A DNA stretch of 64,000 bases from assembly GCF_018336935.1 (NCBI RefSeq), contig NZ_CP068771.1, forward strand, positions 4,712,001-4,776,000, read 5' to 3'. The notes under the pieces are model-generated. The model saw only the letters and a list, made by a program, of their open reading frames with translations. It was not told the origin of the DNA and did no database searches. Every line of letters begins with the position of its first letter. Within the stretch, counting starts at the first letter, position 1. Positions 1 through 64,000 of the stretch are shown in pieces. Source of the stretch: Serratia plymuthica. Lineage in GTDB: Bacteria; Pseudomonadota; Gammaproteobacteria; Enterobacterales; Enterobacteriaceae. Made by a program: the position numbers and the translations under genes.

Positions 1-45
1 TACCTGACTAAGGGTGGCGAAAGCGTCGCCGGCAGCGGCAAATAG
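1..45 (+). CDS. C-terminal end of an upstream gene (partial)
   Basis: The window opens in a reading frame that gives YLTKGGESVAGSGK followed by TAG. The GC-rich, coding-like composition and the repeat-type spacer that follows suggest the last 14 codons of a gene starting outside the window. A transporter upstream of the polyamine genes would fit, but 14 residues cannot identify a family. Confidence 0.35.
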   Translation, partial: YLTKGGESVAGSGK

Positions 46-196
46 AATTCAGGCCCACTGGGCTACTGCGCTTGGCATCCTGAGATTGGGCAGTGCTCGG
101 CCTCCTCACGTACTTCGTGTACGCTCCGGGGCTCTGCGCGCTGTCCGCACTCAGCCTGCCTACGCTCGTTACGCTCAGTGAACCTTAATTAACATT
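46..196. repeat. Intergenic repeat-like spacer with hairpins
   Basis: This GC-rich, non-coding stretch contains a small hairpin CGTAC-TTCGT-GTACG (109-123) and other short dyads. It resembles the dispersed intergenic repeats of Serratia genomes rather than a promoter. The AT-rich promoter and leader of patD begin only at about 183. Membership of a repeat family is inferred from its look. Confidence 0.35.
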
Positions 197-226
197 TTGA
201 ATTGTAAAATTTTAAAGGATAACCCT

Positions 227-1651
227 ATGCAAAGCCAATTGTTGATTAACGGCCAACTGGTGACCGGCCAGGGGACGTCGCTGCCGGTATATAACCCGGC
301 GACCGGAGAGGTGATCTTGCAGGTAGCGCAAGCCAGCCTGGAGCAGGTGGATCAGGCGGTGCTGGCGGCCGATGCCGCGTTTACCGAATGGGGGCAGACC
401 ACGCCGAAAGAGCGTGCCGACTGCCTGCTGAAGCTGGCGAGTCTGATCGATAGCCATGCGGAAACCTTTGCCCGGCTGGAATCGCTCAACTGCGGCAAAC
501 CTTATCACTGCGTGCTGAACGACGAACTGCCGGCAGTGGCCGACGTATTCCGCTTCTTCGCCGGTGCCAGCCGCTGCCTGAGCGGGCTGGCGGCCGGCGA
601 GTACCTGGCCGGGCACACCTCGATGATCCGCCGCGATCCGCTGGGCGTGGTGGCCTCGATCGCTCCCTGGAACTACCCGCTGATGATGGCGGCGTGGAAG
701 TTGGCCCCGGCGCTGGCGGCGGGCAATTGCGTGGTGATTAAACCGTCGGAACAGACCCCGCTGACCACCTTCAAGCTGGCCGAACTGGCCGCCGGGCTGT
801 TCCCGCCGGGCGTGCTCAACGTGCTGTTCGGCCAGGGGGCCGGTGTCGGCGATCGGCTGACCGGCCATGACAAGGTACGAATGGTGTCGCTCACCGGTTC
901 AATTGCTACCGGGGAACACATCATCGCGCATACCGCGCCGGGCATTAAGCGCACCCATATGGAACTGGGGGGCAAGGCGCCGGTATTGGTGTTTGATGAT
1001 GCCGACCTGCAACAGGTGGTTGAAGGCATCCGCAGTTTCGGTTTTTACAACGCCGGCCAGGACTGCACCGCCGCCTGCCGCATTTATGCCCAGAAAGGCA
1101 TTTACCCCGAGCTGGTGAAGCGGCTGGGCGAGGCAGTCGCCAGCCTGAAAATCGGGCCGCCGGAAGACGAAAGCAGCGAGCTTGGCCCATTAATCACCGC
1201 CCAGCATCTGGAGCGGGTGGCGGGGTTTGTCGAGCGGGCGAAGGCGCTGCCGCATGTGCAGGTGGTGACCGGCGGCGAGCGGGTCAACGGCCCCGGCTAC
1301 TATTTCCAGCCGACGCTGCTGGCCGGTACGCGGCAGGAAGATGAAATCGTGCAGCGGGAGGTGTTCGGCCCGGTAGTCACCGTCACCGAGTTTGACGATG
1401 AGGCGCAGGTGCTGGCCTGGGCCAATGAGTCCAACTACGGGTTGGCGTCGTCGCTGTGGACCCGTGACGTGGGCCGTGCGCATCGCTTGAGCGCCCGCCT
1501 GCAATACGGTTGCACTTGGGTGAATACCCATTTCATGCTGGTGAGCGAAATGCCGCACGGCGGCCAGAAGCTGTCGGGCTACGGCAAGGATATGTCGATG
1601 TACGGGCTGGAGGACTACACCGCGATCCGGCATGTGATGTTTAAACATTGA
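227..1651 (+). CDS. patD: Gamma-aminobutyraldehyde dehydrogenase PatD
   Basis: A cytosolic NAD-dependent aldehyde dehydrogenase of 474 residues that oxidises 4-aminobutyraldehyde to GABA. The sequence follows E. coli PatD (YdcW) along its whole length, including the [11 protein letters not shown] region, the ELGGKAP segment with the general base Glu, and the catalytic Cys in GQDCTAACR. The start at 227 is preferred because AAGGAT lies just upstream and MQSQLLING matches the family N-terminus; an in-frame TTG at 197 has no such support. It is followed after 86 bases by spermidine dehydrogenase, whose product 4-aminobutyraldehyde is this enzyme's substrate, so the two form a spermidine-to-GABA route. 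Confidence 0.93.
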
Positions 1652-1737
1652 TTTTAATGTATTTATCCGCACAATAGCGCACATTCAGACCGGTTTCGAC
1701 CGGTCTGATTGATAATAAAAATTGAAAGGAAGCCAAT

Positions 1738-3648
1738 ATGGGTATCACCCGACGCGATTTTCTCAACGGGGTGGCGATCACCATCGCCGCCGGGCTGACG
1801 CCGCTGCAAATCTTGCGTGCGTCACCGCAAACCGCCAATCAAACCCTGTACTATCCGCCGGCGCTGACCGGGTTGCGCGGTAACCATCCGGGATCCTTCG
1901 AGCATGCGCACCAGTTGGGGCGCGACGGCAAGGCATTCGATTTCGGTAGCGTACCCGCCACGGAAGAGTTTGACCTGATCGTGGTCGGTGCGGGCATCAG
2001 CGGGCTGGCCGCCGCCTGTTTCTGGCAGCAAATGAAGGGCGCGCAGCAGCGTATTTTGCTGATCGACAACCACGATGACTTTGGCGGCCACGCCAAGCGC
2101 AATGAGTTCAGCAGCGAAAACGGCACTATTCTCGGCTATGGCGGCAGCGAATCGCTGCAGTCGCCACGCTCGAACTTCAGCCCTGTGGCGATGGGGCTGC
2201 TGCAAAAGCTCGGCGTCAGCATCGACAACCTGGAAAAGGCGTTCGATAAAACCTTCTACCCGGATCTGAATCTGAGCCGCGGCGTCTATTTCGATCGTAA
2301 AAACTTCGGCGTCGACAAAGTGGTGAATGGCGATCCAGGGCGTATGGTGGCGGATGATATTCCGCGTGATCGGCTGAATGGCCGCTCCTACGAAGCCTTT
2401 ATCGGCGATTTCCCGCTGCCGGAAAGTGACCGACAGGCGCTGATCGCGCTGCACACGGTGGACAAAGATTATCTGCCGGACCTGACTCAGGAACAAAAGA
2501 GCGAATGGCTCGACAAGCACAGTTATACCCAGTTCCTGCGTGAAAAAGTCGGTCTGAGCGAAATGGCTATCCGTTATTTCCAGCAGACCACCAGCGATTT
2601 CCAGGCGGTGGGCATTGACGCCACTTCGTGCAGCGATGCGCGCATCTGCGATCTGCCCGGCCTGAACGGCATGAACCTGCCGCCGCTGGATGAGGAATCG
2701 CAGGCGGATCTCGACGATCCTTACGTGTTCCACTTCCCGGATGGCAACGCCACGCTGGCGCGCCTGATGGTGCGTCATCTGATCCCGGCGGTGGCGCCGG
2801 GCGGCAAGGATATGAACGACATCGTGCTGGCGAAGTTCGACTACAGCCGGCTCGATCGGCCGGAATCGCCGGTAAAACTGCGCCTGAACAGCACCGGCCT
2901 GCACGTGGCTAACGTCGGCGACAAGGTTGAAGTGACCTATATGACCGGCGAGAAAATGACCAAGGTGCGCGCCGGGCAGGTGGTGATGGCCGGTTACAAC
3001 ATGATGATCCCGTATCTGGTGCCGGAAATGTCGCATGAGCAGCAAGAGGCGCTGAAGCAGAACGTGAAATCACCGCTGGTGTACAGCAAAGTGGTGATCC
3101 GCAACTGGCAGCCGTTTATCAAGCTGGGCGTGCATGAGGTGTATTCTCCGACCGCGCCTTATTGCCGCGTGAAGCTGGATTATCCGGTGAGCATGGGCGG
3201 TTATGAACATCCTCGCGACCCGAATCAGCCGATTGGCCTGCATATGGTGTATGTGCCGACGCTGGCGGGCAGCGGGCTGAGCCCCCGCGAACAGTCGCGC
3301 AAAGGGCGCGCCTTGCTGCTGGGCACGCCGTTTGAGGTGCATGAGCAGATGATCCGCGAGCAGTTGCAGGGCATGCTGGGTTCCGCCGGTTTCGACCATC
3401 AGCGCGATATTCAGGCGATCACCGTTAACCGCTGGTCGCACGGCTATTCCTACTTCCTCAATGGGCTGTTTGATGATGAAGAGGAGGCGAAAAAAATCAT
3501 TGAGACGGCGCGTAAGCCGATAGGCAAGATTGTCATAGCCAACTCGGATTCGGACTGGAGCCCGTACGCCAACTCGGCAATCGATCAGGCATGGCGCGCG
3601 GTCAACGAACTGGCCTTCGGCCAGGCGGCCGCCAAGGAGGGAGCATGA
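1738..3648 (+). CDS. spdH: Spermidine dehydrogenase (FAD, Tat-exported)
   Basis: Cleaves spermidine to 1,3-diaminopropane and 4-aminobutyraldehyde; family members are periplasmic flavo-haem enzymes, and the activity was historically purified from Serratia. The 636-residue protein starts with a twin-arginine motif (TRRDFL, residues 4-9) and a hydrophobic stretch, so export of the folded flavoprotein by Tat is expected. An FAD-binding GAGISG motif lies at about 84-89. A good ribosome site (GAAAGGAAG) precedes the ATG. The stop overlaps the start of a multihaem cytochrome c by four bases (ATGA), which implies translational coupling and points to that cytochrome as electron acceptor. A related amine oxidase is possible, but the patD neighbour supports spermidine. 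Confidence 0.85.
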   Translation: MGITRRDFLNGVAITIAAGLTPLQILRASPQTANQTLYYPPALTGLRGNHPGSFEHAHQLGRDGKAFDFGSVPATEEFDLIVVGAGISGLAAACFWQQMKGAQQRILLIDNHDDFGGHAKRNEFSSENGTILGYGGSESLQSPRSNFSPVAMGLLQKLGVSIDNLEKAFDKTFYPDLNLSRGVYFDRKNFGVDKVVNGDPGRMVADDIPRDRLNGRSYEAFIGDFPLPESDRQALIALHTVDKDYLPDLTQEQKSEWLDKHSYTQFLREKVGLSEMAIRYFQQTTSDFQAVGIDATSCSDARICDLPGLNGMNLPPLDEESQADLDDPYVFHFPDGNATLARLMVRHLIPAVAPGGKDMNDIVLAKFDYSRLDRPESPVKLRLNSTGLHVANVGDKVEVTYMTGEKMTKVRAGQVVMAGYNMMIPYLVPEMSHEQQEALKQNVKSPLVYSKVVIRNWQPFIKLGVHEVYSPTAPYCRVKLDYPVSMGGYEHPRDPNQPIGLHMVYVPTLAGSGLSPREQSRKGRALLLGTPFEVHEQMIREQLQGMLGSAGFDHQRDIQAITVNRWSHGYSYFLNGLFDDEEEAKKIIETARKPIGKIVIANSDSDWSPYANSAIDQAWRAVNELAFGQAAAKEGA

Positions 3649-4832
3649 GAATGCGTTCACTGTATTTGCTGACTCTACTGGCGGCGGGCGGTTCGGCTCA
3701 GGCGATGTCGGCCGGGGAATACGTGGCCAAGGCCGGTGACTGTACCGCCTGCCATACCGCGCCGGGCGGCGCTTTGCTGGCCGGAGGCATGAAGTTCCCG
3801 ACGCCGCTGGGCGCTATTTACGCCACCAACATCACGCCGGATAAGCAGCACGGCATCGGCGCCTACTCTTTCGACGAGTTTGACCGCGCCATGCGCCAGG
3901 GCATCGCCAAAGATGGCCATCGGCTGTATCCGGCGATGCCCTATACCTCTTACGCCAAGATGAATGCGGCGGAAATGCGCGCGCTGTACGAGTATCTGAT
4001 GCAGGAAGTGCCGGCGCAGAACGTCGCCAACCGCGCCGTCGATATCAGTTGGCCGCTGTCGATGCGTTGGCCGCTGGCGGTTTGGAATCAGCTGTTCCAT
4101 GACGATGCGCAATATCGGCCGGACAGCGGGCAGAGCGCCGAGTGGAATCGCGGCGCTTATCTGGTGCAGGGCGCGGGCCACTGCGGCAGTTGCCATACGC
4201 CGCGCGGCTGGGCAATGCAGGAGAAGGGGCTGGACAGCAAGGAGCCGGCCTTCCTTAGCGGGGCCGAGCTGGACGGCTGGTACGCGTCTAACCTGCGCGG
4301 TATGCCGCAGGAAGAGGTGGCTGCACTGTTGAAAACCGGCCGCAGCCGACATGCTGCGGTGGCCGGGCCGATGAGCGAGGTGGTCACTCACAGTACGCAG
4401 TATCTTACCGATGGCGACCTGAACGCCATTGCCGCTTATCTGCACAGCCTGGCGGCGGAAAAAACGTCGGCAGAGAAAGCCGTTGCCCCGGTGGCCGGCA
4501 GTCAACAGGCCGGACAGCGCACCTATGCGATGTACTGTTCAACCTGCCACGGCAATAAAGGCGAGGGCAGCGACAACACCATCCCGGCATTGGCAGGCAA
4601 CGCGACGGTGACGGCGGACAATCCGCTGACGGCGCTGCGTGTCTTGCTGGAAGGGGCGCAAACGCCGATCACTCAGCAGGGCACCGCGATCGCCATGCCA
4701 GGTTACGGCTGGGCATTGAATGACCGGCAGGCGGCCGATCTGATGAGCTACTTGCGCGGAAGCTGGGGCAATCAGGCTGGGGCGGTAACGGCGCAGCAGG
4801 TGCAGGAGGCGCGCAAGCTGGCGGAGAAATAA
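3645..4832 (+). CDS. Tri-haem cytochrome c, likely acceptor for spermidine dehydrogenase
   Basis: A 395-residue exported c-type cytochrome resembling the cytochrome subunit of membrane alcohol/gluconate dehydrogenases. A signal peptide (about residues 1-20) is followed by three haem-binding CxxCH motifs: CTACH (33-37), CGSCH (about 180) and CSTCH (about 298). Start at 3645 is chosen for the strong AAGGAGGGAGC ribosome site and the ATGA overlap with spdH. By family analogy it passes electrons from the periplasmic dehydrogenase to the quinone pool or a terminal oxidase. Pairing with SpdH is inferred from the overlap. Confidence 0.85.
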   Translation: MRMRSLYLLTLLAAGGSAQAMSAGEYVAKAGDCTACHTAPGGALLAGGMKFPTPLGAIYATNITPDKQHGIGAYSFDEFDRAMRQGIAKDGHRLYPAMPYTSYAKMNAAEMRALYEYLMQEVPAQNVANRAVDISWPLSMRWPLAVWNQLFHDDAQYRPDSGQSAEWNRGAYLVQGAGHCGSCHTPRGWAMQEKGLDSKEPAFLSGAELDGWYASNLRGMPQEEVAALLKTGRSRHAAVAGPMSEVVTHSTQYLTDGDLNAIAAYLHSLAAEKTSAEKAVAPVAGSQQAGQRTYAMYCSTCHGNKGEGSDNTIPALAGNATVTADNPLTALRVLLEGAQTPITQQGTAIAMPGYGWALNDRQAADLMSYLRGSWGNQAGAVTAQQVQEARKLAEK

Positions 4833-4835
4833 CGG

Positions 4836-4872
4836 CGGGGCGCGGCGCTGTTCACAGGCCGCGCCCCGTTTG
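4836..4872. terminator. Bidirectional terminator between the cytochrome c gene and hmp
   Basis: An 11-base-pair GC stem (CGGGGCGCGGC at 4836 pairing with GCCGCGCCCCG ending at 4868), followed by GTTTGATT. It sits exactly between two convergent genes. Confidence 0.75.
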
Positions 4873-4873
4873 A

Positions 4874-6064
4874 TTACAGTACTTTATGCGGGCCGAAGCA
4901 TTCGTAATGGATGTTCTCGGCGCTCACGCCCATTTCCAGCAGCTGTTTGCCGACATGCTGCATAAACGGCACCGGGCCGCAGAAGTAATATTGCATCTGT
5001 GGATCCTCGAGCGTGTCGCGCAGTGCGTTGAGGTTCATCAACCCGCTGCTCTGATAATCGCGGCCTTCCACGTCGTCGGCGCCCGGCTCGCGGTACCAGA
5101 CGTGACTGCTCAGGTTTGGCATGCGGCCGGCGATATCCGCCACTTCATCCGCAAAGGCGTGAACGCTGCCGTTTTCCGCCGCGTGCAACCAGTGCACGTT
5201 CGCCTGATGTTGAGTGTCGTGCAGGGTATTGAGCATGCCGAGCATGGGCGTTTGGCCCACGCCGGCGGAGATCAGGGCTACCGGGGTGGTTGGCTGCACG
5301 TCAAGGAAGAAATCCCCGTGCGGCGGCGCCAGATACAGCACATCGCCCTCTTTGGCCTGCTGATGCAGGAAATTCGAGACCTTACCTTGATCTTCACGCT
5401 TCACCGCAATGCGGTAGTACTCGCCGTTAGGCGCGGCGGTCAGTGAGTATTGGCGGATTTCCTGATTTTCCATGCTGTCGTGATTGATATAGACCGCCAG
5501 ATATTGCCCTGGCTTGAAGTCAATCACGCGGCTGCCGTCCACCGGCGCCAGCACGAAGCTGCAAATCACGTCGCTTTGCGGCTGCTTTTTGACAATGCGG
5601 AAAGCGCGCCGTTCGCGCCAGCCGCCATTCGCGTTTTCACTTTCCTGATAAATCTGGCCTTCACGCTGGATAAACACGTTCGCCAATACGCCGTAGGCCT
5701 TGCCCCAGGCATCCAGCACTTCCTGGCCTGGGCTGAACATTTCGTCCAGCGTCGCCAGCAGGTGGCCGCCGACAATTTGATACTGCTCCGGCTGGATATT
5801 CAGGCTGGTGTGTTTCTGGGCAATACGCTCTACCGCCGGCAGCAGCGCCGCCAGATTTTCGATATTGGCGGCATAGGCGCAGATCGCATCGAACAACGCC
5901 TGGCGCTGATCGCCGTTGCGCTGGTTATTCATGTTGAAAACATCTTTCAACTCAGGGTTGTGTTCGAACATGCGATCGTAGAAATGAGCGGTCAGTTTAG
6001 GCCCGGTCGCAGCCAGCAGAGGGATGGTGGATTTTACGGTGGCGATGGTCTGGCTATCCAGCAT
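4874..6064 (-). CDS. hmp: Flavohaemoprotein Hmp, nitric oxide dioxygenase
   Basis: Converts NO and O2 to nitrate using NAD(P)H. The 396 residues hold an N-terminal globin domain (1 to about 140) with Tyr29, Gln53, His85 and Tyr95 at the family haem-pocket positions, then ferredoxin-reductase-type FAD (including RQYSL) and NAD(P) domains. The divergent hmp-glyA arrangement is the enterobacterial one. An NsrR-type dyad lies about 40 bases upstream of the start. Confidence 0.96.
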
Positions 6065-6105
6065 GGTAGCGCTCCTTTTGACTTCAATATTGGCGTATTT
6101 AAATT

Positions 6106-6128
6106 AAGTTGCATATTAAATGCATCTT
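6106..6128. promoter_or_regulatory. NsrR-type operator upstream of hmp
   Basis: A 23-base imperfect dyad with arms AAGTTGCAT and ATGCATCTT around TATTA. It fits the NsrR consensus (AAGATGC arms), the NO-sensing repressor known to control hmp in enterobacteria. It lies 42 bases upstream of the hmp ATG. Confidence 0.7.
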
Positions 6129-6440
6129 TAAGATTGCGCAAATACTAGCGATTTCCGCCGGGGCTGTAAATACCCTTATTTTTGTTGCGGCGTTGTTAAG
6201 CGTCGATCCCGCTCACAGAACATGAAAAAACCGCATCCTCAGCATGAGTAAAAGTCCGTTGCCGGATAGCGTGATTTATCGGATCAAAGCCTTGCAGCAC
6301 GTCATGCCAATCGTTTGCGTAAAAACCTCTGTCAAGACCTATCCTCGGTAGGGGAAAACAGTTTACACTGTTGCCCAGAACCCAACCGGGTAGTTATTTG
6401 GTGATTTTTTAGTTAGCCGATTTAAGTCAGGAGATGCCGG
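6129..6440. promoter_or_regulatory. hmp-glyA divergent control region
   Basis: A 312-base non-coding stretch between the hmp operator and glyA. It contains the PurR-type box at 6305-6320 and the glyA leader, with a possible -10 (TACACT) near 6364. No open reading frame of interest was seen. Confidence 0.5.
6305..6320. promoter_or_regulatory. PurR-type box upstream of glyA
   Basis: TGCCAATCGTTTGCGT fits the PurR consensus (ANGCAANCGNTTNCNT) perfectly in the right half and at most positions of the left half. glyA is a known PurR target in enterobacteria because it supplies one-carbon units for purine synthesis. Confidence 0.55.
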
Positions 6441-7694
6441 ATGTTAAAGCGTGAAATGAACATTGCCGATTATGATGCCGAACTGTGGCGTGCAATGGAG
6501 CAAGAAGTCGTGCGTCAGGAAGAGCACATTGAACTGATTGCGTCTGAGAACTACACCAGCCCGCGCGTCATGCAGGCTCAGGGTTCCCAGTTGACCAACA
6601 AATACGCTGAAGGCTATCCGGGCAAGCGTTATTACGGCGGCTGCGAATACGTGGATATCGTTGAGCAACTGGCCATCGACCGTGCTAAAGAGCTGTTTGG
6701 CGCAGATTACGCCAACGTGCAGCCGCACTCCGGCTCCCAGGCTAACTTCGCCGTCTACACCGCGCTGCTGCAGCCGGGCGACACCATTCTGGGCATGAAC
6801 CTGGCGCACGGCGGCCACCTGACCCACGGTTCACCGGTCAACCTGTCCGGCAAGCTGTATAACGTGGTGCCTTACGGCATCAACGACAAAGGCGAAATCG
6901 ATTACGACGATCTGGCCAAGCAAGCGCAGACCCACAAACCAAAAATGATCATCGGTGGCTTCTCGGCCTTCTCCGGTCTGGTTGACTGGGCAAAAATGCG
7001 TGAAATCGCCGACAGCATCGGCGCTTACCTGTTCGTCGACATGGCGCACGTTGCGGGCCTGATTGCCGCCGGCGTTTATCCGAACCCGGTTCCGCACGCG
7101 CACATCGTGACCACCACCACCCACAAAACCCTGGCGGGCCCGCGTGGCGGCCTGATCCTGGCGAAGGGCGGTGATGAAGATCTGTACAAGAAGCTGAACT
7201 CCGCCGTATTCCCTGGCGGCCAGGGCGGCCCGCTGATGCATGTGATTGCCGGTAAAGCGGTAGCGCTGAAAGAAGCGATGGAGCCTGAGTTCAAGGTTTA
7301 CCAGCAGCAAGTCGCCGACAACGCCAAAGCGATGGTGAAGGTGTTCCTGGAGCGCGGCTACAAAGTGGTTTCCGGCGGTACTCATAACCACCTGTTCCTG
7401 CTGGACCTGGTTGACAAAAACCTGACCGGTAAAGAAGCCGACGCTGCCCTGGGCCGCGCCAACATCACCGTGAACAAAAACAGCGTGCCGAACGATCCGA
7501 AAAGCCCGTTCGTTACCTCTGGCATACGTATCGGTACGCCGGCTGTGACCCGCCGCGGCTTCAAAGTTGCTGAAGTGACTGAGTTGGCCGGTTGGATCTG
7601 CGACGTGCTGGACAACATCAACGATGAAGCCACCATCGAACGCACCAAGAAGAAAGTACTGGATATCTGCGCCCGCCTGCCGGTCTACGCATAA
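6441..7694 (+). CDS. glyA: Serine hydroxymethyltransferase
   Basis: PLP enzyme converting serine and tetrahydrofolate to glycine and methylene-tetrahydrofolate, the main source of one-carbon units. 417 residues, the E. coli length, with the PLP-lysine motif [15 protein letters not shown] ribosome site (CAGGAG) precedes the ATG. The gene is monocistronic, ending at a strong terminator. Confidence 0.98.
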
Positions 7695-7710
7695 TTCTGC
7701 TTTCTCTTTA

Positions 7711-7735
7711 AAAACCCGCTTCGGCGGGTTTTTTT
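7711..7735 (+). terminator. glyA rho-independent terminator
   Basis: AAACCCGC-TTCG-GCGGGTTT followed by a T run, starting about 17 bases after the glyA stop. Confidence 0.9.
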
Positions 7736-7849
7736 ATGCCCGTTGCCGGAAAACTGTGAACTGCTTTGCACTCTATCCCCGTGAACCTGAATGGGCATTG
7801 CTCGCGGGTGTGAGCTCTGTCAAAGTATCGCCAACACACCGGAGGGATC

Positions 7850-9001
7850 ATGGTTCTGCAATCAACGCGTTGGCTCGCTCTCAGTTATTTCACTTATTTC
7901 TTTTCATATGGCATCTTCTTGCCGTTTTGGGGCGTTTGGCTAAAAGGCGAGGGCATAGCGCCCGAAACCATCGGCATTCTGCTGGGGGCCGGTCTGGTCG
8001 CGCGTTTCCTCGGCAGTTTGCTGATTGCTCCCCGGGTTAAAGATCCTTCCCATCTGGTGACGGCATTGCGCCTGCTGGCGTTGCTAACGCTGGCCTTTGC
8101 CATCGGGTTCTGCTTCGGTAACGGCTGGGGTTGGCTGATGCTGGTGATTGCCGGCTTCAACCTGTTCTTCTCGCCGTTGGTGCCTTTGACCGACGCGCTG
8201 GCCGCCACCTGGCAAAAACAGATCGCCATGGATTACGGGCGTGTCAGGCTATGGGGCTCGCTGGCGTTTGTGATCGGCTCGGCGCTAACCGGGCAAATGG
8301 TGTCGGTTTGGGGCCACAACGCCATTCTTTACAGCTTGATCCTCAGCGTGTTGGCGATGCTGCTGGGCATGATGCTGAAACCGAGCGTGATGCCGCAGGG
8401 GGAGACGCGTACTCAAAGCGGGCCAGAGCGCTCACTGCGTGAAATGCTCAAGGAAGGGCCGGTCTGGCGTTTCCTGTTGTGCGTCACTTTGCTGCAGGGC
8501 GCGCATGCCGGCTATTACAGTTTTGGCTCTATCTACTGGCAGGAGGCCGGCTACTCGGCTTCGACGATAGGTTATCTGTGGTCACTGGGCGTGGTGGCGG
8601 AAGTCATTATTTTCGCCAGCAGCAATTTCCTGTTCCGCCGCTGGAATGCGCGCAATCTGCTGCTGCTTTCCGCCTGCTGCGGGGTGCTGCGCTGGAGCCT
8701 GATGGCCTCCAGCACCGAGCTGGGCTGGCTGTTGGTGATCCAGATCCTGCATTGCGGCACCTTTACCGTTTGCCATCTGGCGGCGATGCGTTTCATCGCT
8801 GCGCGCAAAGGGCCGGAGGTGATCCGGCTGCAGGCGATTTACTCGGCGCTGGCGATGGGCGGCGGTATTGCGATAATGACGGTGATTGCCGGCTTCCTGT
8901 TTGAACATCTGCAGGGCGGGGTATTCTGGGTGATGGCGGCGGTGGCGTTGCCGGCGTTGTTTATTCGCCCGCCGGCCATTGCGGTCAGCGACAGCCGTTA
9001 A
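7850..9001 (+). CDS. hcaT: MFS transporter HcaT (3-phenylpropionate permease family)
   Basis: A 12-helix major facilitator of 383 residues closely matching E. coli HcaT (N-terminus MVLQSTRWLALSYFTYFFSY). Its position between glyA and csiE is conserved. The stop overlaps the convergent csiE stop by four bases. HcaT is annotated as a 3-phenylpropionate importer, but no hca catabolic genes are in this window, so the substrate here is uncertain. Confidence 0.9.
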   Translation: MVLQSTRWLALSYFTYFFSYGIFLPFWGVWLKGEGIAPETIGILLGAGLVARFLGSLLIAPRVKDPSHLVTALRLLALLTLAFAIGFCFGNGWGWLMLVIAGFNLFFSPLVPLTDALAATWQKQIAMDYGRVRLWGSLAFVIGSALTGQMVSVWGHNAILYSLILSVLAMLLGMMLKPSVMPQGETRTQSGPERSLREMLKEGPVWRFLLCVTLLQGAHAGYYSFGSIYWQEAGYSASTIGYLWSLGVVAEVIIFASSNFLFRRWNARNLLLLSACCGVLRWSLMASSTELGWLLVIQILHCGTFTVCHLAAMRFIAARKGPEVIRLQAIYSALAMGGGIAIMTVIAGFLFEHLQGGVFWVMAAVALPALFIRPPAIAVSDSR

Positions 9002-10263
9002 GAGGCTTCCAGCAGCGCGCGGATGGCTTTGCGCTGCTGGCGTTCCAACGGTAATTCGGTATAAATCAGCGGCGGCTGCGGTTCACTGTGCACCGCCGCA
9101 TAAGGGCTGATCACCAGCGTGACCCCCTGCGGCGCGCCGGAGCGCAGGTAATCGCGCAGCGGCAGATACTTGATATTCAGCGGCAGCAGCGTTAATTCGC
9201 GGATCTGATGTTCCACTTCTTCTTCCAATTGCGGGTTGTCCAGCGTCAGTAACAGCACCTGTTTTTCCTGCAGCGCGTTACCCTGCATCAGCCAAGCGCC
9301 GAAACTGATGGCGACCAACCCCGCTTCCTCGCTGGAAAAACGAATTTCATATTCCTGTTCAAGCGGCGCCAGCGCTTCCTGAGTGGTGCGCATCAGGCGC
9401 GGGTACATGCGTAACGCTTCCTCGAGCAACATGTTGTCAATGCCGATGTCAAAACGGCAGCGCTCGATCGCAGGCGCCAGATGGGCGAACAGCTGGCTGA
9501 TCAAATTTTCTTTACTGCTGAAGGTCATGCCGGAAATCTGCTGGAAGCGCTCGACCATGTTTTCAATCGATCTCATTAACCGCAGATCTTCCTCTGAGTC
9601 GTTGCTGTGGTAGCTGTGGTTTTTCAGCATGGTGAACATCAGCACCAGAAAATCGCTTTCGCTGGCCTCGGGCTGCAGGGCGAAAAGCTGATTCAGCGAT
9701 TGATGCAGCAAGCTGGCCGCCTGATGCTCAGGTTTCTGGTGCAGCCAGGCGCGCTGGGTGGCGGTGAATAGCGGGTGCCGTTGGCGCTGGGTTTCCCTGG
9801 CGCAGTAACACAGATAATACTGCAGAAATTGATGATCGCGTTGATCGAGGGGGCGGTTGAGCAGCGGTTCACAGCTGCCGATGTAACTTTCCAACTGCGG
9901 CGAGGGATCGGCGTTTACCGCCAGCGCCTGGTGCAGCCAGGGGGCAAAATGTTGGTCGATAAATTCCGGGCTGCAGCGCAGGGCTCTGCGCAGCCAGTGA
10001 AGCAGGCAGAGGCGTTGGTTGAGCGCACTTCCCTTGAGCCGGTAACCTTCGTCGCAATTGCCGACGATCTCCAGATGGTGGAAACGCTGGATTTCACTGG
10101 CAACCTCGGCTATATCTTGCCGGGCAGTGGGGTGGTCGACGCCGTTGATTTGGCTGATGGTCTCCAGTTGTACAGCGGGCACCGGCGCATACAGCATCAG
10201 TAACAGATGACAGCGCCGTTGTTGACCGGAGAGCTCAGGCACAGGAGCAGTGTCCAGGCTCAT
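8998..10263 (-). CDS. csiE: Stationary-phase inducible protein CsiE
   Basis: 421 residues resembling E. coli CsiE, with an N-terminal winged-helix region and PRD-like segments of transcriptional antiterminators. Its biochemical role is not established. It is convergent with hcaT and divergent from the ZevAB-like pair. Confidence 0.85.
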   Translation of the reverse strand: MSLDTAPVPELSGQQRRCHLLLMLYAPVPAVQLETISQINGVDHPTARQDIAEVASEIQRFHHLEIVGNCDEGYRLKGSALNQRLCLLHWLRRALRCSPEFIDQHFAPWLHQALAVNADPSPQLESYIGSCEPLLNRPLDQRDHQFLQYYLCYCARETQRQRHPLFTATQRAWLHQKPEHQAASLLHQSLNQLFALQPEASESDFLVLMFTMLKNHSYHSNDSEEDLRLMRSIENMVERFQQISGMTFSSKENLISQLFAHLAPAIERCRFDIGIDNMLLEEALRMYPRLMRTTQEALAPLEQEYEIRFSSEEAGLVAISFGAWLMQGNALQEKQVLLLTLDNPQLEEEVEHQIRELTLLPLNIKYLPLRDYLRSGAPQGVTLVISPYAAVHSEPQPPLIYTELPLERQQRKAIRALLEAS

Positions 10264-10409
10264 ATCACCTTCTGGCAGGTAACGTTTAAATTATGAATAA
10301 GCATAGCAAAAGGCTGTGCAGCGGCGTGGCTGCGGCGCCCGGTTTTATTTCGGCTTACAACTTTCGTCACAATTATTGTGCCGATTGGTGGCGGTTGAAG
10401 GTTGGTTAA

Positions 10410-10424
10410 TGTTACTTTATAACA
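10410..10424. promoter_or_regulatory. Zur-like zinc operator
   Basis: TGTTACTTTATAACA has the five-base arms TGTTA/TAACA of the Zur consensus (TGTTATANTATAACA), and flanking bases extend the dyad (TTA on the left, TAA on the right). It lies 17 bases before the likely start of the following gene pair. Assignment is by motif match only. Confidence 0.6.
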
Positions 10425-10441
10425 ATAATGAGTATTATTTG

Positions 10442-11077
10442 ATGATGACCTTACGTTTTATTGTGGCCGGTTTTTTAGCGTCATTCAGCGTCGGCGCTGT
10501 CGCTCACCCGCACAGCTTTATTGATATGAACACCACTTTCGTGGCGAAAGAGCAAAAGTTGGTCGGCTTGAAAATGGTCTGGGTAATGGATGAAATCACC
10601 TCGGCGGACCTGCTGTACGATGCGCAGAACGCGAAAAGCGACTCGGAAGTGTGGAAAAAGCTGGCGGCGGAAGTCATGGCCAACGTGCTCGGCCAGCACT
10701 ATTTCACCGATGTGTATCGTGGCGGCAAGCCGGTGAAATACCTGAATCTGCCGACTGAATACCATTTGTCACGCCAGGGGCACCAGGCGGTGCTGGAATT
10801 TGTGCTGCCGCTGGCCGAGCCGCAGCCGCTGGCAGGCAAGCCGTTTGAAATATCCACCTACGATCCCACCTATTTTGTCGATATGACTTACAAAGACCCA
10901 ACGGCGCTGCATCTGCCGCCGGAAATGGCCGCACAGTGCAAGTTCAGCCTGAAGACGCCGAAGCCGGATTCCTCCTTGCAGGCTTACGCATTGTCCCTCG
11001 ATAAGAACGATGCCCCCAGCGAAGATATGGCGCTGGGGCAACAGTTCGCGCAGCGGGTTACTTTGCAATGTCAATAA
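10442..11077 (+). CDS. DUF1007 periplasmic protein, ZevA-like metal-uptake partner
   Basis: About 211 residues of the DUF1007 family: signal peptide (MMTLRFIVAGFLASFSVGAVA), then a mature start HPHSFIDM with two histidines as the probable metal ligands. In Haemophilus influenzae ZevA (DUF1007) works with ZevB in zinc uptake. Start is placed at 10442 because the Zur-like operator covers 10410-10424; an ATG at 10409 with GAAGG upstream is the alternative. The gene overlaps the next by ten bases. Zinc rather than nickel is inferred from the operator and the ZevA similarity. Confidence 0.75.
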   Translation: MMTLRFIVAGFLASFSVGAVAHPHSFIDMNTTFVAKEQKLVGLKMVWVMDEITSADLLYDAQNAKSDSEVWKKLAAEVMANVLGQHYFTDVYRGGKPVKYLNLPTEYHLSRQGHQAVLEFVLPLAEPQPLAGKPFEISTYDPTYFVDMTYKDPTALHLPPEMAAQCKFSLKTPKPDSSLQAYALSLDKNDAPSEDMALGQQFAQRVTLQCQ

Positions 11078-12090
11078 ACCTCAGCCAGAACACCGCGCGT
11101 AAGCGGCACTGGGCCTTCAGCCTGTGGCCGTTGTTGGTGTTTGCTCTGTTGCTGGCGTTGGCCGCACAGGTGGCGTGGCATTATTGGCCGCAGCTGCTGA
11201 TGCAAAGCGTGGTGTGGCAGAAGGGGCTGCACCAGCAACTGGCCGGTCTGTTGCAGCAGGTAAAAGCCGCCCCCCGGCAGGCCGGGCTGGCGTTGACGCT
11301 GTTCAGTCTGAGCTATGGCGTGCTGCATGCGCTTGGCCCCGGGCACGGCAAGGTGGTGATCGCCACCTATCTGGCCACCCACCCGGCGCGGCTGAAAAGC
11401 AGCCTGAAACTGACCTTCGCCGCTTCGCTGGTTCAAGGGCTGGTGGCTATCGCGTTGGTGACCCTGATGCTGGTGGTGTTGCAGTTATCCTCTCGCCAAC
11501 TGCACCAAAGCAGTTTTTGGCTGGAGAAGGGCAGTTTTATTCTGGTCATGCTGCTCGGCGCGCTGCTGAGCTGGCGGGCGCTGAAACGCCTGTACTACGC
11601 GGTGAAAGCGCTGCGTCCATCACCGGCGCTGCGCATCCACAGCCTGCAACCGCTGCCGCCAAATCATGTCCACAGCGAACACTGTGGCTGCGGGCACCGT
11701 CATTTGCCGAGCGACAGCGAGCTGCAGGCGGGCAGCGACTGGCGTACGCAAACCGCTATCGTGCTGGCGATGGGGATGCGCCCCTGCTCCGGGGCGATAC
11801 TGGTGCTGCTGTTTTCCAAAGTGATTGGCGTATTCACCTGGGGCGTTATTTCGGCGCTGGCGATGGCGCTTGGCACGTCGCTGACCATTTCATTGTTGGC
11901 CTTGCTGGTGCATTACAGCCGCCGCTTGGCGGTGAGGCTCAGCCGTTCGCGCGCGCCGGCAGCCTGGAGCGCCGTAGCCTGGGGAGCACTGGCGTTGGCC
12001 GGCGGCCTGATTCTGCTGTTCGCCGGATTGCTGCTGTATGCCAGTGCCCAGCCGGAATTCGGTGGCGGCATCCGGCCTTTCTCCCGCTGA
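11068..12090 (+). CDS. NicO/RcnA-family metal transporter, ZevB-like
   Basis: A 340-residue multi-helix membrane protein of the nickel/cobalt NicO family. It shows the motif HALGPGHGK, a central His/Cys-rich cytoplasmic loop (HVHSEHCGCGHRH) and GMRPCSGA in a later helix. It overlaps the DUF1007 gene, the arrangement of zevAB. Automatic annotation would call it a nickel/cobalt exporter; the Zur-like operator argues for zinc import instead. Confidence 0.8.
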   Translation: MSINLSQNTARKRHWAFSLWPLLVFALLLALAAQVAWHYWPQLLMQSVVWQKGLHQQLAGLLQQVKAAPRQAGLALTLFSLSYGVLHALGPGHGKVVIATYLATHPARLKSSLKLTFAASLVQGLVAIALVTLMLVVLQLSSRQLHQSSFWLEKGSFILVMLLGALLSWRALKRLYYAVKALRPSPALRIHSLQPLPPNHVHSEHCGCGHRHLPSDSELQAGSDWRTQTAIVLAMGMRPCSGAILVLLFSKVIGVFTWGVISALAMALGTSLTISLLALLVHYSRRLAVRLSRSRAPAAWSAVAWGALALAGGLILLFAGLLLYASAQPEFGGGIRPFSR

Positions 12091-12096
12091 CGGGCA

Positions 12097-12128
12097 TAAA
12101 AAAAGCGCTGCAATAAATTGCAGCGCTT
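12097..12128 (-). terminator. suhB terminator
   Basis: Eleven-base-pair stem AAGCGCTGCAA/TTGCAGCGCTT. On the minus strand it is followed by a T run, so it chiefly serves suhB; it may also act weakly on the converging metal-transporter operon. Confidence 0.85.
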
Positions 12129-12178
12129 CAATATTCAAAACAGCTTCAGGCGCCATGCGGCCAGCGCAATAGCCTGAA

Positions 12179-12982
12179 TTAACGCTTCAGCGCTTCGCTC
12201 AGTTCTTCACGCATGGTAGAAAGCATGGCTTTCACTACGCGCGGGTTGCCTGCAACCACGTTGCCGGAGCTGAAGTGGTTATGGCCGCCAATAAAGTCGG
12301 TCACCAGGCCGCCAGATTCGCGCACCAGCAGTTCGCCGGCAGCAAAGTCCCACGGCTTCAGGCCAATTTCGAAGAAACCGTCGACGCGGCCGGCGGCCAC
12401 ATAGGCCAGGTCCAGCGCGGCGGAACCGGTGCGACGGAAGTCTGCGCACTGGGTAAACAGTTTGCCAACCACGTTGATGTAAGGGGTTGCGTGCTGTTTA
12501 ACCTTGAACGGGAAGCCGGTGGCCAGGATGGTGCCATCCAGATCTTTGGCATTGGTGCCGCGCAGACGGTAGCCGTTAAGCTGTGCGCCCTGGCCACGGG
12601 TAGCGGTAAACAGTTCGTTGCGCATTGGATCGTAAACCACAGCCACTTCGGTACGGCCTTTGATGCGTACGGCGATGGAAACTGAGAAGTGTGGGAAACG
12701 TTTGATGAAGTTTGAGGTGCCATCCAGTGGATCGATCACCCATTGTACATCCTGATCTTCGCCGACCAGCTCACCGCGTTCTTCGGTAACAATAGTGTGT
12801 TGCGGATAAGACTTGCGGATCACGTCGATGATCAGATGCTCTGCATCGCGATCGACGTTAGTGACAAAGTCATTGGTCCCTTTCTGGCTCGCTTCTACAG
12901 CGTCCGGGGTTTCGTAGTTTTTGGCAATCAGGTTACCGGCCTTGCGCGCAGCGCGCACGGCGATAGTCAGCATCGGATGCAT
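12179..12982 (-). CDS. suhB: Inositol-1-monophosphatase SuhB
   Basis: 267 residues, the E. coli length. Mg2+-dependent phosphatase with the family motifs DPLDGTSNF (metal-binding Asp residues) and GLKPWDFAAGELL. In E. coli SuhB also joins the Nus complex in rRNA antitermination. Divergent from trmJ, as in E. coli. Confidence 0.96.
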   Translation of the reverse strand: MHPMLTIAVRAARKAGNLIAKNYETPDAVEASQKGTNDFVTNVDRDAEHLIIDVIRKSYPQHTIVTEERGELVGEDQDVQWVIDPLDGTSNFIKRFPHFSVSIAVRIKGRTEVAVVYDPMRNELFTATRGQGAQLNGYRLRGTNAKDLDGTILATGFPFKVKQHATPYINVVGKLFTQCADFRRTGSAALDLAYVAAGRVDGFFEIGLKPWDFAAGELLVRESGGLVTDFIGGHNHFSSGNVVAGNPRVVKAMLSTMREELSEALKR

Positions 12983-13060
12983 GGGTATCTTCCAACTAGG
13001 ATGTTAAAGAACAGGAAACGGCGCGGAGTATAGCAGCTGTTCGGCAAAATGCCTAATTCC

Positions 13061-13175
13061 CTTCATCCTTCAAACTGCATCTTTGTTGGCCGCCTTGTTC
13101 ACCCGGTCATTTACCTGAGTAAGCTCCCGGGGCCTCGCTGCGTTGCCGCCTTGATGCAACTCGAATGATTTTGGG
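13061..13175. repeat. ERIC element 1 (suhB-trmJ)
   Basis: Ends CTTCATCCTTCAA and GCAACTCGAATGATT with a central TTACCTGAGTAAGCTCCCGG, the hallmark of enterobacterial repetitive intergenic consensus elements. Confidence 0.8.
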
Positions 13176-13225
13176 TGTCCGGTTGTGTTAAGATGCTGTG
13201 ATTTTCCGCTACGCTCAGAGTTTGT

Positions 13226-13960
13226 ATGCTGCACAATATCCGCATTATTCTGGTAGAAACCTCCCATACCGGTAACATGGGCTCGACCGCAAGAGCCATG
13301 AAAACCATGGGGTTAACCAACCTTTATCTGGTTAATCCGCTGATAAAACCCGATTCGCAGGCGATAGCCCTGGCCGCAGGCGCCAGCGACGTAATCGGCA
13401 ACGCCACTATCGTTGATACCCTTGATGACGCTATCGCCGGCTGTAGCCTGGTGGTCGGCACCAGCGCGCGTTCGCGCACTTTGCCGTGGCCGATGCTGGA
13501 ACCGCGCGAATGCGGCGTACGCGCCGTGCACGAAGGCGAACATGCGCCGGTTGCTCTGGTGTTCGGTCGCGAACGCGTTGGCCTGACCAACGATGAGCTG
13601 CAAAAGTGCCATTATCACGTCGCCATTCCCGCCAACCCGGATTACAGCTCGTTGAACCTGGCGATGGCGGTGCAGATCCTGGCTTATGAAGTGCGCGTGG
13701 CTTATCTCGATCGTCAACAGGTGGGCGTGCCGCCGTTGGAAGAGACGCCGTATCCGCTGGTGGACGATCTCGAACGTTTCTATCAACATCTGGAACAAAC
13801 GCTGCAGCGCAGCGGCTTTATCCGCCCGGCGCATCCGGGGCAGGTAATGAGCAGATTGCGCCGTTTATTCACCCGAGCGCGCCCGGAAGCTCAAGAGCTG
13901 AGTATCCTGCGCGGCATGCTGACGTCGATAGAGAAACAGGATAAACATCAAGGTAATTAA
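13226..13960 (+). CDS. trmJ: tRNA (cytidine/uridine-2'-O)-methyltransferase TrmJ
   Basis: SPOUT-class methyltransferase that 2'-O-methylates position 32 of tRNA. 244 residues, with motif 1 [12 protein letters not shown], motif 2 [11 protein letters not shown] and motif 3 [13 protein letters not shown], the knot region binding AdoMet. Its place just before iscR is conserved in enterobacteria. Confidence 0.95.
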
Positions 13961-14060
13961 TTTGATGTGGCGTAACGGTCGGTAATAATAGTATTAGTTA
14001 TCCAATGGTTATAACATGTATTTTATATGCTTTTGATCTGGCTAAGGTCAAAATGTGCTA

Positions 14061-14085
14061 ATACTTGAGTAAATTACTAGGTTAA
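14061..14085. promoter_or_regulatory. IscR type 1 binding site (distal)
   Basis: A 25-base site starting ATACTTGAGTAAATTACTAG. It fits the type 1 pattern of E. coli iscR promoters bound by [2Fe-2S]-IscR. Confidence 0.6.
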
Positions 14086-14110
14086 ATAGTTGACTGATTT
14101 ACTCGGGAAT
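14086..14110. promoter_or_regulatory. IscR type 1 binding site (proximal)
   Basis: Directly abuts the distal site; starts ATAGTTGACTGATTTACTCG, very like the E. coli PiscR site. The tandem arrangement allows IscR to repress its own operon when clusters are abundant. Confidence 0.75.
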
Positions 14111-14154
14111 GTCAGAATTTCGGCCATGTTTCACCAACAGGTAACCATTTAGCT

Positions 14155-14649
14155 ATGAGACTGACATCCAAAGGCCGTTATGCCGTAACCGCTATGCTTG
14201 ACGTGGCATTGCACTCCCAGGAAGGGCCCGTTCCTCTGGCGGATATTTCTGAGCGCCAAGGGATTTCGCTCTCTTATCTGGAACAATTATTCTCCCGTCT
14301 GCGTAAAAATGGCCTGGTTGCCAGCGTGCGTGGGCCGGGCGGTGGTTATCTGCTGGGGAAAGACGCAAGTGAAATCGCCGTTGGCGCGGTTATCACTGCC
14401 GTCGATGAATCGGTAGATGCAACCCGTTGCCAGGGTAAAGAAGGCTGTCAGGGCGGCGATCGCTGTCTGACGCATACCCTGTGGCGCGATCTGAGCGAGC
14501 GCATCAGCGGGTTCCTGAACAACATTACGCTGGCAGAACTGGTGAACAACCAGGAAGTGCTGGTGGTGGCGGACCGTCAGAACAACGATACCCGTCGCAC
14601 GGCCAACGGTCGTCCGCAAGAAACTATCAACGTTAATCTGCGCGCATAA
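14155..14649 (+). CDS. iscR: Fe-S cluster-sensing regulator IscR
   Basis: Rrf2-family repressor of 164 residues. The winged helix occupies about 1-70, with the specificity residue Glu43 in SYLEQLFS. Cluster ligands Cys92, Cys98, Cys104 and His107 are all present, so holo/apo switching should be intact. First gene of a full iscRSUA-hscBA-fdx-iscX operon. Confidence 0.98.
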
Positions 14650-14703
14650 GCAGCTGGCGATATCTTTTTAGTTTTTGGAAGTGATGTACGGAGCACAAGA
14701 GCA

Positions 14704-15918
14704 ATGAAATTACCGATTTATCTCGATTACTCAGCAACGACGCCGGTTGATCCGCGCGTTGCCGAGAAAATGATGCAGTTTTTGACCCTGGACGGGACTT
14801 TCGGTAACCCGGCTTCCCGTTCCCACCGCTTTGGGTGGCAGGCGGAAGAAGCGGTAGATATCGCCCGTAACCAAATTGCTGAACTGGTTGGCGCGGACCC
14901 GCGTGAAATCGTGTTCACTTCCGGAGCGACCGAATCCGACAACCTGGCGATTAAAGGTGCGGCCAATTTCTATCAAAAGAAAGGCAAGCACATCATCACC
15001 AGCAAAACCGAACACAAAGCCGTGCTGGACACCTGCCGTCAGCTCGAGCGTGAAGGGTTTGAAGTAACCTACCTGGCGCCGCAGAGCAACGGCATCATCA
15101 GCCTGCAGGATCTCGAAGCCGCCATGCGTGAAGACACCATTCTGGTATCGATCATGCACGTGAACAATGAAATCGGCGTGGTGCAGGATATCGAAGCCAT
15201 CGGCGAAATGTGCCGTGCGCGCGGTATCATTTACCACGTTGACGCTACCCAGAGCGTGGGCAAACTGCCTATCGATCTGAGCAAGCTGAAGGTCGATCTG
15301 ATGTCCTTCTCCGGCCACAAAATCTATGGCCCGAAAGGCATTGGCGCGCTGTACGTGCGTCGTAAACCGCGTATTCGCATCGAAGCTCAGGTTCACGGCG
15401 GCGGTCACGAGCGCGGTATGCGTTCCGGCACCCTGCCAGTGCACCAGATCGCCGGCATGGGCGAAGCCTACCGCATCGCCAAAGAAGAGATGCCGACGGA
15501 AATGGCGCGCCTGCGTACGCTGCGCGACCGTTTGTGGAACGGCGTGAAAGATATGGAAGAAGTGTATCTGAACGGCGATTTGGAACATGGCGTTCCGAAT
15601 ATCCTCAACGTCAGCTTCAACTATGTTGAGGGCGAATCGCTGATCATGGCGCTGAAAGACCTGGCCGTCTCTTCAGGTTCCGCCTGTACCTCCGCTAGCC
15701 TTGAACCCTCCTACGTGCTGCGCGCGTTGGGAATGACCGACGAGTTGGCGCATAGCTCGATCCGTTTCTCTCTGGGGCGTTTCACCACGGAAGAAGAGAT
15801 CGATTACACCATTCAACTGGTGCGTAAATCCATCGGCCGCCTGCGCGACCTGTCTCCGCTGTGGGACATGTTCAAACAGGGCGTGGATATCAACAGCATC
15901 GAATGGGCACATCATTAA
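14704..15918 (+). CDS. iscS: Cysteine desulfurase IscS
   Basis: PLP enzyme of 404 residues that strips sulfur from cysteine and delivers it to IscU, ThiI and TusA. The PLP lysine lies in [12 protein letters not shown] and the catalytic cysteine in [10 protein letters not shown] (position 328 by homology). Confidence 0.99.
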
Positions 15919-15942
15919 TTCTCAGGATTCAGGAGCAAGGTC

Positions 15943-16329
15943 ATGGCTTACAGCGAAAAAGTAATAGATCATTATGAAAACCCACGTAACGTGGGCTCGT
16001 TTGACAACGAAGATCCTACCGTCGGTAGCGGCATGGTGGGTGCACCGGCCTGTGGCGACGTGATGAAGCTGCAGATCAAAGTCAACAATGAAGGCATCAT
16101 TGAAGACGCTCGCTTCAAGACTTACGGCTGCGGTTCCGCCATCGCCTCCAGTTCGCTGGTGACCGAATGGATGAAAGGCAAGTCTCTTGATCAGGCCGAA
16201 GCGATCAAAAACACTCAGATCGCCGAAGAACTGGAATTGCCGCCGGTTAAAATTCACTGCTCTATTCTGGCTGAAGACGCCATTAAAGCAGCGATTGCCG
16301 ACTACAAGAGCAAGCACAGCGCCAAGTAG
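15943..16329 (+). CDS. iscU: Fe-S cluster scaffold IscU
   Basis: 128 residues. Cys37, Cys63 and the cysteine in the KIHCSILAED segment are the three scaffold ligands, with the HscA-recognition LPPVK just before the last. Confidence 0.99.
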   Translation: MAYSEKVIDHYENPRNVGSFDNEDPTVGSGMVGAPACGDVMKLQIKVNNEGIIEDARFKTYGCGSAIASSSLVTEWMKGKSLDQAEAIKNTQIAEELELPPVKIHCSILAEDAIKAAIADYKSKHSAK

Positions 16330-16334
16330 TTTTT

Positions 16335-16395
16335 GTGTAGGGGCGCCGCATGCTGCGCCCGCGTTGATCGGGGCGAATATATTCGCCCCCTACAC
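16335..16395. repeat. Palindromic repeat inserted between iscU and iscA
   Basis: Outer arms GTGTAGGGGCG and CGCCCCCTACAC enclose two smaller palindromes (around CCGCATGC and GGGGCGAATATATTCGCCCC). This REP/BIME-like insertion widens the iscU-iscA gap to 125 bases and could form a strong hairpin in the operon mRNA. Confidence 0.75.
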
Positions 16396-16454
16396 CGGTT
16401 TGCTCCCCAACACCGGTTTTGCAAGAGGTTGGGGATTTTGAGTGTGAGGTTGTG

Positions 16455-16778
16455 ATGTCAATTACCATGAGCGACAGCGCTGCGCAGCGTGTTCAGGCTT
16501 TTATGAATAACCGTGGCAAAGGCTTGGGCCTGCGTCTGGGGGTAAGAACCTCCGGCTGCTCCGGGATGGCGTACGTGCTGGAATTTGTTGACGAAATGAA
16601 CGATGACGACATCGTTTTTGAAAACAAAGGCGTCAAGGTGATCATCGACGGCAAGAGCCTGGTCTACCTTGACGGCACCGAGCTTGATTTCGTCAAGGAA
16701 GGCTTGAACGAAGGCTTCAAGTTCAACAACCCCAATGTCTCGAGCGAGTGTGGCTGCGGCGAAAGTTTCAACGTCTGA
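16455..16778 (+). CDS. iscA: A-type Fe-S carrier IscA
   Basis: 107 residues starting [10 protein letters not shown]; this ATG has GAGGT upstream and matches the E. coli length, so the in-frame start at 16419 is rejected. Cluster-binding Cys35 (SGCSGM) and the C-terminal CGC pair are present. Confidence 0.98.
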
Positions 16779-16791
16779 CAGCTCATCGTGC

Positions 16792-16812
16792 TCCCCCGCA
16801 GCGTGCGGGGGA
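16792..16812. repeat. Hairpin between iscA and hscB
   Basis: Stem TCCCCCGCA/TGCGGGGGA with a GCG loop and no T run, so a REP-like or mRNA-stability hairpin rather than a terminator inside the operon. Confidence 0.55.
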
Positions 16813-16841
16813 ACCCCATCCGATAACGCCCAGAGCACGCT

Positions 16842-17363
16842 ATGGATTATTTTACTTTATTCGGGCTGCCAGTTCGCTATTCCGTGGACGGCGGCCTGAT
16901 TGCATCTCGCTATCAGGATCTGCAGCGCCAATTCCATCCCGATCGCAATGCCCTCCAGCCAGAGCGCGAGCGCCTGATGGCGCTGCAGCAGGCGGCGACC
17001 ATCAATGAAGCCTACCAGACGCTGAAGCACCCATTAAAACGCGCGGAGTATATGCTATCTTTGCACGGTTTTGATTTGGGCAACGAACAGCACACTTTGC
17101 GCGATACCGCGTTCCTGATGGAACAGCTGGAACTGCGTGAAGAGCTCGACGCCATTGAACGCAAAGCGGATGCGGAAAGCCTGCTGGCCGATTTTGGCGC
17201 GCGGGTGAACGAGACGGTCAAACAGCGCAGCGCGCTGATGGTGCAGCAGTTGGATAGCCAGCAGTGGTCTGCCGCCGCCGACACCGTGCGTAAGCTGCGC
17301 TTTTTGGACAAACTCCAGCAACAGGTTGAACAACTCGAAGAAAAACTGCTGGGTTTTGAGTAA
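16842..17363 (+). CDS. hscB: J-domain co-chaperone HscB
   Basis: 173 residues with an N-terminal J domain (HPD motif at 32-34) and a C-terminal helical domain that binds IscU and brings it to HscA. Confidence 0.98.
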
Positions 17364-17373
17364 TTCTTTTCAT

Positions 17374-17500
17374 TTATACCCAAAATAATTGGCGTTGCAT
17401 CAAGGCGGCAAATTTGTGAGTCCCCGGAAGCATAGTCACTATGTGACTGGTGCGAATAAATGCAGCCAACAAAGATGCGGCTTCAAGTATGAAGGATATG
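17374..17500. repeat. ERIC element 2 (inside the isc operon, hscB-hscA)
   Basis: Starts TTATACCCAAAATAATTGGC and ends near TTCAAGTATGAAGGATATG, with the central GAGTCCCCGGAAGC and GTGACTGG segments. It separates hscB from hscA by 149 bases; in E. coli the gap is short. Confidence 0.75.
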
Positions 17501-17512
17501 GGAAGCTTCAAT

Positions 17513-19363
17513 ATGGCCTTATTACAAATTAGTGAACCCGGTCTCAGCGCCGCGCCGCACCAGCGCCGTCTGGCTGCCGGTATTGATTTAGGCACCACCA
17601 ATTCTCTGGTCGCCACGGTACGCAGTGGGCAGGCGGAAACGCTGGCCGACGCACAGGGGCGCGATTTACTGCCCTCGGTGGTGCACTATCAGGTTGACGG
17701 GTTGCGCGTAGGTTGGGAAGCACGCCGGCAGGCGGCGCAGGATCCGGCCAATACCATCAGCTCGATCAAACGCATGATGGGCCGTTCGCTGGCCGACGTT
17801 CAGCAGCGTTACCCGAACCTGCCGTACCAATTCCAGCCCAGCGATAACGGCCTGCCGATGATCGCCACCGCCGCCGGTCTGGTTAATCCGGTAGGCGTTT
17901 CCGCCGACATCCTCAGGGCACTTTCCGCTCGCGCGCAAACGGCGCTGGAAGGGGACCTGGACGGTGTCGTGATCACCGTTCCCGCTTATTTTGACGATGC
18001 ACAGCGCCAGGGCACCAAAGACGCTGCGCGTCTGGCCGGCCTGCATGTGCTGCGCTTGCTGAACGAACCGACCGCTGCGGCGATTGCCTATGGCCTGGAC
18101 TCCGGTCAGGAAGGCACCATTGCGGTTTATGATCTGGGCGGCGGAACCTTCGATATTTCCATTCTGCGCCTGAGCCGTGGGGTGTTTGAAGTGCTGGCCA
18201 CCGGCGGGGATTCTGCGCTGGGCGGTGATGACTTTGACCACCTGCTGGCCGACTGGTTGCGCGAGCAGGCCGGCGTGTCCGATCGCAGCGATCACGGCGT
18301 CCAGCGCCAGTTATTGGATGCGGCCATCGCCGCCAAAATTGCGCTGAGCGATGCCGACAGCGTCAGCGTCGACGTGGCCAACTGGCAAGGCGAAGTGACC
18401 CGCGCGCAGTTCGATTCACTGATAGCTCCCCTGGTTAAACGCACTTTGATGGCCTGCCGCCGCGCGTTGAAAGACGCCGGTGTCAGCGCGGAAGAGGTGC
18501 TGGAAGTGGTGATGGTGGGGGGCTCCACTCGCGTACCGCTGGTGCGTGAGCAGGTAGGTACGTTCTTTGGCCGTACGCCGCTGACGTCGATCGACCCGGA
18601 TAAAGTGGTCGCCATCGGTGCTGCGATCCAGGCCGATATCCTGGTGGGCAACAAGCCGGACAGCGACATGCTGTTGCTGGACGTGATCCCGCTGTCGCTC
18701 GGTCTGGAAACCATGGGCGGTCTGGTCGAGAAAGTGATCCCGCGCAACACCACCATTCCGGTGGCGCGCGCGCAGGAATTCACCACCTTTAAAGACGGCC
18801 AGAACGCGATGATGATCCACGTGTTGCAGGGTGAGCGTGAGCTGGTGCAGGATTGCCGTTCGCTGGCGCGCTTCTCGTTGCGCGGTTTACCGCCAATGCC
18901 TGCCGGCGGCGCGCATATCCGCGTCACCTTCCAGGTGGATGCGGACGGCCTGCTGAGCGTCACGGCGATGGAGAAATCCACCGGCGTTGAGGCCTCGATC
19001 CAGGTGAAGCCGTCTTATGGCCTGTCCGACGGCGAAATCGCCGACATGATCAAAGACTCGATGGCCAATGCGCACAGCGACGTTGGCGCGCGCATGCTGG
19101 CTGAACAGCGGGTAGAGGCATCGCGGGTGCTGGAAAGCCTGCAGGGCGCCCTGGCCAGCGATGCCGCCTTGTTGAGCGAAGCGGAAAGCACGGCGATTAG
19201 CGCTGCGGTGGAAGGCCTGCAACAGGCGACGCAGGGCACCGATCCTGCCGCCATTGAAGCCGCAATCAAAACATTAGATGCACAAACGCAAGATTTTGCC
19301 GCACGCCGTATGGACGCTTCCATTCGCCGCGCGCTGGCTGGCCATTCTGTGGATGAGGTTTAA
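17513..19363 (+). CDS. hscA: Hsp70-type chaperone HscA
   Basis: 616 residues, the E. coli length. ATPase domain with GIDLGTTNS near residue 27 and a C-terminal substrate domain; drives cluster release from IscU. Start 17513 gives [19 protein letters not shown], identical in form to the family; the upstream in-frame start lies inside the ERIC element and is rejected. Confidence 0.98.
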
Positions 19364-19365
19364 TC

Positions 19366-19701
19366 ATGCCTAAAATAGTTTTCCTGCCCCATCAAGATTT
19401 ATGCCCGGAGGGGGCAGTATTGGAAGCCGAACAAGGGGAATCAATCCTTAACGTTGCCCTGCGCAACGGGATTGAAATCGAGCACGCCTGCGAGAAATCC
19501 TGCGCCTGCACCACTTGCCACTGTATCGTGCGCGAAGGCTTTGATTCGCTTGAAGAGAGCAGCGAGCTGGAAGACGACATGCTGGACAAGGCCTGGGGCC
19601 TCGAGCCGGAAAGCCGCCTGAGCTGTCAGGCGCTGGTCGCCGATGAAGACCTGGTGGTAGAAATGCCGCGTTATACCGTCAACCATGCGCGTGAAGGGTG
19701 A
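19366..19701 (+). CDS. fdx: [2Fe-2S] ferredoxin of the isc system
   Basis: 111 residues. Cluster ligands Cys42, Cys48, Cys51 and Cys87 are present. Electron donor for cluster assembly on IscU. Starts two bases after the hscA stop. Confidence 0.98.
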
Positions 19702-19714
19702 GGAGACAGTAGAA

Positions 19715-19915
19715 ATGGCACTGAAGTGGACCGACAGCCGTGAAATCGGCGAAGCCCTGTACGACCAATACCCGGATACCGATCCGAAAACCGTACGTTT
19801 TACCGACATGCATCAGTGGATTTGCGATCTCGAAGAGTTCGACGACGATCCTCAGGCTTCCAACGAAAAAATACTGGAAGCGATTCTGCTGGTCTGGTTA
19901 GATGAAGCGGAGTAA
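19715..19915 (+). CDS. iscX: IscS-binding acidic protein IscX
   Basis: 66 residues, acidic, starting [17 protein letters not shown]; binds IscS and tunes desulfurase activity. GAGGAG lies upstream of this ATG. Last gene of the isc operon, followed by a terminator. Confidence 0.96.
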
Positions 19916-19923
19916 ATAGCGTA

Positions 19924-19953
19924 ACGGGCTGCCATGGGCGGCCCGTTTATTTT
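19924..19953 (+). terminator. isc operon terminator
   Basis: ACGGGCTGCC-ATG-GGCGGCCCGT (one G-T pair) followed by TTATTTT. Confidence 0.8.
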
Positions 19954-19962
19954 GTATCCGAC

Positions 19963-20087
19963 ATACCCGTCGTCTTTCAAACCGCAGCGTTGTTACCTGC
20001 ACGATCGCACCCCAGTCACTTACCTGAGTAAGCTCCCGGGGATGAGATCGCAGGGCGCCTGGCTGCAATTTGAAATCCAGAGGGTAT
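19963..20087. repeat. ERIC element 3 (iscX-pepB)
   Basis: Central ACCCCAGTCACTTACCTGAG and AGTAAGCTCCCGGGGATGAG match the conserved ERIC core; ends TACCCGTCGTCTTTCAAAC and TTTGAAATCCAGAGGGTAT. Confidence 0.88.
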
Positions 20088-20138
20088 GCAATAAAGCCCT
20101 AATGAAATAATAAAGGGAACATCCGGAGTGAGAAGGCT

Positions 20139-21434
20139 ATGACAACTGAAATTATGCTGGTAACGCTGTCGCACCAACCTGCCGACGCTCGCTGGGGCGA
20201 GAAAGCGTTGCTGAGCACCAACGCTGAAGGGATGACCATTCACCTGACCGGCAACGACAAGCTGGGCAGCGTTCAGCGCGCCGCACGTAAAATCGACGGC
20301 CAGGGCATCAAAAACGTCAAACTGGCCGGTGAGGGCTGGGATCTGGAAAACAGCTGGGCATTCTGGCAAGGGTTCCGTGGGCCGAAAGGCAAACGCAGCG
20401 TTGAGTGGGCAGAACTGCCGGAAGCCGACCGTAAAGAACTGGAACAGCGCCTGAAGATTGTTGACTGGGTGCGCGATACCATCAACATGCCGGCAGAAGA
20501 TCTGGGGCCGGAGCAACTGGCAACCCGCGCCGTCGATCTGTTGTGTGATGTCGGCTGTGATGCCGTCAGTTACCGCATCACCAAGGGTGAAGATCTGCGC
20601 GAGCAGAACTACGCCGGTCTTCACACCGTGGGCCGCGGTTCCGACCGCTCTCCCGTGCTGCTGGCGTTGGATTTCAACCCGACAGGCAATCCGGACGCGC
20701 CGGTATTCGCTTGTCTGGTGGGGAAAGGCATTACTTTTGACACTGGCGGCTACAGCCTGAAGCAAAGCGCTTTTATGGACTCGATGAAGTCCGACATGGG
20801 TGGCGCAGCCACCATTACCGGCGCACTGGCGCTGGCTGCCGCTCGCGGCCTGAAACAGCGCGTGAAGCTGTTCCTGTGCTGTGCCGACAACATGGTCAGC
20901 GGTAACGCCTTCAAACTGGGCGACATCATTCGCTACCGCAACGGCAAAACCGTCGAGGTAATGAATACCGATGCGGAAGGGCGTTTGGTGCTGGCCGACG
21001 GCCTGATTGACGCTTGCGAGCAAAACCCTGAGTTGATTATCGACTGCGCTACGCTGACCGGCGCGGCGAAAACGGCGGTAGGCAACGATTACCATGCGCT
21101 GTTCAGCTTTGACGATGCGTTGGCGCAGGAATTGCTGACCAGCGCGGCGGCGGAGCAAGAACCTTTCTGGCGCCTGCCGCTGGCCGAGTTCCACCGCAGC
21201 CAGTTACCGTCCAATTTTGCCGAGCTGAACAACGTGGCCGGTCCGGCTTACACCGCCGGCGCCAGCACCGCGGCCGCCTTCCTGTCGCATTTCGTGAAAA
21301 ACTATCGGCAAGGCTGGTTGCACATCGACTGTTCCGCGACCTACCGTAAAGGCGCGGTAGATCAGTGGTCCGCCGGCGCGACCGGTCTGGGCGTGCGGAC
21401 TCTGGCCAATCTGCTGCTGAGCAAAGCCAAATAA
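20139..21434 (+). CDS. pepB: Aminopeptidase B (M17)
   Basis: 431 residues. Manganese-dependent leucyl-aminopeptidase family enzyme; the signature NTDAEGRL (metal-binding Asp/Glu and active-site Arg) and the catalytic-lysine region [10 protein letters not shown] are present. Follows iscX as in E. coli. Confidence 0.96.
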
Positions 21435-21440
21435 TTGAAA

Positions 21441-21456
21441 GCCCGCTGCAGCGGGC
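21441..21456 (+). terminator. Weak hairpin after pepB
   Basis: Perfect palindrome GCCCGCTGCAGCGGGC followed by GTTATAC. The poor T run makes it a weak terminator candidate. Confidence 0.45.
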
Positions 21457-21458
21457 GT

Positions 21459-21585
21459 TATACCCGTCATCTTTCAAGTTTCAGCGTTGTTACCTGCACT
21501 CGCGCACCCCAGTTACTTACTAAAGTAAGCGCCTGGGGATGAGCGAACTGGGCGCCTAGCTGCAAAATGAAAGCTATAGGGTATA
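21459..21585. repeat. ERIC element 4 (pepB-sseB)
   Basis: Ends TACCCGTCATCTTTCAAG and GAAAGCTATAGGGTATA, centre CAGTTACTTACTAAAGTAAG and GCCTGGGGATGAG. Confidence 0.88.
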
Positions 21586-21602
21586 GAATGTCGTTTATCC
21601 TC

Positions 21603-21631
21603 GGGGCCCAGCATGCTGGGCCCCGTTATTT
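21603..21631 (+). terminator. Terminator between ERIC 4 and sseB
   Basis: A perfect 22-base palindrome beginning GGGGCCCAGC, followed by GTTATTT. It would end transcription from pepB before sseB. Confidence 0.65.
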
Positions 21632-21648
21632 AATTGCTGGAGTTTGCC

Positions 21649-22479
21649 ATGAGTTCCCATCATCACGATGCCGCCCCGGGCGAGAACGAACTTGAACGTC
21701 TGCTGAAGCTGGCGGTGACGGAGCCGGCCCATCGCCCGGCATTTTTCCGCGAGTTGCTCGATGCTACGGTATTGATTCTCGGCGACAGCGATCAGGTGCA
21801 GCAGGACGGCGACATTACGCTGAATGCCGATACTCCGGTGAATATCCAGCACTGGGAAAAACAGGACGGCGGCAGCATCATTCCGTTCTTCTCCTCGCTG
21901 GAAGCGTTGCAGAAAGCCGTCGAAGATGAACAGCCGTTTATCGCCATGCCAGCGCGGGTATTGTTTGAGATTACCGAAGGCGCGGATCTGTTCCTTAACC
22001 CGAAAGCCGAGTACGGCAAAGAGTTCTATCCCGAGGAAGTCGCGATGCTGCTGGCTACCGGCGGCGTAGCCAAGCCTGCGGAACGCTATATCGACAAGGA
22101 TACCCAGATCCTGCTGGGCCAGCCGGAAGAATATCCGTCGGCGATGGTGGATGCGTTGACCACGCTGTTCAGCCAGCGCAAACCGGTACGCCGCGCGTTT
22201 TTGGCGCTGATGCATGATCAGGCGGTGGATGAAAAGCCTAACCTGCTGGTGGGGCTGGAAGTGGATGGCGATCAAGGGGATATCGAAGCCTTGATCAACG
22301 AAGCCGGCAGCGTGGCCAGCGAAACGGCGCCCAACGACGAGCCGGTAGATTTTTGTCTGGTGTCGGAAAAAGATCGTGGGGTCAGCCATTATCTGATCAC
22401 CCATACTCAGCCTTTCTATCAGCGCCGTTGGGGCAGCTGGTTGCGTAACATCATTCCTTCTACAGACAAAACGCAGTAA
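21649..22479 (+). CDS. sseB: SseB family protein (serine sensitivity)
   Basis: 276 residues matching enterobacterial SseB, named for altered serine sensitivity on overexpression; biochemical function unknown. Start MSSHHHDAAPGENELE has CTGGAG upstream, so the in-frame start at 21634 is not used. The pepB-sseB order is conserved. Confidence 0.88.
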   Translation: MSSHHHDAAPGENELERLLKLAVTEPAHRPAFFRELLDATVLILGDSDQVQQDGDITLNADTPVNIQHWEKQDGGSIIPFFSSLEALQKAVEDEQPFIAMPARVLFEITEGADLFLNPKAEYGKEFYPEEVAMLLATGGVAKPAERYIDKDTQILLGQPEEYPSAMVDALTTLFSQRKPVRRAFLALMHDQAVDEKPNLLVGLEVDGDQGDIEALINEAGSVASETAPNDEPVDFCLVSEKDRGVSHYLITHTQPFYQRRWGSWLRNIIPSTDKTQ

Positions 22480-22774
22480 CCCTTCTCTTGCTACCGTGCG
22501 GCGCGCAGCCCGCCGGTAGCGCTCAACACTATATCCTGGCCGGCCGCACGCATCTGCTCTACCGATATCCTATTGTTTTAAAAACAAATAACCCCAATGC
22601 TAACAAGTAAGGTGACGCAGTGTGATCGGCGTAACAGTTCTTTACATGGGGCTACGTCATTACGTTCGACACAGATTGAAATGTTTCACGGCCTGGGGAG
22701 CAGCGCTGCTATTATTCATCCATATTCGGATATTGCGCCGACGAATCGCGCAAAGGCTGCCAGGGAGTTAAACG
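22480..22774. other. sseB-yfhM intergenic region
   Basis: 295 bases without a convincing gene. A GC-rich dyad-containing part (22497-22556) is followed by an AT-rich stretch that could hold the yfhM promoter. A GGGAG ribosome site precedes the yfhM ATG. Confidence 0.4.
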
Positions 22775-25700
22775 ATGAAACCATACCGTTCAGGGGCATT
22801 CGCATCAGGCAAGAAACTTTGTCAGGGGATCGCATTGGCGGGGGGCTTGCTGCTGCTGGCTGCCTGCGATGATGGCGGCCAAAAAACAACCGCGGCGCAA
22901 GCCGATGGATCGACGAACAGCGCTGCCCAGGCGAAACGGCCGGATGCCGCCGCACTGGCGGGGCTGGCGAAACGCGACGCAGGCAAGTCGCTGACGCTGC
23001 TGGATGCTTCCGAACTGCAACTCGACGGCGCCAGCGCTATGGTGCTGACGTTTTCTCTGCCGCTGGATCCGAATCAGGATTTCGCCGCGCGGGTGCACCT
23101 GGTCGACAGCGTTAGCGGTAAAATCGACGGTGCCTGGGAGCTGTCGGATAACCTGATGGAGCTGCGGTTGCGTCATCTGCAACCCAACCGCAAGCTGGTG
23201 CTGACCCTTGAAGGCGGCCTGAAAGCGGTCAACGGCGCCGAACTGGGCCAACAACAGCAACAAACTCTCGCTACCCGCGATATCAAACCCAGCGTCGGCT
23301 TTGCCGGCAAAGGCTCGCTGCTGCCGACCAAGCTGGCGCAGGGGTTACCGGTGATGGCGCTGAACGTCGACAACGTGGACGTTAACTTCTTCCGGGTGAA
23401 GGCCGCTGCCTTACCGGCGTTCCTGGCCAACTGGGAATATCGCAACGCGCTGTCCAGCTGGGAGTCGGAAGAGCTGTTGAAAATGGCCGACCTGGTCTAC
23501 AGCGGCCGTTTCGATCTCAACCCGCAACGCAATACCCGCGAACGCCTGCTGCTGCCGCTCAACGGCATCGAGGCGTTGCAGCAGCCCGGCGTTTATTTGG
23601 CGGTGATGCAGCAAGCCGGTCATTACGGTTACACCAACCCGGCGACCTTGTTCACTCTCAGCGATATCGGCGTTTCGCTGCACAGTTACCACGATCGTCT
23701 GGACGTCTTTACCCAGGGGCTGGAAGGCGGCGCGGCGCTAAGCGCGGTTGAGCTGCGCCTGCTGGATGAGAAAGGCCAAACCCTGGCCCAGGGCACGACC
23801 GATAAACAAGGGCACGCTCAACTGGCGAAAAGCAGCAAGGCGCGCCTGTTGCTGGCTACCCAACAGGGCCAGACCAGCATGATAGATCTCTCGACGCCGG
23901 CGCTGGATCTGGCCGAGTTTGATATCGCCGGGCCGGAAGGCTACAGCAAGCAGTTCTTCGCTTTTGGCCCGCGTGACCTGTACCGGCCGGGCGAAACGCT
24001 GATCGTCAACGGTTTGCTGCGCGATGCCGACGGCAAGCCGCTGCCGGCTCAACCGGTGAAGGTGGATATCGTCAAGCCGGACGATCAGGTGGCGCGTAGC
24101 TTTGTCTGGCAGCCGCAGGACGGTCTGTATCAATACCAGTATCAAATCCCCGAGGGCGGGCCGACCGGCAACTGGTCGCTGCGCTTTAACCTGGGGGATA
24201 ACCAGCCGCGGCTTTACGGCTTCAAGGTCGAGGATTTCCTGCCGGAGCGCATGGCGCTCGACATCACCGCACAGAAAACCCCGCTGCAACCCGACGCGCA
24301 ACTGGTGTTTGACGTCACTGGCCGCTATCTGTACGGTGCGCCGGCTTCCGGCAATCGCCTGCAAGGACAGGTGTTCCTGCGGCCCCAGCGTGAGGCGGTC
24401 AGCAGCCTGCCGGGCTATGAATTTGGCTCGGTGACGGAAGAAAGCCTGTCGCGCAATATGGACGAGTTCGATCAGGCGCTGGACAATGCGGGCAAGGCGC
24501 AGGTGGCGGTAGACAGCAGTTGGGCCGAGGTGAAATCCCCGCTGAAAGCGATCCTGCAGGCCAGCCTGCTGGAATCCGGCGGCCGCCCGGTAACGCGTCG
24601 CGCCGAACAGGCGATCTGGCCTGCCGATGCGCTGCCCGGCATTCGGCCGCTGTTCAACAAACAACAGATTTATGACTACCGCAGCGACAGCTATCAGGCT
24701 CAACCGGTGGTGGACGAAAACACCCAGGCCGGCTTTGATATCGTTTACGCCAATGCCGCCGGGGAGAAGCTGGCGGCCAGCGGGCTGAAGGCGCGGCTGG
24801 TGCGTGAGCGCCGCGACTATTACTGGCAATGGTCGGAAGGGGAAGGCTGGCAGTCGCTGTATGACAAGAAAGATCTGCCGCTGGCGGAACAGACCCTGGA
24901 TATTGCCGCCAACGGCAGCGCCAAGGTGAGTTTCCCGGTGGAGTGGGGCGCGTATCGCATTGAAGTGGTAGATCCGCAGAGCAACCTGATCACCAGCCTG
25001 CGATTCTGGGCAGGTTACAGCTGGCAAGACAACACCAACGGCAGCGGCGCGGTGCGGCCGGACCAGGTGAAGCTGAAGCTGGACAAGCCGGCCTATAAGC
25101 CGGGCGAAAAAGTAAAACTGCATATTGAAGCGCCGGCCGCCGGCAAGGGCTATCTGCTGGTGGAATCCAGCGACGGCCCGCTGTGGTGGCAGGAGCTGGA
25201 GGTGCCGGCCGGCGGTGCCGATGTCGAGGTGCCGATTAACCAGGACTGGAAGCGCCACGATCTGTATCTCAGCGCGCTGGTGATCCGCCCTGGCGACAAA
25301 CAGCAGCAGTCGACGCCGAAGCGGGCGGTGGGCCTGTTGCATCTGCCGCTGGTGGATGAAGGGCGCAAACTGGCGCTCACGCTGGATGCGCCGCAGCGTA
25401 TGCGGCCGAATCAGACGCTGACGGTGAAGGTCAAGGCGGCCCATAGCGAAGGCAAAACGCCGCAGCAAATCAACGTACTGCTCTCCGCTGTGGACAGCGG
25501 CATTCTCAATATAACCGACTACGCGACGCCGGATCCGTATCAGGCATTCTTTGGCCGCAAGCGTTACAGCGCCGATCAATACGATGTCTACGGGCAGTTG
25601 ATTGAGGGGAAAGGGCGCCTGGCCAACCTGCGTTATGGCGGTGACGGCGACGACGAAGATGCGCTGTCGCGCGGCGGTAAAAAACCTATCACCACGGTGA

Positions 25701-27766
25701 CCATTGTGGCCCAACAGGCGCAGCCGGTTAAACTGGACGCCAGGGGCGAGGGCGAGATCCAGATCGCCATTCCGGATTTTAACGGCGAACTGCGGCTGAT
25801 GGCGCAAGCGTGGAGCGACGAAGACTTCGGCAAGGCGGAGGCCAAAACCCTGGTCGCCGCGCCGGTGGTGGCAGAGCTGGCGACGCCGCGTTTTCTGGCC
25901 GGGGGCGACAGCACCCAATTGGCATTGGACGTCAGCAACCTGTCCGGCCAGCCGCAGACGTTGACGGTGAAATTGGCCGCCAGCGGATTGGTGGCGCTGC
26001 AAGGCGCGGGCGAACAACAGCTCAGCCTGGCAAACGGCGAACGCACTACGCTGCAGATACCGGTGCAGGCGCTGGCGGGCTTTGGCCAGGGGGAGGTGGC
26101 GCTGAGGGTCAGTGGCCTGACGCTGCCGGGTGAAACGCTGAAAGATTATCAGCATACCTGGAAGATTGGCGTGCGCCCGGCTTACCCGGCGCAAACCCGC
26201 CAGTTCGCCAGCGTGATCCGCGCCGGTGAAAGCTGGAGCCTGCCGGCAGATGCCGCCACCGGCCTGGCGCCGACAACCCTGGAGGGGCAATGGCTGTTGA
26301 CCAGCCGGCCGCCGATTAATCTGGCGCGTTATATCAGCGAGCTTTACGCCTATCCGTACGGTTGCCTGGAACAAACGACCAGCGGGCTTTATCCGTCGCT
26401 GTATACCAACCGGGCGCAATTGAGCGCATTGGGCATCAAAACCGGCAGTGATGAAAGCCGCCGCAGCAGCATCGATGCCGGCATTGAACACTTGCTCAGC
26501 ATGCAACGCTTTAACGGCGGTTTTGGCCTGTGGAACCGCGACAGTCAGGAAGAGTTCTGGCTGACCGCCTATGCCACAGACTTCCTGTTCCGCGCCAGCG
26601 AGCAGAATTACAGCGTACCGGCCGATGCATTGACCGCGGCCAATAACCGCCTGCAGCGCTATTTACAGGACCGCAGCCAGATCGATGTCACCTCTACCCC
26701 GTTCCCTGATCACACCCGTTTTGCGGTGCAGGCCTATGCCGGGTTGGTGCTGGCGCGTCAACAGCAGGCACCGCTTGGCGCGTTGCGGCAGCTGTATGAA
26801 CGCCGTGCCGATGCCCGCTCAGGCTTGCCGCTGGTGCAGCTTGGCGTCGCGCTGAAGCTGATGGGGGATATGCCGCGCGCCAACCAGGCGATCGAACAGG
26901 GGCTGGCGACACAGCGCAGCGCCAAAGATTACTGGCTGGAAGATTACGGCAGCCCGCTGCGTGACGATGCGATGATCCTGGCGTTGCTGACCGAAAATAA
27001 TCTGCTGCCGGCGGTGCGCGACCAGCGCTTGCTGTCGCTGTCTGAGCGGCTTAACGGCGAGCGTTATCTGTCCACGCAGGAGAGCAATGCGCTGTTCCTG
27101 GCTGCACGTAACCTGATCGGCAGTGCTGAAACGCCGTGGCAGGCGCAAACGGCGCAGGGCAAGGCGCTGTCCGGCAGCCAGGCGCTGACGCAAAACCTGT
27201 CCGCCGAGCAGGCGGTCGCGGGGCTGCAACTCACCAATACCGGCAGCGGTACGCTGTACAGCCGCGTCGATCTGGTGGGGTACCCGGAGCAGGCGCCGCA
27301 GCCGCAAAGCAACGTGCTGAACATTCGTCGTGAGTTCCTGGGATTGGACGGCAAACCTGTGGATCTGACCCGGTTGAAAAGCGGACAGCTGATTCTGGTG
27401 CATCTGGATGTCTGGGCCGATAACGCGGTGCCGGACGCGCTGGTGGTGGATCTGCTGCCGGCCGGTCTGGAGCTGGAAAATCAGAATCTGGGGGACAGCA
27501 GCGCCAGCCTGGGCGAAAGCGCCAGTAGCGTGACTGAGTTGTTGCAGGACATGCAGCAGGCCGATATCAAACACCAGGAGTTCCGCGACGATCGCTACGT
27601 GGCGGCGGTGAATATCGACGGCTACCGTCATACCACGCTGCTGTATCTGGCGCGTGCGGTGACGCCGGGGGCCTATCTGGTGCCGGCGCCGCAGGTCGAG
27701 TCGATGTATGTGCCCGCCTGGCGCGCGTTGGGCACTACGCCGCCGCGACTTGAGATTGCCCGATGA
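22775..27766 (+). CDS. yfhM: Bacterial alpha-2-macroglobulin lipoprotein YfhM
   Basis: 1663 residues. A lipoprotein signal (LLLLAAC, Cys31) is followed by macroglobulin-like domains and the thioester motif CLEQ at about residue 1197. By family knowledge it sits in the periplasm on the inner membrane and traps intruding proteases through bait cleavage and thioester linkage. The pbpC gene follows after about 60 bases; the pair is widely co-conserved, taken as repair plus protease defence when the envelope is breached. Intact and full length. Confidence 0.96.
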   Translation: MKPYRSGAFASGKKLCQGIALAGGLLLLAACDDGGQKTTAAQADGSTNSAAQAKRPDAAALAGLAKRDAGKSLTLLDASELQLDGASAMVLTFSLPLDPNQDFAARVHLVDSVSGKIDGAWELSDNLMELRLRHLQPNRKLVLTLEGGLKAVNGAELGQQQQQTLATRDIKPSVGFAGKGSLLPTKLAQGLPVMALNVDNVDVNFFRVKAAALPAFLANWEYRNALSSWESEELLKMADLVYSGRFDLNPQRNTRERLLLPLNGIEALQQPGVYLAVMQQAGHYGYTNPATLFTLSDIGVSLHSYHDRLDVFTQGLEGGAALSAVELRLLDEKGQTLAQGTTDKQGHAQLAKSSKARLLLATQQGQTSMIDLSTPALDLAEFDIAGPEGYSKQFFAFGPRDLYRPGETLIVNGLLRDADGKPLPAQPVKVDIVKPDDQVARSFVWQPQDGLYQYQYQIPEGGPTGNWSLRFNLGDNQPRLYGFKVEDFLPERMALDITAQKTPLQPDAQLVFDVTGRYLYGAPASGNRLQGQVFLRPQREAVSSLPGYEFGSVTEESLSRNMDEFDQALDNAGKAQVAVDSSWAEVKSPLKAILQASLLESGGRPVTRRAEQAIWPADALPGIRPLFNKQQIYDYRSDSYQAQPVVDENTQAGFDIVYANAAGEKLAASGLKARLVRERRDYYWQWSEGEGWQSLYDKKDLPLAEQTLDIAANGSAKVSFPVEWGAYRIEVVDPQSNLITSLRFWAGYSWQDNTNGSGAVRPDQVKLKLDKPAYKPGEKVKLHIEAPAAGKGYLLVESSDGPLWWQELEVPAGGADVEVPINQDWKRHDLYLSALVIRPGDKQQQSTPKRAVGLLHLPLVDEGRKLALTLDAPQRMRPNQTLTVKVKAAHSEGKTPQQINVLLSAVDSGILNITDYATPDPYQAFFGRKRYSADQYDVYGQLIEGKGRLANLRYGGDGDDEDALSRGGKKPITTVTIVAQQAQPVKLDARGEGEIQIAIPDFNGELRLMAQAWSDEDFGKAEAKTLVAAPVVAELATPRFLAGGDSTQLALDVSNLSGQPQTLTVKLAASGLVALQGAGEQQLSLANGERTTLQIPVQALAGFGQGEVALRVSGLTLPGETLKDYQHTWKIGVRPAYPAQTRQFASVIRAGESWSLPADAATGLAPTTLEGQWLLTSRPPINLARYISELYAYPYGCLEQTTSGLYPSLYTNRAQLSALGIKTGSDESRRSSIDAGIEHLLSMQRFNGGFGLWNRDSQEEFWLTAYATDFLFRASEQNYSVPADALTAANNRLQRYLQDRSQIDVTSTPFPDHTRFAVQAYAGLVLARQQQAPLGALRQLYERRADARSGLPLVQLGVALKLMGDMPRANQAIEQGLATQRSAKDYWLEDYGSPLRDDAMILALLTENNLLPAVRDQRLLSLSERLNGERYLSTQESNALFLAARNLIGSAETPWQAQTAQGKALSGSQALTQNLSAEQAVAGLQLTNTGSGTLYSRVDLVGYPEQAPQPQSNVLNIRREFLGLDGKPVDLTRLKSGQLILVHLDVWADNAVPDALVVDLLPAGLELENQNLGDSSASLGESASSVTELLQDMQQADIKHQEFRDDRYVAAVNIDGYRHTTLLYLARAVTPGAYLVPAPQVESMYVPAWRALGTTPPRLEIAR

Positions 27767-27827
27767 CCTGCCCTGTCCCGCCCCGGTGGTTTAACCGGCG
27801 GCGGGGCAAGGGAGCGATGTTTTTCTT

Positions 27828-30152
27828 ATGACTCTCTTCCTCGCTCATTTGCGCCGCCGCGGGTTAATTTGGCTGCTGGCGATTCTCCTGCCGCCCGCTT
27901 TGCTGTGGCTGGCGGACCGGCTGTGGCCGTTGCCGCTGAAAGATGCCGAGATGGCCCGCGTGGTGGTGGCGGAAGACGGCACGCCGCTGTGGCGCTATGC
28001 CGACAGCGACGGCGTGTGGCGTTATCCGGTGACTTTGCAGCAGGTGTCGCCCTATTATCTGCAAGCGTTGCTGACCTATGAGGACCGTTGGTTTTACCGG
28101 CATCCCGGCATCAACCCGCTGGCGCTGGCTCGTGCCGCCTGGCAGGACCTGCGCAATGGGCAGATCGTTTCCGGCGGCAGCACGCTGTCGATGCAGGTAG
28201 CGCGCCTTATCGATCCCCATCCGCGCACGCTGGGCGGCAAATTACGGCAGGTGTGGCGTACCGCGCAGCTGGAATGGCATTTATCGAAGGATCAAATCCT
28301 CGAAATCTACCTTAATCGGGCGCCCTATGGCGGCACCTTGCAGGGGATTGGCGCGGCAAGCTGGACCTATCTGGGCAAACCGCCTTCGGCACTCACGCGT
28401 GGAGAAGCTGCGTTGCTGGCGGTATTGCCGCAAGCGCCCAGCCGTTTGCGGCCGGATCGCTATCCGGAACGGGCGCAGGCCGCACGGGACAAAGTGCTGG
28501 AGCGGCTGGCGTATTACCGCGTTTGGCCAGCGCAGCAGGTGAATGAAATTCGCCAGGAAGCGTTGTGGCTGGCACCGCGTCAGGTACCTCAGTTAGCGCC
28601 GTTGCTGGCGCGGCGCATGACTCAGGGTAACCGCAGCCAGGTCGTAACGACCACGCTGGACGCCACGTTACAGCGGCGGCTTGAAGATCTGGCGCGAGGC
28701 TGGAAGAGCCAATTGCCGGAAAAGACCTCGGTTGGCGTGCTGGTGGTCGATCACACCAACATGAAGGTGCGCGCCTACCTGGGCTCGTTGGATTTCAATG
28801 ACAACGGCCGTTTTGGTCATGTTGATATGGTGGCCGCCTGGCGTTCGCCGGGCTCGACGCTCAAACCCTTTTTGTATGGACTGGCGTTGGACGATGGGTT
28901 AATCCACGCTGAATCGCTGTTGCAGGATGTACCGCGTCGCTTCGGCGATTACCGGCCCGGCAATTTTGATACCGGTTTTCACGGTCCGGTCAGCGCCAGC
29001 GAGGCGCTGGCGCGCTCGCTTAATCTGCCGGCAGTGCAACTGCTGGAGGCTTACGGGCCAAAACGCTTTGCCGCCAATTTACGCAACGTGGGTGTGGAAC
29101 TGCGGTTGCCGGCCCATGCCGAACCGAGCCTGGCGTTGATTCTGGGCGGAGCCGGCGCGCGGTTGGATCAGTTGGTCGCCGGGTTCAGCGCATTGGCCCG
29201 GCAAGGCAAAGTGGCGCCGCTGCGATTTACGCCTCGGCAAGGGCTTTACGATCGCCAGTTGCTGTCGCCAGGCGCAGCCTGGATTGTGCGGCGCATATTG
29301 GCGGGAGAGGCGCGCCCATTACCGGATGACATGCTGCCTGCCAGCGTGCCGCTGGCGTGGAAAACCGGCACCAGTTACGGCTACCGCGACGCCTGGGCGG
29401 TGAGCGTTAACGCCCGTTATACGCTGGGGATATGGGTTGGGCGACCGGACGGCACGCCGGTGGCCGGGCAGTTCGGTTTCGCCACGGCGGTACCGCTGTT
29501 GAATCAGGTCAATAATTTGCTGCTGGCCTCTTTGCGCCAGCGCGGGCAAGGGATCCCGACCGATCCGCGCCCGGCGAGCGTCAGCCGCGCGGAGATCTGC
29601 TGGCCAGGCGGGCAGCCGCTTGCCGCCGGGGACAGTAACTGTCGCCAGCGGCGTCTGAGCTGGATCCTCGACGGAACCCTGCCGCCGACGCTGTCTGCGC
29701 CGGGACAGGAAAGCGCGTTGGGCAGCCAACCCCTGGTGTGGCTGAATGCTCGCGGGCTGCGTGTGGCGGCGGATTGCCCGGGGGCGGTGGCGCATCGTTT
29801 GGCGCTGTGGCCAACGCCGCTGGAGCCATGGTTGCCGCCGGCGGAACGTCGCGCCCAGCGTTTGCCGGCCGTCGATCCTCTGTGCCCGCCCTTGCAACAA
29901 CAAGAGGCACCGCCGCTGCTGATACTGGGCGTACGCGACGGCGTGATACTGCGTCGCCTGCCGGGTAAAAATGCGCTTGATTTGCGGATCAGCGCCCAGG
30001 GAGGGAGTGGGCAGCGCTGGTGGTTCCTGAACGGCCAGTTGGTGGGGGAAGGGGAGTCGCTGTTGCAGACGCTGACGCAGCCGGGCCGCTATCAGCTCAG
30101 CCTGCTGGATGGGAGTGGCCAGGTGGCGCTACGCGGATTTAGCCTCGACTAA
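27828..30152 (+). CDS. pbpC: Penicillin-binding protein 1C
   Basis: 774 residues: N-terminal membrane anchor (about 12-30), GT51 glycosyltransferase (EDRWFYRHPG and STLSMQ), transpeptidase with SPGSTLKPF (about 341-349) and KTGTSYG (about 511), then a C-terminal BiPBP_C-type domain. Functionally paired with YfhM. Confidence 0.96.
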   Translation: MTLFLAHLRRRGLIWLLAILLPPALLWLADRLWPLPLKDAEMARVVVAEDGTPLWRYADSDGVWRYPVTLQQVSPYYLQALLTYEDRWFYRHPGINPLALARAAWQDLRNGQIVSGGSTLSMQVARLIDPHPRTLGGKLRQVWRTAQLEWHLSKDQILEIYLNRAPYGGTLQGIGAASWTYLGKPPSALTRGEAALLAVLPQAPSRLRPDRYPERAQAARDKVLERLAYYRVWPAQQVNEIRQEALWLAPRQVPQLAPLLARRMTQGNRSQVVTTTLDATLQRRLEDLARGWKSQLPEKTSVGVLVVDHTNMKVRAYLGSLDFNDNGRFGHVDMVAAWRSPGSTLKPFLYGLALDDGLIHAESLLQDVPRRFGDYRPGNFDTGFHGPVSASEALARSLNLPAVQLLEAYGPKRFAANLRNVGVELRLPAHAEPSLALILGGAGARLDQLVAGFSALARQGKVAPLRFTPRQGLYDRQLLSPGAAWIVRRILAGEARPLPDDMLPASVPLAWKTGTSYGYRDAWAVSVNARYTLGIWVGRPDGTPVAGQFGFATAVPLLNQVNNLLLASLRQRGQGIPTDPRPASVSRAEICWPGGQPLAAGDSNCRQRRLSWILDGTLPPTLSAPGQESALGSQPLVWLNARGLRVAADCPGAVAHRLALWPTPLEPWLPPAERRAQRLPAVDPLCPPLQQQEAPPLLILGVRDGVILRRLPGKNALDLRISAQGGSGQRWWFLNGQLVGEGESLLQTLTQPGRYQLSLLDGSGQVALRGFSLD

Positions 30153-30334
30153 GCCGATTTTTCACCTTCGGCCTGCAGGGTACAAAGTGAGGAATGAAGA
30201 TAATAATTTTTAATGAAATGTTGATTTTCCCGTAGGCAAGCGTTAACAGCGCACATATAATCTGCGCCACTTAAGAAGGCCGGCACGCGTTTAACTGCAG
30301 ACCGGTCAGTTTTGGAAGCCATACAGAGGCCATC
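30153..30334 (+). promoter_or_regulatory. ndk promoter region
   Basis: AT-rich non-coding stretch with a consensus -10 box TATAAT at 30256-30261, about 74 bases before the ndk ATG. No good -35 is visible. Confidence 0.5.
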
Positions 30335-30760
30335 ATGACCGTAGAACGTACCTTTTCCATCATCAAACCAAACGCTGTAGCTAATAACGACATCGGCGCA
30401 ATCTATGCTCGTTTCGAGCGTGCCGGTTTCAAAATCATCGCATCCAAAATGCTGCGTCTGACTCGCGAACAAGCCGAAGGCTTCTACGCTGAGCACAAAG
30501 GCCGCCCATTCTTTGACGGTTTGGTTGAGTTCATGACCTCCGGCCCAATCGTGGTTCAGGTTCTGGAAGCTGAAAACGCAGTACAGCGCAACCGTGACAT
30601 CATGGGCGCAACCAACCCGGACAACGCACTGGCCGGTACCCTGCGTGCCGACTACGCGGACAGCTTCACTGCCAACGCCGTACACGGTTCCGACGCAGTA
30701 GAATCTGCCCAACGCGAAATCGCTTACTTCTTCAACGAAAGCGAAATCTGCGCACGTTAA
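30335..30760 (+). CDS. ndk: Nucleoside diphosphate kinase
   Basis: 141 residues. Transfers the gamma-phosphate between NTPs and NDPs through a phospho-histidine, His117 in NAVHGSD. Order pbpC-ndk-rlmN is conserved. Confidence 0.98.
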
Positions 30761-30761
30761 T

Positions 30762-30819
30762 CCCCGTCGTCTTTCAAGCCGCAGCGTTGTTGGCTACGAC
30801 TTGAAATCCATAGGGTATT
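30762..30819. repeat. ERIC element 5, internally deleted
   Basis: Only the two ends of the element remain (CCCCGTCGTCTTTCAAGCCG and ACTTGAAATCCATAGGGTAT), joined through GCAGCGTTGTTGGCTACG. The central core present in the neighbouring copies is absent, leaving a short hairpin form. Confidence 0.75.
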
Positions 30820-30979
30820 CTGTGCTGTGGGTCGCAGGGGCTTGATGAGCATTCACTGGCTGAAACAATAAAAATGCCCTGAATGTCTTTCAGTCGTGGC
30901 AACCCGCTACTAAAATTTGTACAATGCCGCGCCCCTGATGAGTCGTCTTGTCAGGGGCGCGTTTTTAGTGCGATGCAGA
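30820..30979. other. ndk-rlmN intergenic segment
   Basis: Between two ERIC copies lie about 160 bases with no gene. They end in the strong terminator at 30928-30966. A small transcript ending there cannot be excluded, but no clear promoter was seen. Confidence 0.35.
30928..30966 (+). terminator. Strong terminator downstream of ndk
   Basis: Eleven-base-pair stem CGCGCCCCTGA/TCAGGGGCGCG followed by TTTTT, about 170 bases after ndk. Confidence 0.88.
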
Positions 30980-31102
30980 CCCAAAATCATTCGAGTTGCA
31001 GGAAGGCGGCAACTGAACGAATCCCTATGAGCTTACTGTAGTAAGTGATTAGGGGGAGTAAAGGCAGGCAACACAGCTGCGATTTGAAGGATAACGGGTA
31101 TA
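30980..31102. repeat. ERIC element 6 (upstream of rlmN)
   Basis: Starts CCCAAAATCATTCGAGTTGC; centre GAGCTTACTGTAGTAAGTGA; ends GATTTGAAGGATAACGGGTA. Confidence 0.82.
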
Positions 31103-31164
31103 AACGCACACTTACTTTCCATTCTTTAGCGCCATAACGTGTAACAACGAGGCCAGAGATCATC

Positions 31165-32361
31165 ATGTTAGAACCCATCACGTCCGAGCACATCGTGTCT
31201 GAAAATAATTCGCTGACTACTCAATCCGTTAATGCGGAAACCCCGGCTGCGGCCAAAATTAACCTGCTGGATTTGAACCGTCAGCAAATGCGTGAATTCT
31301 TCGCCAAAATGGGCGAAAAACCTTTCCGCGCCGATCAGGTCATGAAGTGGATATACCACTATTGCTGCGACGATTTTGAGCAGATGACCGATATTAACAA
31401 GGTGCTGCGCAACAAACTGCAGAGCGTCGCCGAAATTCGCGCGCCGGAAGTGGCAGAAGAACAGCGTTCAGCCGATGGCACCATTAAATGGGCGATCACG
31501 GTAGGCGATCAGCAGGTCGAAACCGTGTTTATTCCGGACGGCGATCGCGCGACCCTGTGCGTGTCATCCCAGGTGGGTTGTGCGCTGGAGTGCAAATTCT
31601 GTTCGACCGCTCAGCAGGGCTTTAACCGTAACCTGCGCGTGTCGGAAATCATTGGCCAGGTGTGGCGTGCGGCGAAAATCATCGGCGCACTGAAAGTCAC
31701 CGGCGAACGCCCGATCACCAACGTGGTGATGATGGGCATGGGCGAGCCGCTGCTCAACCTGAACAACGTAGTACCTGCGATGGAAATCATGCTGGACGAT
31801 TTCGGCTTTGGCTTGTCCAAACGCCGCGTGACCCTGTCTACTTCCGGCGTCGTGCCGGCGCTGGACAAATTGGGCGATATGATTGACGTTGCGCTGGCGA
31901 TCTCGCTGCATGCGCCAAACGACAAGATCCGCGATGAAATCGTTCCTATCAACCGCAAATACAATATCGAAACCTTCCTGGCTGCGGTACGCCGCTACCT
32001 GGAGAAATCCAACGCCAATCAGGGTCGGGTTACGGTCGAGTACGTGATGCTGGATCATATCAACGACAGCACCGACGATGCGCACCAGTTGGCGGAGGTC
32101 CTGAAAGACACGCCATGCAAGATCAACCTGATCCCATGGAACCCGTTCCCCGGCGCGCCTTACGGCCGCAGTTCCAACAGCCGCGTGGATCGTTTTTCCA
32201 AAGTGTTGATGGAATACGGCTTTACGACTATTGTTCGTAAAACCCGTGGTGATGATATCGATGCCGCTTGCGGGCAACTGGCAGGTGAAGTGATCGACCG
32301 TACCAAGCGTACCCTGAAAAAGAAAATGGCCGGGGAACCTATCAACGTGCGTGCGGTCTGA
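31165..32361 (+). CDS. rlmN: Dual-specificity 23S rRNA/tRNA adenine-C2 methyltransferase
   Basis: Radical-SAM enzyme methylating A2503 of 23S rRNA and A37 of several tRNAs. 398 residues with the cluster motif CALECKFC (cysteines near 139, 143, 146) and the C-terminal methyl-carrier cysteine in DAACGQLAG. The N-terminus is somewhat longer than in E. coli. Confidence 0.97.
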
Positions 32362-32448
32362 ATCCTATAGCATGATTTTTTTGTTATCTAACAGTCTGTT
32401 ATGTGAATAGACGTCAAGATGGCATCAGATAAGGAAATGAATGCGGGC

Positions 32449-33195
32449 ATGAAGCTGAATCTGTGGGGTATGTTGCTGGCGGCCGGTTTACTGGCCGGCT
32501 GTTCCGGTTCGTCACCGGAAAAAGACGCGCCGCCTGAAGCGGGCCAGACGCGTTTGCAACTGGGGCTGGAATATCTGAAGCAGGGCGATTTGAACGCCGC
32601 GCGGCAGAATCTGGAAAAAGCGGCGGACGCCGCCCCGCAGGATTACCGTACCCAATTGGGCATGGCGCTTTACGAGCAGCGGACTGGCGAGAATGGCGCG
32701 GCTGAACAACGTTATCAGCAGGCGCTCAAACTTGCGCCTAACAATGGCACCGTGCTGAATAATTACGGTGCGTTTCTCTGCAGTTTAGGGCAATATGTAC
32801 CGGCACAACAGCAGTTTAGCGCCGCGGCTCTGGCACCGGATTATGGTCAGGTTGCCGACAGCCTGGAAAACGCAGGTTACTGTTTTCTCAAGGCCGGACA
32901 GAACGATGAAGCACGCACCTTGTTAACGCGCGCCCTGAAGGTCGATCCGGACAAAGGCACTCCACTGTTGGTGGAGGCAGAAAAGCAATTTGGAGAAGGG
33001 AAGCGCGCTCAGTCGCAACTTTTATTGGATAGTTATCAACATGTTCTGCCGGCTAGCGCCGACAGCTTATGGTTACAGATTCGTTTCGCCGCGTTAGCAG
33101 GCCGCCAGGATAGCGTTCAACGTTATGGCAAGCAGCTGGCGCGAAGTTTTCCACAATCCAAACAGTACCAGCAGTTCTTAGCTAATGAATACTGA
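32449..33195 (+). CDS. pilW: TPR lipoprotein PilW (type IV pilus biogenesis/stability)
   Basis: About 248 residues from [11 protein letters not shown] lipobox LLAGC is followed by TPR repeats through most of the protein. PilW-type lipoproteins assist secretin assembly for type IV pili; the position before rodZ is standard. In-frame ATGs at 32419 and 32437 are alternatives. The 3' end overlaps rodZ by 11 bases. Confidence 0.82.
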
Positions 33196-34168
33196 AGCCT
33201 CCCAAGATAAAACCGTATCCATGACGACAGGCCAACGTCTGCGTCAAGCCCGCGAACAACTCGGGCTGAGTCAACAGGCCGTTGCAGAACGCCTGTGCCT
33301 CAAAATGTCTACCGTGCGCGACATAGAAGAAGACAATCTCTCCGCAGACCTTGCTTCGACTTTCGTGCGTGGTTATATCCGTTCCTACGCCAAGCTGGTG
33401 CATTTGCCGGAAGATGAACTGCTGCCGATGTTGGCCAAGCAGGCTCCGCTGAAGGTGGCGAAAGTTGCGCCAATGCAGAGTTTCTCGTTAGGCAAACGCC
33501 GCAAAAAACGCGACGGCTGGCTGATGAGCTTCACCTGGTTGATTGTTTTCGTGGTAGTCGGTCTGACCGGCGCCTGGTGGTGGCAAAACCACAAGGCGCA
33601 GCAAGAAGAGATTGCCACCATGGCCGATCAATCTTCCGCCCAGCTTTCACAAAACAATGAAGGCCAATCAGTGCCGTTGACCGACAGCAATGCCGACAAC
33701 AACGCACCTTTGGTTGACAATGGTTCAACGCCGGTAGATACCGGCGTTGCGCCTGCGCAACAGGCAGCACCGGCTCCGGCCGCAACCGGCAATGAAACCG
33801 CACAGCAACCTGCGGTGGTTTCGCCGAGCCAAGCTCCGCTCCCAGAGACCACGCCTGCGGCTCCGACGGCGCAAGCGCCGTTGCCGACCGGCGAAGCGGG
33901 CCTGGCTGCATCTGCCGGCGATGCCAATGCGTTGGTGATGAACTTCTCCTCTGACTGTTGGCTGCAGGTAAGCGACGCCAGCGGCAAGACGTTGTTCAGC
34001 GGCACCCAAAAGAGCGGCGGCAAGCTGAACCTGGCAGGTACCGCGCCATATAAACTGACTATTGGCGCACCGGCCGCAGTACAGATTCAATATCAAGGTA
34101 AGCCGGTGGATTTAAGCCGGTTTGTTAAATCAAACCGTGTTGCTCGTCTGACCATTGCCGCGCAGTGA
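33185..34168 (+). CDS. rodZ: Cell-shape protein RodZ
   Basis: 327 residues: cytoplasmic helix-turn-helix (about 15-80) that binds Mre[10 protein letters not shown] basic patch, one transmembrane helix (about 113-133), a Pro/Ala/Thr-rich periplasmic linker and a C-terminal beta domain ending in the [15 protein letters not shown] region. Links MreB to the elongasome. Confidence 0.97.
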
Positions 34169-34215
34169 TTGCGCGGCGATTGTCGTGAAGCCAGAGCAAC
34201 AATGGAGAGTAAGTA

Positions 34216-35337
34216 ATGCATAACCAAGCGCCCATCAACCGTCGAAAATCAACGCGAATTTACGTCGGCAAGGTGCCTATAGGTGATGGCGCGCCGATTG
34301 CCGTGCAGTCGATGACCAACACCCGTACCACCGATGTTGAAGCAACGGTTAATCAGATCAAAGCGCTGGAGCGCGTGGGCGTAGATATTGTCCGCGTTTC
34401 GGTTCCCACCATGGACGCCGCCGAGGCGTTCAAGCTGATCAAGCAGCAGGTCAACGTGCCGCTGGTCGCCGATATCCACTTCGATTACCGCATTGCGTTG
34501 CAGGTTGCCGAATACGGCGTGGACTGCCTGCGTATCAATCCGGGCAATATCGGCAACGAGTCGCGCATCCGCTCAGTCGTGGACTGCGCGCGCGATAAAA
34601 ACATCCCTATTCGTATTGGGGTGAACGGCGGCTCGCTGGAAAAAGACATTCAGGAAAAATACGGCGAACCTACGCCGGAAGCGCTGCTCGAATCGGCGAT
34701 GCGTCATGTAGATATCCTCGATCGCCTCAATTTCGATCAGTTCAAGGTCAGCGTCAAAGCCTCCGACGTATTCCTGGCGGTGCAATCTTATCGCCTGTTG
34801 GCCGCGCGTATCGATCAACCGCTGCATTTGGGCATCACCGAAGCCGGCGGCATGCGCAGCGGTTCAGTGAAGTCGGCGATTGGCCTGGGGCTGCTGCTGT
34901 CGGAAGGCATCGGCGACACCCTGCGAATTTCGCTGGCGGCCGATCCGGTGGAAGAAGTGAAAGTCGGTTTCGATATTCTGAAATCGCTGCGCATTCGCGC
35001 GCGCGGCATTAATTTCATCGCCTGCCCAACCTGTTCGCGCCAGGAGTTTGACGTTATCGGCACGGTGAACGCGCTTGAACAACGCCTGGAAGACATCATC
35101 ACGCCGATGGACGTTTCGATTATCGGTTGTGTGGTCAACGGTCCGGGTGAAGCGCTGGTTTCCACGCTGGGCGTGACCGGTGGCCATAACAAGAGCGGTT
35201 TTTACGAAGACGGCGTGCGTCAGAAAGAGCGGTTTGACAATGAGCAGATGATTGACCAACTGGAGGCGAAGATTCGCGCCAAGGCGTCGATGATGGATGA
35301 AAGCAATCGCATCTCGGTCAGTCTGCTGGAAAAATAA
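34216..35337 (+). CDS. ispG: HMBPP synthase IspG (MEP isoprenoid pathway)
   Basis: 373 residues. [4Fe-4S] enzyme turning MEcPP into HMBPP; cluster cysteines lie in [10 protein letters not shown] and in GCVVNGPGE. Lies in the rodZ-ispG-hisS order of enterobacteria. Confidence 0.98.
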
Positions 35338-35353
35338 GCGTTATCGCTACATG

Positions 35354-35377
35354 GCGGGCTGATTAGCCCGCTTGTTT
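35354..35377 (+). terminator. Hairpin between ispG and hisS
   Basis: GCGGGCT-GATT-AGCCCGC followed by TTGTTT. Confidence 0.7.
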
Positions 35378-35476
35378 ATGAACCCGGGAGGCAAAAAGCG
35401 GCACCCGCGTTGAATACGGGGCGGCAAAGTCCCTATAATCGGGTTCATTTTTATAGACAACGGACAGAGAAATCAC

Positions 35477-36751
35477 GTGGCAAAGAACATTCAAGCCATC
35501 CGCGGCATGAACGACTACCTGCCGGAAGATACGGCATTATGGCAGCGTATTGAAGGCACACTGAAGCAGGTGCTGGGCAGCTACGGTTACAGCGAAATCC
35601 GGTTGCCGATTGTAGAGCAGACCCCGTTATTCAAACGCGCGATCGGCGAAGTGACCGACGTCGTGGAAAAAGAGATGTATACCTTCGAGGATCGCAACGG
35701 CGAAAGCCTGACGCTGCGTCCGGAAGGGACGGCTGGCTGCGTTCGCGCCGGCATCGAACATGGTCTGCTGTACAATCAGGAACAGCGTCTGTGGTACATC
35801 GGCCCGATGTTCCGCTATGAGCGCCCGCAGAAAGGCCGCTATCGTCAGTTCAATCAGCTGGGTGTGGAAGTGTTCGGCCTGCAAGGCCCGGACATCGACG
35901 CCGAACTGATCCTGCTGACCGCCCGCTGGTGGAAAGCGCTGGGCATTGCCGAGCACGTGAATCTGGAGCTGAATTCAATCGGTTCTCTGGACGCGCGCGC
36001 CAACTACCGCGATGCCCTGGTGGCGTTCCTGGAACAGCATAAAGAAAAGCTGGACGAAGATTGCAAGCGCCGCATGTACAGCAACCCGCTGCGCGTATTG
36101 GATTCCAAAAATCCGGAAGTTCAGACCTTGCTGAACGACGCGCCGCGCCTGTCCGAGTATCTGGATGAAGAATCCAAAGCCCACTTCGACGGCCTGTGTG
36201 AACTTTTGGCTCAGGCAGGTATCCCATATACCATCAATGAACGCCTGGTGCGCGGTCTGGACTACTACAACCGTACGGTATTCGAATGGGTGACCACCAG
36301 TCTGGGCGCTCAGGGCACGGTGTGCGCCGGCGGCCGTTACGACGGCCTGGTCGAGCAACTGGGCGGGCGTGCGACGCCGGCGGTCGGTTTTGCGATGGGT
36401 CTGGAGCGTCTGGTATTGCTGGTTCAGGCGGTTAATCCGGATTTCAAAGCCCCGGCGACCATTGACGTGTATGTTATCTCCTCCGGCGCCGGCGCCCAAA
36501 GCGCGGCGATGCAGTTGGCGGAAGACGTGCGCGATGCGGCGCCACAGTTGAAATTAATGACCAACTACGGCGGCGGCAACTTTAAGAAACAGATCACCCG
36601 TGCGGACAAATGGGGCGCGCGCGTCGCTTTGATCCTCGGTGAGAACGAAGTCGCGGCACAACAGGTGGTGGTTAAGGACCTGCGCAGTGGTGAACAAGAA
36701 ACGCTGGCGCAAAGCGAAGTCGCAGTGCGTCTGGCAACGATGTTAGGTTAA
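35477..36751 (+). CDS. hisS: Histidyl-tRNA synthetase
   Basis: 424 residues, class II synthetase with motif 2 around [14 protein letters not shown], the histidine-binding [14 protein letters not shown], and an anticodon-binding C-terminal domain. Confidence 0.99.
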
Positions 36752-36764
36752 GGAGAAGGACACC

Positions 36765-37385
36765 GTGGAAGTCTATACCACTGAAAACGAACAAGTCGAC
36801 GCCGTGCGTCGGTTCTTTGCCGAAAACGGCAAAGCGCTGGCGGTGGGTGTGGTGCTCGGAATTGGTGCCCTGGTCGGCTGGCGTTTCTGGCAGAACCACC
36901 AAAACTCCAACATGATGGCTGCGTCCCAATCCTATCAGGAAGCCAGCGATCGTCTGGCGGCCGGTAAGCCGGACGACGTGTCCGCTGCGGAGGCGTTTGC
37001 CAAGGCCAACAGCAATAGCTATGGCGTATTGGCCTCGCTGGAGCTGGCGAAGCACTTTGTTGAGCAGAATGACTTTGCCAAGGCAGAGCAGCAGTTGGTG
37101 TTGGCTCAGGGCCAGACCAAAGACGATAATATGCTGGCGATGATTAACCTGCGTCTGGCGCGTGTCCAGTTGCAGGAGAAAAAGCTGGATGAAGCGCTGA
37201 AAACGCTGGATGGCGTGAAAGGCGAAGGTTGGGCGGCGATGGCGCAAGATGTACGCGGCGACGCGTTGCTGGCCAAAGGCGACACCAAAGGTGCGCGTGA
37301 GGCTTACAGCAAAGGCATTGAGTCCAACGCTTCTCAGGCGCTGCAGGTTTTGCTGCGCATGAAATTGAATAACTTGTCCAGCTAA
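36765..37385 (+). CDS. yfgM: SecYEG ancillary protein YfgM
   Basis: 206 residues starting with GTG (as in E. coli) after AGGAGAAGG. One N-terminal transmembrane helix (about 24-42) and a periplasmic TPR domain. Known to sit near SecYEG with PpiD and to hand over secreted proteins. Eleven bases upstream of bamB. Confidence 0.96.
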   Translation: MEVYTTENEQVDAVRRFFAENGKALAVGVVLGIGALVGWRFWQNHQNSNMMAASQSYQEASDRLAAGKPDDVSAAEAFAKANSNSYGVLASLELAKHFVEQNDFAKAEQQLVLAQGQTKDDNMLAMINLRLARVQLQEKKLDEALKTLDGVKGEGWAAMAQDVRGDALLAKGDTKGAREAYSKGIESNASQALQVLLRMKLNNLSS

Positions 37386-37396
37386 GGGGAATTCCC

Positions 37397-38578
37397 ATGC
37401 AATTGCGTAAAACACTCTTGGTCGGACTGGTTTCCGTTGCCTTGTTGAGTGGTTGCTCGCTGTTTAACAGTGAAGAAGACGTGGTTACCATGTCGCCGCT
37501 GCCAAAAGTTGAAAATCAATTCACGCCGAGCAAGGCGTGGAGCACCTCGGTAGGCGACGGTGTCGGTGAGTTTTATTCTCACCTGCGTCCCGCTTTCCAG
37601 GACAGCACCATTTATGCTGCCGACCGTCACGGCATCGTGAAAGCGATGGATGCCGACAACGGTGACGAAAAGTGGAAGGTCGATCTCTCCGAGAAAACCG
37701 GCTTCTTCTCCAGCAACCTGCCGGCACTGCTGTCGGGCGGCCTGGCGGTTGCGGGCGACAAGGTTTACGTCGGCAGTGAAAAAGCAGTGGTTTACGCGTT
37801 GAATACCGCAGACGGTAAAGTGGCGTGGCAGACCAAGGTAGCCGGCGAAGCGATTTCTCGCCCGGTAATCAGCGACGGCATGGTGCTGATCCATACCTCC
37901 AACGGCCTGCTGCAGGCGCTGAACGAATCCGATGGCGCGGTGAAGTGGACGGTTAACCTGGACATGCCATCGCTGTCACTGCGCGGTGAATCCGCACCGG
38001 CCGTTGCCTTTGGCGCGGCGATTGTCGGCGGTGATAACGGCCGCGTCAGCGCAGTGCTGATGCAGCAGGGCCAGTTGATCTGGCAACAGCGTATTTCCCA
38101 GCCGAGCGGCGCGACCGAGATCGATCGCCTGAACGATGTGGACACGACGCCGGTGATTGTTGAAGGCGTTGTCTACGCATTAGGTTACAATGGCAACCTG
38201 ACGGCGCTGGATCTGCGTTCCGGCCAGATCATGTGGAAGCGTGAACTGGGTTCCGTGAACGACTTCATCGTGGACGCGGGCCGCATCTACCTGATCGATC
38301 AGAACGATCGCGTGGTAGCGTTGAGCACCGAAGGCGGCGTAACAGTGTGGACGCAGAGCGATCTGCTGCACCGCAACCTGACCCCGCCGGTGATGTATAA
38401 TGGTTATCTGGTGACTGGCGATTCCGAAGGGTACCTGCACTGGATTAACACCACGGACGGCCGTTTCGTTGCCCAGCAGGAAGTGGATAGCTCCGGCTTC
38501 CTGTCTGCGCCGATGGTGGCTGGCGATAAGCTGGTTATCCAGGCCAAAGGCGGAAAAGTTTACGCTTTCACCCGCTAA
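37397..38578 (+). CDS. bamB: Outer-membrane assembly lipoprotein BamB
   Basis: 393 residues. Lipobox LLSGC (Cys20) followed by eight PQQ-like beta-propeller repeats. Component of the BAM complex. Confidence 0.98.
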   Translation: MQLRKTLLVGLVSVALLSGCSLFNSEEDVVTMSPLPKVENQFTPSKAWSTSVGDGVGEFYSHLRPAFQDSTIYAADRHGIVKAMDADNGDEKWKVDLSEKTGFFSSNLPALLSGGLAVAGDKVYVGSEKAVVYALNTADGKVAWQTKVAGEAISRPVISDGMVLIHTSNGLLQALNESDGAVKWTVNLDMPSLSLRGESAPAVAFGAAIVGGDNGRVSAVLMQQGQLIWQQRISQPSGATEIDRLNDVDTTPVIVEGVVYALGYNGNLTALDLRSGQIMWKRELGSVNDFIVDAGRIYLIDQNDRVVALSTEGGVTVWTQSDLLHRNLTPPVMYNGYLVTGDSEGYLHWINTTDGRFVAQQEVDSSGFLSAPMVAGDKLVIQAKGGKVYAFTR

Positions 38579-38603
38579 CGCCGAACGTCGCAACCTTTTC
38601 AGT

Positions 38604-38722
38604 ACCCAAAAGATTTCGGGTGCAGTCAGGCGACAAGTGCACAAATCCCCAGAAGCTTAGTGAGCTAAGTGACTGGGGTGAGGGTACGAAGTCAACGCCA
38701 CTGCGGCGCGAAAGATGAAGGG
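38604..38722. repeat. ERIC element 7 (bamB-der)
   Basis: Contains AAATCCCCAGAAGCTTAG and CTAAGTGACTGGGGTGAG, the core of the ERIC consensus. Confidence 0.9.
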
Positions 38723-38724
38723 GA

Positions 38725-38760
38725 AAACGGCTCCTGAGTGTTCAGGGGCCGTTTCGTATT
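38725..38760 (+). terminator. Terminator between bamB and der
   Basis: Stem AAACGGCTCCTGA/TCAGGGGCCGTTT (one wobble pair) followed by CGTATTTTAT. Confidence 0.8.
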
Positions 38761-38831
38761 TTATAAGCTGCACTTCCGGTGTCTATCCATGGTGTAGTAA
38801 CGCATTGATTATTAAGTAATGAGGCTTCACA

Positions 38832-40316
38832 ATGATACCTGTCGTCGCGCTGGTTGGGCGCCCGAATGTGGGTAAATCCACCTTGTTTAACCGTTTAACA
38901 CATACGCGCGATGCGCTGGTGGCGGATTTCCCCGGGCTAACGCGAGACCGCAAGTATGGTCGTGCCGAAGTTGAGGGTAATGAATTTATTATCGTCGATA
39001 CCGGGGGCATTGACGGTACCGAAGACGGCGTTGAAACGCGCATGGCCGGCCAATCGCTGTTGGCGATTGAAGAAGCGGACATCGTGCTGTTCATGGTCGA
39101 CGCGCGTGCTGGCCTGATGCCGGCCGATCAGGGCATTGCCCAGCATCTGCGCAACCGTCAGAAGGCCACCTTCCTGGTCGCCAACAAAACCGACGGCATG
39201 GATCCGGACATGGCCACCGCCGATTTCTACTCGCTGGGCCTGGGTGACGTGTATGCGATCGCCGCTTCGCACGGCCGTGGCGTGGCGCAGCTGATCGAAC
39301 ACGTGCTGGTGCCTTTTGTCGGTGAAAAACCCGAAGAAGTCGAGCTGACCGACGAAGAGGCCAACGCCGCTTACTGGGCTGAGCAGGAAGACGAAATCCC
39401 GGAAGACGAAGAAGAGCCGGAAGACGACTTCAATCCGCAAGATTTGCCGATCAAGCTGGCGATTGTTGGCCGTCCTAACGTGGGTAAGTCCACACTGACT
39501 AACCGTATCCTCGGCGAGGAGCGTGTGGTGGTGTACGACATGCCGGGCACTACCCGCGACAGCATCTATATCCCGATGGTACGCGACGAGCGCGAATACG
39601 TGCTGATCGATACCGCCGGGGTGCGCAAACGCGGCAAGGTAACGGAAACCGTAGAAAAATTCTCGGTAATCAAAACCCTGCAGGCGATCGAAGACGCCAA
39701 CGTCGTGTTGTTGGTGGTTGACGCGCGCGAAGGCATTTCCGATCAGGATCTCTCGCTGCTCGGCTTTATCCTCAATAGTGGGCGCTCACTGGTGATTGCG
39801 GTCAACAAGTGGGACGGCATGAGCGAGGAAGATCGCGAACATGTGAAAGAGATGCTGGATCTGCGCCTGGGCTTTGTCGATTTCGCTCGCGTGCACTTCA
39901 TCTCTGCGCTGCACGGCAGCGGCGTCGGCAACCTGTTCGAATCCGTGCAGGAAGCCTACGAGTGCGCGACCCGTCGCGTGAACACCTCCATGCTGACCAA
40001 AATCATGCAGATGGCTGCCGAAGACCACCAGCCGCCGTTGGTGCGTGGCCGCCGCGTGAAGCTGAAATATGCGCACGCCGGGGGTTATAACCCACCGATC
40101 GTGGTGATCCACGGCAACCAGGTGAGCGATCTGGCCGACTCTTACAAACGTTATCTGATGAACTACTTCCGTCGTTCACTGAAGGTAATGGGTACGCCAA
40201 TCCGCATCCAGTTCAAAGAGGGTGACAACCCGTTCGCCGGCAAGCGCAACCTGCTGACGCCGAACCAGATGCGCAAGCGTAAACGCCTGATGAGCCACCT
40301 GAAGAAAAGCAAATAA
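38832..40316 (+). CDS. der: Ribosome-assembly GTPase Der (EngA)
   Basis: 494 residues with two tandem GTPase domains, each with a [10 protein letters not shown]-loop (about 8-16 and 212-220), an acidic linker between them and a C-terminal KH-like domain. Needed for 50S subunit assembly. Confidence 0.98.
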
Positions 40317-40324
40317 TCTTCAAT

Positions 40325-40357
40325 AAGAGCGCGGTAGCCATACCGCGCTCTTTTTTA
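40325..40357 (+). terminator. der terminator
   Basis: Twelve-base-pair stem AAGAGCGCGGTA/TACCGCGCTCTT followed by TTTTATT. Confidence 0.92.
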
Positions 40358-40413
40358 TTGGCCTGAAGTCGTTCTATTATCTGCATATTGTCACCGCCAG
40401 TTGAAGGAACACC

Positions 40414-41370
40414 ATGTCTTGGGAAACCTGGAGTTTTGCGTTCAGCGTCACCGTACCTAATCTGTTAATGATGCTGTTGGGCATACTGCTGCGCCACTGG
40501 CGGCTGATGGACGATCGTTTTATCGATGGCGCCACGCGGTTGGTGTTCAATCTGGCGCTGCCTTGCCTGCTGTTCTTCAGTATCGCCACCAATCATCCGC
40601 AACTGTTGGGCAACCTGCCGTTGGTTCTCTACGGCGCGATCGGCACCCTCGCCACCTTTTTGTTGCTGGAAGTGGCGGCGGTCTGGTTGGTTAAGGAACC
40701 GCGTGAACGGGGCGTGTTCGTGCAGGGCGGGTTCCGCGCCAATACCGCCATTGTCGGCCTGGCGTATGCCATGACGGCCTATGGCGACGAAGGTGTGGCA
40801 TTGGGTTCGCTGTACCTGACGGTCACGGTGATCCTGTTTAACGTGCTGTCGGTGATTACCCTGACGCGCAGTCTGCAGGGCGGGCACGGCAAGAAGATTG
40901 GCCGTTTGTCGCTGTTGCGCAGCATTGTCACCAATCCGCTGATTATCGGCCTGGTGTGCGGGTTGCTGTTTGCGCAAACCGGCCTGGAAATCCCGCAGGT
41001 GATCCGGCAGACCGGCAGCTATATCTCCGGGCTGTCGCTGCCGCTGGCGCTGCTGTGCACCGGCGCAAGCCTGGATCTGCGCGCCATGTTCCGTTCATCC
41101 AACGTTGCCGCGCTGTCTTCTTCAGCCAAGCTGTTTCTGGTACCGGTAATGATGACGCTGGGCGGCTGGCTGTGGGGCTTTCACGGCGCGGCGCTGGGGA
41201 TTATCTTCCTGTTTTCCGCCACGCCGACCGCCTCGGGCAGCTATGTCATGACGCGCGCCATGGGCGGCAACGCCACGCTGGCGGCGAATATTATTGCCAT
41301 CACCACCGTCGGTTCGTTTTTTACCACCGCGCTGGGGATATACTTCTTGCGCTCATGGGGCGCGATTTAA
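40414..41370 (+). CDS. AEC-family (auxin efflux carrier type) transporter
   Basis: 318 residues, about ten hydrophobic helices, with the conserved NPLIIGLVCGLL and polar SATPTASGSYVMT segments of AEC permeases. Bacterial members export or exchange dicarboxylates or amino acids; the substrate here cannot be told. Lies in the gap between der and yfgJ. Confidence 0.82.
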   Translation: MSWETWSFAFSVTVPNLLMMLLGILLRHWRLMDDRFIDGATRLVFNLALPCLLFFSIATNHPQLLGNLPLVLYGAIGTLATFLLLEVAAVWLVKEPRERGVFVQGGFRANTAIVGLAYAMTAYGDEGVALGSLYLTVTVILFNVLSVITLTRSLQGGHGKKIGRLSLLRSIVTNPLIIGLVCGLLFAQTGLEIPQVIRQTGSYISGLSLPLALLCTGASLDLRAMFRSSNVAALSSSAKLFLVPVMMTLGGWLWGFHGAALGIIFLFSATPTASGSYVMTRAMGGNATLAANIIAITTVGSFFTTALGIYFLRSWGAI

Positions 41371-41383
41371 CCTGGGAGTCAGT

Positions 41384-41605
41384 ATGGAAGCACACTGTCC
41401 GCAATGCGATCAAACGATGGAGTGGGTGAATGGTCACTACCATTGCGCCCCCTGTGAACGCGATTATCGGCAGTTGGCCAACTGCCCGGACTGCGGGCAG
41501 CCGCTGCAGGCGCTGAAGGCCTGCGGCGCAGTGGATTATCTGTGCCAGAACGGCCACGGGCTGGTATCCAAAAAGCGCGTGCTATTTGATTATCAGCCGT
41601 TGTAA
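41384..41605 (+). CDS. yfgJ: Zinc-ribbon protein YfgJ
   Basis: 73 residues starting MEAHCPQCDQTMEW, with Cys pairs CPQC, CAPC and CPDC plus later single Cys residues: a small double zinc-ribbon protein of unknown function. CTGGGAG precedes the ATG; only 13 bases after the AEC gene, so likely co-transcribed. Confidence 0.88.
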   Translation: MEAHCPQCDQTMEWVNGHYHCAPCERDYRQLANCPDCGQPLQALKACGAVDYLCQNGHGLVSKKRVLFDYQPL

Positions 41606-41609
41606 GCCT

Positions 41610-41951
41610 TCACTCATCCACATGACCGGTTTTCCATAAGTCCACCAGCGCCTGCGGTGCGTTGGTTTCCGGGATCAGCAATACGATTTCGCTGCACAGA
41701 TTCTGGCTGTAATAGCTGATTTGAACGCGGAAGTAGCGTTGGTCGCCGCAGCCGGGGGAACCCGGTTTTCCCTCTTCCTGCGCGTAGGGCAGCGTTTGAT
41801 TCAACAACTGGCTCAGGCGTTGGCGCTGCTCCGGCGTAATATCGGCCAGCGCAATGCGCCGCTGGCCCGCCAGTTTGGGAATAAAGGCGAAACCGCCTTC
41901 ACGCGCCAGCTCAATGACCGTGTCCTGATTGAGCGACGGCAAGGGTTTCAT
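41610..41951 (-). CDS. Emfourin, protealysin inhibitor
   Basis: 113 residues resembling emfourin, the proteinaceous M4-protease inhibitor described from Serratia proteamaculans. Its start overlaps the protealysin stop by one base (TAATG), so protease and inhibitor are made in a coupled way. No signal peptide is seen, consistent with intracellular control of protealysin. Confidence 0.82.
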   Translation of the reverse strand: MKPLPSLNQDTVIELAREGGFAFIPKLAGQRRIALADITPEQRQRLSQLLNQTLPYAQEEGKPGSPGCGDQRYFRVQISYYSQNLCSEIVLLIPETNAPQALVDLWKTGHVDE

Positions 41952-42967
41952 TATGCCACCCCCACCTGATGCCAGGCTTGCTGCACTTTGTCCGCCACGG
42001 CGCGGTCAAAACGCTGCTGCGCATGTTTTACCGTGGTGCGGGCGAAAGTGGCGAAGTCGGCATCCTGCGGCAGCGCTTTGTCGCACAGCGTGTCATACCA
42101 GACGTAGCCGGCTTTCTCCCAGGCGAAGCCGCCGAGCGCGGTGGCCGCCAGATAGAAGGCACGGTTGGGGATGCCGGAGTTGAGGTGCACGCCGCCGTTG
42201 TCCTCTTTGGTCTGAATGTAATCCTTCATGTCGGCCGGTTGCGGATCTTTACCCAGCAGCGGATCGTCGTAGGCGGTGCCGGGCGCAGACATCGAGCGCA
42301 GGCCCTTGCCGTTGATGCCCTTGGCCAGCAGGCCCGCGCCAATCAGCCAGTCGGCCTTATCGGCGGTTTGCCGAAGGTGGAACTGTTTGACCAACGAACC
42401 GAATACGTCGGACATAGACTCATTGAGCGCGCCGGCCTGTTGGAAGTAAATCAACCCGGCTTCGCTTTCGGTTACGCCGTGCGCCAGTTCGTGGCCGACG
42501 ACATCGATAGCGATGGTAAAACGGTTGAAGATCTCGCCGTCACCGTCGCCGAATACCATTTGCTGACCATTCCAGAAGGCATTCTGATACTCATGGCCGT
42601 AGTGGACGCTGCCGGTCAACGGCAGGCCTTTGTTGTCCAGCGAATTGCGCTCAAACGCCTGCCAGAAGAAATCGTAGGTCACGCCGAGATAGTCATAGGC
42701 TTCGTCCACCGCCACGTCATGGTTGCTGGCCTGGCCCTCGTTGCGCACTTGCTTGCCGGGAAGCTGGGTGCCGTTTTGAGCGTCGTAGATATCGCGGATG
42801 ACTTTGCCGCTGCCAGCGGTTTTCGCGCCGGGCGCACGCAGCGGCTTGTTGCCGAGCAGGCTTTGGACGTGGTTCAGGGTGTGCAATGCGCAGTCGCGTT
42901 GCGGTACGCTGCCGTGTTCAATAATCCTGCGCAGCATATAAGGGGGGATGACTGAACGGGTTGGCAT
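41951..42967 (-). CDS. Protealysin, thermolysin-like M4 metalloprotease
   Basis: 338 residues. A short propeptide with the PPYMLRRI motif typical of the protealysin subgroup, then the zinc motif HELAH and the downstream Glu ligand in GALNESMSD. No classical signal peptide. Start 42967 is supported by AAGGAG six bases upstream and by the propeptide motif; the longer in-frame extension overlaps the LacI-type gene and is rejected. Protealysins of Serratia cleave actin and aid invasion. Confidence 0.92.
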   Translation of the reverse strand: MPTRSVIPPYMLRRIIEHGSVPQRDCALHTLNHVQSLLGNKPLRAPGAKTAGSGKVIRDIYDAQNGTQLPGKQVRNEGQASNHDVAVDEAYDYLGVTYDFFWQAFERNSLDNKGLPLTGSVHYGHEYQNAFWNGQQMVFGDGDGEIFNRFTIAIDVVGHELAHGVTESEAGLIYFQQAGALNESMSDVFGSLVKQFHLRQTADKADWLIGAGLLAKGINGKGLRSMSAPGTAYDDPLLGKDPQPADMKDYIQTKEDNGGVHLNSGIPNRAFYLAATALGGFAWEKAGYVWYDTLCDKALPQDADFATFARTTVKHAQQRFDRAVADKVQQAWHQVGVA

Positions 42968-43028
42968 GGTGGTTCTCCTTAGGCAAAAAATTACCTCGAC
43001 AAATGAATATCCCACCACCAAGTGTAGT

Positions 43029-44111
43029 TCAGACATCGTAAAGACGATGATCGTGGGTGCTGACCGCCGGGCTGGTCTTGTGCGGGCTGATGCGCTTGAC
43101 CGAGGCGCGTACCGCCAGTTTCCCGTGCAGCAGCAGGTTGCATGGCGGCGCATCGGCGCGCAGCATCCGGCGCTGCAACAGTTGGATCGCCTCATGGCCC
43201 AGTTCGTCTCGCGGCACATGCACCGAGGTGAGCGGCACATCATGAATTTCCGCCAGGTTAAAACCGTCGGTGCTCATGACCGAGATATCTGCCGGTACGT
43301 TCAGCCCCAGTTTGTTCAATGCCTTGACCGCGCCGACTGCCATATAGTCGCCCCCGGCGAGAATAGCCGTCGGCAACTGCGAACGCTGGCTGACCTGATC
43401 GATAAAGGTGGTCAGCGCCTGCTCGGCTTCTTCGCTGCCAAAGCCGGAGGTAGTAACCAGATGGCGGCCTTCGTCAAAGGCGATGTTGTGCTGCGCATAG
43501 GCCTGCCTGATGCCCGCCAGCCGCAGCTCCATGGTGTGTCGGCGCAGGCATTGCAGGTTCAGAATATGGCTGTGGCCCTGTTGGATCAGATAATTGGCGG
43601 AGAACTCGCCGATCAGCTGATGATCGGGGGAGACGCTGTCCAGCCGCATCTGGCGATCGGTACAGTTGATCAACACGCAGGGTTTGTGCAGCTCGGCGGC
43701 CAACTGGTGAATGTGCTCGTCGTCGATGCCGATAATCAGCGCCGCCTCGGTCTGCGGATCGCTCATTTTTTCCAGGAACAGCGCGCCGTCGCTGTGCTGC
43801 TCTTCAAGCCCGCAATAGCGGATGCGCACCTCATGTTCCGCCAGCGCGGCGGTGATTCCCTGGATCACCTTGTGATAAAAGATGTCGGTGCGCACGTCGA
43901 AGGCGCGCTGCGGGGCAAACACCATGACGTTGTTCAGCATCAGCCGGCCGTTGGACAGGCCTTGCAAGATGCCGTTCTGCTGGGCGCAGGCCAATACCTT
44001 GTGGCGCGCCTCGGCGCTGGTGTTGGCTTTGCCCGCGAGTACGCGTGAAACGGTGCTGATCGACAGCCCGGTTTGGCGGGCAATTTCCTGTATTTTCAGC
44101 TTTCCGTTCAT
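43029..44111 (-). CDS. LacI-family repressor
   Basis: 360 residues with an N-terminal helix-turn-helix (IQEIARQTGLSISTVSRVLAG, 7-27, including the hinge-proximal part) and a periplasmic-binding-protein-like sugar domain. Divergent from the MFS-GH31 pair, which is the probable target. The palindrome at 44136-44153 lies 25 bases from its own start, suggesting autoregulation as well. Confidence 0.9.
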   Translation of the reverse strand: MNGKLKIQEIARQTGLSISTVSRVLAGKANTSAEARHKVLACAQQNGILQGLSNGRLMLNNVMVFAPQRAFDVRTDIFYHKVIQGITAALAEHEVRIRYCGLEEQHSDGALFLEKMSDPQTEAALIIGIDDEHIHQLAAELHKPCVLINCTDRQMRLDSVSPDHQLIGEFSANYLIQQGHSHILNLQCLRRHTMELRLAGIRQAYAQHNIAFDEGRHLVTTSGFGSEEAEQALTTFIDQVSQRSQLPTAILAGGDYMAVGAVKALNKLGLNVPADISVMSTDGFNLAEIHDVPLTSVHVPRDELGHEAIQLLQRRMLRADAPPCNLLLHGKLAVRASVKRISPHKTSPAVSTHDHRLYDV

Positions 44112-44476
44112 TCTGTGATCTCCTTCAAATTTGCCGGTGAAAATATTTTCACCACGTTTTTTCAGCGTACTGTTTGGCTTGGGTCGCCATTATGGCGAGC
44201 TTTTAGGCTGCCTATGAAAATTTTTGCAAAAAACCACGTTTCGCTCACGCTCCCGGCTGGCTAGTCTGCATTGGTACACCAATTTTATAGACTTATCAGT
44301 CCAATTCACCGGCTGAATTATAAATAAAATGAAAATAAATCATGTGGTTGTCAGCGATGCGTGTGATTTTTCGTGATCGTTATCGCAAATTTTCGCAACC
44401 CATACCTTCGATACCAAAACGTGCCCTACCAAAAAGCGCGCTGTTTCACCGGGCAGCCGCCGTGGAGAGAAGACAG
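44112..44476. promoter_or_regulatory. Divergent promoter region, LacI-type repressor / MFS
   Basis: 365 bases of AT-rich non-coding DNA carrying the palindrome at 44136-44153 and A/T-rich promoter-like stretches near 44285-44345. The MFS gene has a long leader here. Confidence 0.5.
44136..44153. promoter_or_regulatory. Perfect 18-base palindrome, probable repressor operator
   Basis: GGTGAAAATATTTTCACC is fully self-complementary and close to the repressor start. LacI-family operators often have a CG centre; this one has TA, so the match is by symmetry and place only. Confidence 0.6.
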
Positions 44477-45784
44477 ATGAGTGTTGAAATTAATCAGACG
44501 GTCGCGCACAGCGGCCGCCGCAAGTTTAAATCGCTGCGTTGGTGGATGCTGGCGCTGTTTCTGCTCGGCGTTACGGTCAACTACATTACCCGTAACTCGC
44601 TGGGTATCCTGGCGCCGGAGCTGAAAACCAGCCTGAACATGACCACCGAGCAATATTCCTGGGTGGTGGCGTCATTCCAGCTGGCCTATACGGTATTTCA
44701 GCCGATCTGCGGCTGGCTGATCGATGTTATCGGCCTGAAGATGGGCTTTTTGATCTGCGCCAGCATCTGGGCGGTGGTGTGCATGCTGCACGCCGGGGCG
44801 GGGAGCTGGGTTCAGTTGGCGATCCTGCGCTTCTTCATGGGCGGGGCGGAAGCGGCGGCCACGCCGGGCAACGCCAAGGCGATTTCCGACTGGTTCCCGA
44901 AAAAGGAACGGCCGGTTGCTGCCGGCTGGGCGGGCGTCGGTTTTTCTATCGGCGCCATGCTGGCCCCGCCAATCATCGTCATTGCCCACGTCTCTTTTGG
45001 CTGGCAGGGTGCCTTCTTGTTCTCCGGCGCGTTGGCGTTGGTCTGGGTGGTACTGTGGTGGCTGTTCTACCACGAGCCGTCAAAACACCCCAATCTGAGC
45101 CAAAAAGAGTTGGATCTGATCCGCGAAGATAACGAGCCGGTATTGCCGAGGCTGCCGTTTTTAAAATCATTGGCAATCTTGTGTAAAAACAAAAAGTTCT
45201 ACGGCATCGCCATTCCGGCCTTTCTCGCCGAACCGGCCTGGGCGGTGTTCAGCTTCTGGGTGCCGCTGTACCTGGCTACCGAACGCGGCATGGATTTAAA
45301 GCACATCGCCATGTTTGCCTGGCTGCCGTTTTTGGCGGCGGATATCGGCAGCGTCGCCAGCGGTTATCTCACCACCCTGTACCGCAAATGGTTCGGCTGC
45401 AGCCGCGTCAACTCGGTGGTCGCCAGCTCGGTCACCGGCGCCTTCATGATGGTTTCGCTGGCGTTTGTCGCGGTGACCAAAGATCCCTATGTGGCGATCG
45501 CGTTGATCTCGATCGGCGGTTTCGGCCACCAGGTGATCTCCTGCATGCTCAGCGCGCTGGTGGTGGAGTCGTTCGATAAAAACCAGATGGCGACGGTCAA
45601 CGGCATGCGCGGCTCCAGTGCCTGGATCGCCAGTTTCCTGTTTACGCTGCTGATCGGTGCGGTTTCCGACACCGTCGGCTTCAACCCGCTGTTTATCGCC
45701 ATGGGCTTCTTCGATCTGATCGGCGCCCTGTTCCTGATTGCCTTGATCGCCGAGCGCGGCGGTAAAAAAACACTGAATAGTTAA
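44477..45784 (+). CDS. MFS transporter, hexuronate/anion symporter (ExuT-like) type
   Basis: 435 residues with 12 predicted helices and ExuT/GudP-family motifs (NYITRNSLGILAPELK, GGAEAAATPGNAKAISDWFP). Start 44477 has GGAGAGA upstream and gives the family-like N-terminus; the longer in-frame reading has no ribosome site. The gene lies 11 bases before a GH31 glycosidase, so it likely imports the glycoside or uronate that enzyme splits. Confidence 0.85.
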   Translation: MSVEINQTVAHSGRRKFKSLRWWMLALFLLGVTVNYITRNSLGILAPELKTSLNMTTEQYSWVVASFQLAYTVFQPICGWLIDVIGLKMGFLICASIWAVVCMLHAGAGSWVQLAILRFFMGGAEAAATPGNAKAISDWFPKKERPVAAGWAGVGFSIGAMLAPPIIVIAHVSFGWQGAFLFSGALALVWVVLWWLFYHEPSKHPNLSQKELDLIREDNEPVLPRLPFLKSLAILCKNKKFYGIAIPAFLAEPAWAVFSFWVPLYLATERGMDLKHIAMFAWLPFLAADIGSVASGYLTTLYRKWFGCSRVNSVVASSVTGAFMMVSLAFVAVTKDPYVAIALISIGGFGHQVISCMLSALVVESFDKNQMATVNGMRGSSAWIASFLFTLLIGAVSDTVGFNPLFIAMGFFDLIGALFLIALIAERGGKKTLNS

Positions 45785-45795
45785 GTTGGATGCCT

Positions 45796-48162
45796 ATGAA
45801 AACGTTAAAAAAATGGACGCTGGCAGGCGAGTATGCCGACCGCGTTGAATTGCTGGTCGACGAGCGCCACCTGTTCTGCCTGTACGTGCTGGAAGACAAC
45901 CTGTTCCGCGTGCTGATCAAACGCAACGGCGAGCTGGCGCTGGACCGCACCTGGAGCATTGCGCCGCAGGCCGACGTGCCCTGGGAAGGGCGCGATCGCC
46001 TGAGCGTCGCCGGTTTTAGCCTGCCGGGTTATCAACTGCAACAGCATGAGGATCGATTGGTGGTGACCGGCGCCGCGCTGCGCGTTACCGTGCACCAGCC
46101 GCTGTGGCTGGAGTGGGAACACCGCAATGCCGCCGGTGAATGGCGGCCGCTGGCGGCCGACCGGCCAACCAGCGCCTACCTGCTCAATCCGCAGGGTGAC
46201 GGCGTGGCGCACTACCAGCGCCGCTTTGCCGGCGAACGCTATTATGGCCTGGGCGAGAAGGCCGGCGATCTGGAGCGCAGCGGCCGCCGCTTCGAAATGC
46301 GCAATCTGGATGCGATGGGCTACAACGCCGCCAGCACCGATCCGCTGTACAAGCATGTGCCCTTCACCATCACCCGCGGTGCAGAGGCCAGTTTTGGGCT
46401 GTTTTACGACAACCTGAGCAGCTGCTGGCTGGATTTGGGCAACGAGATCGACAATTACCATTTGGCCTACCGCCGTTATCAGGCCGAGGCGGGGGATCTC
46501 GATTATTACCTGTTCCTGGGGCCGCAGGTGCTGGACGTGACCAAAGCCTTTGTGCGCCTCACCGGCAAGACCCACTTCGGGCCGAAATGGAGCCTCGGGT
46601 ACAGCGGTTCGACCATGCATTACACCGACGCGCCGGACGCCCAGCAGCAGTTGCAACAGTTCATCGCATTGTGCAAGCAGCACGATATTCCTTGCGACTC
46701 GTTCCAGCTGTCTTCGGGTTACACCTCGATCGGCAACAAGCGCTACGTGTTCAACTGGAATTACGACAAGGTGCCGCAGCCGAAGTTGCTGAGCCAGGCG
46801 TTCCACGCCGCCGGGCTGAAGCTGGCGGCCAACATCAAACCCTGCCTGTTGCAGGATCATCCGCAGTACCGGCAGGCGGCGGAGCAGGGGCTGTTTATCC
46901 GCGATTCGGAAAGCGACCAGCCGGAGCGCTCCAGCTTTTGGGACGACGAAGGTTCGCACCTCGATTTCACCAACCCGGCGACGGTGCGTTGGTGGCAGCA
47001 GGGCGTCACTCAGCAACTGCTGGAGATGGGCATAGATTCGACCTGGAACGACAACAACGAATACGAAGTGTGGGACGCAGAAGCGCGCTGCCAGGGTTTT
47101 GGCCGGCCGATCGCCATCAAGCATATCCGCCCGGTAATGCCGTTGCTGATGATGCGCGCTTCGATGGAAGCCCAGCAGCGCTTCGCGCCCGACCTGCGGC
47201 CGTACCTGATCTCCCGTTCCGGCTGTGCCGGCATGCAGCGCTACGTGCAGACCTGGAGCGGCGACAACCGCACCAACTGGCAAACCCTGCGCTACAACAT
47301 CCGCATGGGGTTGGGCATGAGCCTGTCCGGGTTGTATAACCTGGGGCACGACGTCGGCGGTTTTTCCGGCGACAAACCGGACGCCGAACTGCTGGTGCGC
47401 TGGGTGCAAAACGGCGTGATGCACCCGCGTTTCACCATTCACTCCTGGAACGACGACGCGACGGTTAACGAGCCGTGGATGTATCCGGCCGCCACGCCGG
47501 CCGTCCGCGAGGCGATCAACCTGCGCTATCGCCTGATGCCCTATTTCTACACCCTGCTGTGGCAGGCCAGCGCCGACGACGAGCCGATGTTGCGCCCGAC
47601 CTTCCTCGATCACGAGCATGATGAACGCACGCTGAACGAAACCGATGATTTTATGATCGGCCGCGATTTGCTGGTGGCCAGCGTGGTGGAGCAGGGGCAG
47701 CGTGCGCGTTCGGTCTATCTGCCGGATAACGGCGAAGGCTGGTACTGCTTCCACAGCGGCCAGTGGTTCAGCGGTGGCCAGACGGTGGTGCTGGATGCAC
47801 CGCTGGAGCGTCTGCCGCTGTTGGTGCGCGCCGGGGCGGCGTTGCCGCTGTCATCTCGCCTGGCGCACGTCGACGTTGCCGCCGACGATCGGCGCGAGTT
47901 GCAACTGTACCCGTTTAAAGGCTGTGGCAGCGCTTCTGGGCTGTTGTTCGAAGACGACGGGGAAAGTTATGGCTGGCAGCAGGGCAACGCGCTGTGGCTG
48001 CGCTGGGAGATGCACAGCGATAATCGGCGCGTCATGCTGAACGTCACCACCGAAGGGCAGTTCAAACCGGCCTGGCGGACGCTGACGGTCAGCCTGCCTG
48101 CCGGAGAAACGCGGGAACTGTGGATCAACGGTGAGCCGGGCGAGAGTTTTACGTTGGAATAG
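45796..48162 (+). CDS. Glycoside hydrolase family 31 (alpha-glucosidase/xylosidase type)
   Basis: 788 residues. N-terminal beta-sandwich, then a catalytic barrel with the nucleophile in STWNDNNEYE (Asp about 419) and the acid/base in TWSGDN (Asp about 490), both typical of GH31. No signal peptide, so cytoplasmic, fitting an imported substrate. ATG 45796 has TTGGA at good distance; 45790 is the alternative. Substrate unknown. Confidence 0.87.
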   Translation: MKTLKKWTLAGEYADRVELLVDERHLFCLYVLEDNLFRVLIKRNGELALDRTWSIAPQADVPWEGRDRLSVAGFSLPGYQLQQHEDRLVVTGAALRVTVHQPLWLEWEHRNAAGEWRPLAADRPTSAYLLNPQGDGVAHYQRRFAGERYYGLGEKAGDLERSGRRFEMRNLDAMGYNAASTDPLYKHVPFTITRGAEASFGLFYDNLSSCWLDLGNEIDNYHLAYRRYQAEAGDLDYYLFLGPQVLDVTKAFVRLTGKTHFGPKWSLGYSGSTMHYTDAPDAQQQLQQFIALCKQHDIPCDSFQLSSGYTSIGNKRYVFNWNYDKVPQPKLLSQAFHAAGLKLAANIKPCLLQDHPQYRQAAEQGLFIRDSESDQPERSSFWDDEGSHLDFTNPATVRWWQQGVTQQLLEMGIDSTWNDNNEYEVWDAEARCQGFGRPIAIKHIRPVMPLLMMRASMEAQQRFAPDLRPYLISRSGCAGMQRYVQTWSGDNRTNWQTLRYNIRMGLGMSLSGLYNLGHDVGGFSGDKPDAELLVRWVQNGVMHPRFTIHSWNDDATVNEPWMYPAATPAVREAINLRYRLMPYFYTLLWQASADDEPMLRPTFLDHEHDERTLNETDDFMIGRDLLVASVVEQGQRARSVYLPDNGEGWYCFHSGQWFSGGQTVVLDAPLERLPLLVRAGAALPLSSRLAHVDVAADDRRELQLYPFKGCGSASGLLFEDDGESYGWQQGNALWLRWEMHSDNRRVMLNVTTEGQFKPAWRTLTVSLPAGETRELWINGEPGESFTLE

Positions 48163-48167
48163 GGCGT

Positions 48168-49544
48168 TTATGGGGCCGCGCGCTTCTTGCGCGGCTTCTT
48201 GGCGACGATGACGGTTTTCACTTCGCTTTCCACCCAGCCATCCTGCAGGCGGGTTTTCAGCAGTTCGCCGACCTGCGCCTGTTTGGTGGTTTTCAGCAAT
48301 TCGCCGCGCGGGGTTTGCGTCACGCTGTAGCCGCGCGCCAGCGTCGCCAGCGGGCTGACCGCTTCGAGCTGGCTGCAGGCCACCCCGAAACGCTGGCGGT
48401 AAGCGTTGAGCCGGCGCTCCAGCGCCTGCTGCAAACGGTATTCCTGTTGCTGCACGCGTTGCTGGTAGCGGTGAATGCGCGCCTGCGGCTGCACCTGCGC
48501 CAAACGCTGTTGCACCCGATCGCTGCGGCGTGAAGACAGGCGCAGCTGATTTTGCATGCCGTCTTCCAACCGGCGTTGCAGCTTGAACAACAGCGTTTGC
48601 TGGCGCGCCAGGCGCAGATGCGGATGCTGCTGTTGCAAACGGTGGTTGATGCGGGTGAACTGCTGCTGACGCTGGGCCAGATAGTAATCCATCGCCATTT
48701 CCATCCGCTGCTGCTGGGATTGCAACTGACGCAGCAGCTCCAGCTGATTGCGGCTGACCAGTTCGGCGGCGGCGGAAGGGGTTGGCGCCCGCAGATCCGC
48801 GACAAAGTCGGCAATGGTGACGTCGGTTTCATGGCCGACGGCGCTGACGATCGGAATGCGGCTGGCGAATATCGCCCGCGCTACGCGTTCGTCGTTAAAA
48901 CTCCACAGGTCTTCCAGCGAGCCGCCGCCACGGCCGACGATCAGCACGTCGCATTCGTCGCGGCGGTTGGCCGTTTCGATGGCGCGTACGATCTGCAATG
49001 GCGCTTCCGCGCCCTGCACCGAGGTCGGGTAGATAACGATGGGCAGCGAAGGATCGCGCCGTTGCAGCACCTGCAACACATCGTGCAGCGCCGCGCCGCT
49101 GGCGGAGGTGATCACCCCGACGCGTTTGGCCGGGCTGGGCAGCGGTTGCTTGAACTGTTGGTCGAACAGGCCTTCGGCGCTCAGGCGCTGTTTCAGTTGA
49201 TCGAATTGCTGTTGCAGCAGGCCGTCGCCGGCGGGTTGCATGCTTTCGGCAATCAGCTGATAGTCGCCGCGCGGTTCATACAGCGTGATGCTGGCGCGAA
49301 CCAACACTTGCTGGCCGTTTTGCGGGCGGAAGGTGGTGCGGCGGTTGCTGTTGCGGAACATCGCACAACGCACCTGCGCGCGGTCGTCTTTCAGCGTGAA
49401 ATACCAGTGGCCGGAAGCGGGTTGAGAGAAGTTGGAGATCTCGGCGGAGAGCCAAATCTGGCCCATTTCCATTTCCAGCAGCTGTCGAACCGTCTGATTC
49501 AGGCGGCTTACGGTAAAAATAGACGGCGAGACAGGTAGCGACAT
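48168..49544 (-). CDS. xseA: Exonuclease VII large subunit
   Basis: 458 residues from [20 protein letters not shown], which matches the family N-terminus; an upstream in-frame start at 49574 is less likely. OB-fold, catalytic domain with [12 protein letters not shown], then a long Gln-rich coiled coil. Convergent with the GH31 gene and divergent from guaB. Confidence 0.96.
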
Positions 49545-49636
49545 GTGACCCAGATCAAATTCCAAAACAACCACTTAATTGGTCGATACTACAGGGCTGA
49601 AAAAGGTAATCAAGAGTTTTTGTGAGAAAGTGCTGG

Positions 49637-49652
49637 AGGCAACCGATTACGC
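49637..49652. promoter_or_regulatory. PurR box upstream of guaBA
   Basis: AGGCAACCGATTACGC fits 15 of the 16 positions of the PurR consensus (counting its free positions as matches). It lies just before a TATAAT box, so a bound repressor would block the polymerase. guaBA is a known PurR target. Confidence 0.75.
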
Positions 49653-49656
49653 TCTG

Positions 49657-49662
49657 TATAAT
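49657..49662 (+). promoter_or_regulatory. guaB -10 box
   Basis: TATAAT, about 53 bases before the guaB ATG and five bases after the PurR box. Confidence 0.6.
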
Positions 49663-49714
49663 GCCGCGGCAATATTTTATCTTTTTCACAGCCCACTCTG
49701 GTGAGATATTGCCC

Positions 49715-51178
49715 ATGCTACGTATCGCGAAAGAAGCACTAACGTTTGACGACGTTCTCCTGGTTCCAGCTCACTCTACGGTTCTGCCTAATACCGCTGA
49801 GCTCGGCACCCAATTGACCAAAACTATCCACCTGAATATCCCTATGCTGTCCGCAGCCATGGATACCGTAACCGAAGCTGGCCTGGCCATTGCGCTGGCG
49901 CAGGAAGGCGGCCTGGGCTTCATTCACAAAAACATGTCTATCGAGCGTCAGGCTGAAGAAGTCCGCCGCGTGAAAAAACATGAAAGCGGCGTAGTGACCG
50001 ACCCGCAATCCGTAACCCCCTCCACCACGCTGAAAGAAGTGAAAGAACTGACCGCGCGTAACGGCTTTGCCGGCTACCCGGTAGTGACCGAAGAGAACGA
50101 ACTGGTCGGTATCATCACCGGCCGTGACGTGCGCTTCGTGACCGATCTGAACCAGCCTGTTACCGCCGTGATGACGCCGAAAGAGCGCCTGGTCACGGTG
50201 AAAGAGGGTGAAGCGCGTGAAGTCGTGCTGCAAAGAATGCATGAAAAACGCGTTGAGAAAGCGCTGGTGGTGGACGACAACTTCCATCTGCTGGGCATGA
50301 TCACCGTAAAAGACTTCCAGAAGGCGGAGCGCAAGCCAAACGCCTGTAAGGACGAGCATGGCCGCCTGCGCGTTGGCGCTGCGGTTGGCGCCGGTGCCGG
50401 CAACGAAGAGCGCGTTGACGCGTTGGTCGCTGCAGGCGTTGACGTACTCCTGATCGACTCCTCCCACGGCCATTCCGAAGGCGTATTGCAGCGCATTCGC
50501 GAAACCCGCGCCAAATACCCGGATCTGCAGATCGTTGGCGGCAACGTCGCCACGGCCTCCGGCGCCAAAGCGCTGGCAGACGCCGGCGTGAGCGCGGTGA
50601 AAGTGGGTATCGGCCCTGGCTCCATCTGTACCACCCGCATCGTGACCGGCGTGGGCGTACCGCAGATCACCGCTATCGCCGACGCGGTTGAAGCGCTGGA
50701 AGGCACCGGCATTCCGGTTATCGCCGACGGCGGCATCCGCTTCTCCGGCGACATCGCCAAAGCCATCGCGGCCGGCGCATCTTGCGTGATGGTCGGCTCC
50801 ATGCTGGCGGGCACCGAAGAATCGCCGGGCGAAATCGAGCTGTACCAGGGCCGTTCGTTCAAGTCCTACCGTGGTATGGGCTCGCTGGGCGCCATGTCCA
50901 AAGGCTCTTCCGACCGTTACTTCCAGACCGATAACGCCGCCGACAAACTGGTGCCGGAAGGTATCGAAGGCCGCGTGGCTTACAAAGGCATGCTGAAAGC
51001 GATCGTGCACCAGCAAATGGGCGGTCTGCGCTCTTGCATGGGCCTGACCGGTTGCGCCACCATCGACGAGCTGCGCACCAAGGCTGAATTTGTGCGCATC
51101 AGCGGCGCCGGCATTCAGGAAAGCCACGTGCATGACGTGACCATCACCAAAGAGTCACCGAACTACCGCATGGGTTAA
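49715..51178 (+). CDS. guaB: IMP dehydrogenase
   Basis: 487 residues from [20 protein letters not shown]. Barrel domain interrupted by two CBS domains (about 95-205); catalytic cysteine in GPGSICTTR. Converts IMP to XMP. The upstream in-frame extension covers the promoter and is rejected. Confidence 0.99.
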
Positions 51179-51186
51179 TGCTTGAC

Positions 51187-51204
51187 CCTCTCCTGCGGGA
51201 GAGG
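51187..51204. repeat. Hairpin between guaB and guaA
   Basis: CCTCTCC-TGCG-GGAGAGG, followed by GCCGGGGTGGGGG. This type of intergenic hairpin is common in proteobacteria; it may modulate guaA expression. Confidence 0.55.
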
Positions 51205-51281
51205 CCGGGGTGGGGGGCTTGGCTCCTCGCCCCGAAACCTTATTTTTCGCTCTTTTTCTCTGTTGCTGGAATTCGCCTCAC

Positions 51282-52859
51282 ATGACAAATAATATCCATA
51301 AGCATCGCATCCTTATTCTGGATTTTGGTTCGCAATACACCCAACTGGTAGCACGCCGCGTGCGCGAAATCGGCGTTTACTGTGAGCTGTGGGCCTGGGA
51401 CGTTAGCGAAGAGCAAATCCGCGAATTCAATCCAAGCGGCATCATCCTTTCCGGCGGCCCGGAGAGCACCACCGAACATAACAGCCCGCGTGCGCCAGAG
51501 TACGTGTTCACCGCAGGTGTACCGGTACTGGGCGTATGCTACGGCATGCAGACCATGGCGATGCAGCTGGGCGGCCATGTGCAGGGTTCCAACGAGCGCG
51601 AGTTCGGCTATGCGCAGGTGGAAGTGACCACCGACAGCGCGCTGGTTCGCGGCATCGAAGACGCCCTCAGTTCTGCCGGCAAACCGCTGCTGGACGTGTG
51701 GATGAGCCACGGCGACAAAGTGACCGCCATTCCTTCGGACTTCGTGACCGTCGCCAGCACCGATACCTGCCCGTTCGCCATTATGGCCAACGAAGAAAAA
51801 CGCTTCTACGGCGTGCAGTTCCACCCGGAAGTGACCCACACCCGTCAGGGCCAGCGCATGCTGGAGCGTTTCGTGCTGGATATCTGCCAGTGTGAAGCCC
51901 TGTGGACGCCTGCGACCATCATTGAAGATGCGGTTGAGCGTATCCGCGAGCAAGTGGGCGAAGATCACGTGATCCTCGGCCTGTCCGGCGGCGTGGATTC
52001 TTCCGTTACCGCCATGCTGCTGCACCGCGCCATCGGCAAACGCCTGACCTGCGTGTTCGTCGACAACGGCCTGCTGCGCCTGAACGAAGCCGACCAGGTG
52101 CTGGAAATGTTCGGCGACCACTTCGGCCTGAACATCGTGCACGTCGCGGCGGAAAACCGCTTCCTGAGCGCGCTGGCCGGCGTTGACGAACCTGAAGCCA
52201 AGCGCAAGATCATCGGCCGCGTCTTCGTTGAAGTGTTCGACGAAGAAGCCTGCAAGCAAGACGCAGTGAAATGGCTGGCGCAAGGCACCATCTATCCGGA
52301 CGTGATCGAATCCGCCGCTTCCGCCACCGGCAAAGCGCACGTGATCAAGTCGCACCACAACGTGGGCGGCCTGCCGAAAGAGATGAAGCTGGGCCTGGTC
52401 GAGCCGCTGAAAGAGCTGTTCAAAGACGAAGTGCGCAAAATCGGTCTGGAGTTGGGCCTGCCGTACGACATGCTCTACCGCCACCCGTTCCCGGGGCCAG
52501 GTCTGGGCGTGCGCGTGCTGGGCGAAGTGAAGAAAGAGTACTGCGACTTGCTGCGCCGTGCCGACGCCATCTTCATCGAAGAGCTGCATAAAGCCGACCT
52601 GTACAACAAGGTCAGCCAGGCGTTCACCGTATTCCTGCCGGTGCGTTCGGTCGGCGTGATGGGCGACGGCCGTAAATACGACTGGGTTGTTTCACTGCGC
52701 GCAGTGGAAACCATCGACTTTATGACCGCGCATTGGGCGCACCTGCCGTACGATTTCCTCGGCCGCGTCTCCAACCGCATCATCAACGAAGTGGACGGCA
52801 TTTCCCGCGTAGTTTACGACATCAGCGGCAAGCCACCGGCTACGATTGAGTGGGAATGA
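51282..52859 (+). CDS. guaA: GMP synthase (glutamine-hydrolysing)
   Basis: 525 residues. N-terminal glutamine amidotransferase with Cys86 in GVCYGMQ, then the ATP pyrophosphatase loop SGGVDSS and dimerisation domain. The C-terminus PPATIEWE is intact although a mobile element starts just after it, so insertion restored the reading frame. XMP to GMP. Confidence 0.99.
52835..52859. other. Probable left attachment site (attL) in the guaA 3' end
   Basis: The end of guaA is a known integration hotspot. The integrase gene begins 306 bases downstream and the composition shifts to AT-rich directly after the guaA terminator. The exact core is unknown. No second copy of the GATTGAGTGGGAATGA stretch was found in the remaining 11 kb, so the right end must lie outside the window. 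Confidence 0.5.
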
Positions 52860-52906
52860 TTTCGCGTCTGGCAACAGCCTGCACGTAAAAGCAGTAAAGT
52901 ACCTCT

Positions 52907-52938
52907 AAGCCCGCGTAACTGCGGGCTTTTTTGTTTTT
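52907..52938 (+). terminator. guaBA terminator
   Basis: AAGCCCGC-GTAACT-GCGGGCTT followed by TTTTGTTTTT. Confidence 0.9.
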
Positions 52939-52939
52939 G

Positions 52940-53165
52940 TATCTGGCACTTTCTGGCAGCTGTTAGCAACGGGAAGCACGGTTTTTTCAATGGAATTTTT
53001 GATGGTACTCTCTGGTTTCGAATTCAGGTTTGAAAAAGTACCATGTGATAAATTTCGGTTGAGTTATGGTATTTATTTTTTATAACTCAATTAAAAACAG
53101 ATAGTTAAACAACTTTTCTGAATTTTTTACAACATGGTATTTTTGATAAAGGAAAACAATAAAAC
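52940..53165. promoter_or_regulatory. Integrase upstream region with repeated ATGGTA motifs
   Basis: AT-rich, non-coding. ATGGTA occurs at 53002, 53066 and 53134 and inverted (GTACCAT) at 53038-53044, with similar T-rich flanks. The spacing and mixed orientation recall integrase arm-type sites. An additional dyad GAGTTAT...ATAACTC spans 53061-53088. The integrase ribosome site AAAGGAAAA lies at about 53149. Confidence 0.45.
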
Positions 53166-54356
53166 ATGTTGACTGACACCAGGCTGCGTCACCTTAAGCC
53201 GAAGGAGAAACTCTATAAAGTTAATGACCGTGATGGTCTGTATGTTGCGGTCACTCCGGCTGGAACTATTTCATTTCGTTATAACTATTCAATAAACGGA
53301 AGACAGGAGACCGTTACTTTTGGCCGCTATGGTGTTGGAGGGATCACGCTTGCAGAAGCGCGTGAACGGCTCAATGAAGCTAAAAAAATGGTTGCCAGTG
53401 GAAGATCGCCTGCGAGGGAAAAAGCTAGAGATAAAGCTCGTATCAAAGATGCGGAGACTTTTGGTGCATGGGCTGAGAAATGGTTACGCGGTTATCAAAT
53501 GGCTGAATCGACGCGTGATATGCGGCGTTCGGTATATCAAAGGGAGTTGAAGTCAAAATTTGCGCAGCAGAAATTGACCGAGATTACACATGAAGACTTA
53601 CGCGCATTAACCGATAACATTGTCGAGAGAGGGGCACCGGCGACAGCTGTGCACGCCAGAGAGATTGTATTGCAAGTCTATCGCTGGGCTATTGAGCGCG
53701 GTCAGAAGGTTGAGAATCCCGCTGATCTGGTACGGCCTGCAAGCATAGCGAAATTTGAGCCTCGTGACAGGGCATTGACGCCAGTTGAAATTGGTCTGAT
53801 GTATCGGTACATGGAACGGGTAGGAACGACGCCATCAATCAGAGCAGCGGTTAAACTTTTGCTGTTAACGATGGTACGTAAAAGTGAGCTTACTAACGCA
53901 ACCTGGAACGAGATCAATTTTAGTGAGGCATTATGGACGATACCAAAGGAGAGGATGAAACGACGTAATCCACATTTGGTTTTTCTTTCCAGACAGGCAA
54001 TGGATATTATGATTGCTCTCAAAACCTTTGCCGGTAGCTCTGATTTTATCCTTCCTTCGCGGTACGATTCCGATGCGCCAATGAGTAGCGCTACTTTAAA
54101 CCGGGTTTTGACACTGACGTATCGTCTGGCTCAGAAAGAAGGGGAGTTGTTACCTAAGTTTGGTCCCCATGACTTACGGCGTACTGCCAGCACCTTGCTA
54201 CATGAGGCCGGGTACAATACTGACTGGATTGAGAAGTGCCTTGCCCATGAACAAAAGGGGGTACGAGCTGTTTATAACAAGGCTGAATATCGTGAGCAGA
54301 GGGCCGAGATGCTACAAGATTGGGCGAATATGATTGATGAATGGACTAGTAAGTAG
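53166..54356 (+). CDS. int: Tyrosine integrase (P4-like, guaA-type)
   Basis: 396 residues: an N-terminal DUF4102-type arm-binding domain (to about 85), a core-binding domain, and a catalytic domain with the first Arg in MVRKSEL, the HDLRRT box and the Tyr nucleophile in AVYNKAEY. All key residues are present, so it should be active. Its place next to guaA, facing away from it, is that of island integrases using guaA. Confidence 0.94.
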   Translation: MLTDTRLRHLKPKEKLYKVNDRDGLYVAVTPAGTISFRYNYSINGRQETVTFGRYGVGGITLAEARERLNEAKKMVASGRSPAREKARDKARIKDAETFGAWAEKWLRGYQMAESTRDMRRSVYQRELKSKFAQQKLTEITHEDLRALTDNIVERGAPATAVHAREIVLQVYRWAIERGQKVENPADLVRPASIAKFEPRDRALTPVEIGLMYRYMERVGTTPSIRAAVKLLLLTMVRKSELTNATWNEINFSEALWTIPKERMKRRNPHLVFLSRQAMDIMIALKTFAGSSDFILPSRYDSDAPMSSATLNRVLTLTYRLAQKEGELLPKFGPHDLRRTASTLLHEAGYNTDWIEKCLAHEQKGVRAVYNKAEYREQRAEMLQDWANMIDEWTSK

Positions 54357-54412
54357 TTAATAATCAGTAATTTAAGTGGATATACTTCTTTTATCTACGC
54401 CAGGAGAGCAAT

Positions 54413-54425
54413 TTTAGCCGCTAAA
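54413..54425. promoter_or_regulatory. IncP-1 KorB operator, copy A
   Basis: TTTAGCCGCTAAA exactly matches the KorB operator consensus of IncP-1 plasmids (TTTAGCSGCTAAA) and is extended to a 17-base dyad with ATT/AAT ends. It lies 55 bases upstream of the next gene, about 27 bases after a TATACT box. Confidence 0.8.
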
Positions 54426-54479
54426 ATTTACTGAATCTTTACTGGTTTTATCTGGATTGCATAAAAAGGAAAAATAAAA

Positions 54480-55109
54480 GTGCCTGAGTTGTCTGTAATT
54501 ATACAATGGATGAATCAATACCCTAAGACCGGCTGGCTATTGCTGTGTATCTATATTGCACTCGGTGTAGTTCGTCACAGAGTAATTAATGCTGAATCTG
54601 GAAGTGTATTTCGTGGACTACTCAATCTTAGGAAGCGCCGGCTAGAGCAAATGCTGACACAGCCATATTTGAATAAAAATTCGGTCCGTCTGGCAAAGCG
54701 TGAGCTTCGTCAGCGCAGCCTTTATCGGCTCACAGGCTTGTATAATTATCGGCTGCAGGATTTGGCTGTAATAATGTGTGATCGTTATGGGTTGCGGGCT
54801 GGTTATCTCAAGCCGTGGCGTAACTGGCTCGAAGAACGGGATGGACGGATTGTGTTCAACAGGAAATGGCATTGTTTTCGCTGGCGTCTTTTTCTGGTAG
54901 GTCAGATTGTAAACACAGTTCTACTAATATTATTCATTATGTATATAGTTTCTCATTCTTCGGCCGAAATGATCGCACCGCTTATGTTACTCTTCATGCT
55001 TGTATGGTGGTTTCCTTGGCTAATGATCACCTCGGTACCTACCCCTAGGTGGACTCGCGAAATGGAAGTCTATCTTGAGAAATTTAACGCTGAACAGACC
55101 ATGGTTTAA
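54480..55109 (+). CDS. Element-encoded membrane protein, unknown
   Basis: 209 residues starting with GTG after AAAAAGGAAAA. One N-terminal helix (about 16-32) and two helices near 135-180, with a basic cytoplasmic-type middle region (many Arg/Lys). No family recognised. It is the gene directly behind KorB operator A, so it may be expressed according to the presence of an IncP plasmid; a role in exclusion or interference would be speculation. Confidence 0.65.
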   Translation: MPELSVIIQWMNQYPKTGWLLLCIYIALGVVRHRVINAESGSVFRGLLNLRKRRLEQMLTQPYLNKNSVRLAKRELRQRSLYRLTGLYNYRLQDLAVIMCDRYGLRAGYLKPWRNWLEERDGRIVFNRKWHCFRWRLFLVGQIVNTVLLILFIMYIVSHSSAEMIAPLMLLFMLVWWFPWLMITSVPTPRWTREMEVYLEKFNAEQTMV

Positions 55110-55687
55110 ACTGTTCTTTGTTACCATGCATTCAGAGTGAATTGTCAGAGTTTTGGAAGATTCCATCCTACGAGTAATACTCACAAGGTAATTCACATAA
55201 TCAATAGGTTAAGTCATAAGCTTCTTGACCCTACATGAGAAGACGAATTTTAGCTGCTAAAAGTTTGGGCATATTTGGACTTAAATGCCACCGACATGAT
55301 TCTAATAATTAAGCCAGTACCTAATGAGCCAAGAGAAGACAACTGTAAACGCCCCTTGGCTTAGACTTGCTTTCAGGAAAGCGAATGCTTTTTATGGTCA
55401 GGGACAAGTGAGGGGATGAGCCATTGCATAACCATAAAACCAATTCGTTCTATGTCATTACAGATCGGCTTCAGTGATTTACTGGTGAGGTAGTATCACT
55501 GTGATCCGTTTTGCATAACGCTTACAGCTGCGCTACAAACAATAAACTATAATACTGTATTTTCAAAATCATCAATTTGAAGCAGAGTAATCGCGAAAAA
55601 CCACTCGTAAGTGGCTGGTTATAATTCAATAAAGTGGATGGTATTAAGACTTAAACTGCCACCATAATAGCTCGTGGATATACTATT
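55110..55687. other. 578-base region without a gene
   Basis: AT-rich. It contains a near-perfect KorB operator at 55249-55261 and two similar direct repeats, GACTTAAATGCCACC (55278) and GACTTAAACTGCCACC (55648). It separates the plus-strand membrane protein gene from the minus-strand unknown gene. No convincing open reading frame is visible, so it may be a regulatory stretch or a deletion scar. Confidence 0.5.
55249..55261. promoter_or_regulatory. KorB operator-like site, copy B (one mismatch)
   Basis: TTTAGCTGCTAAA differs from the IncP-1 KorB consensus only at the central base (T instead of G/C). Both half-sites are intact. Confidence 0.6.
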
Positions 55688-56659
55688 TTAAATATAAAAT
55701 TCTTTCCTCACAGACGCTAAGGCCTTGGACACAGCCTGCTTTGTCATAGTTGTGTAGTGATTTTTTTCTAAAACCTGTGCGGTTTCAAACTGGTTAAAAC
55801 CTTGGTGTTTTAATATGATTATTTTTTTCTTAGTATCAGTGAATTTGGAGTCAACCATTCGTCTGGCAATATTCCTAAGTTTATCTAGATCTGCTGGGGT
55901 TAAAGTTTGACCCTGCATCCACTCATGAAAATAGGTATCAATCAATATATCCCCTGTGTTTGCGTTAGCTTTATGCGGTTTAGCGCATTGCCGTCTAAGC
56001 CTTATTAATTCTTTATTGAACTGTTCGAGAGACCGCTTTCCTTGTCTGTATTTGGGATTCCATAGACCATTGGTGAGTTTGGGCCTATGGTCAGAACAAT
56101 ATCGATGACTAAGGACCTGTTTTTCATGAACGGGGAACTCATTATCGTTAGCAACAAATTCTGATATCTCACTGATCAACTTGGAAAATTCGGTTAGATT
56201 ACCGCAGAACTCGCAATAACCGAGCTTACGCTGTGAATTTATAGTTACTCCTTTTGCAGGAGAGGATTTCTTCGGCCGCTTGGATGCGCACTCACTGACT
56301 AATTCAATAAGAGACTCAATCGTAGCGGTAAAGCATTTATCAAGAGAAGTTTGTTGATCTAAAGTCAGAACGAAATTACGCAAAAGAAGTCTTTGTGCCT
56401 GTACTACGACGTTTAAGCCCACTTTTTTAAGTACATCACTAAATCCTAGATTTACTCCAGAAATGTAGTCTTTATGACTTGGTGGCAGGGAATTTACATA
56501 AGCAGCTACTGCTGGATCAATAACTTCCTGTATGAGACGCAGTATTGGATACCTCCGTGAAAATATGGAGTACGGATAACTACGCTCTACAAATAATTTA
56601 ATTGCAGCTGCAACTGTGAGGTCACAGCCTTCCCAGATAGTAATTTTCATGTCAACCAT
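55688..56659 (-). CDS. Unknown protein with Cys/His cluster and C-terminal HTH-like region
   Basis: About 323 residues from MVDMKITIWEG (ATG 56659; 56650 is an equal alternative, both with weak ribosome sites). The middle carries YCEFCG and, further on, HRYCSDHRP, a possible zinc site. The C-terminal 50 residues (KKIIILKHQGFNQFETAQVL, then TKQAVSKALASVRKEF) look like a helix-turn-helix. It faces the AlpA-like gene across a 77-base divergent promoter, the usual layout for a regulator of an excision module. No family recognised. Confidence 0.6.
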   Translation of the reverse strand: MVDMKITIWEGCDLTVAAAIKLFVERSYPYSIFSRRYPILRLIQEVIDPAVAAYVNSLPPSHKDYISGVNLGFSDVLKKVGLNVVVQAQRLLLRNFVLTLDQQTSLDKCFTATIESLIELVSECASKRPKKSSPAKGVTINSQRKLGYCEFCGNLTEFSKLISEISEFVANDNEFPVHEKQVLSHRYCSDHRPKLTNGLWNPKYRQGKRSLEQFNKELIRLRRQCAKPHKANANTGDILIDTYFHEWMQGQTLTPADLDKLRNIARRMVDSKFTDTKKKIIILKHQGFNQFETAQVLEKNHYTTMTKQAVSKALASVRKEFYI

Positions 56660-56736
56660 TTTAGCCAATGAATAGGTTTTAGCAAGTGGTAATGCTTGGC
56701 ATTGTATAGGCCTGATTGGAAACAGGAGGAAGGCAG

Positions 56737-56967
56737 ATGCAAACAAAGGCACATAGCACGCTCATTAACAGAAAAACACTTCTGGAAATGATCCCATTGT
56801 CAGCCCGCACTATTTATAACCTTGAACAGCGAGGCGAGTTTCCTCGCCGTATAGCACTTACTAGCCGAAATGTTGCATGGCAGTTATCCGAAGTAGAACA
56901 GTGGATTGCGGATCGTAAATCAGCAATGTTTAAAGCGGCCAGACCCGGTGTTGTTTTAGGTAGGTAA
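56737..56967 (+). CDS. AlpA-family excisionase/regulator
   Basis: 76 residues with a MerR-like winged helix (LLEMIPLSARTIYNLEQRG, then FPRRIALTSRNVAWQLSEVE), typical of AlpA proteins that activate integrase or act as recombination directionality factors in P4-like islands. ATG 56737 has AGGAGG at the right distance. repA starts five bases after its stop. Confidence 0.85.
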   Translation: MQTKAHSTLINRKTLLEMIPLSARTIYNLEQRGEFPRRIALTSRNVAWQLSEVEQWIADRKSAMFKAARPGVVLGR

Positions 56968-56972
56968 CAGCA

Positions 56973-57830
56973 ATGTCATTGAACATAATGGAAGCATTTG
57001 AAGCTAAGCCACAACCAATTGATTACGTCTTGCCTAATTTGGCTATTGGTACTATCGGAGCGATTGTTTCTCCGGGAGGTGCTGGAAAGTCAATGCTGGC
57101 ATTACAATTGGCTGTGCAGATTACTTGTGGTGTAGATCTTTTAAACTTTGGTGAATATCCGACTGGGTTGGTGGCATATTTACCTGTGGAGGACTCTGAA
57201 ACCATCGTTCACCATCGTTTATATGCTTTGGGAAAATATCTAACAGCACGTCAGCAGCAGATTGTAGCTGATAAGCTACTGGTCGAACCTTTGGTAGGGA
57301 AGTGTCCAAATATTTTCTTGCCGGATTGGAGCAACTTGATCAATGAAGTTTCAAAAGGTAGACGTTTAATAATTTTGGATACTCTTCGCCGTTTCCACCA
57401 GGAGGATGAGAATAATAGCGCAGCAATGTCCAAAGTCATTGGAAAGCTAGAAGGTATTGCTGCTGATACTGGATGTTCGATTATATTTCTACACCATTCA
57501 AACAAAGGCGCTGCCACGATGGGGGTTGGTGATATACAGCAGGCAAGCAGGGGTAGTAGCGTCCTGGTTGATAATATACGGTGGCAATCTTATCTGGCGG
57601 GCATGACCGCCTTGGAAGCGAAGACGTATGGTATTTCTGATGATGTTCGAGGTCAATTTGTTAGATTTGGAATAAATAAAGTAAATTATGGAGAACGTGC
57701 GCCAGATCGTTGGTTACAGAGACATGAGGGGGGAGTATTAAAAATAACGGCGCTCAGCTCGAAGAATAATAAAAAGCTTACTAAAGAAAGAACATCTACC
57801 TGGAGTGGTGCTGACAATGACAACTGGTAA
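56973..57830 (+). CDS. repA: RepA-type replicative helicase (IncQ-like)
   Basis: 285 residues, RecA-like ATPase with Walker A SPGGAGKSM (about 33-41) and Walker B RLIILDT, and the SIIFLHHSNKG segment. This matches hexameric RepA helicases of IncQ plasmids such as RSF1010. It overlaps the next gene by 14 bases, the repA-repC arrangement. An integrated element with its own helicase and initiator could replicate after excision. Confidence 0.87.
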   Translation: MSLNIMEAFEAKPQPIDYVLPNLAIGTIGAIVSPGGAGKSMLALQLAVQITCGVDLLNFGEYPTGLVAYLPVEDSETIVHHRLYALGKYLTARQQQIVADKLLVEPLVGKCPNIFLPDWSNLINEVSKGRRLIILDTLRRFHQEDENNSAAMSKVIGKLEGIAADTGCSIIFLHHSNKGAATMGVGDIQQASRGSSVLVDNIRWQSYLAGMTALEAKTYGISDDVRGQFVRFGINKVNYGERAPDRWLQRHEGGVLKITALSSKNNKKLTKERTSTWSGADNDNW

Positions 57831-58599
57831 TAAAGTGGCACCCACAAGTACAGCTTGGCAAGCCCGAGTAATTCTGTACCAGCCAAGCCAGCGTCCTAAG
57901 GAGGTGAAGGGACAATGGATGGAGACTAGTTTTGGTCGTTGTCGTGTTACCGGACGGCTCGGACAGCGTCATGCCGATATCGTAGAGACAATATTATATG
58001 TTGCCGAGCAACGTCGTGAAATTTCTGATGGTGGAATCGAATTATTAGTAGATCCAGCGAAAGTACGCCGAACGCTATCCGATGCACAATACAGTTATGG
58101 TCGTATACAGAAATTGCTTTTAGATCTGCGCGTCGCAACAGTTGAAATTATAACGCCAGAGCTGGAGAAAAGCGGCGACTGTATAATAGGGGGACTGATC
58201 GATCATGTAGTGCCATCACCTATGACGCGTCCAGATCCTTTGACTGGGGGAGAACGCCGTTTATGGCGTGTCCGTCTGGGTGTTGCATTAGCGATGTTAC
58301 TCAAAAAAGATTTGCCATTTTATTATCATCCTGGCCCCATAGCTCGGCTACAACATGGTATTAGCCAGGCAGTCGCTCGTCATGTCTTAACCCATAGGAA
58401 TAATCCTTTAGGAGGGTGGTATATGGATACGTTGATATTAGCAGTGTGCGGTGAAGGAACGAGTAATATGACTTTACGTAACTATCGTCGGAGATTGAAA
58501 GAAGATTCCGTGCAATTGCTGGAAATTGGAATTGATTTGAACGGTTCTAGGATAAAACGTGTCACAACGGCCCGATATTGTGTCACAACGGCCCGATAG
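57817..58599 (+). CDS. repC: RepC-type replication initiator (IncQ-like)
   Basis: 260 residues from MTTGNKVAPTSTAWQ; winged-helix initiator resembling IncQ RepC (segments GRLGQRHADIVETI and WRVRLGVALAMLL). In IncQ plasmids RepC binds oriV iterons and loads RepA. Here the last residues (VTTARYCVTTAR) are themselves encoded by the first two iterons. The start at 57817 is chosen over 57805 for the typical overlap; both are in frame. Confidence 0.83.
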   Translation: MTTGNKVAPTSTAWQARVILYQPSQRPKEVKGQWMETSFGRCRVTGRLGQRHADIVETILYVAEQRREISDGGIELLVDPAKVRRTLSDAQYSYGRIQKLLLDLRVATVEIITPELEKSGDCIIGGLIDHVVPSPMTRPDPLTGGERRLWRVRLGVALAMLLKKDLPFYYHPGPIARLQHGISQAVARHVLTHRNNPLGGWYMDTLILAVCGEGTSNMTLRNYRRRLKEDSVQLLEIGIDLNGSRIKRVTTARYCVTTAR

Positions 58600-58642
58600 C
58601 GTGTTATAGCGGCCCGGTAGCGTGCTACAGCGGCCCGATTTT
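58559..58642. repeat. Four 21-bp iterons: probable oriV
   Basis: Four tandem copies with an exact 21-base period start at 58559, 58580, 58601 and 58622. The first two share GTGTCACAACGGCCCGAT; all four share CGGCCCG at the same place. The array crosses the repC stop codon and is followed by a T-rich stretch and more dyads. By analogy with IncQ this is the RepC-binding origin. Confidence 0.85.
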
Positions 58643-58852
58643 TTACTATTCAGCAGTATTTACAGGATCGTTCAGGAACTACAGTCTTTGAAATCACCTG
58701 CCTGAGCAGGCGCTTTCAAATCTAGAATCGGCCAAAGGCCGATTGTTGTACGCCAGAAGAAGAGATTACTTACTCGTTTGGTATATTGACACTTGAGGTA
58801 GGTTTTATGACATATGAGGTACGCCCCTAGCTTTAGGCATAGGGAGGAAGAT

Positions 58853-58865
58853 TTTAGCCGCTAAA
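58853..58865. promoter_or_regulatory. IncP-1 KorB operator, copy C
   Basis: TTTAGCCGCTAAA, exact consensus, within the same ATT...AAT 17-base dyad as copy A. About 65 bases after a TTGACA box and about 270 bases before oriT. Confidence 0.8.
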
Positions 58866-59130
58866 ATCTGCAATGCACATGCTTTGACAATGTAAGTAAA
58901 AAAGTGCATGAGAAAATAAAAGATTTCTTACAATATATCGAAACATAAATACAGTTGGTGGACGCCCATTTATAACTACTAAAGGTCATTTTCAAAAGGG
59001 AGAAATATAGTTTCCTTGCAAGAAACACATTTGCTGCAGATCTTTACCCGAGTAATCCTATATTAATACGCTAAGAAAACACATCCTGTACACTGAAATA
59101 CACATTGATGTGCACAGATATACTACGGCA

Positions 59131-59200
59131 ACAGGAGGGCAGGACATGTAAAGTAGGCCCACCGCTACGGTGTTCCAACTTTACCACTCCCTATTCGCCG
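59131..59200. other. RP4/IncP-type origin of transfer (oriT)
   Basis: In the orientation leading into traJ, the order GCAGGA ... AGTAGGCCCACC ... GGTGTTCC ... CCCTATTCGC reproduces the reverse complement of RP4 oriT. The TraJ-binding inverted repeat has arms GTAAAGT (59148-59154) and ACTTTAC (59178-59184) around ACCG-CTA-CGGT. The nic motif on the minus strand is GTCCTG|CCC, placing the nick between 59139 and 59140; RP4 has ATCCTG|CCC. The orientation relative to traJ is also as in RP4. Confidence 0.87.
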
Positions 59201-59264
59201 CATCGCGGCTCAAGGGCGTCCTGCTCTGCGAGGCTGCCAGGCTACCGCCTGTATGGAGAGCTAT

Positions 59265-59618
59265 ATGAAAGTTACTCAGACTAGAAAAAATAGTACGCCA
59301 ATAAAAGTTTATTGTTTACCCGAAGAAAAAATTCTCATCCAAGAAAATGCAGAAGCATCTGGATTAAGTGTTGCCTGTTTTGTTCGTAGAGTTGCAATGG
59401 GTTATCAGGTTGATTCTATCGTAGATATAAAACAGGTTAATGAACTTAGCCGAGTAAATGCTGATCTTGGAAGACTTGGCGGATTACTTAAATTATGGCT
59501 CGCAAATGATCCTCGAACAGTTGATTTTTCACCCACACTGATAAGAACCTTGCTTGCGAAAATAGAATCAACTCGCCAAGAACTAAGGAACATTATGGAT
59601 AAAATCTTGGATAAATAA
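59265..59618 (+). CDS. traJ: Relaxosome protein TraJ (RP4 type)
   Basis: 117 residues. Very like RP4 TraJ: PIKVYCLPEEK near the start (ribbon-helix-helix-type DNA binding) and DLGRLGGLLKLWLANDPRT in the middle. TraJ binds the oriT inverted repeat and recruits the relaxase TraI. ATG 59265 has GGAGAG upstream; 59253 is an in-frame alternative. In RP4 the relaxase gene follows traJ; here it does not. Confidence 0.93.
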   Translation: MKVTQTRKNSTPIKVYCLPEEKILIQENAEASGLSVACFVRRVAMGYQVDSIVDIKQVNELSRVNADLGRLGGLLKLWLANDPRTVDFSPTLIRTLLAKIESTRQELRNIMDKILDK

Positions 59619-59642
59619 ATGTGTGGTTTCCTATATACCTGC

Positions 59643-59656
59643 GTCTGTTAACAGAC
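59643..59656. promoter_or_regulatory. 14-base perfect palindrome before trbJ
   Basis: GTCTGTTAACAGAC, located 44 bases upstream of the trbJ start in the traJ-trbJ gap. Possibly an operator of a second regulator, or simply a hairpin. Confidence 0.45.
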
Positions 59657-59699
59657 AGTGTGTTAAATATTACTGAACTGATGAAAAATAGGTGAGCAA

Positions 59700-60494
59700 A
59701 TGGATTTAATTTTCCAAGTGGTTTCATTACAAAGAGGGATTTTAGCCGCTAAAAAAGGTTTAATAGTTCCTTTCGTGGCGTCCGTCATGGCATTACCGGT
59801 GAAGGCCGGAATTCCCGTTATTGATGGCACTAATGTGGTTCAGACCACAATCAGCGCAGTTAACAACGTTCAGGCTGTGGCTAAACAAATCCAGCAGTAC
59901 CAGACGCAGCTGCAGCAGTATGAAAACATGCTGCAGAACACCGTAGCACCTGCGGCCTATATCTGGGACCAGGCAAATTCAACAATTAATAAATTGTTGC
60001 AGGTGCAGGATACCCTTAATTACTACAAGAATCAGGCCGGGAGTCTCGATGCGTACCTGAAACGATATCAGGATGTTAACTACTACAGGTCATCACCTTG
60101 CTTTAACAGCAATGTTGAATGTACCTCGTCTGAAATTAGCGCATTGCGTGAAGCTGAACAGAACAGTTCAGGGGCACGTAAAAAGGCCAATGACGCGCTA
60201 TTTAAGGTAATTGACGAACAGCAGAACACCCTGCAGAGCGATGCTGATAACCTTGCAGATTTGCAAACTCAGGCAACCGGCTCACAAGGGCAAATGGAAG
60301 CTATTCAGGCCGCTACCCAGCTTGCCAGTGCACAGACAAACCAGTTACTGCAAATCCGCTCGCTTCTGGTAGCTCAACAAAACGCTGCGGCAACACTGGC
60401 ACAGGCTCAGGCCGATAAAGAAGCCCAACAAATAGCTGCTGATGAGAAAGTATTAGCTGGACAGAACACACCAAGCCCGAAGCGAATTTGGTGA
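59700..60494 (+). CDS. trbJ: P-type mating-pair protein TrbJ (VirB5-like)
   Basis: 264 residues. Signal-peptide-like region (KKGLIVPFVASVMALPVKA) then the TrbJ hallmark GIPVIDGTN and a long Gln-rich helical body. TrbJ is a VirB5-type exported protein of the P-type T4SS. Start 59700 is supported by AGGTGAG; it gives an unusual 18-residue pre-signal extension, and codons 14-18 lie inside KorB operator D. No trbB-I genes precede it. Confidence 0.85.
   Translation: MDLIFQVVSLQRGILAAKKGLIVPFVASVMALPVKAGIPVIDGTNVVQTTISAVNNVQAVAKQIQQYQTQLQQYENMLQNTVAPAAYIWDQANSTINKLLQVQDTLNYYKNQAGSLDAYLKRYQDVNYYRSSPCFNSNVECTSSEISALREAEQNSSGARKKANDALFKVIDEQQNTLQSDADNLADLQTQATGSQGQMEAIQAATQLASAQTNQLLQIRSLLVAQQNAAATLAQAQADKEAQQIAADEKVLAGQNTPSPKRIW
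59741..59753. promoter_or_regulatory. IncP-1 KorB operator, copy D, inside the trbJ start
   Basis: TTTAGCCGCTAAA, exact consensus, overlapping the first codons of trbJ (encoding the ILAAKK part). In RP4 KorB represses trb promoters, so a KorB site at the head of this trb cassette is a striking parallel. Confidence 0.8.
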
Positions 60495-60505
60495 GGAACA
60501 ACTGA

Positions 60506-60679
60506 ATGAAAAATACAATTATGATGGTTTTTATTCTAATCATTTCAATGATTATATGTTCTTGCGAAAAAAACGATAACGTTTGCTCATCGACGCCAGA
60601 TAATAAATTTGATGCACATAGATCCGATAAGTGTGCATTGCGTAGTAATAACAATCCAAGCCCTAAACGAGAATGGTAA
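60506..60679 (+). CDS. trbK: Small lipoprotein TrbK-like, entry exclusion
   Basis: 57 residues, MKNTIMMVFILIISMIICSC then a hydrophilic Cys-containing tail. Lipobox-like ICSC (Cys20). Its size, lipoprotein nature and place between trbJ and trbL are those of RP4 TrbK, the entry-exclusion lipoprotein acting in the recipient. Sequence similarity is not claimed. Its end, NNPSPKREW, nearly repeats the TrbJ end NTPSPKRIW. Confidence 0.7.
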   Translation: MKNTIMMVFILIISMIICSCEKNDNVCSSTPDNKFDAHRSDKCALRSNNNPSPKREW

Positions 60680-60681
60680 TC

Positions 60682-62073
60682 ATGAAAATAGTAAGTAAGC
60701 TCACCTTTTTAGGTATCATCCTTTTCTTTTCTATAAATGCCTATGCTGGTCAATTAGATAGTAGCGGGCTACTTGATATTTTATTAGATAAGTTTCAACA
60801 AGTAGCCAGTACATGGACAACAGTAATTGCTGACTATGCAAATTGGCTCTTCTGGGGGCTGGTATTAATAAGTATGGTTTGGACATTTGGTATGATGGCG
60901 ATGCAAGGGGAAGGGTTGACAGGCGTACTTGCTGAAATAGTTCGCTTTTTTGCCGTCGTTGGTTTTTTTTATTATCTTTTAATCAACGGCCCATCCATAT
61001 CGCAATCCATAATTAATTCAATGAGACAACTTGCAGCAAACGCGTTAGGAATAAGTACTGGTATTTCTCCATCAAGCATAGTTGATATGGCGTTTGCGAT
61101 ATTAACAAAGGTCAGTTCAGCCGCATCAATTTGGTCGCCAATGATATCCACCATTATGATAACAGTCGCGATAATCGTTTTGGTAGTGATGTCCCTTATA
61201 GCGATAAATATGCTAATCATGTTGGTTTCTGCATGGGTGTTATGCTATGCCGGAGTTATATTACTTGGGTTTGGTGGTTCGAAATGGACCTCTGATATAG
61301 CAATTAATTACTTACGAACTGTTTTATCGATTGGCATTCAATTATTCACGATGACATTAATTATTGGGGTTGGACAATCATTTATAGATCAATATTTTTC
61401 TCTTATTAAAGATGATGTTCCTGATCTTAATAGTCTTATCGTTTTGCTTCTGGCGTCAATTATCCTGTTAGTATTAACGAATAAGCTACCACTGTTGTTA
61501 TCAGGTGTTGTAGGAGGGGCTTCTTTACAAGGGATTGGTGGATTTGGGGCGGGTATGATTACCGGCGCAGCCACTACTGCCATCAGCGGTGCTGGAGCAA
61601 TGGCAATGGGGGCATCAGCTCAAGCCAGCGGTGGAGCCTCTGCATTAAAGGCAGCGTTCGAGTCTGCGCAAGCTGCCATGGCCGAAGAATCTGGTTCAGG
61701 CGGTGGAGGCGGTTCCGGTGGCGGATTTGGCGGCGGGGAAGATACCGGTTCCGTAGATACTTCTGGCGGCCAACCCTCAGGCGATTCCGGTGGTTCGTCT
61801 GCTGGGAGCTGTTCAGGTAGCGCCAGAGGAGGAAGTCAGGGGTTTGCTTCATTCTCACGAGCTGGCCGCATGGCAAGCCATATGGGAAGCAGTATGGCTA
61901 ACGGAACTGCTGAATACCAGACAATGAAGCGAAGTAGCGATGCTTCTCGTGTCCAACGGACAATTGGAGGGGAGTTGGCGACTCAGATACGTAAACAAAC
62001 AGCTACTCGTCGGGATAACCTCGACCATGATGATTTTGCCGGAGATAGCTTATCCGGCAATAATAATTCTTGA
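60682..62073 (+). CDS. trbL: P-type conjugation membrane protein TrbL (VirB6-like)
   Basis: 463 residues. Signal peptide (to about AYAG), five to six membrane helices up to about residue 290, then a Gly/Ser-rich tail (EESGSGGGGGSGGGFGGG) typical of TrbL. Inner-membrane channel subunit of the P-type T4SS. ATG 60682 is preferred for the clean signal sequence; 60673 overlaps the trbK stop and is possible. The gene order trbJ-trbK-trbL is that of RP4, but trbM onwards is missing. Confidence 0.88.
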   Translation: MKIVSKLTFLGIILFFSINAYAGQLDSSGLLDILLDKFQQVASTWTTVIADYANWLFWGLVLISMVWTFGMMAMQGEGLTGVLAEIVRFFAVVGFFYYLLINGPSISQSIINSMRQLAANALGISTGISPSSIVDMAFAILTKVSSAASIWSPMISTIMITVAIIVLVVMSLIAINMLIMLVSAWVLCYAGVILLGFGGSKWTSDIAINYLRTVLSIGIQLFTMTLIIGVGQSFIDQYFSLIKDDVPDLNSLIVLLLASIILLVLTNKLPLLLSGVVGGASLQGIGGFGAGMITGAATTAISGAGAMAMGASAQASGGASALKAAFESAQAAMAEESGSGGGGGSGGGFGGGEDTGSVDTSGGQPSGDSGGSSAGSCSGSARGGSQGFASFSRAGRMASHMGSSMANGTAEYQTMKRSSDASRVQRTIGGELATQIRKQTATRRDNLDHDDFAGDSLSGNNNS

Positions 62074-62155
62074 ATCAAGCGCATCAGTTTACGGGGGAGC
62101 GCGAGCTGACGCTTCCACTGAGCGAACTTTACTTCTGCAACTCAAAGGAAAAACT

Positions 62156-62581
62156 ATGTCCAAGACTTCCGATTCACGGTTACGCAATGAGGGCTTTCGT
62201 AAAGCAGAGGCTTCCCTGAGACTTGAAGGAAGGGACCCCAGTGGTACGCCACTGTACGAGTCCATTAAGGCACGTATTATTTCAGGTGAGCTGACGTATG
62301 AGCAGGGGCGTTCAGAGATTCTTGCATACTACACAAAAGCAGATACTGACGGGCCTGTGACAGTGGGAGAGATGCTGGTAGAGGAATTTTTAAAACCGCT
62401 GAACATGTCTCATGATGAACTGGCGGAAGCTATGGGTATTTGCAAACAGGATGTTGACGATATTATCTGCGGTTTGCGTCGTGTTACGGATGATGAGGCT
62501 CGCGTTCTTGCTACCATATTTGGTACCGATGTGGATTTTTGGAGCAACCTGCAGGAAATGCAATACAATCAAGAGAAATGA
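62156..62581 (+). CDS. Antitoxin with VbhA-like N-terminus and HigA-like HTH
   Basis: 141 residues from ATG 62156 (AAAGGAA upstream). Residues about 10-60 (AEASLRLEG and IISGELTYEQGRSEIL) resemble the VbhA-type antitoxin domain that inhibits Fic toxins; residues about 65-141 (VGEMLVEEFLKPLNMSHDEL, then FGTDVDFWSNLQ) are a HigA-type helix-turn-helix. No toxin gene is visible on either side. It could autoregulate, neutralise toxins carried by an incoming plasmid, or be a remnant. Confidence 0.72.
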   Translation: MSKTSDSRLRNEGFRKAEASLRLEGRDPSGTPLYESIKARIISGELTYEQGRSEILAYYTKADTDGPVTVGEMLVEEFLKPLNMSHDELAEAMGICKQDVDDIICGLRRVTDDEARVLATIFGTDVDFWSNLQEMQYNQEK

Positions 62582-62797
62582 TGTAAGGTATCGAGTCGCA
62601 ATTACCTTAAACCTCAACTTTTCAGAAGCAGATTTTACTTTTTCTAGTGTTTTTTCTGAACGCCACCTAGATCGAGACAAAACCGCTGGTCTGCAAATAA
62701 TCTTCAAGCATTTTAGTGACGAAGCTGCTTTTTTTAAAAAATGTATCGATTAGTCTCTAGGGTAGGGCACGATCCATATGCCCCCTGTCGCGATGAC
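62582..62797. other. Antitoxin-ATPase spacer with a coding-like remnant
   Basis: Frame 3 of this stretch stays open to a TAG at 62753 and reads RYRVAITLNLNFSEADFTF and on to FFKKCID. The composition looks protein-like, but the only start codons lie inside the antitoxin gene in another frame. It may be the broken end of a lost gene, for example a toxin. No family recognised. Confidence 0.3.
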
Positions 62798-64000
62798 TCA
62801 ATCCGCGGCGACTAAAGCTTCCTTAGCCAAGCGTTGCATGTTCAATGAGCGGGTGTTCAGACCGGCCTTGGCGAACCGGTAGCGCATATAAGCGGAGATA
62901 TCACTCTCGTGCGAGGAAACGATCAACTGGCGATTGCTGAACTCACAGCGAAGAAGGTCAGTCAAAGAGGCGATATTCACCTCATCAAGCGACTGGGACG
63001 GGTCATCGATCAGAATCAGTGGTACGTTTGAGTAAACCCGATTCAGGGAAAGAAAAAAACCTAGACTGAGCGCAGATACTTGGCCGGAGCTCATTGATAG
63101 AATCGCATCATACTCGGATTTTTCGGCTGTAAGGAACCTGAGTTCTTTGCCATCCTTGCTTTCAATGAACAGACCTAAACCACGCTGATAGTTTTGGATA
63201 AGCCGTCCGCTATATATATGGAAAATCAGTTCAATTTCAGCAATTGTTTGTTCTGAGTAGTTGCGTTCTGTTTTCTCAAGAGTAGCCTTTAGGTTATTGA
63301 CTTTTTCTTTAGCTATCTGTGCTGCTTTAGTTTCATTCTTAATGATCTCTAGCTCATTAAGGCATTGTCTGAGCCTTTTGCTTTGTGCCTCGTTTGCTTT
63401 AGCTGAGATATACAGTTCTTTGTCTTTCAACAACTGAGGTTCAACAATATAGAAGTCCTGCAGCTCTTTAAAGACAGCCATGATGACCTTTCTCCAATCT
63501 TGGGGCAAAGGTTCTGTCTCAGCTGTTTTCTGGCTTCTGATGAAAGCTGTAAGAGACTGAATTCTCGTGTCCACCTCCTCCTCATTTTCGGAGAACGAAT
63601 AGTTTAGTTCTACACCTAAAGTTTGAAAGTTGGAGACGAGTTGGTTAATAGTAGGCAACCGAGCTTTATCGCGGAGCAGTGCGTTGTGTAAGACGCTGTT
63701 GTAGTTCACGGATAGCTGCGCTTTCAGACTCTTAAGTTGAGCATCAATTATGGCCAGCTCTGTAGCCATTATTCCTATAAGAGTTAACAGAGTCTGGCCA
63801 TCAGCGTTTAATGCGTCATTGATTTGCTTTGATCGGTATTCAATCTTTTGCAGCATAGTGTCATGGGATTGCCAGTCTGCACCACACAGCGGACAATCCT
63901 GAGCGTCAGGAAAGAGTTTAGTATGCTCAGTAACTAGTTCTGCTTTTAAACGATTCAACTCGGTTGCAGCGTTGGTATTAGAGTTGCTCTTTTCTTGAAG
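62798..64000 (-). CDS. SMC/RecF-like ATPase, C-terminal part (cut by window edge)
   Basis: The frame is open to the right edge, so this is the last 400 residues or so of a larger protein. It has a zinc-hook-like CPLCG with coiled-coil regions around it, the ABC signature LSMSSGQVSALSLGFFLSLN, Walker B LILIDDPSQSLDE and an H-loop IVSSHESD. This is the C-terminal half of an SMC/Rad50-like ATPase. Proteins of this build are common in anti-phage or anti-plasmid loci (for example Lamassu LmuB, Wadjet JetC), but the specific system cannot be named without the missing part and its neighbours. Confidence 0.7.
   Translation of the reverse strand, partial: LQEKSNSNTNAATELNRLKAELVTEHTKLFPDAQDCPLCGADWQSHDTMLQKIEYRSKQINDALNADGQTLLTLIGIMATELAIIDAQLKSLKAQLSVNYNSVLHNALLRDKARLPTINQLVSNFQTLGVELNYSFSENEEEVDTRIQSLTAFIRSQKTAETEPLPQDWRKVIMAVFKELQDFYIVEPQLLKDKELYISAKANEAQSKRLRQCLNELEIIKNETKAAQIAKEKVNNLKATLEKTERNYSEQTIAEIELIFHIYSGRLIQNYQRGLGLFIESKDGKELRFLTAEKSEYDAILSMSSGQVSALSLGFFLSLNRVYSNVPLILIDDPSQSLDEVNIASLTDLLRCEFSNRQLIVSSHESDISAYMRYRFAKAGLNTRSLNMQRLAKEALVAAD

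Follow-up and report, generated by a model that had tools for sequence, protein, structure and literature searches.

The 3′ end of guaA in the window, the 64,000-nt stretch of DNA under analysis, holds the left part of a complete genomic island of 18.6 kb (52848 to 71463); its right end lies beyond the window, and the whole island sequence was analyzed. The core GAGTGGGA marks both ends, as attL at the guaA 3′ end (52848..52855, + strand) and as attR outside the window (71456-71463). We placed the right end at 71463 on the basis of this core and of five E. coli relatives, in which the right att core leads into the same terminator-like flank of guaA type. Backbone shared by two island-free congeneric relatives restarts only at ~87.2 kb, so the host carries ~15.8 kb of further foreign DNA to the right of attR. 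The first island gene, int (53166..54356, +), encodes a tyrosine integrase (Pfam) that is 87% identical to the GIsul2 integrase by tblastn. It is followed by orf209 (54480..55109, +), which matched no family in Pfam or NCBIfam and was not found in the relative L014, where a gene for an EexN-family lipoprotein adjoins int. A conserved island protein without Pfam or NCBIfam match is encoded by orf354 (55688..56659, −; 323 aa with the RefSeq-type start), whose homologues in relatives are annotated as hypothetical proteins or transcriptional regulators. Divergent from it lies alpA (56737..56967, +), an AlpA-family regulator gene (Pfam PF05930) with a RefSeq-type start set by comparison with relatives. 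The next gene, repA (56973..57830, +), encodes an AAA_25 ATPase (Pfam), a RepA-family helicase in the annotation of relatives, and is followed by repC (57805..58599, +), a putative iteron-binding initiator. The preliminary description had proposed an IncQ-like repAC with iterons; RepA and direct repeats are present, and RepC is assigned by position and by these repeats, as it matched no Pfam or NCBIfam family and reached only E 5.7 against GIsul2 RepC. It is 67% identical to its counterpart in the relative L076. The repeats, spaced by 21 bp (58558..58639, +; three overlapping 40-nt copies listed), can be read as about four iterons and form a putative oriV.

Downstream lies a transfer module of IncP type, entirely on the + strand. 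The oriT (59137..59250; nic core GGGCAGGACATG and inverted repeat) aligns with IncP oriTs, in line with the RP4-type oriT described previously. It is followed by traJ (59265..59618, with a longer start at 59253), encoding an IncP oriT-binding protein (NCBIfam NF010451, 160.2 bits against a cut-off of 134), and by trbJ (59700..60494), encoding a VirB5-type subunit of the type IV secretion system (T4SS) (NCBIfam NF010452) that is 86% identical to TrbJ of an E. coli IncP plasmid. The VirB6-type T4SS subunit encoded by trbL (60682..62073; Pfam PF04610, NCBIfam TIGR02783) has diverged unevenly from IncP TrbL. Between the two, at the entry-exclusion position, a small gene (60506..60679) encodes a 57-aa lipoprotein. 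Its position and lipobox support the earlier label TrbK, but it has no TrbK match in Pfam or NCBIfam, and we refer to it as TrbK-like. It is more divergent than its neighbors, sharing 39 of 57 residues with the counterpart in L012, against 92% identity for TrbJ. Over the trbJ-trbL span, the matched pieces are ~86% identical to IncP plasmids at the DNA level and cover about 10% of the 9.6-kb query; trbJ and trbL are also the only island genes that matched a 42-kb IncP stretch (L015).

The module is followed by the gene of a HigA-family antitoxin (62156..62581, +), which passed the equivalog cut-off of NCBIfam TIGR02607 and had no Pfam match. A Lamassu / ABC-3C defence cargo then begins with LmuB (62798..64000, on to 65137, −; PADLOC, Pfam) and continues outside the window with LmuC, LmuA and a helicase, up to 71213 (PADLOC, Pfam, open reading frames). 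Phage-defence genes were present in many of the islands examined. Pfam cut-offs were exceeded by the integrase, AlpA, the AAA_25 ATPase (RepA), the NikA/TraJ-like protein and TrbL, and NCBIfam equivalog cut-offs by TraJ, TrbJ, TrbL and HigA, which bears out the previously reported integrase, AlpA, RepA, TraJ, TrbJ and TrbL.

The remainder of a conjugation system was not detected. In tblastn searches of the whole 18.6-kb island, IncP TraI, TraG/T4CP, TrbE, TrbB, TrbG, TrbI, KorB and IncC gave no match at E ≤ 1e-3; the same queries recovered such genes in other loci. Relaxase queries (TraI and two from related islands) yielded short chance-level pieces (best E 0.066), and as a positive control TraI matched four relaxase-bearing relatives at E < 1e-140. 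No relaxase domain was found by Pfam in the predicted proteins of the island, and the host genome contained no match for IncP TraI or KorB. The lack of a relaxase, coupling protein and T4SS ATPase noted previously thus holds for the complete island, including its right half beyond 64 kb. A self-transmissible integrative and conjugative element of P type is rejected because none of these components, as related to IncP, occurs in the complete island. A chromosomally fused remnant of an IncP plasmid is likewise unlikely, since the island has int, att cores and rep genes but lacks KorB, IncC, TraI, TraG and TrbB/E/G/I. A site-specific integrase with att sites, and no relaxase, coupling protein or complete T4SS (tblastn, relaxase queries, Pfam), are the traits of a non-canonical (relaxase-less) integrative mobilizable element (IME).

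KorB is the ParB protein of IncP-1 plasmids. By motif match, the island contains four KorB operators TTTAGCNGCTAAA, starting at 54413, 55249, 58853 and 59741. Operator A (54413..54425) lies between int and orf209, 67 bp before the latter; operator B (55249..55261) has T as its center base; operator C (58853..58865) is located upstream of oriT; and operator D (59741..59753) falls within the trbJ frame, 41 bp in, on signal-peptide codons (LAAK). Shuffles of the 64-kb window contained a mean of 0.09 operators with one mismatch allowed, and 0.0026 would be expected in the island by chance; the KorB operators named in the preliminary description are confirmed. The whole host genome (5.46 Mb) contained 6 KorB sites, of which 4 lay inside the island; the reversed motif occurred twice.

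Related loci carry the same signal. We counted 62 exact KorB operators in 21 loci (189 kb), which are not independent of each other and exclude the partial or duplicate loci L013, L037, L040, L047, L069, L080, L083, L101, L107 and L074. Each of the 119 other half-site permutations gave 0, and this scrambled-palindrome control rejects a chance occurrence of the motif. Outside trbJ, 41 operators were counted in 19 of the 21 loci; most of them follow int, lie close to orf354 or precede oriT. Congeneric guaA flanks contained none in 169.7 kb; this control comprised 10 of 12 flanks, one of them (L029) containing a distant relaxase-bearing element, and left out L027 and L028, each with one site beside an element-like left end. 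Among 13 loci chosen without the motif, some of them already met in other searches, the operator was present in trbJ of 5/5 minimal islands and 2/2 IncP-type operons, and in 0/6 other trb operons, two of which (L103, L104) had a KorB-like gene nearby. The codons beneath the trbJ operator were frozen in 11 representative TrbJ sequences out of 25, among them one from a plasmid, which had themselves been selected by the motif, and the identities of 12-13/13 between operator sites are likewise true by construction, the sites having been selected by motif. The trbJ operator is the only one retained in GIsul2 and L077.

The closest described element is GIsul2 (Tn6591), which shares the guaA 3′ end and the GAGTGGGA core (PMC9376610). 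Its AlpA, RepA, TrbJ and TrbL homologues occur in the same order as in the island, with identities of 87% (integrase), 79% (AlpA), 62% (RepA), 53% (TrbJ) and 45% (TrbL), and it has an IncP-type oriT, TrbK and a KorB operator embedded in trbJ. In contrast, GIsul2 encodes a RepC without detectable similarity, so that RepC is not a homologous component of the two, and a 62-aa "stabilization" protein but no TraJ; a TraJ homologue in the guise of this protein is rejected, as the two show no similarity. GIsul2 also has one KorB operator rather than four, and ars/sul2 cargo rather than Lamassu. The GIsul2 oriT was noted in its backbone (PMC8239412), and excision was demonstrated by nested PCR (PMC9376610), a source that also refers to an earlier study in which excision from an IncC plasmid was undetected. 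Dependence of GIsul2 on IncP plasmids was already proposed (Guedon 2017, PMC5704250), and relaxase-less IMEs have been sought in E. coli (PMC10121019); the earlier statement that IncP satellites are undescribed can therefore not be upheld, and this kind of island is known already. What looks new, judged from sequence, is that such an island carries IncP-1 partition-protein (KorB) sites, for which no description was found among the literature matches listed for KorB.

Other elements share part of this organization. IncP islands include one in Brucella suis with the guaA site and RepA, and one in Burkholderia glumae with TraJ, TrbJ, TrbL and a TrbK-like gene (PMC5704250). These islands have their own MobP relaxase, of which none was found here; our loci L072, L075, L076 and L077, with a TraI-like relaxase between traJ and trbJ, resemble them. 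SGI1, whose helper is an IncC plasmid, is similar by description in lacking a relaxase, in its replacement T4SS subunits and own replication, and in its helper partition sites, two functional IncC parS-like copies (PMC10954446, PMC7433901). It differs in T4SS type and helper, its att site is trmE (PMC8409611) and not guaA, which places the island outside the SGI1 family, and it is activated by AcaCD (PMC7433901), whereas the island shows just a ParB/repressor site. The relaxase-less IMEs that Hochhauser 2023 located in E. coli defence islands by using VirB5 and VirB6 as search markers likewise carry defence cargo (PMC10121019); the available parts of that paper name neither an oriT nor KorB operators and assign no helper.

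The IncP oriT, TraJ, TrbJ, TrbL and KorB operators, combined with the lack of a detectable relaxase, coupling protein or T4SS ATPase, point to dependence on an IncP-type helper, and a helper-dependent satellite of IncP plasmids would fit the anatomy. Probably, the island is a GIsul2-type IME that lacks a relaxase and is specialized on IncP-1 plasmids. In the proposed cycle, an IncP-1 plasmid in the cell would cause the island to excise and replicate from its iterons. The island oriT would be nicked by helper TraI with island TraJ, and the DNA transported by helper TraG and Trb proteins. Island TrbJ and TrbL may substitute for the helper subunits, giving a channel that evades the IncP TrbK exclusion of the recipient, and the TrbK-like protein may add an exclusion of its own. 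Because IncP-1 plasmids use KorB as their ParB, the island is most likely drawn into the partition and regulation network of its helper, by analogy to the parS mimics of SGI1. Helper KorB would load onto the island operators, and the free island would be partitioned by, and titrate, the IncC-KorB system of the helper, with the island trb genes coupled to the helper KorB level. The borrowed partition sites suggest that the island rides on IncP-1 plasmids and perhaps competes with them. The operator counts in related loci and the IncP-like oriT repeats of five islands speak for this reading. Against it stand the lack of enriched co-residence in E. coli genomes, the missing IncP TraI and KorB matches in the host genome, the missing KorA operator, the single operator of GIsul2 and L077, the 79% similarity of the window's own oriT repeat, the mismatch of TraJ and oriT alleles in L045, and the KorB-like genes close to two operator-free trb operons; the trb genes and their operator may also have stayed behind passively after a capture of IncP DNA. 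We further hypothesize, at a little under an even chance, that this is a second, independently evolved satellite that steals helper segregation: the exact IncP-1 KorB operators, of which an island has up to four, would serve the excised island as centromeres, IncP-1 plasmids would carry, partition and be destabilized by widespread defence islands, and several island lineages would have an oriT allele matching that of their respective helper lineage.

The same operators may instead be transcription switches, with helper KorB signaling the presence of the plasmid and setting island expression. KorB acts as a repressor and a sliding clamp on RK2 (PMC11790492), operators A and D stand close to the starts of orf209 and trbJ, and the + strand sequence 54357-54386 resembles a promoter and stops 27 bp short of operator A. 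However, promoter-like matches mean little singly (29 across the region against 21.3 (sd 4.3) in shuffles), the closest downstream gene start is hundreds of bases away from operators B and C, and a motif search found no KorA operator in the island. A satellite would also be expected to need an activating signal, whereas KorB represses. The preliminary description had the island sense KorB; this is not established, and partition hijacking would fit the sites at least as well. We regard a switch role of the operators as possible but rather doubtful.

It is also conceivable, if improbable, that the module is a passive remnant, in which IncP DNA (oriT-traJ, trbJKL) was once captured with its operators and now belongs to a rarely mobile defence island using other routes. 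IncP plasmids also have the trbJ operator, and some copies are decayed: traJ of L045 has an internal stop, and insertion sequences interrupt or adjoin the module in L046, L047 and E. coli HS. Against this stand the 41 operators outside trbJ, the restriction of matches with the 42-kb IncP stretch to trbJ and trbL, the open traJ, trbJ and trbL frames of the window with scores above their family cut-offs, and the recurrence of the module alongside other integrases or at other sites. An unlikely reading of another kind is that TrbJKL chiefly guard the host against incoming IncP plasmids and do not serve island transfer. The divergence of the TrbK-like lipoprotein and the EexN lipoprotein in L014 are consistent with such exclusion, as is the distribution in complete E. 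coli genomes, where islands outnumber IncP plasmids without co-occurrence. There, trbJ places were about four times more common on chromosomes (275, including a few laboratory strains with integrated RP4) than on plasmids (66). With 332 trbJ records in 331 of 5,426 genomes, at most one genome had both an island and an IncP plasmid, against about 3.2 expected, so that co-residence was not enriched. The joint retention of oriT, TraJ and replication genes would, however, be left unexplained by exclusion.

IncP-1 plasmids serve as model systems for broad-host-range transfer, and islands of this family could influence their persistence. If the KorB sites work, partition hijacking would be convergent between SGI1 with IncC plasmids and this family with IncP plasmids, and may be a general rule. 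The oriT inverted repeats of five islands are 89-100% like those of different IncP plasmids, and that of the window island is just 79% like the closest plasmid repeat. The TraJ allele is not always in step with the oriT allele, as L045 combines an L071-type repeat with an L006-like, interrupted traJ.

A helper-dependent satellite is the best account of the guaA island. Copies of the core GAGTGGGA, the att core of GIsul2, a known guaA integrative mobilizable element (IME) (PMC9376610), lie to the right of guaA at 52848 and 71456 in the 5.46-Mb single-contig host genome (window 4712001-4776000), so the island spans 18.6 kb and runs 7.5 kb beyond the window. Five E. coli relatives (L012, L013, L014, L044 and L045) share an identical flank after the right core, and it includes a terminator-like stretch resembling the one behind guaA in island-free relatives; judged by sequence, this fits integration at the guaA end. 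Above Pfam cut-offs the island encodes Int, AlpA, an AAA_25 RepA-type protein, a NikA/TraJ-like protein and TrbL, and above NCBIfam equivalog cut-offs TraJ, TrbJ, TrbL and HigA. With motif searches, these bear out the integrase, AlpA, oriT, TraJ, TrbJ, TrbL and KorB operators of the preliminary description. Its repAC module with iterons stands for RepA and for direct repeats of 21-bp spacing, overlapped and preceded by repC, but RepC received no name from Pfam or NCBIfam. Its TrbK corresponds to a 57-aa lipoprotein between trbJ and trbL, with a CSC lipobox and a tail (SPKREW) resembling SPEKKW of IncP TrbK, but without a family model match in either database. The cargo comprises a Lamassu system (LmuA, LmuB and LmuC by PADLOC; ABC-3C by Pfam) and a large helicase.

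The proposed lack of a relaxase, coupling protein and T4SS ATPase extends to the full 18.6 kb. IncP TraI, TraG, TrbE, TrbB, TrbG, TrbI, KorB and IncC queries, which detected their targets in plasmid and ICE-like loci, had no match in the complete island at E 1e-3. Relaxase queries (TraI and two from related islands) returned only pieces of 24–40 residues (best E 0.066), and neither query set found a relaxase or conjugation genes in the right half, past 64 kb. TraI matched the relaxase-bearing relatives L072, L075, L076 and L077 at 45–46% identity. A search of the host genome, run without a positive control there, gave no IncP TraI or KorB match.

Exact KorB operators (TTTAGCNGCTAAA) occur four times in the island (54413, 55249, 58853 and, inside trbJ, 59741), versus 0.0026 expected. 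Related islands with KorB operators were found: 21 loci (189 kb around trbJ) hold 62 occurrences, versus 0 for each of 119 other half-site-permuted palindromes, and the 41 sites outside trbJ are spread over 19 of these loci. The motif was absent from 10 of 12 congeneric guaA flanks fetched (169.7 kb); the two left out of this control (L027 and L028) each have one site adjoining an element-like left end, and the 20 kb covered there held no matching integrase. The sole exact host motif outside the guaA region (4489074), in an apparent fimbrial gene cluster, is probably due to chance. Most sites fall into slots that recur, behind int, close to the end of orf354 (a conserved island protein), upstream of oriT and in trbJ, around which the flanks have diverged between island lineages. 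Relaxase-bearing L072 and L076 instead have sites upstream of alpA, and L039 and L046 have a tandem pair 15 bp apart upstream of oriT.

The slot in the trbJ signal-peptide codons also occurs in IncP plasmids. Searching 369 genomes of the class and 246 of the family for TrbJ, without selection on the motif, gave 13 places besides the window, with the operator in 5/5 minimal islands (L069, L070, L101, L107 and L108), 2/2 IncP-type operons (L111 and L102, the latter with a KorB-like protein only 32% identical) and 0/6 other trb operons (L103-L106, L109 and L110), two of which (L103 and L104) have a KorB-like gene nearby. No operator was found in L029, a guaA-inserted island encoding a distant relaxase and TrbJ of its own (24–25% identity). 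Among 11 TrbJ representatives (44–92% identity), picked by the KorB motif, the operator covers four codons, TTA, GCC or GCG, GCT and AAA; beyond these, only tryptophan and one glutamate keep a single codon among 73 invariant residues.

We hypothesize that the sites would serve partition, with the helper's KorB, the ParB of IncP-1, acting on the island. On SGI1, functional copies of the IncC helper's parS stabilise the element and promote expulsion of the plasmid (PMC10954446), and helper-triggered SGI1 replication drives incompatibility (PMC7433901); the island, too, has several KorB sites and a replication module. Regulation of island genes keeps company with partition as a possible use, given a promoter-like match 27 bp before the operator at 54413, but KorA operators are lacking from the island, and KorB, a CTP-dependent sliding clamp, silences at a distance once locked by KorA (PMC11790492). 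Partition is the likelier main role, and both may be at work. At most one E. coli genome holds island and IncP plasmid together, versus ~3.2 expected, which does not support a stable partnership; mutual loss, as with SGI1, would fit, but the gap from chance is small.

The nic core GGGCAGGACATG is the same in the island and two plasmid loci (L071 and L084). Across the oriT inverted repeat, island L045 is 100% identical to plasmid L071, L044 92% and both L041 and L043 89% to L086, and L070 92% to L084; the window's island is nearest L086 (79%). Such matches suggest that islands repeatedly swapped DNA with helper lineages, or tracked them. TraJ and oriT alleles do not always travel together: L046 pairs an L071-like repeat (80%) with a TraJ nearest L071 (76%), and L045 has the L071 repeat with a traJ like that of host locus L006, marked interrupted by RefSeq. 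Compared with an E. coli IncP plasmid, the island's TrbJ is 86% and its TrbL 56% identical. TrbL divergence is uneven, with 35/40 positions shared in one 40-column window towards the C-terminus and 16–24/40 in four windows of the membrane region; the TrbK-like protein shares 39/57 residues with that of L012, their TrbJs being 92% identical. This pattern fits replacement of subunits perhaps targeted by exclusion, but PMC8923210 states that the donor-side partner of IncP TrbK is still to be found, so we infer this step.

The preliminary description knew of no such IncP satellite, but GIsul2 is a precedent: a relaxase-less IME with TrbJ, TrbK and TrbL for which IncP helpers and retrotransfer were proposed (PMC5704250), with excision demonstrated and the proposal restated (PMC9376610). 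Such logic led to a screen for VirB5 and VirB6 in E. coli islands (PMC10121019). GIsul2 shares the IncP-type oriT, already remarked on (PMC8239412), whereas TraJ, present in the island, was not found in it. Among the literature matches listed, from a search outside subscription papers and preprints, none mentions KorB operators in such islands. The relaxase-less IncP-dependent IME is already known as a kind; the operators look to be the new part.

Among 5,426 E. coli genomes, the left 9.6 kb matched in 309, with a place covering at least 80% in 30. The oriT-traJ region matched in 299 (242 chromosomal and 66 plasmid places), trbJ in 331 (275 and 66) and IncP korB in 68. A few chromosomal matches fell in the laboratory strains MFDpir and S17-1 (korB search) and ST18 (trbJ search), which carry integrated RP4. 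TraJ relatives adjoining TrbJ and TrbL occur in Dickeya, Citrobacter, Erwinia, Enterobacter, Phytobacter and Buttiauxella (7 loci). The traJ-trbJ module lies away from guaA in E. coli A65EC, with a different integrase and adjoining tRNA-Ser, and in two more places. At these loci (L043, L046 and L047), module, HigA and KorB sites adjoin other cargo (restriction-modification, helicase and glycosyltransferase genes). Besides trbJ and trbL, L014 encodes an EexN-family entry-exclusion lipoprotein adjoining the integrase (17445-17678).

The host's right side is unlike that of the E. coli relatives: the backbone common to the host and two island-free relatives restarts only at ~87.2 kb, so further foreign DNA lies to the right of the island. 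These ~15.8 kb of non-backbone DNA (71464 to ~87240; host loci L006 and L007) contain the terminator motif of the element's left end two more times (74713 and 84719), in one case accompanied by a KorB site (74794); these look like relics of other guaA elements.
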